NCBI GenBank assembly: GCA_950295325.1
Contig: OX485803.1
Coordinates: 59,907,554 to 59,971,553, forward strand
Reading direction: 5' to 3'
Length of the DNA: 64,000 nt
DNA from: Polytrichum commune
Lineage: Eukaryota > Streptophyta > Polytrichopsida > Polytrichales > Polytrichaceae
Shown one piece after another: positions 1-64,000 of this stretch. Made by a program: the position numbers and the translations under genes. The notes under the pieces were generated by a model. It ran no database searches. It was not told the origin of the DNA and saw only the letters and a list, made by a program, of their open reading frames with translations. Position 1 is the first letter of the stretch. Each line of letters begins with the position of its first letter.

Positions 1-488
1 GACCTTGGCACTTACCGGAATGCAACAAATTACGGGCTCGGTACAACCTAACCTCATGCTAAAAGGCCAACCAAATGTGGAGTGACCACAAACCGCCAAG
101 AACAAAAGTATTTACTACAATACTGCCCTAGATACATAGCAGTATATAGATGTAGCCGTATACAAAAAAACATACTAGTATAGATACAATATATCATAGT
201 ATCTTACAGAATACCATACGATGTAAACAATCTTATACGAAATACAAATACAAATACAAGTTACATACCAACAATTATATGGAATACAAACGTATTCCAC
301 AAACATACCAATACGGTATGTTCCAAAAAACTACTCATTCAATACAAAAACCATAATACAACACCCAACCACACTACAACTACCATACAAAACCTAACCC
401 CCGCATAAAATACAATATTTATCTAAAACATAAAATACCCCGACCTCATCCAAAATACAATTATCACCTAAGACATAGTCCTCATCCA

Positions 489-1766
489 ATGCATAGTCTT
501 CATCCAAACAACTACCCCCATCCGAAATACGGAAGGTACCCAAAACACATACTTCATCCAAAAAACAAATCCCATCCAAAACATGGACCTCACCCAAAAC
601 TTATATCCCATTTAAAACACATATCTCACCCAAAATACAACTCACACCTAGCACAAGAAACCCATCCTAACGTAAGGACACATACAAAAAACAAACTCCA
701 TCCTAAACACAACTCCCACCAAAACTCCAAACTATGTCCTCGTCCAAAACCCAATTCCCACTCAAAATACAAATTCTACACAAAAAATAATACGGACTCG
801 GCCTACCGGCCTCACCACAAAACTAATTGCAAACGTCACCTCACAAATAATTGGAAACCTAACCCAATAACTAATCAAATAACTAAAAAATGTGCAAAAT
901 TACACCCCTTACCCAAACAACAAGAAAACATAATACCCGCCCTACACAACACTTTCTTCACAACAACACTTGCACTCACTAAATACCAAAAACTAAATAA
1001 GAAAAAACCAATAATATTCCACTTATATGGATACTACCTCATTACATCAAGTACATCAAGTATGCATCAAAAAACTACACACAAACTAAATCACAATAAC
1101 TATCCACACAATAACAACTACCCAAAACACACTCTCCGAACAAAATACAACATCCATCCAAATTATACCTCTCATCCAAAACACAAAACACACCGGCCTC
1201 ACCCACAATATAAGGACTACCCAAGAAATGAAGGCCACCCAAAATACAAAGTACATCCAAAACATAACTTACATCCAAAACAAGAACTCCATCCAAAACT
1301 CAAACTCCAACATAAATACCCCCCACACCCAAACCTTAAACCCCACCCAAACATTTGCTTCCAATCGAAACTATACTTCCACTCAAAATACAACATTTAC
1401 CAAATAAACAAAATGGCCTCGACCTACCGGCCTAGCCACAAAACAAACTACCAACATTACTCCATAATCAAGAGGAATCCTCACATAACAACAAAGTACA
1501 TTCCTAAGGACAATACATATCCACCCCTCTCATCTAAACAATCAAGAAACATAACCGACATCCTACCCAACCCTCGTATCACAACTAGAACCGAACACAT
1601 AAAATATCTTAAAACAAACAAAAAAAGCCAAAAGAAAATCAACTACCACCCATATCCCCACCCAAACCTCAAACCTTATCCAACACCCCACTGTAAATTA
1701 AAACTCAACTCCCATTCAGAACACAAAATCTACCCCAAAAACAAACCGGCCTCGCCACAAAACTAA
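489..1766 (+). pseudogene. LINE 5' reading frame with His-Pro-Lys hexapeptide repeats
   Basis: A 425-codon open frame in the 5' part of the LINE. Its first ~100 residues and residues ~230-290 are dominated by a six-residue period of the form HPKxxS/HPKHxx, giving a strongly basic His/Lys/Pro-rich chain. Between the runs lie copies of YRPxHKTN and of the segment that precedes the 2A peptide in the downstream ORF (here GYYLITSSTSS in place of GYYFINKLTLL). It could be an ORF1-like nucleic-acid-binding protein or simply an open minisatellite; G-poor DNA has few stops by chance, so openness alone is weak evidence. No known domain is recognised. Confidence 0.4.
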
Positions 1767-1896
1767 GTTACCCGCCCTACCCAACATTTACTCTACAACA
1801 AAACTTACACTCATTAAATATCAAAAACTAAATAAGAAAAAACCAAAAATACCTTACTTATATGGATACTACTTCATTACATCAAGTACATCAAGC

Positions 1897-2544
1897 ATGC
1901 ATAAAAAATCTACACACAAACCAAATTACACTAATCACCCATACAATAACAACTACCCAAAATACACTTTCCAAACAAAACATAACACCCACCCAAATTA
2001 TACCTCCCATCCAAAACACAAAATACAAAGGCTTCACCCAAAATACAGATATTACCCAAGCAGTGAATGTCATCCAAAATACAAAGTATATCCAAAACAT
2101 AGTTTATACCCAAAACAAAGACCGCATCCAAAACTCAAACTCCATCATAAACACCCCCCCCCCCATCCAAACCTCAACCCCCAGCCAAAAACTTGCTTCC
2201 AAGCAAAACTCTACTTCCACTCAAAATACAAGATTCATCAAATAAACAAAATGGACGCAGCCTACCGGCCTCGCCACAAAACGAATTACCAATATAACTC
2301 CACAATCAAGAGGAAGCCTCACATAACACACACCCTACCCAACCCTCTTACCACAACTAAAACTGAACGCATAAAATACCAAAAAACAAACAAAAAAAAA
2401 GCCACAAATAATCAACTCCCACCCAAACCTCAAACCCTATCTAACACTCTACTGCAAAGTAAAACTCAACTTTCACTCAGAACACAAAATCTACCCCAAA
2501 AACCAACCGGCCTCGCCCTACCGACCTCACCACAAAACTATTGA
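1897..2544 (+). pseudogene. Second LINE 5' monomer reading frame
   Basis: A 215-codon frame that repeats the layout of the preceding unit: an HPKY/HPKH hexapeptide run, then YRPRHKTN and a lysine-rich tail. It is the direct counterpart of the frame at 1060-1766, shifted by about 837 bp. It ends before the intact endonuclease ORF. Function unknown; most likely a duplicated 5' piece of the element rather than a separate gene. Confidence 0.35.
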
Positions 2545-2814
2545 TAAAAACCACCCCACAAACAAATGGAAACCTAACAAAATAACAAACCACACACCTA
2601 AAGGCAACACATACACACACTTCTCATCTATACATTTAGGAAACATAACACCCAATCCTTCTACCATACCCAAACTCGTACCCATAAAACACCAAAAAAC
2701 AAATAAAAAACACTCAACCCATACCCATACCAAAACCTCAAACCCCACCTTAAACTTTGCCTCAAAGCACAACTCCACTTCCACACAAAATACAAAATTT
2801 CACCCAAAAACAAA

Positions 2815-4629
2815 ATGGCCTCGGCCTACCGGCCTCGCCATAAAACTAATAGCAAATACCACTTCATAAACAAATGGAAACCTAATGCAATAACAAATCA
2901 CATAACTAAGAACAACACACATGCACATTTCTTTCCCGAACAGTTAAGAAACATAACACCCGCCCTACCCAACCTCTTTACCACAACCAAATTCATAGCA
3001 ATAAAATACCAAAAAATAAATAAGAAAAAACCAAAAATACTTCACTTCCGTGGATACTACTTCATCAACAAGTTAACCCTACTACAATGTGGAGACATAA
3101 AACCCAACCCTGGACCAATGCCCAATATTCTCCGGACACACCCCGCTACACACAAAAAGCGAGCTAAACTATATTTCATCCCAAACACAATAAAACTACA
3201 ACATGAATACCAACACATAGCAAGCACATTTGCCCCCATACTCAAGCACACATACCCCCTACACCACCAGACAATTACTACATACCCACACCTACACCAA
3301 TACATCATAACACAAAGTCATTATCCACTAACCCATATGTTATATGCTCTTACCATTACTATACATCCCTCAATAAACACATGCAACAACATACTAGCCC
3401 AACCCCACATTTATCACTTTAACAACATATGGACAAACACATTATTCATCAGACTAGCCAACCTTTCCAACCCCCCCGAGCGACACATTCTAACACCACA
3501 CCCACACACAACATTTACAAACAATAACCATGATATAATACACCCCAAAAACTCAATACATAAAGAATTATATGAATTTATCCACAACCAAGAGAGCACA
3601 CTTACACCCACCATTCTTCAAAGTAAATTTCCCTTTGTCCCAAATCAATTAATAATTGAATCACTCCATTGCCTAGAGAATATTAACGAATACTCACACC
3701 CGCCCCCACCCCCAGTTACCCCCACACCAGAACCTAGAACCAACACTAGCACCAATCACGAAACAAATATAATAACTTGGAATGCCTCCTCACTTAATAC
3801 CGCACTACCAAACTTACAAAGTCTTATCAATAACTCTCTAAACAATACAGCAATCATACATATCCAAGAAACTAAATTAACAGCAAACAAATCCACAAAA
3901 TACATACAGAACCTATTCTTTGAATTCAAACTCATCTTCAACAACACACATGCTCTTACACGATGCATACAACAAAGATTGCCCTACACCCCTGGAAGAG
4001 GCGGCCTACTCACACTTATCCACAACAAGTATGCATTCCCTGGAAATGTCACCAAAATTCCCACGCTAGCAAACATCTCCCCGTATTTACAAATAATCAA
4101 AATCAATAACCACCCCTCAAGACCATGGCTAATCGTACACATGTATATGCCCACACACGTAGCAGACACATGCCTTATCTCATTCCTCAAAACCGAAATC
4201 ACTAACCAAATTACTACACATCCAAACCACATATACACATTATGTGGTGACTTCAACAGAGATATTGCACTCCGAGGAAGACATACTAACAACACTTACA
4301 CCCCTCCCCAAGAAGAGGATCTACAATGGAAGCACTTTACCACATCTCTCAACCTTGAATACATACCAACTAACATCAGTCTTTCTCGACAAGGGGGCTA
4401 TAATTACACATCAACAAGTCTAATAGACGGTTTCTACATCCACTCTCCAGACAACAACAAATTTACTTCCACTACAAACACAACCATGAATCTAAACTCA
4501 GACCACTACCCAGTCACCTTACACATCCCACACAACACACTTATAGCCAGACCCCCACCCCCCACAAACATATCACCAAATAGAATACTAAATCCGATAC
4601 CACTAGAAAACCTAGAAAACTTAACATAA
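2815..4629 (+). CDS. LINE ORF: 2A-like peptide plus AP-type endonuclease
   Basis: A 604-codon open frame starting MASAYRPRHKTN. Residues ~88-101 are TLLQCGDIKPNPGP, a close match to the 2A ribosome-skipping motif. The APE/EEP endonuclease lies at about residues 318-575: ITWNASSLN, IQET (metal-binding Glu), a YMP motif, LCGDFNRD (Asp/Asn), LIDGFYI and SDHYPV (catalytic Asp-His). In LINEs this enzyme nicks the target to prime reverse transcription. The frame stops at 4629, where the RT frame continues at once in another phase, so a frameshift in an A-rich stretch near 4620 probably split one EN-RT polyprotein. All the recognisable catalytic motifs are intact. Confidence 0.75.
   Translation: MASAYRPRHKTNSKYHFINKWKPNAITNHITKNNTHAHFFPEQLRNITPALPNLFTTTKFIAIKYQKINKKKPKILHFRGYYFINKLTLLQCGDIKPNPGPMPNILRTHPATHKKRAKLYFIPNTIKLQHEYQHIASTFAPILKHTYPLHHQTITTYPHLHQYIITQSHYPLTHMLYALTITIHPSINTCNNILAQPHIYHFNNIWTNTLFIRLANLSNPPERHILTPHPHTTFTNNNHDIIHPKNSIHKELYEFIHNQESTLTPTILQSKFPFVPNQLIIESLHCLENINEYSHPPPPPVTPTPEPRTNTSTNHETNIITWNASSLNTALPNLQSLINNSLNNTAIIHIQETKLTANKSTKYIQNLFFEFKLIFNNTHALTRCIQQRLPYTPGRGGLLTLIHNKYAFPGNVTKIPTLANISPYLQIIKINNHPSRPWLIVHMYMPTHVADTCLISFLKTEITNQITTHPNHIYTLCGDFNRDIALRGRHTNNTYTPPQEEDLQWKHFTTSLNLEYIPTNISLSRQGGYNYTSTSLIDGFYIHSPDNNKFTSTTNTTMNLNSDHYPVTLHIPHNTLIARPPPPTNISPNRILNPIPLENLENLT
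3076..3117 (+). other. 2A-like ribosome-skipping peptide
   Basis: Encodes TLLQCGDIKPNPGP. The canonical 2A consensus is D-(V/I)-E-x-N-P-G-P; here D, I, N, P, G and P are all kept and Lys replaces Glu. Hydrophobic residues lie upstream, as in known 2A sites. 2A peptides are established in several animal and trypanosome non-LTR elements. The next codon after the final Pro is Met. Activity cannot be judged from sequence alone. Confidence 0.65.
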
Positions 4630-6962
4630 TATTCTTCGAAGAAAACTCTACAAAACTAAAGGAACTTACCACACTACTAGAAAACCATCAATACTTAACC
4701 CCTGATCAATGGCAAGAAGCTTGCACTTCATTAGATAACATTATTAACAAAATTTCAGAAACCATTGAAAAAACTTGTAAAGCCACCCCACTACCAAACC
4801 TCACATACAGAACATCACAACAAGGAAGATTTCTACTACGAAAACTAGCTAAAGAGTGGAAAAAATACCTTACCACATACCACTTCGTTAGGAAAACTAT
4901 ATACATTACACAACACGACCCACACTGGCTAACCCACCCCATCCTAAACGAAATCCGAAATCACCAATATGTAAGTATCCCACACCCACCTACAACAACC
5001 GCATCTACTGATGAATGGATTGATGCCATAGCTGTCATTGCAAAAATTGCCAACAAAGAAGCCAAGAAAATCACCACCAAATATACTAAAGATTGTATCC
5101 TAAAAGTTGTATCAAAATACTGTCAGATGTATGAAAAGAGTCCCAAAAAAATAAACAGAAAAATCTTCAAAAACTTCGAAACCTCACCTCTGGACTCCAT
5201 CATAGACAGACACAACAATATGCTAACTAATCTTAAGGACATCGCATCAGAAATATACACACAACAATCCATCAGCAACCGTCCAACAGTCCCCACATGC
5301 CACTACCAAAATATCCACCCACCACACTGCACATGCGGAGTAAGGCAATACCCATGGCACGACTTAGACGGATACACAATTGATAAATGAGGTGAACCCC
5401 AAATTCCCTTACATACATACTTTGACCAAGAAACCTACGACTTCTGTCTCAAAAATCTAGGAAATAACAAAGCCCCAGGCCTTGACAAAATTCCCAACTC
5501 AATTCTAAAAAATATGCCCCCACGTTTCCACAAACTACTCTTCCTATTCTTTAAACAATGCTACAAACAAAAACAAATTCCCGCATCATGGAAAACTAGC
5601 CTAACAGTTTTATTATATAAAAAAAGAAATCCATCACATCTTACAAATCACAGGCCTATTGCACTAGCTAACACCATATATAAACTTTATACAAGCACAT
5701 TAACTTCTATATTATCCGCATATGGAGAAAGACACCAAATATTACATGACAGTCAAGAAGGATTCAGAGCAGAAAGAAGTACCTCTACACAAATTCAATT
5801 ACTTATCGCAGCACTAGAAGATGCAAGATTCACGAATCAAGACATATTCCTACTCTATATTGACTTCAAAAATGCCTTCGGCTCCATTGACCATGCCAGA
5901 CTCTTAGCCATAATGAAAGATCTAAGATACCCCACTGACTCCATACACCTCATAGGAAACATATACGCACAATCCTCCACCATATATATCGGGGAACACT
6001 TCGACAAAACCTTACCAATCCCCATCCAAAGAGGTACAATACAATGAGACACTCTCAGCCCATACTTATTTATAATATTTTTAGAACCCCTCCTTAGATG
6101 GTTACAACAAGGGAACAATGGATATACTTTTGGTACATCTAAAATCAAAAACTCATCAGCAGCATATGCAGATGACCTAGCGGCAATTGCCAACAAACTA
6201 TAGTGACTACAAACACAACTAAACAAGTTAGATAAATTATGTGAATGGGCAGGAATGGACCTCGGAATACCCAAGTGTGCAGTGACTGGATGCCCAAACA
6301 AATCCAAGATGAACCCCATAACCTTCAAGGCCCTAATACAAGCCACTAACATAAATTATCGAAACCAACCTATACCAACCCTACATTAACACGAACTATA
6401 CACCTATCTAGGAATAATCCTTGCATCCTCACTCAAATGGAAAACACAAATAAATACCATTACAGCTAAAGTAATCAAACAATGTCAAGCTCTCGTTTCA
6501 TGCCCAGCAACTATGAAACAAAAATTCAATATGGCAGATACTGTCATACGTGCTGGAATAGCATACAGCTTCTACGCAGTACCATATTCCACACCGGCTA
6601 TAAAAAAACTTGACAAAAAAATCATAGCACTCCATAAAACGATATGCGGAATACCCAAATGTACATCTAACATTGCTACACAACTCCTGCATAACCTATT
6701 CGGTATCGAAACATTCTCACTACAAAATGCTTATCTAAGATGTATTGGAGAACAACTACAAAATGCCCTAAACGATAAAAGAAGAATTGGCATAATCTAT
6801 GCCGGTCTAATACAACACATACTTGCCAAATATGGAAGATCTAAGAACATAACCCGCATTAAGTACCACCACTGTGTCAAATCACCTATCACTAGAACAC
6901 TATTCTTATTCAAGCATAAAACCGGAGTCCACCTAAAAAATACAATAAACAACTCCTATTAA
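4630..6962 (+). pseudogene. LINE reverse transcriptase, broken by stops
   Basis: Continues the endonuclease ORF in a different frame. RT blocks are clear: KAPGLDKIP (~5473), NHRPIAL (~5646), QEGFRAERST (~5755), YIDFKNAFGSIDHA (motif A, ~5855), a motif B reading RGTIQ-stop-DTLSP (~6030), YADD at 6165-6176 (motif C), IPKC (motif D) and YLGI (~6400). Interruptions are TGA at 5388, 6045 and 6204, TAG at 6201 and TAA at 6387. The stop at 6045 sits where motif B normally has Gly. After ~6930 the coding sense moves to another frame (LLNPSPLETAWTQEAQ...) for about 180 bases and then fades. The order and motifs are those of LINE RTs rather than LTR or group II enzymes. Confidence 0.85.
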
Positions 6963-7368
6963 ACCCATCCCCACTCGAAACTGCGTGGACTCAAGAAGCA
7001 CAAGAACTACACGGTCTAAGCCCAAACACTTCACTTAAGTTACTACACAAATTGCTAGTACATAATATAATAACACTAGACCAAATAACATGCCTAATGA
7101 CACCACTCTAATGAACTCAGACGAATTTAAAATCTACCACTCCAACCCTTCTAAACTCATCAAAAGTGCACTAAACATTGCTAACCAACTGTTTTGTCAT
7201 CCACCTTGTGACTAGGAATGCCCCCTAACATGTCAACACCACCATCCACCACGATCCCTCAAAACCAAATACACAATAAGACACCACAACATTCTACCTC
7301 ATTTACCGACTCCCCCTATACACCCTCCAAACCCTCTCATCCCCCATCTACCCCCTCCTCCCAACAAC

Positions 7369-10140
7369 ATGATTAAAAATCCCCGACAATTTCCCATACA
7401 CAAAATACTCGATCACAAACAACGACAATCCAACGACCCTAACGGAATAAAAAGAACAGTCACATCATACCTATGCCAATGGACTACAACAAATAACAAT
7501 ACATATCATAAATGGCAAACCCAAAGAGACTTATACCCCTATTGTGATGCCAACACAAGCAACCACAACACAAACTTACTCTCCCAATACTACACGAGAA
7601 AACAACACAAACATTTCTTAAACATTATTAATGCCTACTTCTCCATAGAACAACAAAGAGACACAAGATACGTTACACCTACCACAATTATCCCACTGGC
7701 ACACATTTCTATTAATGAATGCAATCCAAAAAATGACATCGAAACAAATTCTGACACTATCCAAATACAATTTGACGTCGCTCACATATACGAGGATAGT
7801 GGCCGACACCTCATCACCATCCCAAAAACTAGATTAATATGGTTATGACAACAATATCAACAAACAAAACATTCCACTCACGGACTAGAACCACCTACCC
7901 AATCATTCGAAACTGAAATTGTATGGCTATACCAAAGATACAAATACCGCATTCCAAAAAATGACCCACTCAAACGAGCCTAACATACAATTCCAACCCC
8001 AATATTAGATCTCCTAATAACCACATTTAATATCAACCACTCATATTTCTCATCCCCAGTTACATGCCCCACACAATTCATCCAATTCTACTCACCATTC
8101 TCACGAGACATAATATTTGGATCCCTCGGGAAAGCGTTTGACCATAAATGGCAAGGAATTGGCTACGCCCACCCCCACAACGCAACGGAATTACAATAAG
8201 CTATCCATTGGACTCGCCTGGTAGCCAAAAACGACCCATATACAATCACTATACTCATATCACCGGACACTGATTGGTACAAAAACTTCAACCCATACAT
8301 AGGTCCATTCCAAGACACGCACGTTATCACCCACTTTGCCGCCGACACGATTGCATATGAGGAACCCACAATACCCCCAGAATTCAATACTATAAGGAAA
8401 GAACCATCTACCATACAAATATTTTGCATCCACCACCAAACCAACAACATTGGTACCTACGAACAAATAAAGCTACTCAAGGACCTAGCAAATAATCTCC
8501 AAATAACACAAAGTCACACCCAAATTGCACCACCCACCCCTTCAAATACCACTGTTAACTCCAGTAAAAAATGGTTTAAATTAAACTACCCACAAATAGT
8601 CGTACATAACACCACACTTGCCCCACAACTCCCAAACTACCAGACAAATCTACCGCTAAAATTCCACCCACAATTTAACTACTACACTGACGGTTCCTTT
8701 ATAAAACCCAAAGAAATTGCCCCTGGAGTATGGAGAAGAGAAAGAGCTGGATATGGTATTTATAGCCCCAAAGGTTTAAATATTACCAAAAGACTACATG
8801 GACATCAAAACATATTACGCGCAGAAATGATAGCTATACACAAAACACTAAGAATAATCAATACACAATATCCTAACGAACCCGCATTCATATTCACAGA
8901 TAGTTGAAACGTATTATACCTACTCAACACACAAATTAAACACCCCACCCTTCATAATAGCCACCCAGACCAAACCACACTTGCCTCCATGGTACAAATT
9001 CTTCAACACCGGATACAACCAATCACATTATACAAAGTTAGAGCACACGTCAACATTGACGGCAACAATAAAGCAGATAAACTAGCAAAAGAAGGATTAG
9101 AATTAGAACACATAATTGCCACCCACCCATATGAACATGCCCACGCCACCCCATACTATTACCAAAAGGACGTCTGGGCCTCGATGATAGACGTTCTAGA
9201 CAAAGGCCCAGTCAGAGTCTTAGAGAAACAAATTAAAAAATATGATAGGGAAAATAACCTAGCAATCATGGCCACACAAACCCCCAACACTTGTAAATGG
9301 ACAGAAAATGTAGATATAGACAAAGAGCTGTTGAACGAATTTTGGGAAAATCCTTCAATCACCGACAAACAAAAATCATGCCTCATTAAATTCCGAACAT
9401 GAACTTATATGGGCAATGCTAGGAAACAACTGTTCTTCGGCTGCCAAAGATATCCCTCTATTACGTGCCCCATATGTAACTCAAACGAACCAGATACATG
9501 ACTACATGTACTACTTACATGTAAACATCAACATATACACTCACTTCGAGTTAAAAGACATAACAAAGCAGTTGGGGAAATTAGGAAACTCCTAATCTCA
9601 TCCGAAAAATCCCGATGCTTTACTCTCATGAATGCTGGCACCTTCAATAACAATCCTCAAGAAAACACAATTCCCAATTGGCTACTACCCTGCACATGTG
9701 GTACACAAAGATGCCACTGTAACGCAAGATTTAGACCTGATATCCTTTGCGTTAGGGGACTACCATATCAAAACGACCCTCCCGTAGACATTGACCCTAA
9801 CCTCACCATACAATTTATTGAATTCACCTACTGCAATGACAGATTCTCCCCAGAAGCAGTTGAAGCAAAAAATAACAAATACAGACCACTAATTGCTAGT
9901 ATCGCTTCCAGAGGATGGAAAATTGAACCACTTATTGTCATCACTGCTGGTGCCAGAGCTACTGCCCACATCCCATCTATGAAATTACTCGAGACTAATT
10001 TCAAAATGCCTATGCCTACCATCAAAAATACATTTAAAAATATTAATACCATCGCAATACAATATGCCATGTCCATTCTCCTCCACAAAAGGAGAATAGA
10101 AAACCACCAACCGCTTCCCCTCACTCTAGACCCCCCATAA
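7369..10140 (+). pseudogene. LINE C-terminal region: unassigned domain, RNase H, CCHC finger, RLE nuclease
   Basis: One frame broken by TGA at 7846, 8905, 9400 and 9499 and TAA at 7981 and 8197. About 8040-8375 encodes a conserved-looking domain (FYSPFSRDIIFG, KWQGIGYAHPH, DTDWYKNFNP), possibly related to Dam-like methyltransferases of other retroelements, with the catalytic NPPY replaced. RNase H follows: YYTDGSF, ILRAEMIAI, IFTDS, and VRAHVNIDGNNKADKLA. A finger C-x2-C...H-x4-C lies at 9466-9522, then RHNKAV. The last domain has RPD (9733), IEFTYCND (Glu at 9820), KNNKYRPLI and VITAGARA, matching the layout of R2-type restriction-like endonucleases. The frame ends at 10140, just before the 3' tail. 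Confidence 0.75.
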
Positions 10141-10352
10141 CTCAAAACTTAAAGTTACATGTAAGGGTCACTGGGTATAATGTTAGGCGTGGTTCCGTGT
10201 TACTGGTCTCTTGTGTCTAAAGTGTCTACTCTCGAAAGGGGGGAGTAGATCTTTTCCTCCATACCCTTGTCCTGTGGGCATGGGATTGGAGGTGGATCGA
10301 ACAGACATTTAATTCACGTCGGTCTCCTCCGGAGACCGAAGTTTTTTTTTTT
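10141..10352 (+). promoter_or_regulatory. LINE 3' tail with terminal hairpin
   Basis: Non-coding end of the element. Bases 10320-10327 (CGGTCTCC) pair perfectly with 10331-10338 (GGAGACCG) around a 3-base loop, followed by AAGTTT and a T run. In LINEs with specific 3' recognition, such a stem-loop is what the RT binds. The stretch 10231-10346 aligns with the tail of the SINE at 29365-29483. Confidence 0.65.
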
Positions 10353-12978
10353 ATTATTAGTACAGTCAATTAAGTGCACCCCCGAGGATGATTTCATTCA
10401 TGAGCACGTGATGCATGGCTCTAAGTCAACATGTGAAGTCAGACCTTGTTAGATTACCCTTCCGGTGTTTGGAACCTATAGAGGTTGATTGATTTCAAAA
10501 CTATCAAGATAGAGGAATAAAATGGCCATAATCTAGAGTTTCTAATGATCACATGAAATACTTGATTGCCAAAATGAATTGGTTGTCTTGAAATGATCAA
10601 TTCAAGTTTTACATCGAAAAGAAATTGCATCTAGATTATAAATGTATACTCACTTAGATCTTAGTCATCAATTTCCAGCTTGTGGTGAGATGTTGAAGAG
10701 AGAGTATTTCAACAACATCTGTTTGGTGAACACAAGAATCAATGCAATCTATGCTCATTTAACCTTAACTTCCTAGAGCATATTGTGGTTTCATTAGATC
10801 ATCTAAATGAAAGCTCTCTAGAGCTGAATTTGACTAGGCAACTTGACTAATCCACTCACCTTGGTTGTGACGTTGTAGTTTGTAGGAACCCTTCCTTCAT
10901 TGGCAAGCATGAGATGATAGGATAAGAACAACGACTCCGGTGTTGCCACTCATGTGGATTATGGTGTTGCTTCATTTTCGAGTAGGTCTAAGGCTATAGG
11001 TAATCCCGAAACGGGCATACCCTATAGGAAAGTCACCCATATGAGTACTTTTTTGGCCTTAATCAAACTAACCTTGGAGTTCGTATGGGATCAGGGTGAA
11101 GGCCTTAGGTTTAAGCCACCCTTTGACATGACAATAAAATGTTTAAGATTAGATGGGAGTACATGCAATAATGACAGTTAGAGGGATTGCAACTTAACTA
11201 CATGTGTTTCTATAGTTATAGACAATGTTCTAGGTATTGCATTCAAGGGAGTACATTACATAACGCAAAGGCCCAAGGATGGATTTCAACGGCTGTAATT
11301 GGTTTGAGAAACATAATGCCCTGTCCAAAAATGTAATACACTCTGAAATATGTGAGGTGCATTGCGCAAAGTAAGGATACCTTAGTTTACAAAGGAAAGT
11401 TTGGCCTGGGTCTTCGCGTTTCTGTAGTGATTATGAATTAATGAGGTAGGCATAACTTAGAGTGGGCAACATCAAAGACACAAGTGTATGGCAATTCGGA
11501 ACCTGGCTTTGGGGTGGTGTTCCTGTCTGTAGCTCTAGTTGATGCTGCATAGCTGAGTGGATTTTCCTTCATTAAAGGTTGATTTTGATATGGGTCGTAG
11601 GGTGCTGCTGCTGTAGCAGTGCAAAATCCCAGTTGCATTGCATTTGGATTAGTAATGAAAAACAAATATCTGGACAACCTTGTAGACTATCTATTTGTGG
11701 AGATTCAATTCAATTACTGGCAACAATGTTGTGGATGTTTTCATTGCACCAGTTGGACTGCGATGAAATGATTGAACACAAGGTAAAAGAAATACACTTT
11801 TAAATGAAGTGATTTTCCAAAGTTACACCTCACTTTCCTCTACCCTGTTTTGTCAACTGCACTACATTATAAGACCCTAAAGCACAATGAGACTGAATAA
11901 TGTCTCCACCGTGACATTCAGATTTCATGCCAGAAACTGGTAGAACATACTTATAAATGTCGCAATTCATGTCAATAAGTTGGGCAGATCACATTAGTAG
12001 GTGAATTTGGATGTACAAGTTATGCTTTCCACATACTAAGAATGCTGTCAAAATAAGAAGAATTATTCGATTTGGAGGGAGTTCTTCTGATTGAGGAAAG
12101 AGAGATTAAAGCAATTGAAAAATCTGCAAAGCAAGAAGGCATCATGAGTGCACATTGTTCAAATTGACAAATAAACTAAAAGGATTAAAGATAGCAATTT
12201 TAAAGATTCGGCCTTTTCTAATGGCAGTACTTACTTACCTTGCCAGTGCTGTCCCAAAACCCTAACTCTTCATTTGTACTGCTATCCTGACTAAAAGTAG
12301 AGTGCATTATACAAGTGATTAGAGTAAGTAGACTGGACTGCAGGTAAATTGATCATCAAGTAAATCTTGTGGATAGTCCGCAACATGAGCCAAAAGCATT
12401 TGCTATACATAATGCAGCAGTGACCACTTCAGAGTCTCGCTCCATGTTCTTTGAGCTCTGTTGTACACCTCTCTTGGCACACAACCCACCTCAAGCCATA
12501 AGTACAATTAGTTAGCTGCCCTGATTTGGGGGAAGGTCTCCGCCTGTTTGCCATATTTCTGAGTTCAAGGCCTCAGTGCATGGCACAGAAATTACTAGAG
12601 AACCAAAACGCGACCTCCGCATGCAAAATCCAGGTCTGAGCTCAACAGGGTCGTGTAACTATGAGAACCAGCTGCTTTCATATAATGTAAAGAGTTGCCG
12701 TAAACTTTCAACTCCAATACATCATCGCAGCTCTTTGAGTGCCCGGGGCTTCTCACAGGATGTTGTTGAAGGCCACTTCAGTAGCAACTCCACATAACAT
12801 CTCCACTCTTGCATTGACCTGATTGAGAAATACACATGCACCCGATCGTAAGTAGTAAAGCCTTAAGTGCTTGCTTTTCCCAAGAAGTCCACTTGTCCTA
12901 AGACATCATAAATGAGATTCGTACAAGAAAAGTAGCAACTTCATACTAAGGCTATAGCCAGTTTCCTTGTATTATGGA
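10353..12978. other. Intergenic, no gene supported
   Basis: Base composition returns to balanced strands right after the LINE. Only short open frames occur. None shows a recognisable domain or a splice pattern. Part of 12.4-13.4 kb may be the 3' UTR of the MAP65 gene. Confidence 0.5.
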
Positions 12979-13208
12979 GCTCATATGAATATCTCATTCA
13001 TTATCAAAGTCAAGATTCTAGGCTTTCTTCTTAAATGATCAATTAGGTCACCCCACTTATGTTGACTATTGAACTTAGACAATTTACTACGTAGTCCAAT
13101 CTCTTTGAAAGAAATATATTTGGTGTCCCTTTCTTGGATCCACACCTGACCACACACCACTCAAATGTAGGTGTCTGATTAAGACAAGTAACCAAATTAG
13201 GCACATCT
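12979..13208. repeat. Dispersed repeat, copy A
   Basis: About 230 bp aligning with 13963-14187 and partly with 56903-57053. Shared landmarks are a TCCAATCTCTTT segment, then GGTGTCC, then CACCACTCAAATGTAGGTG. This copy lies 3' of the MAP65 stop codon. Class unknown; no inverted termini or coding capacity seen. Confidence 0.55.
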
Positions 13209-13429
13209 ACCTTATAGAGATATGCTACACACATATATAGCAGTTGAAAGTCTCATTTTAATGCTAAAGATCTCGAGTGGTTATTTAGTGTTGTCCAAGG
13301 GCTTTCCATAATTGTTTCAATCAATCACCTGTACCCAAATCATCTAGTTGGTTATCAAAGGATTGGAATAGCTCAAGACAGGAACAGTCTAGAGTCCGTA
13401 CCATGCAAGACCACCCATAGTTGCAGTAA

Positions 13430-16400
13430 TCAAGTGGACTTGGGGGATGTGGGGTCAAGCCCATTTCCTGCTTGCAAGAAAGCATTATCTTCTTTGTTGA
13501 TTTCCAAGGGGTTTAACACTGGAACCGCAGGCCGACATTTTTCTTGCTTACTGGTCTTGCTTACTGCAGCACCACCCAGTCGTGATGAATTCACCCCATT
13601 TGCACGAGCAGGTTCAGGTGTAGCTGGAGGCTGAACTGGAGCGTTTCCCAGTGACAATCGTCGATTGAGAGGAGTTCCGTTTCCATTGACGCGGGCCGGT
13701 GCAGCACCACCATTGGCCTTTTTGGGGATATTGGCACCACTTTTGATTGGGCTAGGCCTGGACCCAAAAAGGGTTTCTTTCTCATTTGTCAACTGCTCCT
13801 GGAGCCTTTTCTGATCCTGCAACACCCATGTAATGCTTAATGTAAGTGGGCCTAAAATGGACACATTTAGCTCTGCATTCTCGGATATTAAAGACACAAT
13901 TAGTATAAGATGATAAGCAAACCCAAATTGAGGCCATAGACATTTTCCACATGCTATTCAGAGGTCATATAAATATCTTATTCATCATCAAAGTCAGGAT
14001 TCTCTTTCTTTACAATTAATCATACAGAATCCCTCCAGTTCTATTGACTGTTGAGCGTAGAATAGTTAACAAATTTTGAGCACGCAGTCCAATCTCTTTT
14101 AGACATATGTCTTGTTGGTGTCCATTCTTGGCACCTCACCACTCAAATATAAGTTTTCGTTCAAGATAAGTAACCTAACTAGGCTCCTTACGTTCATTGC
14201 CTAAATATTGTCTTGGGTACTCTGCAGCTACTTTTACTTTGGTGAAACAGGGAGAGGCTAACAATAATACATTGCTCCTTGCATACAGAGACTGTGACCA
14301 AACTATGACGGCGTTGCCCACTTCAGTTACTACTTTCAAGTTAACAATCAATCAGATAATTGGCTTCAATTTATACACAACTGGCGAACCAGACAAATGA
14401 CTTTCTGCTTAGCTACCTAAGGAAACATGGTCAATTTGTTTATCACAAGAACAAATTAATTATATGCTAATTTCATACCCTCATGCGTCGTTTCTCTTCG
14501 TCTCTCTCTTGCCTGAGGAAATTGTATTCGTCTAACATTGCCAACAACCGAACCTGCAATAACATTCATGAGCACTCTGTATGTCAATCCAGGATAAACC
14601 CTATGCACCTTATATTTTGAAGACGAGGCATTGAGCATTTCTAGCTCAGACCAACCAAAAAGGAAGAGAGGAGTATCTAAATTTAGGAACATAAAAAAAC
14701 CACAAGTGCAAGGGAGAAGGCGGCTGTGGTCAGGGACTGGACACAAAGGTAACAACTGAAGCGAGGGAAATCAGGACAAGAAAGTGCATTTTGTTGGTTA
14801 TACCCCATCAAACAAAAATGGAGCATTTCGCTCTTCTTCCCATTGTCTTGTTCTCACTGTTAGAGACTCCACCAAACCTGCACAGAATAACATTAAAACC
14901 AAGAAGATCAGTCTGTAACTCTATTAAAAGATGTGCAAACAAGAAAGGAATCAATTGAGGTTTGTATTTCTCTGTATAGGTAGTTTTATATTTTAGTATG
15001 TGTATGTACTTATTTATAAAGCAACTCATATATACTGAAATCAACAAACTAGAATTAGGATGTTACTTGAGAACAACGTCACATCATGACTGTCAAGTGC
15101 CTCTTGCACATTCAGAGTTAAAAGGTATTCCAGAATATCCACACCAAAATAATACTGTTCACGTGAAAATTCGGAGACGATTATTGAGACCCAACAAAAT
15201 CCCAGTACATTTTCTAATATTTGATGCTTGTCAATTATGGAACATCCAAAGTGTCAGACATGAAACTGTAGTCAATATTGATGGTCTAATCTTCTAGAAT
15301 CTTTGCAATTGATACCAAGAGCTTTCGTAAATAGTGCTACATTCTTCTATCTACTGTGCATTGAGATTTAAATAAGAGAGGGGACTTTAACTTACTCGGC
15401 AACTTTGCAATAGTGGCACGAGCACGTTCTGCTCGCTTGAGATTGATATGGGCACCTTTGCTTGCATTATACCTATTATCATCCTGTGAGAACACGTCCA
15501 TTCGATATTATGCTCAAACGCAAAAATCGCTAGAGATGACTGTAACATCAATTGGTAACTTGGACCATGCATTCACTATTGAAAGGATCTCAAATGCTTA
15601 AAACAGAGCCAATTACACCAGATCCATTACACCAATTGTTGTAACGTGCCCGGACTGAACGGATTAGTCAAATCAGGGCTTTACCTGTCAAAGCAAGAGT
15701 CAGACAACCATCCAGAAGTTCAGACAGTCCTTCTATGGTGGATAAAAATGTTGAGTGTATACTTGCAAGCATCCAGAGGCACTAGAACATTTGATTTTGA
15801 CACTTCACAATTTGCTTTTTTTGGTGACAAACCTTGTTATAATCTTCCAGCCACCCTTCCTCTTCACATGCAGACATCCATTTCTCCATTTTATCCAGGA
15901 TTTCTCTCCTGCTAAAGGCTTCTTCCTTCGCTTTTAGAATGTGCTCCTCTATGCTGTTAAGGAGTTCGGATGCGTCCATCATTCCTGTATCCAGTTGCAT
16001 AGTGTGTACGTGTTTTAATTTCTCCATTCTTCCAATTTGGTGATATGAACACTTTACTCCACATTAATGAGAAACCAAAGTCTGCAGAAACTTCTTTGTG
16101 ATCCTTTCAACATGATTTTGAATGACGTCCCTGATGATGTTCTACAAATCATCACCTTATGCAGACCTATTTACCCATGGAGCTCTTGTATGTGCAGATG
16201 TCTATGTTGAGAACTAGTGCAATGTAGCAGCTATAACTAACACAGCTTGCTTGGAGTTAGTGGTAAATCAGCAGGTGAAGAATTTACTAGACTTATAGAC
16301 CTGAGTCAATCATGGCATTGGTCTTCTCCTCGGCTGTACTAGCATCTGGTTCCATGTGTGCATTCCTGCATATCTCCTCCAATTCAAGTCGCTTCTTAAG

Positions 16401-19400
16401 AACAAGCTCCTTCATTTTGCTTACTTTCAGCTGGTCGAGTCTTTCCACCTCAACCTCGGCCTAAACACATCATGGTACAAATTGCAGAATGTGTCAAAGT
16501 CGGATCAATTTATCATAGCCGGACACCTAGATAAAGTCCTAAAAAATAGTCATTGTGTACTTTTGACTGAGGTACTGAGCTCACATTTACGTGATATGTT
16601 GCCGACATACCTGCACAAAATACTGAGTAGCAGCACCACTGAGGTTTTCACATCGTTCCAAATTTATGAACAAAACAATAGACAACTGAAATTTAAAGTA
16701 GCACCTGCTCAATGATATCTCGTGCAAGGGCACCAGGAGTGACAACTTCGTCTTCTGTAGACGCAATGTTGCAAGTCACGTGTTCAAAACGTTTCTGGTC
16801 TTCCAATGGAGTATCCATAAGGGCCCACAGCTCTAGCATTGATGCCCCAAGTTCTTGAAGCTGCGAGCCATCAAAGTAATTTAATCCAACACTGTTCATT
16901 GATGAAGTAATGTCTAGTTTCCATTAGATTTCCAAATTTCCTGCTAATGATAGGAAGGTGAACCCCCATCTGTCAGAAAAAAAACAAGATTTGACCCCCA
17001 ATTGAGTATAAGTACTACTTCCAAAACTGAGTGCTGAAATAGTGTACTGAGAAATATGGTGGAGAGCCAGGGAAAGAATTAGCTAGAAAATTCATTGAGA
17101 AACCTTACCTTTTTAATCCTTTTCTTCTTTTCATCTTGCAATGAACGAATCGTCTTGGCTAATCGGTCAAGAGTATCGTTGCTGATGCTTTTGGACTGCC
17201 CTCCATTAGAGTCGTTGAGACTCGGATGCACATCAGTGACTATTTGATAGAAGTCCATGCCTAACACGACACAGAGCTCATGCACAGAAGTCACATACCC
17301 CAGCACCTTGTGTAGTCGGTCACTCTGCCAGACATGTCCAGGCCACCAAATCTCTCAGAAAGGTCCTCTTGTACGAATTCAAAAGATATATGATGTCAAT
17401 ATGGTGAGAATGTAGATTATCTTTTCTTATTATGTTCGCACCATTATAACAAATATCTCGTTTGAGGCCAAGATTTAGTCCAACAAACGAGCACTCAAGT
17501 AAACTGTACTAGATTCTATGATGACAAAGAAAACAGACTGCTGCCTCCGAACTGGGTATTTTGTACTTCTTTCCTATTAAAATTCTATCTAACAATCTAT
17601 GTACATACTCTAAAACTTTCTTAGAAAATTGAAGAAAATCAATGATGAAGAGATTTTGGGGAAGCCATGGCTTTACCAAGTGATATTCAAGACAATCAAC
17701 TAAGAGGTATAAGTGCACCTTTTCTTTCTGGAGGGACTGGAGCTGAGCCTGATACTCCTCTAATCTTCTCAAAGAGAGATCTTGATCTCCTTTCGGATAA
17801 AACTCTCCAGCTACAGAGCCTGCAATCTCACCACAAATTTTAGCAATTTGTCCTTTCACTTCCACAAACTGCCTGACTCGCTCATCCTTCTTCTGACGCA
17901 ACTCCTCAAGCTGTGGCCCAACTGCTTCTAGTTGCTCCTTCAAACTCCCTGCACGTTTATCCTGTAAATTCATCAGGGGCAACCGCTTGTGAGTGCTGAA
18001 AGAGAATGAAAGCAAAGGTGTATAATATGTGAGACATAGTCATGTGGACCTTCTATGAAGAGGTGTTTGTCAAGTAATTGTTGGACCGGAAGGCTTTGCT
18101 AGAATTTCACATATCTGTCATTTGAAGAAAAAATATCATGGCAAATTGAAATAAAAAAAGTACCAGAAACAAACAACCTGAACAACAGATGCTAACTGAA
18201 TATCATTGTCAGGCCCACTAAAAATGCTTGTTTGTTACGCATAACAACGCTTTCCAGTTGACAAATATTACTGCATTGGGGGAATATCAAGCATCTGCAC
18301 ATAGATCGGTTAAAAATGATTTCCTTGAAAGGAGGTGCAGTGTGCAATCATGCTGCAATGTACCTTGTATTTACCCGTTAGGTTCAAATTATATACTCCA
18401 GGTTTTATCAAGGCAACTAATTGCATCTCTATCCATTAGGCAAGAGAAACTATCTAAGGGCAAGGAAGACGACAGATACAGTAACATGTTAAGAATCATA
18501 AATGAAGGCAATGAACTAAAATCTGTGTCTGGCCATTTGAGTGCTCGGTTACAAAGCAAGTAAGGGTTAACCAAATATTTTGTAAATGTGGTGACAAAAC
18601 ACATACACGTGCGAGAAGGGGCCGTTCACCAAGCGCCGAAAACAGGGAGTTAAGCTCCGTCTCAGCTTCAGCAAGAGCTTCATGTAGGCGTGCACGGGCG
18701 TGGTTTGATTGATCCACTTTACGCCTATAAACCTCCAGGCACTCCTGCTCCAATTGCACTAACATCTTGTCTCTCTCCACATCTGTCTCTCCAACCTCGT
18801 CCCAAATGTGCTGTTGTTTCCACCAAGCCCACAATAGCCCTTCAGTAATAAGCCATTATCAGTCGAGTTGGATCAAAAGTGAAAGGAGATCAAAACGAGT
18901 GTCGCGTCGAAGGTGTCTGGAGACACAATTACACTGCTAACGCACACCGACAGAGTAGTCTTGAAGGATCCCCCCCCCCCTTACAAATTTGAGGTACATT
19001 ACAGATCGTTTGCAATTCAACTACATGTATCGATTTTTCCTAGCATAATAAGCGCACTGCAATGTAAGAACGGGGTAAGAACCAGAGGACTGTGGTATGA
19101 TGTCTCTGTTCATGGGCAATGATAAGCTTCAACCTCAATGATTCTTGGAGACATCAACCCGAATTTTTTCCTGAACTCGTAAGCTGGATTTACAGAAATT
19201 GTAGTCTCTTAAAATTTCAAAGCTATATGCGACAAACCCCAACGCTCTGTCAAGACCTTCGGAAGTGGTTCTCAATGGCAGGTTGGAAACCTAGAGTAGA
19301 CAAGCTCCTTTTACAGCGGTATATGTTGTCACTTATGAGTTGAGTAACCCAAAAAAACGCAACTTCACTTAGCACTCCTTTCTTCCGATATCCAAAATTC

Positions 19401-19573
19401 TCGTGCATACGCAAACCTTGATTGTGGAGGCTACACAGCTCATTCTTCATTGTAGTCCTTAGAAAGGTAGAACAAAACAATAATCAAGTGAGCCTGGAGA
19501 AAACCTGTAACTCGCGGAGCAATGATCCGCAGGTGGTGTCCACCGGCTGCGGAGGTTGCGGTTGCTGCCCCAT
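13430..19573 (-). CDS. MAP65/PRC1/Ase1-family microtubule-bundling protein
   Basis: Eleven exons, 5' to 3' on the minus strand: 19573-19505, 18810-18607, 17961-17719, 17324-17109, 16860-16705, 16460-16301, 15984-15833, 15483-15396, 14877-14804, 14553-14479, 13816-13430. All introns are GT..AG and phases agree, giving 607 aa, the usual family size. The family crosslinks antiparallel microtubules in the preprophase band, spindle midzone, phragmoplast and cortical array. Landmarks: TCGSLLRELQ then HIWDEVGE (~15-30), the coiled-coil dimerisation part, DLWxLMDTP-like ELWALMDTP, HVTCNI and PGALARDIIEQ, and the highly conserved microtubule-binding stretch EKWMSACEEEGWLEDYN...NRYNASKGAHINLKRAE (~384-420). 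The tail is basic, with LFGSRPSP and NRRLSL, a likely regulatory region; in relatives it is a kinase target. An in-frame ATG lies 10 codons upstream at 19603 with a stop shortly before it; I chose 19573, but the longer start is possible. Confidence 0.93.
13963..14187. repeat. Dispersed repeat, copy B, in the last MAP65 intron
   Basis: Aligns with 12979-13208 in the same orientation, from an ATATCTTATTCATCATCAAAGTC-like start to AAGTAACCTAACTAGG. It lies inside the intron between exons 10 and 11 of the MAP65 gene, so the two copies bracket the last exon. Confidence 0.55.
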
Positions 19574-21480
19574 TGAGAGTGCCTCCTCTAGTACCTGCAC
19601 CATCGATTACAACAAACAGGCCCCGAGTTAGTCATAGAGGATATAACATAGAGTACTGGGAGCTGTATCGTAGTCCTTCCTTCACTTATAAATGTTCATC
19701 CCCTGTTTTGCAGATGCAAAAGTTGAAACGATGCAAACTCTACGACGTGTTGGGTACCACTGATGAAGCTGATGAAGCTAAGAGGTTGACACGACAAGTT
19801 TGAGTGTCAACTGCACCAACACTTTCAGAACAATGGATGGCACATGGCGGACGAGTGGGAGAAGCAACACTGTAATAGGTACTTGCAAAAAGAGAAGCGA
19901 AAGTAGGTCATGCTCATCAGTGGAGTGGCCTTCTGTTGAGTCTTGACGTATGTATGCAAACAAGGTTGACCCAAGCAGACTGCAGCCACATGATAACTAA
20001 CTTAAAGCCAACAGAGAGGAGGCAACTGAGGTTACAAAGACCACATGGCCACTACTTCTGCACTACTAGTTACTGCTATTCTCAAGCATTTTCAGCTGAA
20101 GCCATGTTCAAAGACTCACTCAGTACTCTCACAACTAAGCAGTGCTGGGTTAAACAGAAACACAGAACGCCAAACACACATAGCGGTTCCTAAGAGTAGC
20201 AAAAGAAACTATCACTAGCATTCACACAAGAAATATACTAAAATGTACGAAGGATGCAGCAGCATTCGCGCGCGCGCGCGCACACACACACACACTTTCT
20301 TGATTCCGAGAAGTCGAAAATGGGTTGAAGACTAACCCAACGCAAGCGTAGCTACAGCTTTTGTTACAAAAGAACACCCAGCTCCAACACAGCTGCTGGA
20401 ATGCAATGCAACGACCCTCGCAAACTCTTTTCCCTCTGTCCCTCTCCCTCTCTCTTTCTCTCTAACCCCTCCCCTCTAACACACACTTTCTTCTCAGTCT
20501 TCTTGACTGGCGAGGAGAGGACGACTGTTCCGATGACACTGCGGAGACGACGACGACAACAACAACAACAGAGGCGGTGCAGGAGCCAGGTTGAGGGGAT
20601 GGAGAGCAATGAAGGCTGCTGCAGGCAGAAGACTGCACCAAGTGGGGGCCACAATGTGCATTCTGACACACCGACACGCCACAGGAGCAGCCTGCCCGCC
20701 TGCCTCAGTTTTCTGCCATGCCTGTTGTAAGTTAAGTTAAGTACCCACCTGCATGCGGCAGCAGCTGAGTCTGCCAAAGCCCAGAACACGAACTACACTA
20801 CATAGTCTACTTCACCCCGTAAGTTAACTTCACCCTCCCCAGCTCCTAACATAACAGCTCCAGAGTGACTCCAGAGTCCACACTCTCCAGGCAAAGGACC
20901 CAATGACGACGCCCCTACTCTTGCCGACCCTGTCTGATTTCGTCCTCTCCACCAGCTCCTCGCACCTAACTTTACTCACTCGCTTACCGTGTTGCTGGTG
21001 CTGCGGCCGGAGTGATCCGTTGCACCTCGCGGCGCAGCTCCCTCCCCAATTGCTGCTGTTCGCTATTTCCCTCGCCTGCGCAGATGCTCTCGTCCTGCTT
21101 GCTGCTGCTGCTGTCTGCCTCGCCTTGCCTTGCCTTGCTTACCCCCCAATTACACGATCTCCTTGCTCAAATGCATGAGCTCTCTCTCTTTTTTATTTTT
21201 CTCTTTCTCTTTCTCTGAGAGTGTGTCTGAGTCTCTGAACCTCGGATCTGTGTACCCAGATTTCTCGTCCTCGAGTATCCTCTGAGCGAGGTCGATGGCA
21301 GTCTGCCAGCCTCTGTCACGAACTGAGCTTTGGCAGCAGCCGCCTCGCAGTCACTTTGCAACTGCTGTGCCTCCTGCCGGTCTGGCCAATGGTGCCTTGC
21401 CACGTAGACACCAGGCCCCTCGAGTGCTTGCTGAGGTGGCATGTCTAAATATTGTTGGTTGCGTGAGGATTTCCATTGGT
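19574..21480 (-). promoter_or_regulatory. Presumed promoter and 5' leader of the MAP65 gene
   Basis: Upstream of the MAP65 start codon on the minus strand. The part 20350-21450 is clearly more GC-rich than the flanks, with many CpG dinucleotides, CT/GA tracts (20429-20476, 21180-21220) and a CCTTG pentamer run near 21125. Several open frames exist on both strands but look like compositional by-products. A transcription start or 5' UTR intron cannot be placed from sequence alone. Confidence 0.45.
20267..20295. repeat. (CG)n(CA)n microsatellite
   Basis: Seven CG units run directly into about eight CA units. Alternating purine-pyrimidine DNA of this kind is the classic Z-DNA-forming sequence. 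It lies about 0.7 kb upstream of the MAP65 start codon. Confidence 0.9.
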
Positions 21481-23744
21481 TTCCATTGATTAGAAATGGT
21501 TTAAAGTATTTCTCAACCTCAAGTATCCTATGACCGAGTCGCTCAATTGAAGTTCATCTTGTGAACGTAGACACACCCAAAAACCAAACACATTCATCTC
21601 AAAACGGATATGCTTATCTGACAAGGTCATACACATAAAGCTTCTAAATGTATGATTGTGATACATAGTGTTGGGATCAACTTCATAATTGGTTTTGGCT
21701 AACTATCCATTCACGAAATGACCTCTCAAGTCATCATGAACACTTAAGTTCAAAGATTGACAATTTTTTTGCAGCAGCTCACGCTTCAAAGTCTTTTCCC
21801 AATCTCTTCTATTTTCACCTTACCACATGGCTGCCGATTTCCTCCAAAGTGGCACACCCAGGAACTTGTGGTACACTAGAAATTGTAATTTAGTGTGGCA
21901 CATTGGCGCGCCATGTAAATTAGGGTGTCTTTCGACAAATTTGTCATGTTGTACCATAATATCATGTGATAACATCTCCAGGGGTTCTCATGTCATCCGA
22001 TGATTACAAGACAATTCATGTGGATCGACGATGAAAGTGTGGACCACACTAAGTAAGATATTTAATATAGTCAAACATGTAAGTTGCCAATAAAGGGCTT
22101 ATTACTATATCGTTGTTGCAATAATCATGTCTACCGGGATGTTGTTGTTTAATAGGAAAGGAGGGGTGCCATCGACCTTGAACCTAAATGTCTAGATGGT
22201 GGGGGTTCAAATAGTTGTAGGAAGAGAATTTGTATGGATTCCAAAGGGAATTAGTGGAGTTTCAACATATTTTAATCATTGACACATTTACAGAGATTAA
22301 GTATGTCTCACATGCAAATAAGGGTGCATCACTTATTCATGTTGGACCAAAAGAAAAAAGTGAAAGTTGGTCCTCAATGAGTCATTTGATTTCACTGATT
22401 TTGGTAAGTCTTGTGGGCATATGCATAGAAGTGAAAGAATAAGAACAAAGTGAGTTGTTGGAAATTCAAGTGCAATCAACATTGCACGTCATTTTGAAGT
22501 TTTTGTTGATGTATGTTGTAGGTTACACTAGAGGGATCGTGTAAAGGGTAAGAGCATCCCCACCAAATTGGATTGTTTTTCTTTTCACTATTATCGGCTT
22601 TGGAAGTTTCATATGGTATAATGACATGCTTGTCCGTATGTTCATAACCAATGTTCCATATTGCCCACCGATTATGGCCAAGAGGCCCTCACTTTGGAGG
22701 CCTTGGTTGTATGAATGCTCTCATTCGTCCATCTAATGTTTCCAAAGAGAGGCCCTCTTAGCCATGATCAATGGACAATGATGAAATTTGCTTATATGTG
22801 ATGAGACAAGCATGCCATCATATTGCATAAAGCTTCAAAAGCTTAAGGTTGATAAAAATAACATTTGTTTGGTCTATTGAGGACGTTCTTACATGTTGTA
22901 TCCCTTGCGTGTGGCCCACAATATACACCACTACCCATGAAAATGGTGTGCAATGTTAGTTGGGTGTTGGTTGAACTTAAATCTTTGACTGTTCACTTTG
23001 TTCTCATTCTTTCATTTCTAATCATGTGCAAGGTATATGATGCATTTAAATAAAGCTTGACATATTTTCAAATTCTAGACTTTTGGGTTGCTTCAATCCT
23101 ATCAACAGATCCATTAATACACTATTGATTTACTAAATTTTTATGGGAGATATTTGAATCCTTAGTAATTACTTGAATGTTAAGCCATTAAGATATGATG
23201 GAAAAGTCACATATCTATTTTAATGTCAAATATATTTAAATAAATGTTGAATAGTGAGAATACAATCAGAACAATTGCTATAATAACATCATAATCAACT
23301 ATGCATATTCTATCGGAGGATCTTACTAAACAATCTTATTGTAGGATCCTATGATAGGGCTCAACATGTTATAATTCTAGACTTGGACTTAGTCCATGTT
23401 ACCATAAAATATTAGTTATATCAATTCAAAGAGATTAAGAATGCATATGCAAAGAGCACAAATTCATTTTTTAAAGTTCCAAAATCGAGGGAGAAATTTC
23501 CAAAATCAACATGCAAATGTTTCTTGAAGGTGTATGTTGTTGTTCTTTGAATGGTCACTACGCCCAAATGACTAAAAGTCAAGAGGCAATAGTGGTGTGT
23601 TAGGGAAGAGCACAAGAAGCTCTACAAGATCGAATGTTCACTTGTGAAAAATAAGCAAGATTTTAAAAAGATACCATCATTTGTTTCTTAGACATGCAAT
23701 GTTATATAATGGGGGTTGATAAATAGTGTACACCCACAATCACG
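21481..23744. other. Intergenic, no gene supported
   Basis: AT-rich sequence with only short open frames. No domain, RNA gene or clear repeat was recognised. Confidence 0.5.
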
Positions 23745-24160
23745 CACAGGGAGGTCACTCCATAGTAAAGTTGAACAACCACGTGCAAACACTTTACATG
23801 TAAAAAATCTTACTGTTTACATAAAGCATCACTAAAATGGGTCAAAATTTTATCAATTTTTTTTATGAGTAGATATACACAGTACCTATTACATAGTTAA
23901 AAATGGCAACTAAATTTGATGGTTTTTTTATTAAGCATATTGTTTCTAACTAGGATGATGCAGAATTGAACTAAAACAATTACTACAAAAAGTGAAGATG
24001 ACTAAAAATTTCAAAAAATATACAAAAGATATTATCAATGGTTATGTATATGTAGAAAAAAATATCATAAATTTTAAAATTATCTATGGCATGTAATATA
24101 GGGGTAGCAAACTTTGTTCACACGTGGTGTTCAACTTGACAATGGAATGACCTCCCTGTG
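23745..24160 (+). mobile_element. ~410-bp MITE, copy 1
   Basis: Terminal inverted repeats begin CAGGGAGGTCACTCC and run ~40 bp to ACCACGTGC; the right end mirrors this with GTGGTGTTCAACTTGAC...CCTCCCTG. The interior is AT-rich and non-coding. Flanking duplication is degraded. Same orientation as copies 3 and 4. Confidence 0.85.
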
Positions 24161-25061
24161 ACCATGATACTATTCCCAGTCTATTCATTGTGGTATTCTT
24201 GCTATTAGTGTGGACCATAGCATTTACCATATATCAATTCACATTGTAAGAAAGGGGGGGGGCGTTACGGGCGTACAAAAGCATCCAAGACCAAAACACT
24301 ATGAAATTCATAATTTTTATTGGTCAAGAGCAAAATTTTGGACCGAAAGATTTTTACACTTAGACCCATAAGGTGCTTCTAGGTTCATTTTTCTATTACC
24401 AAACTATAACTTCCACGTAGGATTTGAGTTGATATTAACTAACATAAGGCTGCCATGTGGTTAAAAAATAAATAAATAATCAAGGATATTTTATACTATA
24501 CACCAAAGCATGAAGCTCCAAGTAGGCTTGAGGCATGCTCGAGACTAATTCATGGTCGAACATAAATTAGAAGGTTTACCCTCGATTGCCACCGTGGGCA
24601 TTCCAAGGTGAACTTTTATGCCTCCCTTGATGTCAAAGAGATTTGCTTGCTCTATCACCGACTTCGTGTGATACATGCTTGCATTGAATTCTTTATAGCA
24701 CGAAAGCACATGGATTTCTCGAGGACTTAGATAAAATATTGACTCATTGTCATATCGCCCAACGGAAACATGGGGTTGTCATAAGCAAATGCTTCTAATC
24801 TTCTAGCATGAATTTCACAAAATAAATTAACATATTATATTCATATTGATTGAGTCATCAATCGTTTACAACAACATTGTCGAAGGACGATACACCTTTT
24901 GAAATCAAAATGAATCACCTTATATTATATCTTATGGCATGTTTTCACCAAAGTCCTTGGGCCATGGCACTTAAACGACCAGCCTTTTGTGTAAACCCGA
25001 ATTCCCATCGCAAATTCCGCCATGTCTATCTTTAAGAGTTGTCTCGTATAAATTCCTTATA
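24161..25061. other. Intergenic between MITE copies 1 and 2
   Basis: No gene or RNA feature seen. It contains a G run at 24255-24262. Confidence 0.5.
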
Positions 25062-25070
25062 ATTCCAGCC

Positions 25071-25479
25071 CACAGGGAGGTTACTCCATTGTCAAGTTGA
25101 ACACCATGTGCGAACAAAGTTTGCTACCCTTATATTACATGGCATAGATAATTTCAAAATTTATGATATTTTTTCTACATATACATAACCATTGTTTTGT
25201 AATTTTTTTTGAAATTTTTAGTCATCTTCATTTTTGTAATATTTTTTTTGTTCAATTATGTGTCATTCTAGTTAGAAACGGTATGTGCTATAATAAAAAC
25301 AAATCATCAAATTTAGTTACCATTTTTTACTATGTAATAGGTGCCATGTATATCTACTCATGAAAAAAATGGTAAAATTTTGACCCATTTTGGTAATGCT
25401 TTATGTAAAAAGTAGGATTTTTTATATGTAAAGTGTTCGCACGTGGTTGTTCAACTTTACAATGGAGTGACCTCCCTGT
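25071..25479 (-). mobile_element. ~410-bp MITE, copy 2 (inverted)
   Basis: Reverse-complement copy of the family. It is flanked by ATTCCAGCC (25062-25070) and ATTCCAACC (25480-25488), a 9-bp target duplication with one mismatch. Ends are CACAGGGAGG and CCTCCCTGT. Copies 1 and 2 therefore lie in inverted orientation about 0.9 kb apart and could pair in a long transcript. Confidence 0.85.
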
Positions 25480-28400
25480 ATTCCAACCAACGTTATCCAT
25501 ACTTGCCTTGTGGGATTCCATGTAGATTTTTTCATCCACTGAAGATGTTACGGATTATGGTCCAAAATTACCTTCATGTAAACTCAAACCAGGGTTCCGT
25601 GACACTCTCGACCAATGAAAATGCAAAGATTCTCAAGAGCCAGGGCCTAATAGCTTTCGTGTAAACAAGCACTTGTGAAGTGAGAAACCATTCCCGGATT
25701 TTTAAAAAAAATCTGATCACCGACAATTTGCAATTTTCCTAAGTAATGTTGTTTTCATGTCATTCTCAACTTCTCATAATGAAGGTGTAGGTTCAACCAC
25801 CGTGTAAAGGACGAGTGGCCCAACTAGAGACATAGAATATGTTACCGGATTGAAAGTTTTTTCTTTTCTTTTTTTTCCCCTAAACTTGTATCATGAAGTG
25901 ATTGGTACAAAATTTTGACCACCGAGTTTCCGTATTTTGTGTGTGCTCTTGACATCATTACTTTTGTTGTACACTTGGCTCCGAGTCTCCCCATTGTACT
26001 AAGTTATGAGCACTACTAACCACATCACGCAACATAGTCTATGCCCTAAATATGATGAGCATGTCCCTACCCGATACGCACTTTGAAGGGGAATTGTTTC
26101 TATTTCTACAAAGAAAATACCATCTTGCACTTGGACTCCTCATTGCTTGCTACTTCCACCTTCGCATTTGATGGCATTCCCACCATCGTTGTTTCCAACG
26201 TCTTTGACGGTGTAGTCCCAAGGGGTCACTTCTCCGTGTATTAGGATATCACATGCAATAGAATTTGCTATCTTTCATTATATGTATTAAAATTTGAAAA
26301 TCGAACAAACACATTGAGTTCATAGTCAGTTTGTATAACCATAATTCGACATTGTATAAATTTGAGAGTTTTGCTTACATTATACTTATCATTTTGTTTT
26401 TTTGATGATTTTGGGAGTTGGTTTCTATGTCAATTATTACTGCGGTTTACCATCTAGAGTTACATGTTGTTAAGAATCCACAATGAGAATATCAATGGTT
26501 ACTCAAACACAAAGATTTCACGTCATGTGACGGATCGATGGTGACATGACGCTGGACCCAAAGTGTGTTGGGTGGGGGGGGGGGTAAATTTCATAATCTA
26601 CCCACAGGTAGATTGACGCGGTCAACCCCTTGGTCAACAATTTGGTCGATTGCTACTTTACAATTGACATGTTGTTTGGCTTACGAGAATAGAAATCATC
26701 ATAGCAATCGATTTAAAAAATTAAATTAAATTTTTTTACAAAGCCAAAAAAATTTTGGACCATTACATCTTGTTGGTTGCAAGATCTAGCGATCATCTTT
26801 TTGGAGTTTTTGGAAATGTTTTTTCCGGGGTTTAGCAATCGACTAGCTAGTGGATCACCCTAAATCAAATGTTGCAGTTGACATAGAGGAATCGACTAGT
26901 TGGTTGACTGCTACTAGTAATTCACTTTAAGAAATACCAAAAAATGATTCAAACTTCCAAAAGAAATTGGACCATTAGATCTTGCATCCAACAAGATCTG
27001 ACAACCCAACAACATTTGGAATAGTGTTTTTAGAATTCGAGTGCCCTAATCAAAACTTGTGATCAACTAGAGCAATCGATCAAAAAAGTAATAAATTTCT
27101 ACTATAATCACTACTACAACACCATAATTTACCGCGTCAACTTGCATCATGTTCCAACATGATGTGATAGACAAAGTTTGCGTCAAGTTCATTTGCGCAT
27201 CATTGCTTAAATAACATAAATAGCTCATATGCACATCAAAGAACATGATGTATCTTACTTGGTAAAAATGGTATCTTCAATTGCACGCATAACTCCGAAT
27301 AGTAACTCATAGCAATGCTGGTGTAAATAGAAGCATTAGGTGAGTTGCTAGACAAAGTTTTACTAATTTGAATATAGTACTTTAAAGTATAGTAGATACC
27401 ACTCAAATCTACTCACAAGAAAAAGAAAAAGGGATTCGCGATGTCTACGTAAATTCTTCTACAAGTTGACTAAAGTGTACACAAATGACACGTGTCATTA
27501 GTATGCTCAAGAAAACCTTCCCCTTGCATACTAAAATGTAAACACACGACACTTGTCATCACTACGCTAATTGTCATCAGTACGCTAAAAAAATCTTTCC
27601 CTTGCACACTAAAACGCAAGACTATCATCTAATGTATTCCAATGCGCTACTCTAAATGTCACAATGTAGATATTTTTTTCACTTGGAGAAGTTACTTATG
27701 TTGACGAATGGAACCATATTGACAACTAGCAGGCGTGACACTATGAAACCTCTAGGCATTTAGTTTAAACCCTTTGCAAACAATGTACGTGACACTGAAT
27801 ATCACAAACGGTGTAGACTAATCTGGGGTTTGTGACTCTATTTTTGAAATCACATTGTTCAAAAAGAACCATTTACAGGTTATAGATAATATAATTCAAT
27901 GAGTTTTCACCTTCACAATGGATGAGTTTATGTAGACCCCACAAACCCTAGCCCTTCAGTAGGCCTCTTTCTCTCTCTGTCTATCTATATATATAGCTAT
28001 AGCTATCTGCTGCCCACCAAGGATCCGTGTCTCATAAGTACGCGTTATTTGTAGGATTTGTGCATTGAAGCAGAAGTGAAAGTAAAGTAAGTGGTTGAAA
28101 ATGTCAGTGACCAAGTGGGGGCTTCAATGGAGGCTTTTCAATGTGAAACGAGTGAGTTCATAGCAATATTTTTTAGGGCACCTACCAAACTTAACCTGCA
28201 GTTTAAGTAGGTACAGTTGACACCATTATTTGGTTCGTTAATTTTCTGAATCGGACACCTCTTGTATGTGTGATTGGTGTGTGCTTTGGTGAGAATCCAA
28301 AGAACAGACATCACGAAGTCGTATGTTTAATGGAGATCGGACTAAGGTGGAAATACCATAACCCTTGAAAATAAGGTGATTTTATCGCATTGAAGATCTG

Positions 28401-29123
28401 GTCTGACAATCATGAGATAATTTTCCAAGATAGACGAGAAGGATTCATGAAGAATGCAAGTTGTTTCATACTTTTTTGTCGTATACAAAAAATGTTACAT
28501 TTTTTCACAGTGGAAAGTTGTCCAACTCCCTACTCGTTTGCTAGATTCTCCCTACACCGGACACGGTAATCCGCATTTCCATACAGAACATCGCCTAAAT
28601 CAGTTACCTCATGAGCACATTAACACTTGACTCCCATTGGCTACACTAAGTGTACACGCACTGAAGTTGCCGCCGAGCCATGATCCGTTTTAGAAATGGC
28701 ACTTCACCATTATGACGACGGTTTAGTGCACGGCTAGAGGGTGGTTAACGGGTTATGGTATTTCTACCTTAAGTTTGGAAATTTTGTTAGCTATTATGTA
28801 TACAATAATGAGCACAATTGGGAGGACATGTGTATCAGTGTAAGGAATCAACGAACATTCGATGTTGATAAGGACCATGACTAAATAAGAGGAGGTCCGA
28901 TTTCTCATCCACTTTTTGTGGATGTTTCATTGTAGATGTGCTTATGCAATGCAACGTAGCTTTGGAGATGTAAACGTGATCAATAGAAAATGGAGAACGA
29001 GAAATCAAACCCGACAACACCTACTGTATACCTTAGTGTAAGTAGCTTTCATGTGTCGGATGTATCTCAATGAAGCAGCAAACCGAATTTGAGCCGTAAA
29101 TGATAATGAAATTTGACATGATG
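25480..29123. other. Intergenic with degenerate repeats
   Basis: No gene supported. The stretch 26510-26900 resembles 55440-55740 in reverse complement, including a GACCCAAA segment followed by a G run. Bases 27475-27625 contain two diverged copies of a unit with GACAC-TGTCAT and CCCTTGCA motifs. At 27110 a CACTACTACAACACC sequence resembles a CACTA-type transposon end, but no partner end was found. Confidence 0.45.
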
Positions 29124-29134
29124 TTGTTGGTACC

Positions 29135-29496
29135 GGCACCACGGGCCTTGGCTTGGTGGTTAGGGCTCATGGCTCCCAATGAGGAGGTTGTGGGTTCTAT
29201 TCCCCATGCCGGCGTGGTGCTCACCACCTTAGTCCACCCAACTATGGTTGGGGGGTCCTTGGACCTTGTTGTATGGGGACCTTTGGGGGGATACCATGTC
29301 CGGTATCTTCAAGGCACTAGTGGCTAGCTAGGAACTAGTATAGTGTGTCACTATAGTGCCCATCCTCGAAAGGGGAGAGTAGTATTGTTCCAATGTCCCC
29401 TTGTCCAGTGGGCATCGGGTCATTGGCATTACGAACGGACACTTTATTCACGCCGGCCCCTTGCTTGAAAGGGGTTGGAGTTTCTATCTATCTATC
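29135..29496 (+). mobile_element. tRNA-derived SINE with a LINE-like 3' tail
   Basis: A 362-bp element flanked by perfect 11-bp duplications TTGTTGGTACC at 29124-29134 and 29497-29507. The head carries internal pol III boxes: A box TGGCTTGGTGG (29149-29159) and B box GGTTCTATTCC (29193-29203), 44 bp apart as in tRNA genes. The tail 29365-29483 aligns with the 3' tail of the LINE at 10231-10346 and ends in a stem-loop (29453-29462 with 29469-29478, two G-U pairs), then a (TCTA)n run. SINEs encode nothing and rely on a LINE enzyme that recognises a shared 3' end. Confidence 0.85.
29149..29203 (+). promoter_or_regulatory. Internal pol III promoter of the SINE (A and B boxes)
   Basis: A box at 29149-29159 fits TRGCNNAGYGG with one change; B box at 29193-29203 fits GGTTCRANTCC with one change. 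Spacing and distance from the 5' end match tRNA-derived SINEs. Confidence 0.75.
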
Positions 29497-29507
29497 TTGT
29501 TGGTACC

Positions 29508-32500
29508 TTTAGGGAATGTTGTCATAGAAGGCACTCCATGTCATGTGCCCTAGTACCGGAGGGTGGTTTCTACATCGATTTCAAGTGAGTCTCCACCAAT
29601 GTATGAATGACACATGGCAAAGTTTGGGGAAGGTGAAAAACTAACATGAGCCGCTTTATGGTTCTACACTACAATTCCATTGCTTAAGGATAACGTTCTT
29701 AAGCAACCAAGCAATGCTCCCATGTCCCCACATAATCCAATTCCATTACGGTTTTAACCTCTACCTATCATTTGAGCACGAACCCAAGCTCCACATGTCA
29801 CTTATTCTAGGCATGAGAATGATTCGGCCGAGAGATGGGAATTATAAACATGGTGCGATGCTCAAACAACAATGGCTTCAATCTCACCGTTGCAGTAAGG
29901 TCCCCGTGAAACATGTCATCTCTTCATTTAGAAGGGTGGGGGAGCATGAGGCTTAGGGTGCATTTCCATGTATTGGCCGTTCTTGCAAAGCAAAATAGAG
30001 TTTGTTAATATCGGTAAAGCTTTTGCTTGTATCATCAAGCATCTTTTTGGCCAAGCACTTCCATTGGAATAGGGGGCCAAAATGTGAGATAGTAGATTTG
30101 TTGCTTGTTGTCCAACATGCAAGTCAGAATGTGACCGTCCTTGCACTTATCCACTTTGAATGTTGCATGGCTAGATTGATTAAACTTCTTATCTTGGAAC
30201 GCTACAAAAACAAGAACAAATCCATAATTTATGAGCATGACACCATGAACAAAATCCAATGTAAAATTTTACATCCACACCAACAACTTTATGAAAATTA
30301 AGGTTTCTCCTGCTCCAATAAATCAACTACCAAGTTTTGGAAAAGAGAGGTAGTCAATCCCCTTGTCAAACTTTGCATGTAACCTATCCCATACAATTGT
30401 GCGAACCGTTGACTCATGTTTTCCAGGAAAATTTAATGCACACTTCCATGTGGAGGCCTTCTAGAGAAAAAAAAAATACTTCTCCCTTATGTATACTATG
30501 TACACTAATGCCTTAAATAATACATCTCGTATTGTAATGTACACTATCTACACTCACATTAGTTTGTATGTAGAGTCCACCTTGGTGTTGAAGGGGGGGG
30601 GGGGAGGGTTCCAATTTTGGGTCGCCTAACAATTTTTGCCGACTTTGCCGGCACATGGAAGTGAGCCCTTAGTGATTTTATGTTGGCACGTTTTGAGTAA
30701 ATCCAAGTTTATTATCGGATGTTAGGCATTTTCAAGTGGTTGAATTTGAGACATTTTGAGATTATTCTTGAATGCTATGCATGTTCTATGAATATGAGAA
30801 ACATAAAGATCCCTTATGCATCCAAGAATAGTTGCACATCCGACATCCACCTCACCTTGCTTAGAGCCTACTCAGAGTGAAAGGAAGCATCCTCCTAATG
30901 CTCAAGAATGCATCAATATAACATTATTCAACCATCTGGGTTAGTTGGCTTTGGAACATGTCAATTATATTGTGTGGGGCCCCCAACCAAATTATAATAT
31001 CCGTTTGCTATTCGTACATTCAAGTTGAGACTTGGAAATTTGTGTGGAGTTACACTCCCGGCCTACTCACAAAAATCATTGTTCATCTTGGCACTATTCA
31101 CAAAGAGTATTGTTCATCCATGCACTATTCATGGAGTCACTATTCCATGACAGTACCGACACAATTCACAATATTTATAATATTCATGCCATCACTATTC
31201 ATCCCAATGTCAGTTTCTTCCTATCATCTAAGTTTCTTCCCACGAACGTAAAATAGTGGAGGTCCATGCTAGATGGTAAATGTAGAATGGAACACAACCA
31301 TGTAGGTGAATAATGTTATGAACATGATTTTAATGCATGATTTATTAATCCTTAATCATCTAAGTGGCCCAAATTGGGCCTCCCCAAGCAAAAAAGAATG
31401 TCTTTGAACTACATACTTTCATTTTCAGCCAACCATGTCAAAAGTGACCCTATCTAAGATCAACTTAGTGTTCAAATGCATTATTTAATTAAGTTAAACA
31501 CACAACTCGGGTGCCTTTGGATACCAATACATACGTTGTAGTTTGATCATCAATGTCTAAGAAGAGTATATTTATATGTTCTCTTTAACATATTACAATG
31601 TACATAACAAGGTTTCAAACACATAAATATATAAAATATGATTTATGAACTTGGTGAAGCCTGTATAAATTATGTATATGGCCATATACTGAGACCCTAC
31701 ATCTTCAAAAGATTAATGCCCACTAGAAAGTAATAAATCCGTTGATTTATACATGCCATGAAATTCCTCTCGCCACCTTTCACATCTATGACCACCGTTC
31801 TTATGTTCTAGAGGACTAAGCACCGTGAGGAAAACTTTGATTTGTGTTTTGCATGGGTGTGAACGCGCTCGTAAAGGTGCAAATGGCAACAAAAAAATCA
31901 TAGCCCCCCCCCCCCCGGGCCCCAAAATGCACATGAAACTCACGAAATGGGAGATCCTTTTACAATGCCACCGGTGGGGTGAAAACCTTGCCATGAAATG
32001 AAGATTTGGGTTGGAGGTTTGTGTGAGAATAAAATGCGAAAAGGTTATAGGCCCCATACATTGAATGCACGTTGAATGAAGAGAAGGAAAATGGCACATT
32101 GCACAATGCTTGGCCCTTTGCATGAAAGTACATTGAGAACTTGCAAGGCCCATTGTCCGAGAAGATTTTTGCATCGAGATCATATCCTAGCGATTCCAAG
32201 TCCAACATGTTACATGTTGACATCTTTAAGTTTTTCTTTAATAAAGTGGGTATATTCTATATATTCCTCTTAGATGATGGGTAATTTTTTTGAAGTCTTT
32301 GAACTTTAACCGGTTAAAAATGGGTCATTTGAAAATGTGACCCATTTTTAGTTTATTCAAATGTTAATTATGAAACAAAATTATATACAGTTATGTGTCG
32401 TTGTCACGGGTAGTTGAGATTTAGATGAAAATCCACGTATTGTGCGTTAATAATTACAACATTGGAAATCTATAAGATCCAATTTTTCTTACAAGGAATG

Positions 32501-35500
32501 ACAAAAATTGTTAGGCTTTCATTTAGTGTTGGTGACACTACACGGGTGTATTGAGTGAGACAAATAGAATTGTTGCCATTAAATACAATGCATTGGGTAG
32601 TTTTTCACTTGTTCTATGATACCGGTCCATGGAACTTGCATTTCATACAACCTATCACACGGGGGAACTTCGAGAAGATTACAATGATATGGAACAATGG
32701 TGATGGGTGATGAGCATATAATCACGGTTTGTATTTGGATACATTTATGTGTTAGATTGAAAGAATATGAATGAATGAGCAATTAATTTTAGATTAGGTC
32801 ACATTTGACATCATGAACCAAAAGAATAGCCAACATTGAGTAAATAACCTTACACACCTCCGTACTCACTTATTGCACTTACTTCTATTCCGAACACATA
32901 CGAGATTGGAATTTGGAAGTCATTAGAATAGATTGGTTTTACCATATCTTTATAGACACATGTATTACGAACTCAAACACATTCATATTTGAATATATTA
33001 ACTAGACCTAACTATTGACTACGTTTGCTATCTAGTATCTAGTTGGAAAAATGTCATAAAAAGAATACATGAGATGTCAAGGAAGATGGAAAGTAACTTC
33101 TCTTAAAAAATTCCAAGGTTTGTAGTAACCGTCTTATGAACTACCTGTGTACTGCTTGTTACCATAGCTCTCTAGTAGCTTAGGCACCTTTCTGCTTAAT
33201 GTATAATGAAAGTGCGAAAGTAAGTTAGGCAACCCATAGAATAGTATTCTAAAATTGGGCAGATTACAAAATAGATTAAAATAAATTAAACATTCATTCC
33301 CGTTTGCTTGTCTTATTCCCGTTTCTATGGTAGTGTGTCAACATGAATTGTGGAGCAAATTCATACTTGTGTTGTTTTTAGACCATGAGTGAGATCGATG
33401 CCGCATGAAGACATTGTTGAGGTTATTTGATGCTACCTTGTTGGACTCCAATGAATGCCACTTGCATTATTGTGATTTTAGGCACTCTTTGAATGCTTTT
33501 TTTAGTAATTATTTTAAAACACTAAGTGTAATTAACTTCTCAAGAAATTTAAGTACCTTTACAATTTATTTATTTTTGCCCAAGCTGCTAAAGAGCTACG
33601 GTATATGATTGTTGGATCTTGTATCAACATTTTCCACAACACTCATTCTTGAAACGCCTCACAAAATGATCAAAGATTGTAATAAGCATCCATTTGAATC
33701 ACTTCACACCAATCTTTATCCAACTTGAATATTCATATAAATTTCATGAAAGATACATCTTTCATTTGCTTCAATTAAGACAATACATTCTTTTTCTTCT
33801 GATCTAATCATTTTTTAAATGTCATTACAAATAAATTATGATGGATAGGAGTAGATCATTCAAGAGCCTCGCTATTCAAAGTGGAAAACCACAACAAGGT
33901 GTAGTAGTTTTCAAAAACATGACATTTGGGGAAAAACATGGATTTAGGGTCTTGAAACCATGAGGGCAACATGTTCAACAATTGCATGATAATAAGTAAC
34001 ATATTTTTCATGAACGTAATTTGTAGTGCATCGTAATTTGTAACAATTGTGAAACCATGATTGGCACTAGTCTCACCTTTATAACTCATTACTTTTGCTC
34101 TTTTGAAAAGCGAAGATCATCATTATGCATTCATAATAAAAACTTAAACTATTACTATTTTTATTGTTCAAACTGTTTGAAGTAGGCATTTGATTTCAAT
34201 GCATCATTATAATTATTAAAAAATATTTTCATTCAAATAACTAGTGAAATTAATAAATTTAATCATTCTATGCTACAATACAAAAAATAATACTTAATTT
34301 ATAATCTCGTCAAAATTTGAAATCGTCAAAAAACATTGCATGGGAGATAACTTGACAGGTGGACAATGTTGAGTATTTTTTATGTATCTATATATCATAA
34401 CAACATTTATTTTATTGTGATTTCAATTTAAACTGTTACTTCAATTAAATTTTTATCTAAGAAGTTTTATTTTTCCTAATAAAATATATTGTAAATTCGC
34501 AACAATTGCTCCAAATGTTCAACTTCTCACAAGTACATCTAAATGGGACATGGAGAGCCGTATACTATTAAGAATAAAATTTAGATAACATATACTAATA
34601 TTTTCAAGTACACTAGATTATTTAGAACATTCAATGGCCCTCAAAAAGATATAAGATATATATTTTGGTTTAGGTCTTCGTCTCGGTATCATATGCTCAA
34701 TAATATTCATTTGATTTTCATCCATCCATTGAATTCTAGATTTGAATCATCTATGTATTTTCATTCATCCACCAATTTATATATGTATTTAAAATTTAAA
34801 ATTTTCATCTAGGAATTTTCATATAATTAACTTTTCCCAACCAAACTTCATTCCTAATTATAATTTCAAACGTACTAATTCAAGTTCGATGTCGATTGTC
34901 TTTACGAGTAGTTATATTGAATCCTTTAAGTAATAACATTTTATAATATAAGACACATTCTTTAGATATTTTTTATTTTAACCAACTCAATTATTTTATC
35001 TCGTATCATTTAATATCCAAATGTAATTAGAATTTCATGTAGGCCTCGTGTGAGGCATAGACAACACTCTTCATATTTGAGCAAAATATAAATTTTATTT
35101 AATTTTAAATTCACAAATAATTTAGATTAACATACGAAAGTCTTTAAGAATGAAGTGAATGATTTTTTTTGTAAAATCTTTTCCATCTAAATTAAGCTTA
35201 GTTGCGGTGAAAAATACAAATTAAACATTGCCATTGTATTATAGTTACAACACTGTATTCAAATGTTTTAAAATATATTATGACTATTTATAATAACTTA
35301 TTAGAAAAATTAACAAAATAAAGTTTGAGTTGTTTTATGGGAAAACTCATAAATTTATATTGGAATACTAGAATGCTATGAAATCAGTTGTCTTAAAGAA
35401 AATGATGTTATAAGTTATTTCAAGTGAACTCTTTTAATTTAAGAAACTATAAATCTACTTGAATTTCTAAAAAAATATTATGATTTATTTGTCCATAGGA

Positions 35501-35912
35501 AATTTATGAAAATTCATTTTTAAGCACTCCGTTGTGAGTTTCCTAGAGTCAATTATATCAAACAAACTATGACCTTATAACTACCTATTAATAATCTCAT
35601 GTGCCTATTAAAAACATTTGCCTTCTTCCTCTTCAAGTTGAGAGTCTGTTGCAATCCAAAAGTCCAATAGTAAATCAATAAAATATTTTTATTCAACTCA
35701 ACCATTCAGACTACCGAGACAAATGGACACAATGATTATAAGTATTTGGTTTTTAGTGTTTGAAACCTTGGTGTTGTTCTTTTGTGATATCTCCTTTATG
35801 TTGGTTTTGATTTGTGCCTTTAACCTGCTCATGTCAAAGTGTGAGACAAAATTTGTGAAACAAAGTAACAAAACATGTGAAACATAACAAAACATGTGAA
35901 ACATTATCTTAC
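29508..35912. other. Intergenic, no gene supported
   Basis: AT-rich DNA with scattered open frames of unclear meaning. The longest is a 156-codon minus-strand frame at 31713-32183, overlapped by an 87-codon frame at 31960-32223; neither shows a recognisable domain. The stretch 31085-31270 (several CACTATTCA units) resembles 56050-56190. G or C runs occur at 30593-30604 and 31904-31916. Confidence 0.45.
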
Positions 35913-36885
35913 TTGTCAAGGTTTTTTTCATTTCGAAAAGCATGATGTCTTTTGGGTCCTGTACATGAAGATTTTGCAACTCCAATTAACAACTGATGCA
36001 AATGAGTCACTTACAGTCAATCACATCCAAAAAAGTAAATCAAATACATACCTGAACCTCCTCAACTGGGTGTTGTGCTAATGAAGAGTTTGGCAGACTT
36101 TGTAGATTTTGTCCAATTTCGTCAATTTCCTCATATGTTTGAGTCCCATTCACACATTTCTCACCGGGGGGGGGGGGGTCACTCCATTGTCAAGTTAAAC
36201 ACCACGTGCGACCAAAAAAAATCTTCTTTTGGTAAGTTGCACCACCAAAATGAGTCGAAATTTTATCAATTTTTTTTCATGAGTAGATATACACAGTACC
36301 TATGACATAGTTAAAAGTGGTAACTAAATTTGATGATTTTTTTTTTCATAAAACATACCGTTTCTAACTAGAATGACACAGAATTGAACTAAAACAATTA
36401 CTAAAAAAAATAAAGATGACTAAAAATTTCAAAAACAATATACAGAAGATACTATCAATGGTTATGTATATGTAGAAAAAATATCATAAATTTTAAAATT
36501 ATATATAGCATGTAATATAGGGGTAGCAAACTTTGTCCGCACGTGGTGTCAACTTGACAATGAAGTGACCTCCCTGTGCTTTCTCACCAAGTGGAACCCT
36601 AGCAGTAGCAGCAACATCCTTTGATACACCATTCTTATTTCGTGAGTGCTTATATTCCTTGAAATACTCATAAACGTCTTCCTCTTTCCAATGCATCTGA
36701 ATGGTTGACCCTTGATATTCAAAAATAAAGCCAGCTAAAGTTCCATAACGTTCTTTGATGAAAATTTTCACATCTGCCTGAGAAGTCTCATTGTGCCGCA
36801 TGTTTGTGAGAAAGAATGAAATCCTAGGATTGTCAAGAATTATCATCAAGAATTGTGAAGGAACCAAGAAGTCAAAAAACACCAT
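35913..36885 (-). pseudogene. Exon-like coding fragment of unknown gene, split by MITE copy 3
   Basis: On the minus strand an open frame runs from 36885 to the MITE at 36579 (FIKERYGTLAGFIFEY, MHWKEEDVYEYFKEYKH). Beyond the MITE the same frame continues from the duplicated target site to 36052 (CVNGTQTYEEIDEIGQ...HPVEEVQ), where a donor GTATGT follows. A further short exon-like piece (DPKDIMLFEMKKTLT) is at 35958-35913, preceded by TGTACAG and followed by GTAAGA, phase-compatible. I recognise no family. It may be a host gene remnant or an old transposon gene. Confidence 0.4.
36166..36579 (+). mobile_element. ~410-bp MITE, copy 3
   Basis: Flanked by perfect 9-bp duplications TTTCTCACC at 36157-36165 and 36580-36588. 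The left terminus, expected to read CACAGGGAGG, is replaced by a run of about 13 G; the right terminus is normal. Same orientation as copy 1. It sits inside an open frame on the opposite strand. Confidence 0.9.
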
Positions 36886-39800
36886 TCATTTTTATCCATC
36901 AATGTTTTTCATAGTTGACTTTATTGTAATGAGAAATAGTTTTTATTATATTAAAAAAATATTGTTGGAAAATATTTGACTAAATGAAAATATAGCATGA
37001 ACAATATATAATATAATAGATTTTATGCCAGTTCCTTCTAATCACTTTGATATAAAAAAATATCCACTTGAAACAATGACTGCCCAAACGACCTCCGTGT
37101 GTTATCCAAATAACTTAGTATTTTCAACTTAGTAATAATATATTCCAATTTTAGCTTATTTATATCTAAATAATTGACTAATATCTTTTGCATTGATAAG
37201 ATTTTTATTTATCTAAGCTAGTTTACAATTAAAATTATGCAATAAAATTTATAATTCATTTAATAATATGACTTCTCAAAATGTAAAGTTTATTTAATAA
37301 AACCATTCATTCATCTCCATAGATTTTATCAAAATGTTATATAAAATAAAATATTCAACTTGTCATTTATCTAATTTAGTCTTGGGAATTAAAATTCGGC
37401 CAAAGATACCTCTAGTTTCTTTTTTAAATACATATTTAAAGCATGTAAAGTTTAATTCATGCGACAATCAAAATTTGACACATATTTTGATATTTGTGAC
37501 AAATTACTTCACACTATATTATAGTTTTATGAAAATTTTATTTAATTTTGTAAAATAAATTTATATACATATTTCAAAATATAACATAAATATTTATTTT
37601 ATGAGAAATTATATAATTTTGAAAATAAAATATAGCTAACGATATACAGATGTTGTTATCTACACCAAAAACAATGTTTTAAATAGCCAAGTATCAAAAT
37701 CACTTTTTATTAAAGTTGGTTCATAAAAATGACAATGCTTTACGAATTATTGGAGATGAATTCCACCATCTTGACCATTCACTTCATATTTGCCGTCCAC
37801 AAAATTCATCCTGATTTTGTAATTACATTTCTAAAATAAATTATATTTTAGGATTAGAACTCGTATATACATATCCATGAAATACTGCATATTTCATATT
37901 CAATGTATGATTTTTTGTTATGATAAATAAATAAATAAAATCAACGTCATTTGCTAGATCCACCACTATAAGAAATTTAAATTATTTTGACCTAAAAATT
38001 TTCATTATAGTTGCAATAAAATGAAAGTCAAGTTTAATTGATCTTTGGACAAATGGAGTGTTGTAAATGTACTCACAACATGCATTTTCTAATATTATCA
38101 CTACAAAACTTCAAAACCAATATCGAAGAAATTTTTGTTTATTAAAATAAGAACACCAAAATATGAAAGGATAAATTTAAATTATACATAAAAAGTAGGT
38201 TGCTTACCTTGTAGATGAAAATTTCAAAATCATTCAAGGTAAGAGGATTCAACAAGCTTAATGGAGGTTATTTTTACATGTAGCAAAAGGTCTACTTTGA
38301 GAATATATCATTATCTGAAATAATTTTAATGCAAAAAAACATGGATGACAACGATTCTATATCAATATCTGAATTCAAGTATATTATGTTTTATAGGCCT
38401 TTTTAATTTTTATATGTAAGTTTCTATCATTATTTTAAATGTTTATTATATTCAGTATTCTAGTTTCATTGTTGAATTGAAGCTCATTGATGCTAATATA
38501 TTTGTATTATCAAATTTTGAAAATTATATTTTGTTTTGATGTTGATTTGTCTGTCATATCCTTAGTTTTATTTAGAGGTAGATGTCCACTCCTTAAAAAA
38601 CTACAATGTATCTATTGAAATCCCCTTGTAAAATAAAGTAAACACATTCTAAATTTCTAAGTCAAGGTTTACACTTATCATTAGTTCACAAATAAATTAT
38701 TCTAAGATTCGGAAGTCTTTATGAGTGAAAATGTATGGTTATTATTCTGAATGTCTAATTAGTCTACTGCAAGCTTAGTTGCCATGAGGTAGGCAACTTA
38801 GACCTTTTTAATGTTGTTTTCCTATTATAATTCGGTACAAGGTGGCTTAAAAACTAATATGACCCTTTAAAATTCCTAATTATTCTATCTAATAAATGAG
38901 GATAATATATTTCTATGAGCTACCTCTTGGAAATGCCTATAACTTCATGTGAAATTATTAAAATAAAAAATTAGTTAAACTAAAAGATAACCTCAATATC
39001 CAACTAGGAATATAAGATTTATAGAAAATGAACAGTATAGCAAACTGAATAAAGTTACAAAGTCATCAATACCAAAACAGAGATTGTATCAGAAAATACT
39101 CATAACTTCTAAACATATTCATGGATTTTTATAAGATTTTTTTAGAAATGAGACTTTAATAGTTACATACGTATTTAAGACATGTTAGGATGAAATTTAT
39201 GAGGAAGATGGGGTAAGCTTTTGAAGTTTGATGTTGATTTCAACCAAATATCACTACTTAATACAATATTTTATAAAAACTAGTCATAATTCATTAACAA
39301 ATGAAGAGAAATTAAAGTAAGAAAATTAGAGTAAGAAATTAAATGAACTATATAAAATAAAATATGGGATCGGCAACTTCTTCAAGGTTAAGACCAAATC
39401 TAACCCCTAGTTTGAAAAGTATCATGCCCACACATCCAATTATAAATGGCCACTTGTGTGGGCAAAGAGGAATTTCCAAGGCCTTGGGTCATCCAATAAG
39501 ATTGGGAAGCCAAAGGTGAAATTTTATAAAGCGATATTTAAAAAAATGATCCAAAACACCATCATATATGGGTATTTGTACAATGATCAACATGGTATGA
39601 AGTGGAGATTTTTTAATGCGTTGAAAACATAAAAATTCTAATGCAATCAAAAAGAATATAGAGGACTCTATTTGAAGAATACTGGATAGATCCAAATTTA
39701 TTGAGTATAGAAATCTTGTAGGATTTCATTTTTCAATAAGAATAAAGCCCAAAATAGGTTTTCAACTTAAAGGAATGGGGGACGTTTAATACCCCCCCAC

Positions 39801-40220
39801 AAACTTTTCGGGGGGGGGGGGATATTCTGTCAGGGGCAACCGCCCGTCCATTTTTCTGCACCTGACCGCAAACTATTGCCCGCCCGCCCGACTTCGAAAA
39901 AACTATTGTACTTGCATTTTTGAAGGCTACTTGTCCACAAATCCCATATTGAGTGCACTTCATTTTCAAGGTCTCAAATCCAATATATATGTTCACTTCC
40001 ATTGAGTAATTAAGCAATTGACTAGATTTCATTTTCAAAGTGAAACCGCCAATAAAGCATGTAATTAATTTGGAAGTCAAAAATATTACAAAATCCTCAT
40101 TAGTACTGAAGTTATAATTTTTGTCACTTACAATTGAAAGGGACTTTGTCATTCTAAAATGATACTAGAATTAATTAATAACTTTTTATATATAATATAA
40201 TATATAATATACTAAAAATT
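36886..40220. other. AT-rich intergenic, no gene supported
   Basis: Very AT-rich with only short open frames. A 139-codon minus-strand frame at 39733-40152 has no recognisable domain and crosses C and G runs at 39792-39821. Confidence 0.45.
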
Positions 40221-40636
40221 AATACCTTCTACTATCACAAAGTTTTCATACGCATTTAAACTAGTTAAGTAAGATTGAATGCAACTAAGTCTAATAATTT
40301 ATGATTAATCCTAATTAATCGTAATTAAGTCCATTTAAATCAGATATTATCCTTACCAAATTAATTAAGCCTAATTAATCATAAATTATATTTACTGGAG
40401 TTAATTCCATTTAAATCATGATTAATTCTAGTAAATACATTTTATAATGGAATTAACTCCGGTAAATATAATTTATGATTAATTAGGCTTAATTAATTTG
40501 GTAAGCATATTTTCTGATTTAATTGGGCTTAAATAGGATTAATTAGGATTAATTATAAATTATTAGACTTAGTTGCATTCAATCTTACTTAACTAGTTTA
40601 AATGCGTATGAAAACTTTGTGATAGTAGAAGGTATT
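40221..40636. repeat. Long foldback: two 190-bp inverted arms
   Basis: Arm 40221-40410 is nearly the exact reverse complement of 40447-40636, separated by 36 bp. The outer AT-rich flanks can extend the pairing. The outermost ~110 bp of each arm match almost perfectly, while scattered differences lie nearer the loop. It could be a foldback/MITE element or an inverted-duplication locus giving hairpin RNA; it has no coding potential. Confidence 0.9.
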
Positions 40637-41818
40637 AAATATATATTATATATTAAATATTATAAATTATAAGTCTATCTAGGGATTTTGTTTCTAGCCG
40701 AATTGACTCCCAAATCATAATCGACCTAATTAGATAAAACTAACAACAAACTTGGGAGGGAACGATTTTGATGTATCCCATCCTCTACTTTGTGTTTATT
40801 AAGTAGTGCCGGAATATAGTTCCAACATGAATGTAAGTGGCTCTATATACCGATATGAAAATGAAACGTGACATAATATGAAGGGTATATAACCTCTTTT
40901 TTTTTCAAAATTGAGGCCCTATTCAATGACTGCTTTCAAAATCATGAATTGTAATTGTTTGAATGGCATGCATTCTATGGGAAGACATCATTTCCCATCA
41001 AACAAAAAACAAAATTGGAAGCAAAAAATTTCCCTTTGGAAGTTCCACTGCCTTAAATGCCCTCTGTTGTTATTATCGAGTACTATGGTGACGTAGTAGC
41101 CAAGGTATATCCGTCTGCTTTGTTTCATCATGACATGTGGCTAAGATAGGGTGTGTGATATTCGGTATCCACATTTATTGGTGCATTTAAACTTGAATTT
41201 GTATGCAACGGACAACATGGTGATGTTGGTAATGGCATTCCCCACTATTTCCCATGTATTTTGAAAGGTGGGGCCCACATTAAAGTGACATGTTGTACGC
41301 ATGGGTGCAAAGGGCCAAGACGGCATGGGCCCACCAATTGTTCAGAAAATTGTGATGGTTCATAATTATAATATAGATTTTAATTTGAACTTTTCATGAT
41401 GTTTTTTTCAATTTAAAAAAAGATTTGTTAAGTTATAAATTGGGTCAATGGCTGCTAGTGGGCACATATGTGTGATAAGTGCAACCATGGACGGGGTTTT
41501 TTTTGGGGGGGGGGGGTAGACTAAATTTGTAGGCTATGAGCCCGAGGTTACCCACGGGATGTTGGTATGGAGATTCAAGAGAAAGGTTGGATTGGCAATA
41601 AGGATAGGGGTTGGGTTTCCAATTTTTTCAATGTTGAGGCTCAAGTTTTACTAATTCTAATTTCTTGGACACATTTTGATTTGTTCAATAATCTATTTCA
41701 TTACATTGTACTTTAATTCTTGATTTTGTTTTTTTCTCATGCATTATGTAACTATTTGTTATTTTCTAGAAAACTACATTTTATTGTTAATCAATAGAAG
41801 CCCTCCAAGATTTTCAAG
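40637..41818. other. Intergenic, no gene supported
   Basis: No gene recognised. It contains a mixed T/G run ending in twelve G at 41505-41516. Confidence 0.45.
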
Positions 41819-42034
41819 ATGAACAAAATGTTTGAAGATTCCAACTACTCGGCCGACAAAGACATAAACGATGACGTGGCGGCGGGACATGACAAAGATT
41901 ATTTGGGGCCTTTGGACAATAATTGCGATGACGGGCACATTGGAGGGAACTTGGGCCTTGACAACCCCAATAATCCGTTTGCATTTGACAACAATGGTGT
42001 CACAAATGATGATGAACTTCACATCGCCGATTAG
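41819..42034 (+). CDS. Short acidic hypothetical ORF
   Basis: Seventy-one codons, rich in Asp and Asn (for example DKDINDDVAAG). After the stop, a related sense frame seems to continue to about 42350. No domain is recognised. It may be the start of a decayed transposon gene with the next ORF at 42380; weak support. Confidence 0.2.
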   Translation: MNKMFEDSNYSADKDINDDVAAGHDKDYLGPLDNNCDDGHIGGNLGLDNPNNPFAFDNNGVTNDDELHIAD

Positions 42035-42379
42035 GAATTTATCTCAAATGTAAATGTGCATCCCACTATAACAATAACAACAACAATACTCAATGCGCCA
42101 ATCGAAGTTAAACCTAGTGTGCATGAGGATGTTGTAGTTGAACCAATGTGGGTGAGGCTATTGAAAATGATGACAAATGGATGGACAGGGATGAAGTCCA
42201 ACAACTCACTTCTCATATTTATCCATGGCCTGATGTTGTCCCCCTCCTATCTTGCCAACACCAAGTCGACAACAATGAGAGGCTACATCACCCATTCCCA
42301 TTCCACACAGCGTGGGCATGTCCAACATTGTGAGACACCCAAGTCCACTGTGAGATAGACCATTGCATTCGGTAGGTGA

Positions 42380-42880
42380 TTGAACGATGGACTCCAACTC
42401 GGATGTTACCTTAGTGCAACACATTGCACGGTGGGCCCCATCCATACCCTGCATGGACGCCCGGTTGGTCAATGTCACGATTGGCATGCATGCCCATCCA
42501 CCCACCCGGACCAACCATCCCCTGATATTGTTATGACAAACTTTGGCCTTACCACTAGAGGGCAAAGAAGAAAACTCCAAAGGGAGGTGCAAGCATGGAG
42601 GATAACTAGGGCCACTACGGTTGCCCATCCATTGAAGAACACCATTATGGACGCAACGGGATCCAGACCAATGGTATCAATTGGGCTACCAACTGTTGGT
42701 ACTTGGCCCAATCAACTTGGGGATGATTATGCGAGCACGGATGATGAATTGGATGTAGGTGAAGCTCCCAACAATAGTGATTACCAAGTGCCTCCCCTAA
42801 GGGTGGCTTGGGGGAGGGGGGGGGGGTCAAGAAAGACTAGGAATTTCGTATGTCAAGAGGACTATGATGAATCCCCATGA
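42380..42880 (+). CDS. Hypothetical ORF, possibly transposon-derived
   Basis: A 166-codon frame with a plausible mixed composition (LTTRGQRRKLQREVQAW and a later acidic DDYASTDDELDVGEAP segment) but no family I can name. It passes through a G run (42812-42826) encoding glycines. Open frames also exist on the other strand here, so coding status is uncertain. Confidence 0.25.
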   Translation: MNDGLQLGCYLSATHCTVGPIHTLHGRPVGQCHDWHACPSTHPDQPSPDIVMTNFGLTTRGQRRKLQREVQAWRITRATTVAHPLKNTIMDATGSRPMVSIGLPTVGTWPNQLGDDYASTDDELDVGEAPNNSDYQVPPLRVAWGRGGGSRKTRNFVCQEDYDESP

Positions 42881-42923
42881 GTTAATATTTGCGGGAACTT
42901 TGACTATTTCATAGTGTGGACGG

Positions 42924-42951
42924 GGTTGGATTGGATTGGATTGGATTGGAT
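42924..42951. repeat. GGATT pentamer microsatellite
   Basis: About five tandem GGATT units. Short and not the plant telomere repeat. Confidence 0.8.
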
Positions 42952-43564
42952 TGAATTTAAGAGTATTTTGGATTGTGTATGGTTTTATAATAAATAACAT
43001 ATTTCACATGGTTTATTCATATTGTGTCCACAATACATTTATGTACGAGTAAGTTTGGACCTAGGTGTCAATGTGGATTGCATTAACACCAAAGGTTGCA
43101 TGAGGTACACAAATACATGAATTCAACCATACTCAGGTGATTGGTTTTAATCAAACATTAGGCCTATACATCACATAAATGAATTAACACCAAGCATACA
43201 TACATCCAAACATCCGTACATACATGCATCCATGCATGCAATGGGTAATGCCAATGCAAACTTGTAGCAAAGTTATAATGCAAAGACCATATATTTGGTA
43301 GATGAAATCATTTTCACATAGTGCAATCATATTCACAAGCTGCCTTTGCCACTATGAAGCATTTTCTCAGATTAAATCGGCAAACTAAAAATAATATTAC
43401 AACACCATATTGCACATATGTTCATGACAAAAGTCTCTTTAAAGGATATATCCAATAGTTAGTATGTCGCTGAAGTTCGACACAACGTCCAACTAACCAG
43501 AACCGAAACTCCTTGTTATCAACGAGCTTGTCATGCAAGTACTCAAGTTCCAGAATCCCTAGAT

Positions 43565-43885
43565 CATTTGATTGAGTATGTCAAACCCACCATCGAATTG
43601 GGATGGCTATGGGATGCGTAGCACTGGAAAACAACATGTTGCGTCAATACTCGTGAAATGTGTTGTGTACTTGTCCTGTGCCAAAATGAAGGCACCAAGC
43701 TTTGTAAACTCCCATGTATGTAAATACATAGGAGAACCTTAAAATCATAAATCACATTATCCCTATCAATTACATCATGGCACATGGCTTGACCACCAAT
43801 ATGGCTCCATCAAATTAGGCATGATATGATCTTGCACTGTGTCTTTGGAAAGGCCAGGGCTAAATGAATGCTCCACCATCTTGTA
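43565..43885. repeat. Diverged duplicated segment, copy 1
   Basis: Aligns with 48676-49028 in the same orientation: an ATTGGGATGGCTAT-like start, a GCCAAAATGA segment, CATAGGAGAACC, and CTCCACCATCTTG. Nature unknown; possibly pieces of an old DNA transposon. Confidence 0.55.
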
Positions 43886-44785
43886 AAAACAAATTACTAT
43901 TTAATATACATATCACTAACCCTCTTTCCCATTTGTTCTCCGTATGGTTCCGCTTGTTTTGTCAACTCCGATTTGACTTCTAGAGGTATTGGTTGTAGAC
44001 TGGATTTGCAAACGGTTTAATTTAGCAGATCGGATCATGACCATTTGAAAATCATGTGTTCTTCACCTAGTCTTCAAGGTTAGGAAGAACTTAGGCTGTA
44101 AAGAATCACCTTCACAACCCTTAATCATTCCGCATCCTTTGGAAGCATTTTTTTTGCTTCGCCTCCATTATATAAAATTTCAATCATGTAAACAGATTGC
44201 CTCCGCCTTTACCTGGATGTGGTGCATGGTCCAAGGATGGAATACTTTAAAACCCCGTGTTGGTTATTGAAGTGGCGGAATCACCCATCCACCTTGGATA
44301 ATCTACGAGTGGCTTGTAGCATAACACGAGATTACAATTAATTGATTTTCATAGTGTTGTTTAATTAATTACACATGGCGGACCACAAAATACGTAATGG
44401 ACAAGATTTAAGGCAACATGTATGTTCAACTTGTTGCTTTCAAACTACTAGGTATTGGGGCATCACTGCCAACATTCTAGGGGCCAACGACAAAAAATAA
44501 TCACGCTGGTTATCAACCTGACCTCATTGCCACAAAACGGTTTTGAAAATTTGACAAGCAACTACCACATACACACAAAGGGTTCCAATTAAAATCTTAG
44601 GATTCGGAGAACCCCCTTGGCGTTCAATTAGGTTTATATCCTTAATTGAACTACTATAGAAGATAGACGGGGTAAAATGTGTACCTTTAGGCAACAAGCC
44701 TAGCTGCGCTTCCTCCTAGGGCCTCCACCTAAACTTTAAATTTAGTTCGTAACTCATTCTACTTCAAGATTGACTTCGTTAGCTC
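43886..44785. other. Intergenic, no gene supported
   Basis: No gene, RNA or clear repeat recognised in this stretch. Confidence 0.4.
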
Positions 44786-44932
44786 CAAACTCCAAGATCC
44801 AATTTGAAGCTCCAACACCAAGTTCCAATTTAAAGCTCCAACACTAAGTTCCAAGACCAAGCTCCAACTTGAAGCTCCAACTTGAAGCTCCAACACCAAG
44901 CGCCAATTCCAAGCTCCACTCCAAGCTCATAT
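44786..44932. repeat. AGCTCCAA minisatellite
   Basis: Repeated GCTCCAACACCAAGTTCCAA-like units in variable order. It opens the long tandem region that follows. Confidence 0.75.
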
Positions 44933-44939
44933 AACTATA

Positions 44940-47900
44940 TGAAAAACACCCACTCCTGGCCGATGCACCAAAATTGTAGTGATAATTCTTACTCCAAGCG
45001 AAGTAACAACCCACAAGATTGGCCGGATGGGTGGACTACCCTAGTGCCTCCAAAAAATGACCTTCTAATTTTGATAATGCACAGCTCAATGCAGAGGATC
45101 AATGCAAGACATCATGCAAAACATCAATATAGAACACTATGCAAAACACTAACGTAAAACTTAATGTAGAAGACTAATGTAGAGGACTAATGCAAAGCCT
45201 ACTATAGAGCCTAACGTAAAACGTAATACAAAATCTAATGCAACGGACTAATATAAGACATAATGCAAAAACTAATATAAAATATTAATATAGAAGACGA
45301 ATACAAAGCCTAATGTAAAACCTAATACAAAAAACTAATATAAAATATTAGTGCAAAAAACTAATACATAACACAATGCAAAAGACTAACACGGAAGCTA
45401 GTGCATAAATAATATAAAGACTAATACATAACCTAATGCAAAAAATAATGCAAGACTTATGCAAAAACTAATGCAAAATCAATGCAAAAACTAATGCAAG
45501 ATTAATGTAGAATATAATGTAAGACTAATACGGAATCTAATAGAATAAGAAGTGAAGTAATAACTTATACAACCATAAATATAAAATATAAAATATATTG
45601 TAATTAGGTAATAACATAACTGTTGAATACGGGTCAAAAACTTTGTGTTCATGCTTACATAGAGAGGGGAGAGAGAAAGATAGTCCTAACCACGAGAGTG
45701 AAAAGTGAGAAGTGGGCCCTCGCGCTCTCCTTCGGGGGACTACCCATTTGTGGTGACAATTATTACTTCAAGCAAAGTAACAACATACAAGATTGGCCGG
45801 ATGGGTGTACTACTCTAGTGGATCCAAGCAATAACATTCTAATTCATATAATGCTCAACACTAATGTAGAACCTAATACATAAGATTAATACAAAATACT
45901 AATGAGACCTCACATAACACTAATGTAGGACACGCACAACATGAATACAGAACACTAATGCAAAACACTAGCGCAAAACCTAATACAGAGGGATAATGCA
46001 GAATATTGTGCAGGACACTAATGTAGAAGATTGATGTAGGAGACTAATGCAGAATCTAATGTAAAATCTAATACATGACATTAATATAGAAAATTAATGT
46101 AGAGGACTGATGTATAACATAATCCATAAGTTAAATGTAAGGGACTGATGTAGAAGACTAATGCATAACCTATTGTATGAAATTAAGATACAAAATTAAT
46201 ACAAAAGACTAATGCATAATATAATGTAGAAATCTAATGCGTAGGCTGATACATAAATAATGTAAAGACTAACACATAAACTAGTGTATAGACTAAGGCA
46301 AAAACTAATGGAACAAAGTATCAATTAACAACTTAAGATATCAAACCTAATGCAACTATGCAATAACATTTTTTTTAATAGGGTTAAAAAAAAACCAATA
46401 TTCATAGGGTTTATAAATGATTTTGTCCAATATTCATATTCTTATTATTCAATAACTCTTTGCATCTACCTATATATAGCGAAAGAAGAGAAAAAGATGA
46501 GTAGTTAAAATCACGAAAGTGAGAGAATGAGAAATGAATCCCCGTGCTCTCTTTGGGGGACTACCCCTTCCAACCACAAAGCCTTTTCGGTCGTAGATCA
46601 AGTCATACCTACATTTAACGGTTGGTATTTATGGCCGCTACCACTCTAGCCGCCATTTTCTAAACCCTTAGATCCAACGGTCTTCATTCGCTCGATTTCA
46701 TCCGCTTAATATTATCCTCAATTCGTTGTTTTTCTACGTTTACGCCTTCATCCGCTCGACATTATCATCCATTCATCACTGTCCTACATTCTACGTTGTT
46801 CTACGTTGGCCTTCAACCATTCGACGTTATCCTATACTATTCTTTTTTCCATTCGACATTGTTCTACATTGTTCTTCTTCCATTCGACGTTGTCATACTC
46901 TGGCCTTCGACCATTTGATATTGTCCTACGCTATTTTTCATTCATTCGACGTTGTCCTTCGATGTCCTTCATCTATTGCTTAAATTTCTTCGTATTAACT
47001 AATTGACTTAAATATAATTTCTATCCACCAACTTTCTTTCTATTTAAACTATGAATTTTAATCCAACCGCGAAGGGTTTGGTTAATTCACGCGAGTAAAT
47101 AATAACATGTTTCTAAAATATAAAAAATAATTGAAAAGATTTCATGTACACATGCGTAATAACTTATTTTTTGTATCCGCCTATAAATTATTTATACTTT
47201 ATAATTAGCTCAATTTGGGATAGCACCAGTTAATGTAACCAACTAGATTCGAACCTGGATTGATCCAGATCTAATACTAGTTTCTAATACAATTCGCATC
47301 TATTGGCGAATGTCTTATAATATAGTAGCCACCTATATATCAACTATTTCATATATATATATAGATAGATTATGGATTTTCAATCAAAACGTGAGCGGTT
47401 TAAATGACTCACACCATTTCAATCACAAAACCTTCATGGCGATAGATCTAGATATACCTATATCTAACAGTTGGCATTTAAACTATCATATTCTATTTGC
47501 CCCCAGGGAGGGCACTCCATTGTCAAGTTGAAAACCATGTGCAACGGAAAAAAATCTATTTTTTAAAAAAAGAATCAACAAAATGGGTCAAAATTTTATC
47601 AAAAAATTTTTATGAGTACATATACATGGTATCTATTACATAGTAAAAATTGATAACCAAAATTGATAATTTGTTTTTTCTAGAAAACATACCGTTTCTA
47701 ACTAGAATGACGCAGAATTGATCTAAAAAAATTACTAGAAAAAATGGAGATGACTAAAAATTTCAAAAAAATATATAAAAGATATTATCAATGGAAATGC
47801 ATATATAGAAAAATATCATAATTTTTAAAATTATCTATGGCATATAATATAGGGGTAGCAAACTTCCGTTGCACTTGGTTTTCAACTTGACAATGGAGTG

Positions 47901-48600
47901 TCCTCCCCGGGTATCTGCCATTCTTTAACCCGAGATCAAATGGTCTTGGTTTTGTAACCGTTTTATTCAATAATTTTCATCCATTTAACACCATCATCCG
48001 TTTGTTGCCGTCCTATGCTTATGCTTCATCTGCTCGATGTCATTTTCTGTTCATCGCTGTCCTCTATTTGACGTTATCCTATGATGTTCTTTATCCATTC
48101 GACATTGTTCAACGTTATTCTCTGTTGTTCTTCATCCATTGTCTAAATTTCTTCATACTTACTAGGTGATCTTAATCTAATTTCTAACCATTTTTTTTTA
48201 TTTAGACCGTGAACCTCAACTCAACCACAAACGGTTTAGTTAATTCATTCAGATAACTAGTAAAATGTCTTTAATAAAAAAAACTAATTGAGAATATTCT
48301 ACGCATACGTATGTAATAATTTCATTTTTATATCCACCTACAAATTATTCATGCTTTATTATTAACTTATCTTATGATAGATCAATCAATGTATCCAACC
48401 GGATTCGAATCCGGATTGGTCCCAACCTAATTTCAGTCTCTTATACAACTCACATCTACAGATGAATGTTGTAAAATTTAATAACCACCTTTACATTGAC
48501 TAATCATAATAACTAACTTTCTTATTTTTGTAGATTGTAAGCCTTAATTCAAACCGCGAGCGGTTTTAGTGGCTTACATTGATGCATCTTCATAGTTCGA
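44940..48600. repeat. Degenerate higher-order tandem array
   Basis: Blocks recur with periods of roughly 740-850 bp. A segment with AAGATTGGCCGGATGGGT occurs near 45013 and 45792; one with GCGCTCTCC/TGGGGGACTACCC near 45722 and 46540. A third block (CATTCGACGTTGTCC-like words, then AATTTCTTC, ACGGTTTAGTTAATTC and an ATTCGAA-containing segment) occurs at 46670-47420 and 47985-48580. Between them are short-unit runs of the CTAATGCAAAA type at 45064-45620 and 45846-46350. MITE copy 4 is inserted in the second large block. No coding function is apparent. Confidence 0.65.
47502..47911 (+). mobile_element. ~410-bp MITE, copy 4
   Basis: Flanked by TATTTGCC (47494-47501) and TATCTGCC (47912-47919). 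Termini read CCCAGGGAGGGCACTCC and the inverted equivalent ending CCTCCCCGGG. Same orientation as copy 1. It interrupts one unit of the tandem array, so it is younger than that duplication. Confidence 0.85.
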
Positions 48601-48675
48601 CGGGATGCCAATTACAATGATCTTAATTTTCCACAAACATGTCTTGAAAATACTAAATTTGCATGATACCTAGAT

Positions 48676-49028
48676 AGTTCATTCAAGCATGTTGAATCCA
48701 CCACTCAATTGGGATAACTATCGGTTGCATAACACTTTAATAAACCTCAAGCAATATCATTTCTCTCACTCCCTGGAATCTTTGGTTAATATTAATGCCA
48801 AATTCAAAAATAAACAATTGGAGTGCGTTGTACATTTCTCCCATGCCAAAATGACGATGCCAAGCATTGTTATCTCCCATGCATTTATAGCTACATAGGA
48901 GAACCATTCCCTCCATGAGACATTGTAGTCAATATACTAGGAAAGATTTGCAGTGAGAACTATTGTGGGCTCCATCATCTTGGGCACAATATGTCCAGAA
49001 ACTATGTATGGCCACTCCACCATCTTCT
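48676..49028. repeat. Diverged duplicated segment, copy 2
   Basis: Counterpart of 43565-43885 in the same orientation. The two copies flank the tandem array. Confidence 0.55.
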
Positions 49029-50507
49029 TTTGGCCTAATATAGATGACAATTATTGACCACCCTTCTACATTTGTTCCTCATATGCAAAACTTACTATAA
49101 CAATATTGGGCCAATGGAGAGCTTGGGAATGAGGCCAAAGTGAGATAGAGCTTGCCACATATATGCCTTCATTGTAAGATTATGGGCAATCAATGTGACG
49201 TGACTAAGCCAACACTTCAATTAATCTCAAGTTATAATCAATTCCCCATGTCAACTATTGTGTAGTTGTCGACCAAGGTCGTCCACTGCTTCAAAATAAT
49301 CGTCCATACAAGGTGACTTCCGTCAAGTAGTCAACCATTTGATCAGCTGCTAAACCTTAACTCGTAGCGCTCGTGCACATGGGGCCATATAAAATCATGT
49401 GTTATGTCCATGAGGAGCCCGCCCTGCCTTCAAGTGATTTTGAGCACCTTGTATGCCTCACATACATTGCCTAAAATCATTTGTGGTTTGGTGAGTCCAA
49501 AGGTTTGCTATAGTTGGAAGTAGAGTGACAAGGGCCACATGTAGTTCGTCTAGAAGTATGTATTACAATCCCCAACATGCTTACCATATAAGCAAATGAA
49601 TTTACATCCGAAGGGGTTGTGGAAAAAAACTCAAAATGAGGACGACTTGTGTAATGTGTTGCCACCAATTCAAGGAGAACGGTTGATCGTCTCTAGCGTG
49701 CTTAATTGGACCCCCAAAAGAGACCGGCATGTTGCATTGGTGACAAGGAAAAACTTTTCCCATGACATTTGTTTGAGGATCTTCAAGACTTCTCCAAAAA
49801 GGGAAAAATCAATCATATTTCCAGAAGAAATACGTGACCTTGTGATAGTTTTACCAAACCAAAGAGTATTTTGTTCCTCTCCCAATCCACTGGGGGTTCA
49901 ACTAATGCACCACACACCAAAAGGAATATTGGTTTTATAAAGAGTACAAGCTTATCCCTACCAATTTGGCCGGAGTTTAGTGTGTAGATCATACTTGGAG
50001 ATATGCTTACATACATTGCTATGTATGTAATACAGACTATATGATTACAAATATACAATGAATACATGTATAACAATTCCATCATTCTTTTGTTTTTAAA
50101 ATTTTAAAATTTTGTGTGGGGGGGGGGGGTAGAATTAATAATTGGATAAATATGTTGACCATTATAAAATACATTCATATGAACTTATGACATCCACCTC
50201 ATTTGTAATACCAACTTCATCCAAGCGCGGAACCCCGAAGTCCATGAATTAAGTACATGTTTGCAAGACCCAACTCTAGAGCAAATCACAATGCGCGGCA
50301 ACATAGTGACATTAATCACAAAAGTGACAGTGAGCACAAAATTGCTTATAAATTTGCAAAAATGTTTTTTACACATTATGTGTAATTAAATCAAAGATAG
50401 TGCATCATAGCCTTGGGTCTATTTGGGTACCAGTGTCCAAAAAAACTAATTGAATTCATAATCTATATCCAAGGGTATGAGAGGGCCACGTATCAAGCTT
50501 GCACCAT
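49029..50507. other. Intergenic, no gene supported
   Basis: A 114-codon plus-strand frame at 49596-49940 is present but unrecognised. A G run lies at 50118-50129. Confidence 0.4.
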
Positions 50508-51140
50508 TCATATTTTGTGCTCGAAGGGTTTGGCATTTTGCCACATACTTTCATTGAGGGCCCACAACTTTGCAGTTTTTGCCTCCCTAGCCGTTTGGGA
50601 ACGAGTGTGCATGCAGTTCTTAATGGCCAATTGGAAATTGCAGTTCCCTAGCAATTGGAAATGATGGAGCACGTCTTGTATGTTGGGGCTATTGATTGCC
50701 AAATGTTCATAACATTGTTGATATATATCCAATTGTTCAACTTGACATGAATATCTTTGTCGTTCAACGACATCTCTTGAGTGACACTTGTGTTGCCAAT
50801 GTGCATCGGCATTCAAATTTTCAGTGTCCAACATGTGTTCAATATCCCAAGGCATCATCTCGCCTAGAACCGGGTCATGTGGGAATACCCCCACGGTCAT
50901 GTTATCATTTGAGTCATAAATGTGACATTGACAGTGTGGGCCTAACGAGCTCCTTTGTATCACCATGGCCTCCCATGATTTGGTACAAAAATGCTCTCTC
51001 TCTACATACTTTAGGTGTAGAACTAGGGTAAAACTCATAGGCCACTCTTGTGATGTGCTTGGTTGGGAGATTTGTTGGATGATCTCGGAGGTCCTTGACA
51101 TATTATCATGCCTGCCAGTTGTAAGCAAGAGGATTATCAT
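50508..51140 (-). CDS. Hypothetical ORF, unknown family
   Basis: A 210-codon frame, the longest non-assigned frame in the gene-poor middle. It has ordinary amino-acid composition (for example VVERQRYSCQVEQLDIYQQC) but no motif I recognise. Two further minus-strand frames lie upstream (51270-51566, 51641-52078), suggesting one decayed multi-part gene. It could be a transposon gene. The opposite strand also has frames of 83-134 codons. Confidence 0.3.
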   Translation of the reverse strand: MIILLLTTGRHDNMSRTSEIIQQISQPSTSQEWPMSFTLVLHLKYVEREHFCTKSWEAMVIQRSSLGPHCQCHIYDSNDNMTVGVFPHDPVLGEMMPWDIEHMLDTENLNADAHWQHKCHSRDVVERQRYSCQVEQLDIYQQCYEHLAINSPNIQDVLHHFQLLGNCNFQLAIKNCMHTRSQTAREAKTAKLWALNESMWQNAKPFEHKI

Positions 51141-51269
51141 ATTCTATGGGCTATACATTGTGCGTCTTATTATACTCATAATTTGGAGGCATTCCCCATT
51201 GCACACCAAACTGCTCATACAACTTGCAATGGAGAGGGGCTTTGCATTAAGGACAACAACGTGTTTGCA

Positions 51270-51566
51270 TCATGTGAGGCAACAAGCAATTTGGATGGAC
51301 CATATGACTGCAAGAGCCAATGATCCACGCGCCTTCAGGTCGTCAACGTTTAGTACAAATGCCACATAAACTCCCATCCTTGATCCACAAGGGGGCCACA
51401 ACAAGGCTAGCGTGGTTGGAGGTTTCACAATGCAAGATGATCCCATAGTCACCCATTGGAATTCATCCTTGGGTCGTGCATTCCGATCAATGCTAGGTTC
51501 TTGTTGCTCATTGATTGGAAGACCATCATGGTGCATGAAGTCCATGAGCAACCATGAGGTGAACAA
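51270..51566 (-). CDS. Hypothetical ORF, middle of the cluster
   Basis: Ninety-eight codons, no recognisable domain. It lies between two other minus-strand frames and may be a remnant of the same gene. Confidence 0.2.
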   Translation of the reverse strand: MFTSWLLMDFMHHDGLPINEQQEPSIDRNARPKDEFQWVTMGSSCIVKPPTTLALLWPPCGSRMGVYVAFVLNVDDLKARGSLALAVIWSIQIACCLT

Positions 51567-51640
51567 AAATCAATGATCAACCCATTGGTTGCAAGGTCTC
51601 CTAAGTTTCTCAAGCTCGTTCATCAACACTTTCTCGCACA

Positions 51641-52078
51641 TTACATATATGAAGGTGGTAGTAACCATGCACGTGTAGTCATCCTCCAACATCCAGTTCC
51701 CCTAATTACCCTAGTGTAGTCAATTTTAATTGACTCTAGATTTGTTGAAGGCGCATGTCCCTGGCTCCCTGAGTTTCCATGCATACCCTCAAGTATGTCC
51801 CCAATTGGTAAGCCTTGTTGTTCACTATTGAGCCTTACAAAATTGATCAACTCCTCAATCCGGGCCTTTGAACCTTGGACCTCGTTCACATGTTCCAGGA
51901 GGACCAACTCCAATTTTTGTTCGTGCTCCGACTTGCACTTCGACAACTCAACCCTCAATGCCTCCACCACATCATTTTCAACAACTACTAGTGGTGGTTG
52001 TTGGAACCCCAATGTCATCTCCACATCAATTGGCAAAGACGGTGGACAAACCAAGCGGGGTCCATGTGGTTGTGTCAT
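51641..52078 (-). CDS. Hypothetical coiled-coil ORF
   Basis: A 145-codon frame. Residues ~34-80 have a heptad-like pattern (VVEALRVELSKCK, KLELVLLEHVNEVQG, ARIEELINFV) predicting a coiled coil. It is the most protein-like of the three frames in this cluster. Function unknown. Confidence 0.3.
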   Translation of the reverse strand: MTQPHGPRLVCPPSLPIDVEMTLGFQQPPLVVVENDVVEALRVELSKCKSEHEQKLELVLLEHVNEVQGSKARIEELINFVRLNSEQQGLPIGDILEGMHGNSGSQGHAPSTNLESIKIDYTRVIRGTGCWRMTTRAWLLPPSYM

Positions 52079-52139
52079 GTGGATTCTTTGTCACCTAGTA
52101 GGTGGTTCAATGGGTTTTGTAGTTAATATTTTTTGTTAG

Positions 52140-53660
52140 GCTTCAAACTAACCCAAGGAAACAACCCAAAGAATGAGGTCTCAAGGAAGACTAAGCTAGT
52201 GCCTACAAGAATTAATGTCACATTGGATTAGGGCTTTTAATAACAATCTAAATATTTTACTCCTTCATTTCTTCTTTATTAAACCTAATCTCCACTCTCA
52301 TGGTTCATTATGCTTTCTCAGTCATGGTGATTTAGTCTTATGTGTGTGTGGACTTCTATCAATTTCATCCTCTAAATTAGTTGTGAAGCTCAAAACCTTG
52401 GCAAGTAGTCCATGGCTCATAGTCAGGACAATGTTTGGGGTTATATCTTTTAAGTAGCCGCATTGTCTTTATTTAGCATGAATTATTCTTTCAATATTCT
52501 CAAATTTAGTTCATTTTGATTAACTTACAATCATCATGCCAATCTTCACAACTGTAATCACCACCTTCATCTTCGGTAGACCTAGCAATTTATCTCAATA
52601 TTTAATCACATAAGTTTACTTAGCATCGACACATCATTAAGATAGGCTATATCCTTTGTTTATGTGCTCTTAGTCTATCTTGTGCACACAAATAATCTTT
52701 TATATTTATCCATTTACTTCATAAAGGAAAAAAAAATCTCTTTTCAAGGTAATGCCCTTGGCAGCATATAGCTTGCACAACATAACCTTAAGCTTCGTCA
52801 CTACTACATATAGCCTCTGCCTTTCCTTGACAAGGTGCAGCAGACTTAACTCAACCATACTCTTTAGTTTCTACCATAAGGTAATGTCTTGCATTCACTT
52901 GCCTATTTCCTGAGCTAAGTCACAGCTATGGCCTATCAAACTTATACAACCATGATTATGCCCATTGCATGCCTCTTAGTCTTTACCTCTCATGGTTAAC
53001 TCTCAACCAAGTCTCGACTATAGCCTGTTTCTATTGCCCAACATCGTGTCCAAGGCACGGCCGGTGCTGTTGGTGTACCGTCCAACGAAGCTTATCCCGG
53101 CCAAGTAAGCGCTCCTTATGACACCTAAGATGACTTCTTCTTTTATTGCTCGTGACTATACCCATCGCATGCCCTCTTAATCAATTCATTTTCTCTCAAA
53201 TGTTTGCTTTCTTTGAACTTTGTCAATTCTTAATGTTTGGTTGCAGAACCCATTTTCTCCCATTCATACAGGCTATCGTCTTTCCTAAGATTTTCAATCA
53301 TCTTCTTTCTCATTCTTTGTTTCACTAAGGTATATGCCCTCTGCTCACACGTGAGTTGTTTATCTCTCGCCTTAACGACCTCTTCCGATTAATCGTCCGT
53401 CTCGGATTCCAACAACTCTTGATCTTCTCTCATTCCTCTTACTCAATTAGTTTTTAAGGCTATTGCTTGAGGTTAACACATTCAATTCTGACTGACTTTC
53501 AACCCGCAATCGCTCCTTCTTGAGCCTTGACATTTGTTTTTCTTTGAGACTGTCACTCTTGTTCTCTTTCCATTAACTCCTACATTAATCAACACTCACC
53601 CTCTACGGGCCTCATTTGCTTAAGTTTCTCACTGAGTTTCCTCTTTTCTCTGGATTATCG
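52140..53660. other. Intergenic, no gene supported
   Basis: AT-rich with short frames only. No repeat boundary or RNA gene recognised. Confidence 0.45.
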
Positions 53661-54004
53661 CTACACTAAATAGGTAGATTAGTGTTAGATGAAGATTAGT
53701 GTTAGATGCAATAGTTACCTAAAACACTAATTTTCAACTGATATTACAATTAGTGTTTGAATAGGGTTTGAACAAATTATACCTTTTACGAGGTTCTCAT
53801 ATTCTTCTTCCTTCAATTCTTCATTCCAAGATTTACAAAATATCATCTAACACTAAATGCGCTCATGTAAATATTTAAAGTTACTACTTGGTACAAATAG
53901 TGTTAGAGTTGACATTTAGTGTTCTAACACTATAGAAACAATTTACATTTAGCGTTTTCGTCAACTATTAGTGTTTCCAACACTAATCTACCTATTTAGT
54001 GTAG
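53661..54004. mobile_element. CTACACTAAAT MITE, 344 bp
   Basis: Perfect 26-bp terminal inverted repeats starting CTACACTAAATAGGTAGATT. The interior repeats AGTGTTAGA/TCTAACACT words many times and is non-coding. Termini resemble those of 57128-57354, so the two are probably one superfamily. Target duplication is not clear. Confidence 0.8.
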
Positions 54005-56902
54005 TGGCTCACTCACTTTCATATCCCGACTTTATCTTATCTGGCCTATCGCCTAAGACTTGTCTCTCAAGCTCAAATCTCATTCTCACAATCCTTCTTC
54101 CACTGGCTCTTAGTTTTCTCCTCGCTATCACTCATAGTTCCATGGTTCTCAAGTCATAATCTTCTTGACCTTTCTCTTGGTCATAAAACTCATAAAACTT
54201 GCCCTCTTTCTCTCGGCAGTCCTCTTCTCACAAGGATGTCGCCTATAATTCTATATGCTTTCAACCAATTCGCTCGTTTTACTCCAGGAGAGTATTTGCC
54301 TGAATGCACAATTTGCTCATCACCATCTCTCACATTAGTTTCACCTACTGACTTACTTTGACCTTCTGACATTAACAATCAAGATCATATTTCTCAAACA
54401 CCACAAAACTTACTCACATGCACTACCCTTGACTCTATGTTGGTACGTGGGATGGTTGACCAGTCAATGTGTACGCCCAAAATGACCTCAACATACACCA
54501 TTTGGCACAACCACATTAGCTTATGCCCATGATTGAACTCCCTTGGTCCCCCCCCCCCCCCACATATATACCCCCAAACCTCCTAGCACCAGTCTCCAAA
54601 AATCTTATAGCTCTCCTCTTTCCATAATCCATACTTCTAGTTGGACATTCAATCGATGCTTGCGCTAAAAACAAACATCCTCATCACATATGTCCACTTC
54701 ACATACCTTGGAACAATGCTATACAATCACAAACCCCTCTCATCATGTCATCTCGGATTAGCAAAAATGTTGATATCCCATGTCACCTCCAAAGGGGTGG
54801 GTTGCGGTCTACCCTCAGTGCATTTAGTCTTCTTCTTCCAAGTGTACCTCCCGATGTTGACCCCAAAGTTTGTATTGGAGTCCCCCCCCCCCCCGAACTT
54901 GATTTCCCAATACATAGAGGTTTCGGTGGTGTGTTCTCTTCATCCACCATCATTGCCGCAAAACCAAATGTATAAGGCCTAAAATTAATCTAATCTAGAA
55001 TGATAGCGCTTCCAAAATAAGCAATAATGCCCCCATTTTAAAAAAATGAAGCCTATACTTATGTTGTTTAGACAATATACTATTATGTAAAACGCCTCCA
55101 AAATAAGTCTTAACATTTTACAAGTTTTGGTAATGTTTCAAAACTCTATCTTGTATTTTTAATAAATAATAATGACCTCAATGGATTATGGTGTCACATG
55201 TGGAATGAAGAATGTATGTACGTATGATATATGTAAGTCAATGTGGTGCAATAAAGTATAATTTCCGAACACAAACTCACAATGTGGACCCTCTAACTCA
55301 CCTCGGTCTTTGAGTGGCAATAGTTGTTCAACAACCAAGGACCCACTAGAGTGAGGGCAAAGTGAGGTGGAATGGAAGTGGGGTCCATATATACCCATGG
55401 GGAGGGCATCAATTGGATGTGACCCTCCCCACCCAACCCATGACACCACGTGTCCAGGGGGGGCAATTGACATATTGATTGCTCACGAGTAGTCACCTGA
55501 CTTGTCGACTGTGTTGGTGCAATCAACTCGTGAGGTCAACTACTCGCCAACATTCAACTTCTAAACTAGACGGTTGTTGTAGAGAGCAATCGACTTTGGA
55601 AGACAACAATTTACCCCAAGGTAAATTGTTTTGCGCCCCCCCCCCTTGACGTGACGTTTTTGGGTCTAGCATCATGTTATCATCACAAGATGTGATGGAC
55701 GTTGGTGTAAATCCATGACTGCCATTTTTGGCAAATCCCCTAATGATGTTATTGAGATGATGATTTTAGAAATTAAGTAGACATGTCTCGAGCCTTAGTA
55801 TCTTTTTATTACCAAGGTGACGTGACCAATTAGTGTAGTGCTTAAGTTTGGGCTTGCAATCAAATTTTAACAATTTTGAAAGTAAGTGTAATGATGAAAA
55901 ATGTCACATAACATAACTTGGCCAATTGGGTCAGTTCCTTGGACCTTGGATAGAGTTTTTGTGGGCCCCGCAAACAAAGTGATGAAATTCATTTATTGTT
56001 CATATACACATGTTGACACTTAAAAATTTGGGTGAAATTATTTTTGTGACTATTCACCAAAACCATGGTTCATAACAACACTATTCATTATTCATAGAAG
56101 CACTATTCAAAATATTCATACCAATGTCAATTTCCTAAATAAGAAAAGTGCAAGTCAAAAGTATACAAAGATGGTGGAAGTCCAAGTCAAAAGTTAAATA
56201 TAGAGAGAGATTGAACTTAGCCATATGGCTGAAGGATGTGACGGTAATACAACATATCAGTATCTATTTCAACAATTTTCATCCAAAACTCCAGATTATA
56301 GGCAGACTCCAGATCCCAGCGCGATTGTTGGTAAACTTTCACTATTGGAAGAAAAAAAATCTGAACAAATTAATGAGTGTGAGTTTCATGCACAGGTCAA
56401 ACCCAATAAATTTTAGTATGAGTAAGAATATGCAAAATCGAAGATGCCCAAAGCACCACCATATTCTTTTGGACTAATGGGAACGAAAAGGTGTGCACTT
56501 TGAGCAGTAGCTGTACACTGATTCGTTAAAGGAGGGTGACCAGAATGTTTGGATTCTAAAAGTCTTGCCAGGAAACCATGTATAGTCAAATCATAATTTT
56601 TCTAATCTTTGAATGCAAGTCGTTTGTTGACTGAGATTTCAAAGTAGAGAACAGCTTTCTGTTTTTGTCGGTAGACTGCTGTGTATAAGATATTTGGGGT
56701 ATCAATTGATTGGTTTTTCATGTTCTGAACCTTACTGATTTGATGTACATAACGAAACTTGTGTTGAATTAGCGAATCTACAATGAAGAATCAACTAAAA
56801 CCGTTATCAAGAATTGGACCTCCCTTGATTTCGTTATGGTTATTGGAAGTGCATGTTCGTTGATTTCTCAGTCGAATATATAGGTCCTTGCAATTGTGTG
56901 CA
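54005..56902. other. Intergenic with repeat fragments
   Basis: No gene supported. It contains long C runs (54548-54561, 54884-54894, 55636-55645), a segment at 55440-55740 related in inverted orientation to 26510-26900, and 56050-56190 related to 31085-31270. Frames near 56148-56477 are unrecognised. Confidence 0.45.
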
Positions 56903-57053
56903 CTATTGAGTGTGGGGTAGTTAATATAATTTGAAGACGTAATCCAATCTTTTTACAACACATGTCTTTGTGGTGTTTGCTCTATGATCCTCATCTAACC
57001 ACACACCAATTAAATGTAGGTGTTTGATGAAGAAAAATAACTGGATTAAACCA
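56903..57053. repeat. Dispersed repeat, copy C
   Basis: Partial copy of the family at 12979-13208, aligning over the GTAATCCAATCTTTT to CACACCAATTAAATGTAGGTG portion, same orientation. It lies about 1.3 kb 3' of the WRKY stop codon. Confidence 0.5.
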
Positions 57054-57127
57054 ACACACCTTAGGTTAGCAAAAACAAAAACATTCAAAATACTCAACAG
57101 TCGCCAATGAACAGGGAGAAGCGAATG

Positions 57128-57354
57128 CTACACAAAATATGATATTTAGTGTTACTTATCATTTGGAATTACGTAGTCTTATACCTATTTATTGTATATC
57201 TCATATTGTACCAACAAATGTTAAATTGATTGTTTGGACATTATAGAACATTAACAACTTTACGTAGTAAAAGAAGACATCAATAGGAAAGAGATGTAAC
57301 ATTATGTAAATCCACATCATTAGCAAGTGTCACTAAATATCACATTTAGTGTAG
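57128..57354. mobile_element. CTACACTAAAT MITE, 227 bp
   Basis: Terminal inverted repeats of 24 bp with two mismatches: CTACACAAAATATGATATTT at left, and the inverse ending ATTTAGTGTAG at right. Non-coding interior. Shares terminal words with the 53661-54004 element. Confidence 0.65.
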
Positions 57355-58380
57355 TTAGAGATGAACTAGTTAAGTTTGAGAATCAACCGGTTAAAGTTCA
57401 AGACTTCACACGAAAATTACCACTCATTTTGGAGGAATCTATGGAATATATACGTCATATTAATAAAGAAAAACCAAAAGTACACAGCATGTAACCGGTA
57501 GGACTTTGGAAACACTAGGATTTTGACCAATTATGCCCAAAAATCTCCCTGGACACTGGCAGTCACTGGCATCTGATTGATCCATAACATGGATACTGTC
57601 ACATTGAGCGTTCACATTAGATACTTCCCAGATACATGTTATGTTTTTAAACACTCAATGCTCGGCCATCATCCTTTTGTACAGATTTACAATGAGCATG
57701 CCCTGTATAAAACTTACCATAGACACAATTCTGCAAAAGAGTTTCATTTCGAAGTGTGGGAAAATTGCACAGCTTGGTCATGAGGTTTTACTGCATGATC
57801 CTCACGTCCAGTGATTACAAATTTGAGAAAAGAGGTTATCTGTTGAAACATATCCTGAAGTGGCTCTCCAGCCTTTTAAAGAGTCTCACAAAGAATGCTG
57901 AGTGTTGAAAATCACAAAAAATATAAAAGTGGCTTGTCCCTATAAAGTGACTGTAGCCAAATTTCTCATCTGCCTCATAATTACAAAGCAAAATTGTCTT
58001 GACACCTTGTCTTCATTGAACTACACTGTGATATTCATTTCTCTGTGGAGGGCTGTCAAGGTCCCTCATCAAGTCAGCTGGGTAACAATACAAAGGGTGG
58101 AACTTCAGTTGAATGTACAAGGTGGAGTGTCAGATGTCTACAAGGATTACCAGAGGTCCAATCTTCCTCACATGATCTTTGTGCAAGCGAGCAACTCCTG
58201 GAGTTGTAAAGCACAATATCCCTTCCTAGGGGTTCAGACAGCGTTGAGGTGCCATTGTGAGGGAAAAATTCACATCATGGACAACGAGCCCAGAATGGTG
58301 TTCACTGACAAGACAGAAACTACTGTGTCTGTGAAATTTTGTATCAGAAATAGATGAATGAGGAAAAGGTAAAATGACTG
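57355..58380. other. 3' flank and presumed 3' UTR of the WRKY gene
   Basis: No independent gene supported. A 151-codon plus-strand frame at 57902-58357 is antisense to the presumed WRKY 3' UTR and has no recognisable domain. Confidence 0.4.
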
Positions 58381-61300
58381 TCAACGTCGACCCAAACCAG
58401 CATGGGCCAAGTTTTGTTGATAAGAGTTTGAATTGATGTGCGACGGCCGGGAACCCAACTCAGCTTGCTCCTGCTTTGGTCTTGACATAAGTTGAGACCG
58501 AAAATTTTCAATTGCTTGTGGATGCGCTTGCCTATACTCACCATTGTCGCGTGACATTGATGATGATAAGCTCATGGTCATTGGAGATGGAATGTACACC
58601 TGATCGTCGTTCAATGGATCCTTCCTCATGGGCAGACCACGGCCCCTTAGGCCCATACCAGAACCCATTTCTGCTCTCCTTGCACTGTCAAGGCCATACC
58701 CAACAGGCATTGGTCTACCAAACCGTCCCCCTTGATCCTGCAATGACATAGCTGCACTTGGATTCGGACTTCCCGGAGGACCTGCCATATCCTGACCACC
58801 ATTCCGAGCCGCGGGCACATCGTGATTGTGTTTCCCTTCGTAGGTGGTGATCACTGCTTTGATGTCGTTGGAGGCCCTTTCCACGTGCTTCCGCACAGGA
58901 CATCCCACGTTTGTGCACTTATAGTAGCTCCTGAGTACATTTGCACCACAGCAGTGTGAGTGCAAACACCGGTTGGTGGAGTGAATTTAGAAATACTAGC
59001 AGACTTTTAACAGACTTTTAGAACCTTTGCACATGGAGGGTGAAACAAAATGTGAAGTAACCCGCCATTATGCTTTCCAGTGAACCCTGAGGTGGATATG
59101 GCATGACTAACAAGATCATGGAGCTTGTCCAAATGGGTTCCTCAAGAACTCTCTTCTGATTTTCATATGATTAGAAACACCCAACTGCCTTAACTGAAAT
59201 CTGACTAATTTCCATGGGATCGGAGGTAACACACAGTTACTTCTCAATGTAACTGCAATGCATCCTAGCGTACGCCACTGTATTTGGATGGCACTTATGG
59301 TCATGAGAAACATAAATCAATTGCCGTCTGTAACAAGATATTAAGATGAGTATTTGTTTGTACCGAGGATGCGGATTGCCTTTCACCACCTTCTGCCCAT
59401 ACTTGCGCCACCTATAACCATCATCAAGGATATCAACGTCACTCGTAGTTTGCACCACTACTCGTGGCTCTCGAATCGTTCTTGAAGACGAACCTACATC
59501 CTTCAACTTGTCATCCCTCTTCCTGTCACGCAGTAATACATATTCAGACTTTGAGCTCACTCCCACCCTCACAACTGAAGGTATCCACCAAGTAAGCTCT
59601 ACTGGCCAAACCCACGTTCAGTGAAGCTTCAATTCCAATTTCCAACATTATAAACGTGGAGCATCTTTCACTGAAACAGTAAGTTTCATCCAAGTTCCAT
59701 GTTGGGTTTCAAGAATTTGCAGACCTTCGCTTTGAGTCGTGTTCATCATCATCACCATCCTCATTCGATAATCTGCTTCCATCATCGTCCTCACTTCCTG
59801 ATGCAGATGACGGCTCCTTGGGCCCTGCAGCCATTAGAGGCTAGATCAGAAATCATTTAAGTTATGACACTTCCTAATTTCCACCTTCATGTGCAAACAT
59901 CCACCCTCTCCACAAAATCTACAGTACTATGTCCTGCCAATTCCAATGGCCACATCTACACCTGCCTGGACATGGACAGCTGAAGAAGAGCGAACCATGA
60001 CAACCAACTCTTAACCCTACGATTCTTGACAAGCACATATTCTTCCAAAACAGTTAGCGAAGCTGGATTGGGAGTCAGGCGAAGGTTTCTAACCTGGGAT
60101 CCCTGACTGAAATCCAGCCCAGTCCCCTTTCCCATCCTGCGGTGGGAAATTGTCTGTGAGAAGATGTGCACCACTTAGTGCCATTCGACGGGATGGCTGT
60201 GGCCTTGGATGATTGTGATCTCCCTTGTACACGATTTCAGTCACCTGCCCATCCAGGGATCGCTCCACCTTCTTCTTCATGGGGCAATTTGCTTGTGTGC
60301 ACTTGTAATAGCTTCGGGGGTACTCACTCCCCTTCACTTGTTTTTGCCCATACTTGCGCCAGTTGTAGCCATCCTCTGAAGGCCTGTCCATCACCGCTGG
60401 AGCAGTCATGGGCTGTGGCGGAACCTGCTGCTCTTGTTCCGAATCTTGCGAGTTCTCAGCTTCCACATCACCATGTTGTGAGGCTTGCAGCGAACCCATT
60501 TTGGACTGGTTTGAGTTACCTGGGGCCGAAGTCGATGGGTTCAGCTGCTGTTGCTGTTGCTGTTGGTGGTGTTGGTGTTGGTGGCGTTGGCTTTGCATTT
60601 GCATTTGTGCAAGTAAATTTGCCTGATCTTGCGACATCCCATAATGTTGCTGGAGCACATCAATTTTTCCGATTAGGCTACATTATGCTTATACTCTCAA
60701 TTAGCACTCGTGTTGTATGTCGATCCCAGCTTCGGATGACATCAAAATTGCTACCATGCCAAATGAGGGGCAAGCGTACCAATTTTGAATCTAGGTCAGG
60801 AAGGATTCACCAAGTTCTGCTAAGAAGCTTCTATGTAGCACAAAACGACCTATGAACATTGAACATTTATCCTCATCCTTCTTGACCATCTCCAATGAGA
60901 TAGTTGTGAAATTCGTCGACTACAATAGCAACAGGCCACGTTGCTCTCTTACACCATGTACTGGTTCACAGACAGATGAGGAAAAATCCAAGCAAATTGT
61001 GTTCGACGGTATGTACCAGGTTTGCGATTGGAGAGAGTGTGTTCCGGGATACAGTCTTTACGCCCAATGGCTTGAAGACAAAGCCCTGACTTCCTTGGTC
61101 TAGATCGTTGTCCTTCGAACCACGAGGCATCCCGGGTTGGGAGCCTCGTGGACCTACACTATTGTAAAAAGAAGACATCGAATAGGTCCCTGTTGTGGGA
61201 GACGGCTCTGCCTGGAATCAATTCCAAGGACAACAAGAATATATCAGCTACAAATAATAACGCATTCGCTGAAACCTGAAATCTAACTCTTCTTGAAATT

Positions 61301-62429
61301 CATATTGACTTCAAGTTTGTGGGCACATGGCTGGACTCACTTTTTAGCAGGTCATGTCTACCACAATCAAGAGGCCCATACCTAATTGAAACTAGGCACA
61401 GTAACTCTTCGTATGGAAGAAAGTTCGCTGCTAGCTTCTGAAAACCTAGCTCCAAAAACCTGGCCTGTTTTGGCGCTTACTAACAGAAGCAGAACAATGC
61501 CAAGGCTCTACACATAGTCACACCTCGTGCGGAGCTTCGGCAGATATCCACAAAAATGGGTCGAGCACACTACTGCTCTAAATATTCCATGATCAACTGA
61601 GAGGAACTCCAGGCAGCAATTGCTGAGCGTTCTCGAGAAAGAGGTTGTGGATAAAGGTCCTCGGCGGCAATCACGGGCTTCTAACAATTTTGTCAAGGCA
61701 GTAGTTTAGGGTGACGGTTAAGTCGGGGGCCTATGCACGGCTCTCACCAACCCAGGCAGGGAAGGATCAAATCGTCCCCGTTTCCAATCCCAAAAACAAA
61801 TGTGCAATGCTCCGAAGAGGAACGGAGTAGGCACATGTTGCTCCTCGCCACTTGTGGACAGATGGGTGAAGGATTGCGTGGTTGGAAATGAGCGAGTGAG
61901 TGAGCGAGCTTACCTGAGAATTGGCCAGCAACACGGGTGATGGGTCGAACAACGTGGTGGGGCTCAGGCCGGGCGGGATTGTCAAGTAGTCGCCTCCGCC
62001 GCCCATGGCGCGAGGATTCGGGAGATTTGGTGTGGGCCTGAACCTGCCGTTGGGGGGAGTGCCGGCTGGCCTAGGGGCCTTGCCTGCCTCCGCCTCCAGC
62101 CCTTCCGCATTGGCCGATCCTCTCGCTGCCAATCTCTCCGCGAAGCTCCCTCGCGCTGGGGACCTGCGCCCGTCGCTGTCCTCCAACACGGCCGCCTGGG
62201 GAGACAGGGCACCTGCCAGGAGGTGCGAGAACGACTTCATTTCCTGCTCCGACTCTTGCTCGTTCAAGAAACTGGACGCGATGGTCATGGGGCTGTCGGC
62301 TTTCAGATGTTGCTGTTGCTGCCCGCTCATGGATGATGACGAAGGCTGAGGGCGCGACGGAGTGGGCTTCAGCATGCCTCCTATGTCCCCCGAACTGCTG
62401 GTCGTCACCCCGGATTGCTCCCCTTCCAT
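58381..62429 (-). CDS. Group I WRKY transcription factor (two WRKY domains)
   Basis: Six exons, 5' to 3' on the minus strand: 62429-61914, 61211-61017, 60649-60094, 59824-59725, 59567-59364, 58930-58381. Phases agree throughout; the product is 706 aa. The N-terminal WRKY domain is within one exon ([11 protein letters not shown], Trp ~334; C-x4-C-x22-H-N-H). The C-terminal domain ([11 protein letters not shown], Trp ~509; C-x4-C-x23-H-N-H) is split after CCTCG inside the PR codon, the conserved R-type intron of group I genes. WRKY domains bind W boxes (TTGACC/T) in nuclear DNA. The N-terminal part has [12 protein letters not shown] and [24 protein letters not shown]-type Ser-Pro clusters; in relatives these are MAPK sites. 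A His/Gln-rich tract lies at ~260-272. The 59567 acceptor was picked because only it keeps the frame. The start ATG is preceded by an in-frame GTG. Confidence 0.95.
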
Positions 62430-64000
62430 CACTCACATAGGCAAACGCCACCCGACAATCTCCTCCGATGCTTCGCTTCCTTCACACGCACTCATACGCC
62501 GCATGTAATCCCTCTCTACAAACACAGCCACGCCATTCACCACGCACAGCGTTTAGTATCAGTACCACCCAACAAGCGAGCGTTACAGCCCTGTTGCAAA
62601 GAGCGCCGCCCGAAGAGATAAAAGGTTTGACTTCCTCCCGACTTCCTAAAAGGCGCCAACAATCGCTCACAAAAACCAGCAATTTCAACGCAAGTAGGGT
62701 GGAGCAGCAAGAATCCCATCAAAGCTCACGGGAGCGTTGTGAGGGCGGTGCGAGATGGGTTCAGACGAAATGAGAGTTGTGATATGCGAGTGAAGACCAG
62801 CTACAACCGGACGGAGAGAGAGGGAGAGAGGGAGAGAGAGGGAGAGAGGGAGAGAGGGAGAGAGAGGAAAAAAGATTCCCCGTACACCTAGTCCATCTCC
62901 GGGGTACCCTACATCCTGAATCCGCTATGGGAAGAAATGCATGTCCGTGGCCGAGATGAAAATTAATCGACACGCCAACAATTAGAAGAGGATAAATTTC
63001 ATTTAGAATTTAGGCATTCAAGGTCGTCTTCCTCAATTACCTATGCCCCGTGAGGGAGGAGGAAGACGAGAAAACCCATCAGAGGAGGTCACGGGAAGCA
63101 CGCTCTTTCTCCCCCAGAATCACCAACCTGAACCCAAAGCTCCTACCGACAAGACCATCAATTTGTCGGAGAGCGAACTCCGCATTCTTTCCATCATACA
63201 GCCACACCTCGAATAAACCCGAAAATCCGGACACCCAGAGCCCAATTGCATAACCCTCCCCTCCCCCCTCAACCACTACTACTGACTAACTACCCACCCA
63301 TCCCTGTCAAAACCACCCCAACCAAAACAACTGGGCTGCAAACACGACACACAAAAACACCCCCTCCTGCACTACTCAAGCTGCTCACAACCAGCACAAA
63401 TTTTCATCCACGCAATCCCAAAACCTACCCCCAACCCCCGAATTTGGCATCCCATAGACAAAACACCTGCAAGCCAACGAGGTAACCGAGGAATGGGTGA
63501 TGATGATGCCCCAGCTTACCAGCTCCTTCTTCCACACCAGTCTCCGGTCTTCTTTTCCTCAACTCCTCCCCCTTCCTCTCACTCCCTCCTAAACCCTCGC
63601 CCGCCTTGCCTTGCCTTGCCTTCCTTGCGCTTGCGCTTGCTGCGGCTGCTGCTGTCGCGAAGGAACTCCAAAGGGAAGAAGCCCGAAGCTGGGCGGGCTG
63701 CAACACAAGGCCAGCAGCAGGGGAGTGGATCCAGTCAACCACGGCAGCCTCCCCACACGTTGCCAGCTCTTCTGGGCTGCCACCTCCGCGGCCGGAGTGA
63801 AAACTGATGCAACAAGTTACCCACTTTTAACTTACTTTCCCTCACAAGGCCTCCCAGTGAAAATCCGCGACACCCCCGGCCATTTGGCAATGGAAAAAGC
63901 GGTAATCCGAGCGGAGGGGGAGGCGTTTTGTCACTTTGTGGTCTTGCCGAGAGTCATGTGACGCAGGCACTTTGATCCAGGTCAAAGGAAGCCAACTATG
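62430..64000 (-). promoter_or_regulatory. Presumed promoter and 5' leader of the WRKY gene
   Basis: GC-rich upstream region on the minus strand. Open frames on both strands look compositional. W-box cores occur at 62627-62632 (TTGACT) and 63980-63985 (GGTCAA, TTGACC on the coding strand), compatible with autoregulation or cross-regulation by WRKY proteins, though such short words are common by chance. A CCTTG pentamer run near 63605 resembles the one upstream of MAP65. Confidence 0.4.
62812..62870. repeat. GA-rich tract in the WRKY leader
   Basis: GAGAGAGG units on the plus strand, so the WRKY-coding strand is CT-rich here. Pyrimidine-rich leaders are frequent near plant transcription starts; it lies about 0.4 kb before the start codon. 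Confidence 0.7.

Follow-up and report, generated by a model that had tools for sequence, protein, structure and literature searches.

What copies the SINE at positions 29135 to 29496 of this stretch of the Polytrichum commune genome, and is its partner the LINE that lies in the same window (the whole 64,000-nucleotide stretch of contig OX485803.1 analysed here, C1:59907554-59971553 in our numbering)? Our analysis points to a real and well-supported pairing of SINE and LINE based on a structured tail, in which the LINE named by the original prediction is a cousin of the partner. We put at about 85% the probability that the SINE spreads by mimicking the structured 3′ tail of putative dual-endonuclease LINEs, its likely present driver being a subfamily that we call LINE-B and not the window's own LINE-A. 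The SINE and its parts are as follows.

29124 to 29134, plus strand: 5′ target-site duplication TTGTTGGTACC, a perfect 11-bp repeat
29135 to 29496, plus strand: complete SINE copy, (TCTA)n tail included
29149 to 29203, plus strand: A-box/B-box-like pol III pair in sense orientation (pattern match)
29347 to 29496, plus strand: LINE-related 3′ tail, identical to LINE-B copy L086 in 127 of 150 columns
29390 to 29426, plus strand: inner hairpin, outer stem CCAATG/CATTGG (29390-29395 with 29421-29426) and apical stem TGTCC/GGGCA (fold and covariation)
29453 to 29478, plus strand: terminal hairpin, CCGGCCCCTT at 29453-29462 with AAGGGGTTGG at 29469-29478 (fold and covariation)
29479 to 29496, plus strand: AGTT end point, then TCTATCTATCTATC
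29497 to 29507, plus strand: 3′ target-site duplication TTGTTGGTACC, a perfect 11-bp match to the 5′ copy

The element is present as predicted, with its perfect duplication on either side, and it is short, dispersed and flanked by target duplications. The genome searched comprises 408 Mb in 64 contigs, seven of them large. Contig C8 bears, one after another, rbcL (by Pfam, with PDB matches), a tRNA-Arg(CCG) gene and an open frame taken to be accD, which marks the host as a green plant and probably, from this plastid-like order, as a streptophyte. A search with the window SINE gave 1777 candidates, of which 40 were scored; these 40, its own copy included, match at 94-100% identity over nearly the full length, and 20 of them, aligned with the window copy, make up the 21 copies examined. 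A 37-base stretch of the SINE body has 966 genome matches at up to three mismatches, against none for the reversed control. The A-box/B-box pattern matches the window only at 29149-29203 and in 0 of 100 shuffles, although it was drawn up post hoc, with the site already seen, and leaves one B-box base free. Neither ARAGORN nor Rfam reported a tRNA in the SINE head, and no full tRNA fold was found there. Judged from sequence, 29135-29496 appears to be a pol III-type SINE, probably transcribed by pol III and probably still active.

The LINE in the window, of type A, is laid out as follows; the domain order of its coding part is taken from its relative L106, a LINE-B copy.

2707 to 10140, plus strand: decayed LINE-A coding part in several frames, with 2A-like motif, APE, RT, PCIF1-like stretch, RNase H and RLE-like end
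10141 to 10346, plus strand: LINE-A 3′UTR and tail (43 matches reported; 599 candidates, 40 scored)
10256 to 10292, plus strand: LINE-A inner hairpin, CCTCCA/TGGAGG, stems 10256-10261 with 10287-10292 (fold and covariation)
10319 to 10339, plus strand: LINE-A terminal hairpin, TCGGTCTCC/GGAGACCGA (fold and covariation)

The SINE tail had been said to align with the 3′ end of this LINE. Homology of the two is clear, with a local alignment score of 73 (500 dinucleotide shuffles, mean 20, maximum 33) and 87 of 117 columns identical (74%) over SINE positions 29344-29456, but by local alignment the similarity goes no further than the foot of the terminal hairpin (29456). The two terminal hairpins agree in position and shape and not in sequence. 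As the original prediction stated, both stems pair, CCGGCCCCTT with AAGGGGTTGG in the SINE and CGGTCTCC (10320-10327) with GGAGACCG (10331-10338) in the LINE.

Closer relatives of the SINE tail exist elsewhere in the genome. A protein search with the C-terminal (RLE) part of the LINE gave 5199 candidates, of which 150 matches were scored, some of them in open frames of up to 2625 codons. Downstream DNA was read for 20 of these 150, mostly chosen for their long open frames; 19 belong to a sister subfamily, LINE-B, and one (L102) to LINE-C. All 19 LINE-B copies have a tail with the SINE-type terminal stem and (TCTA)n, and the similarity of the SINE to copy L086 (85%) continues through the terminal hairpin to the end of the repeats. 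The LINE-B inner hairpin, as a 39-base pattern, has 170 genome matches at up to three mismatches, and a general tail pattern has 865; the reversed controls gave none in either case. The general pattern led to families C, D and E, so that LINEs with such a tail, whose further copies the prediction called for, are now represented by six subfamilies, A, A′, B, C, D and E. In protein, LINE-C is 80-82% (L121) and 77-79% (L122) identical to A, A′ and B, whereas LINE-D and LINE-E stand at 55-63%. In the tail alignment, identity to the window SINE is 85.4% for LINE-E, 82.9-83.7% for the LINE-B rows and 62.6% for the window LINE.

Target duplications of at least 7 bp flank 20 of the 21 SINE copies (11 of 420 mismatched flank pairs), and duplications of at least 9 bp flank 18 (2 of 420), although two of these 18, L049 and L050, sit in TA repeats and have weak duplications. 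Sixteen of 20 duplications measure 11-14 bp, and all 20 begin with T. Every one of the 21 SINE copies ends in AGTT followed by TCTATCTATC, that is, (TCTA)n, with the duplication beyond the repeats; all 19 LINE-B copies end in AGTT and (TCTA)n as well. Type-A and A′ LINEs end in ...GGAGACCGAAGTT followed by TTA-like repeats (27 of 39) or TCTC/TCTTC-like ones (12 of 39), and in no case by (TCTA)n. The expectation that SINE and LINE copies end at the same base is therefore borne out at the AGTT point, and for the repeats with LINE-B but not with type A/A′. Because the duplications flank the repeats from outside, in SINE and LINE copies alike, the repeats are part of the insertion, and we rejected the reading of them as pre-existing target sequence. 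Five strongly 5′-truncated LINEs were checked: four belong to type E, and the fifth, a type-A copy, is hardly more than a tail. Four of the five have duplications of 10-12 bp that begin with T, against at most 7 in 20 mismatched flank pairs. Duplications of similar length that start with T thus make SINE and truncated LINE insertions look alike. For L106, the LINE-B copy with a long frame, no target duplication was found and the 5′ end was not located. At L016 and L017, the end of one LINE-A tail lies directly 5′ of a second LINE-A 3′ end, possibly a product of template jumping.

Which LINE supplied the tail has more than one candidate answer. It is possible, though we hold it the less likely course, that LINE-E (the L078 type) gave the tail and drove the SINE, with LINE-B merely a relative. 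LINE-E has a tail about as close to that of the SINE as LINE-B does and the same AGTT and (TCTA)n end, but its lead over LINE-B is about 2 points, and the one LINE-E coding region read, that of L111 with L116, is split among several frames, whereas LINE-B has long open ones. Both subfamilies may have been drivers. A similarly tentative alternative is that LINE-B took over its tail and 3′UTR from LINE-E or the SINE by recombination, giving tail and coding part different histories. In protein, LINE-B shares 85-88% identity with A/A′ and 59-63% with D/E, but by its tail it falls with LINE-E and the SINE; in the coding tree B is nested with A′, and C lies outside. AU tests did not reject a shared history, however, whether the coding part was placed with B beside D/E (p 0.139) or the tails with B beside A/A′/C (p 0.577), and fast tail change on the A/A′/C branch accounts for the pattern without a swap. 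The window's LINE-A as the SINE's own partner is very unlikely and was rejected, since its tail, although homologous and built on the same two-hairpin architecture, shows far lower identity to the SINE than those of LINE-B and LINE-E (82.9-85.4%), has another terminal stem and belongs to a type with (TCTA)n in 0 of 39 copies. The predicted partnership itself is supported by the homologous tails, the AGTT end, the (TCTA)n repeats and the T-starting duplications, probably with LINE-B (or LINE-E) in the place of the neighbouring LINE. A LINE that neighbours a SINE in one window need not be its true partner.

Both tails fold better than most of their shuffled versions, with z-scores of -2.72 for the SINE and -2.63 for the LINE; of 200 shuffles, none did as well as the former and three as well as the latter. 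The inner hairpin is a second covarying hairpin in both, beyond the terminal stem-loop of the original prediction. To follow the fold across copies we used a regular expression that collected 91 tails, 54 of them distinct after end correction; exclusion of an inverted one (L071:189-310:+) left 53. This set is without the copies that the expression missed, such as L009, and as copies were chosen by similarity to the window or by pattern matches, frequencies in it are biased. Through the inner hairpin the 53 tails align with hardly any gaps; a few rows have insertions of one base.

Covariation over these tails supports the claim that structure is kept while sequence changes, with some measures not outstanding. 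RNAalifold predicted 31 pairs, 13 of which carry double compensatory changes. Of 1642 cells, 96.2% pair in the predicted structure; sliding the partners by 1-3 columns brings this down to 33-56%. Cells with double changes number 230 (89 in shuffles) and the covariation score comes to 0.391 (0.196 in shuffles), values that none of 500 shuffles reached. The count of pairs with a double change was as high in 73 of 500 shuffles, and that of further pair types in all 500; for a two-hairpin structure of our own, in which 89.7% of cells are paired, the same two measures were matched by 1 and 497 of 500. Since relatedness inflates such counts, we mapped the changes on a tree. Fourteen double branch events keep a pair, whereas the six slid controls give 0, 2, 3, 1, 0 and 0, although the tree was built from the same columns and its event cost is biased towards double events. 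A large part of the double change falls on one branch, which separates types A/A′/C from the rest. Single changes that keep a pair number 25 (slid controls 9-21). Pairs differ in how they vary. At columns 35/65, A-U, C-G, U-A and G-U are all seen; at columns 108/125 of the terminal stem, 15 of 53 tails lack the pair; and the three pairs nearest the loop of the inner hairpin, columns 45-47 with 53-55, form in 53 of 53 and hardly vary.

Could the tail be recognised by its primary sequence alone, the hairpins being incidental? The words GAGTAG, TGTC, GTGG and TTCA hardly change from one of the 53 tails to another, and pairs are broken 26 times on the tree, at least as often as in any slid control (14-26), but the stems vary on both sides and yet stay paired, and slid pairings lose most of the signal, so we regard this as a very improbable reading.

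We therefore return to mimicry of a folded LINE tail as the preferred explanation. As the SINE ends in the same folded tail as the LINEs, it most likely borrows their copying enzyme. The 3′ end of the SINE RNA would present a copy of the structured LINE tail, and the LINE protein would recognise that fold, probably through conserved loops and unpaired words, which the stems keep in position while their own sequence drifts freely. The protein would then nick the target, target-primed reverse transcription would begin at AGTT and the short TCTA repeats, and the SINE RNA would be copied in the same way as LINE RNA. A broader and more doubtful proposal is that one multi-hairpin tail acts as a shared recognition module for families of dual-endonuclease LINEs about 40% apart in protein, such that one SINE family could be, or could have been, moved by two or more LINE lineages, and tails may pass between LINEs.

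The coding capacity of LINE-B fits such a role. The protein of L106 has 2576 residues from its first ATG and contains DIEPNPGP, which we take to be a 2A-like motif. Pfam scans of full-length LINE proteins missed the APE domain; scanned alone, it matched PF14529 in four of four domain sequences (best E 5.2e-8) and PF03372 in two of four (best 3.7e-7), that of L106 falling under the curated cut-off (21.8 vs 27.4 bits), and it matched exonuclease III with E 0.005 over 42 residues. The RT of L106 matches PF00078 (E 2.5e-29), and its closest PDB proteins are R2 (E 6e-30). The C-terminal stretch contains CX2CX9HX4C, RHN and (R/K)PD...EF...K..KY motifs; this zinc knuckle and PD...E...K series are presumably those expected of a restriction-like endonuclease (RLE). 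Pfam and PDB profiles gave nothing useful for that region, so the RLE assignment is at the level of motifs. The LINE thus resembles the Dualen/RandI type and is a putative dual-endonuclease element, as had been proposed, with APE recognised by Pfam when the domain is taken alone and an RLE-like end recognised by motif. L106 also contains an RNase H domain (PF00075, E 4.6e-13), a domain reported for Dualen/RandI in the part of PMC4640811 available.

Several further features of the LINE proteins stand apart from the question of the tail. A PCIF1-like stretch (PF12237, E 3e-10, above cut-off) occupies residues 1822-1917 of L106 and about 7870-8160 of the window; its match to PCIF1 structures is weak (E 0.086). 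At the position of NPPF, which we take to be catalytic in PCIF1, L106 has HPHN, and 14 rows from the six LINE subfamilies have HPHN, YPHN or HPQN. Among the literature matches listed, there was no report on PCIF1 in retrotransposons. Repeated protein units (YRPRHK and alike) lie 5′ of the 2A-like motif, at 357-2900 of the window and in the N-terminal part of L106, in several copies and frames. On the minus strand of L106:8213-9988, a 591-aa open frame lies 5′ of the big LINE frame and is perhaps an ORF1.

Pairs of this kind have a precedent. In Chlamydomonas, according to the part of PMC3747384 available, the tails of SINEX-1, -2, -4, -5 and -6_CR were matched to RandI/Dualen LINEs, short non-poly(A) repeats, (ATT)n and (CTTT)n, stand at the 3′ end, and SINEX-5 and SINEX-6 are of tRNA type. 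The kind is therefore known, and the present pair is a clear new example. Compared by description, it is like the Chlamydomonas ones in that a SINE tail matches that of a RandI/Dualen-like LINE and ends in short non-poly(A) repeats, and unlike them in its host, its (TCTA)n and a multi-hairpin tail with covariation counted. Among the literature matches listed, no other plant or streptophyte report of such a pair appeared; most subscription papers and the Repbase reports lay outside that search. For the stringent-type LINEs ZfL2-1 and ZfL2-2 of zebrafish, the available part of PMC4176376 describes a 3′ stem-loop that is needed, with a stem that can be exchanged if the fold is kept and a loop that is specific. 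The moss tails, read from covariation, likewise vary in stem sequence and keep their fold, but whereas the zebrafish elements belong to the L2 clade and have a single stem-loop in each tail, the moss tails have two to three predicted hairpins over about 120 nt, and their LINE also has an RLE-like end. A variable but paired 3′ stem is also found in the conserved hairpin of plant ME1 LINEs, as described in the same part of PMC3747384; these belong to the L1 clade and are not dual-endonuclease elements.

Hundreds of SINE copies, more than 100 LINE-B copies and six LINE subfamilies form a natural data set, with which one can ask how a two-endonuclease LINE chooses its RNA. Stem sequence and terminal loop vary across it, while there is almost no change in GAGTAG, TTCAC, the GTT end or the pairs nearest the loop of the inner hairpin.

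The LINE 3′UTRs hold other arrangements. In those of LINE-B and LINE-D a tRNA-like block lies 5′ of the tail, its B-box-like word pointing antisense, in 10 of 12 loci checked (L086, L087, L091, L092, L094, L098, L081, L073, L076 and L085). The block is homologous across LINEs of about 60% protein identity, and ARAGORN reported no tRNA in the five such loci submitted. The LINE-C 3′UTR of L071 (C1:35921300-35922450) carries an inverted SINE-type tail just 5′ of its own type-A tail. Finally, part of the LINE-E 3′UTR query also stands alone elsewhere in the genome, and at C7:14798445-14798755 and C3:42317052-42317400 it forms close inverted pairs, like a small inverted-repeat transposon.
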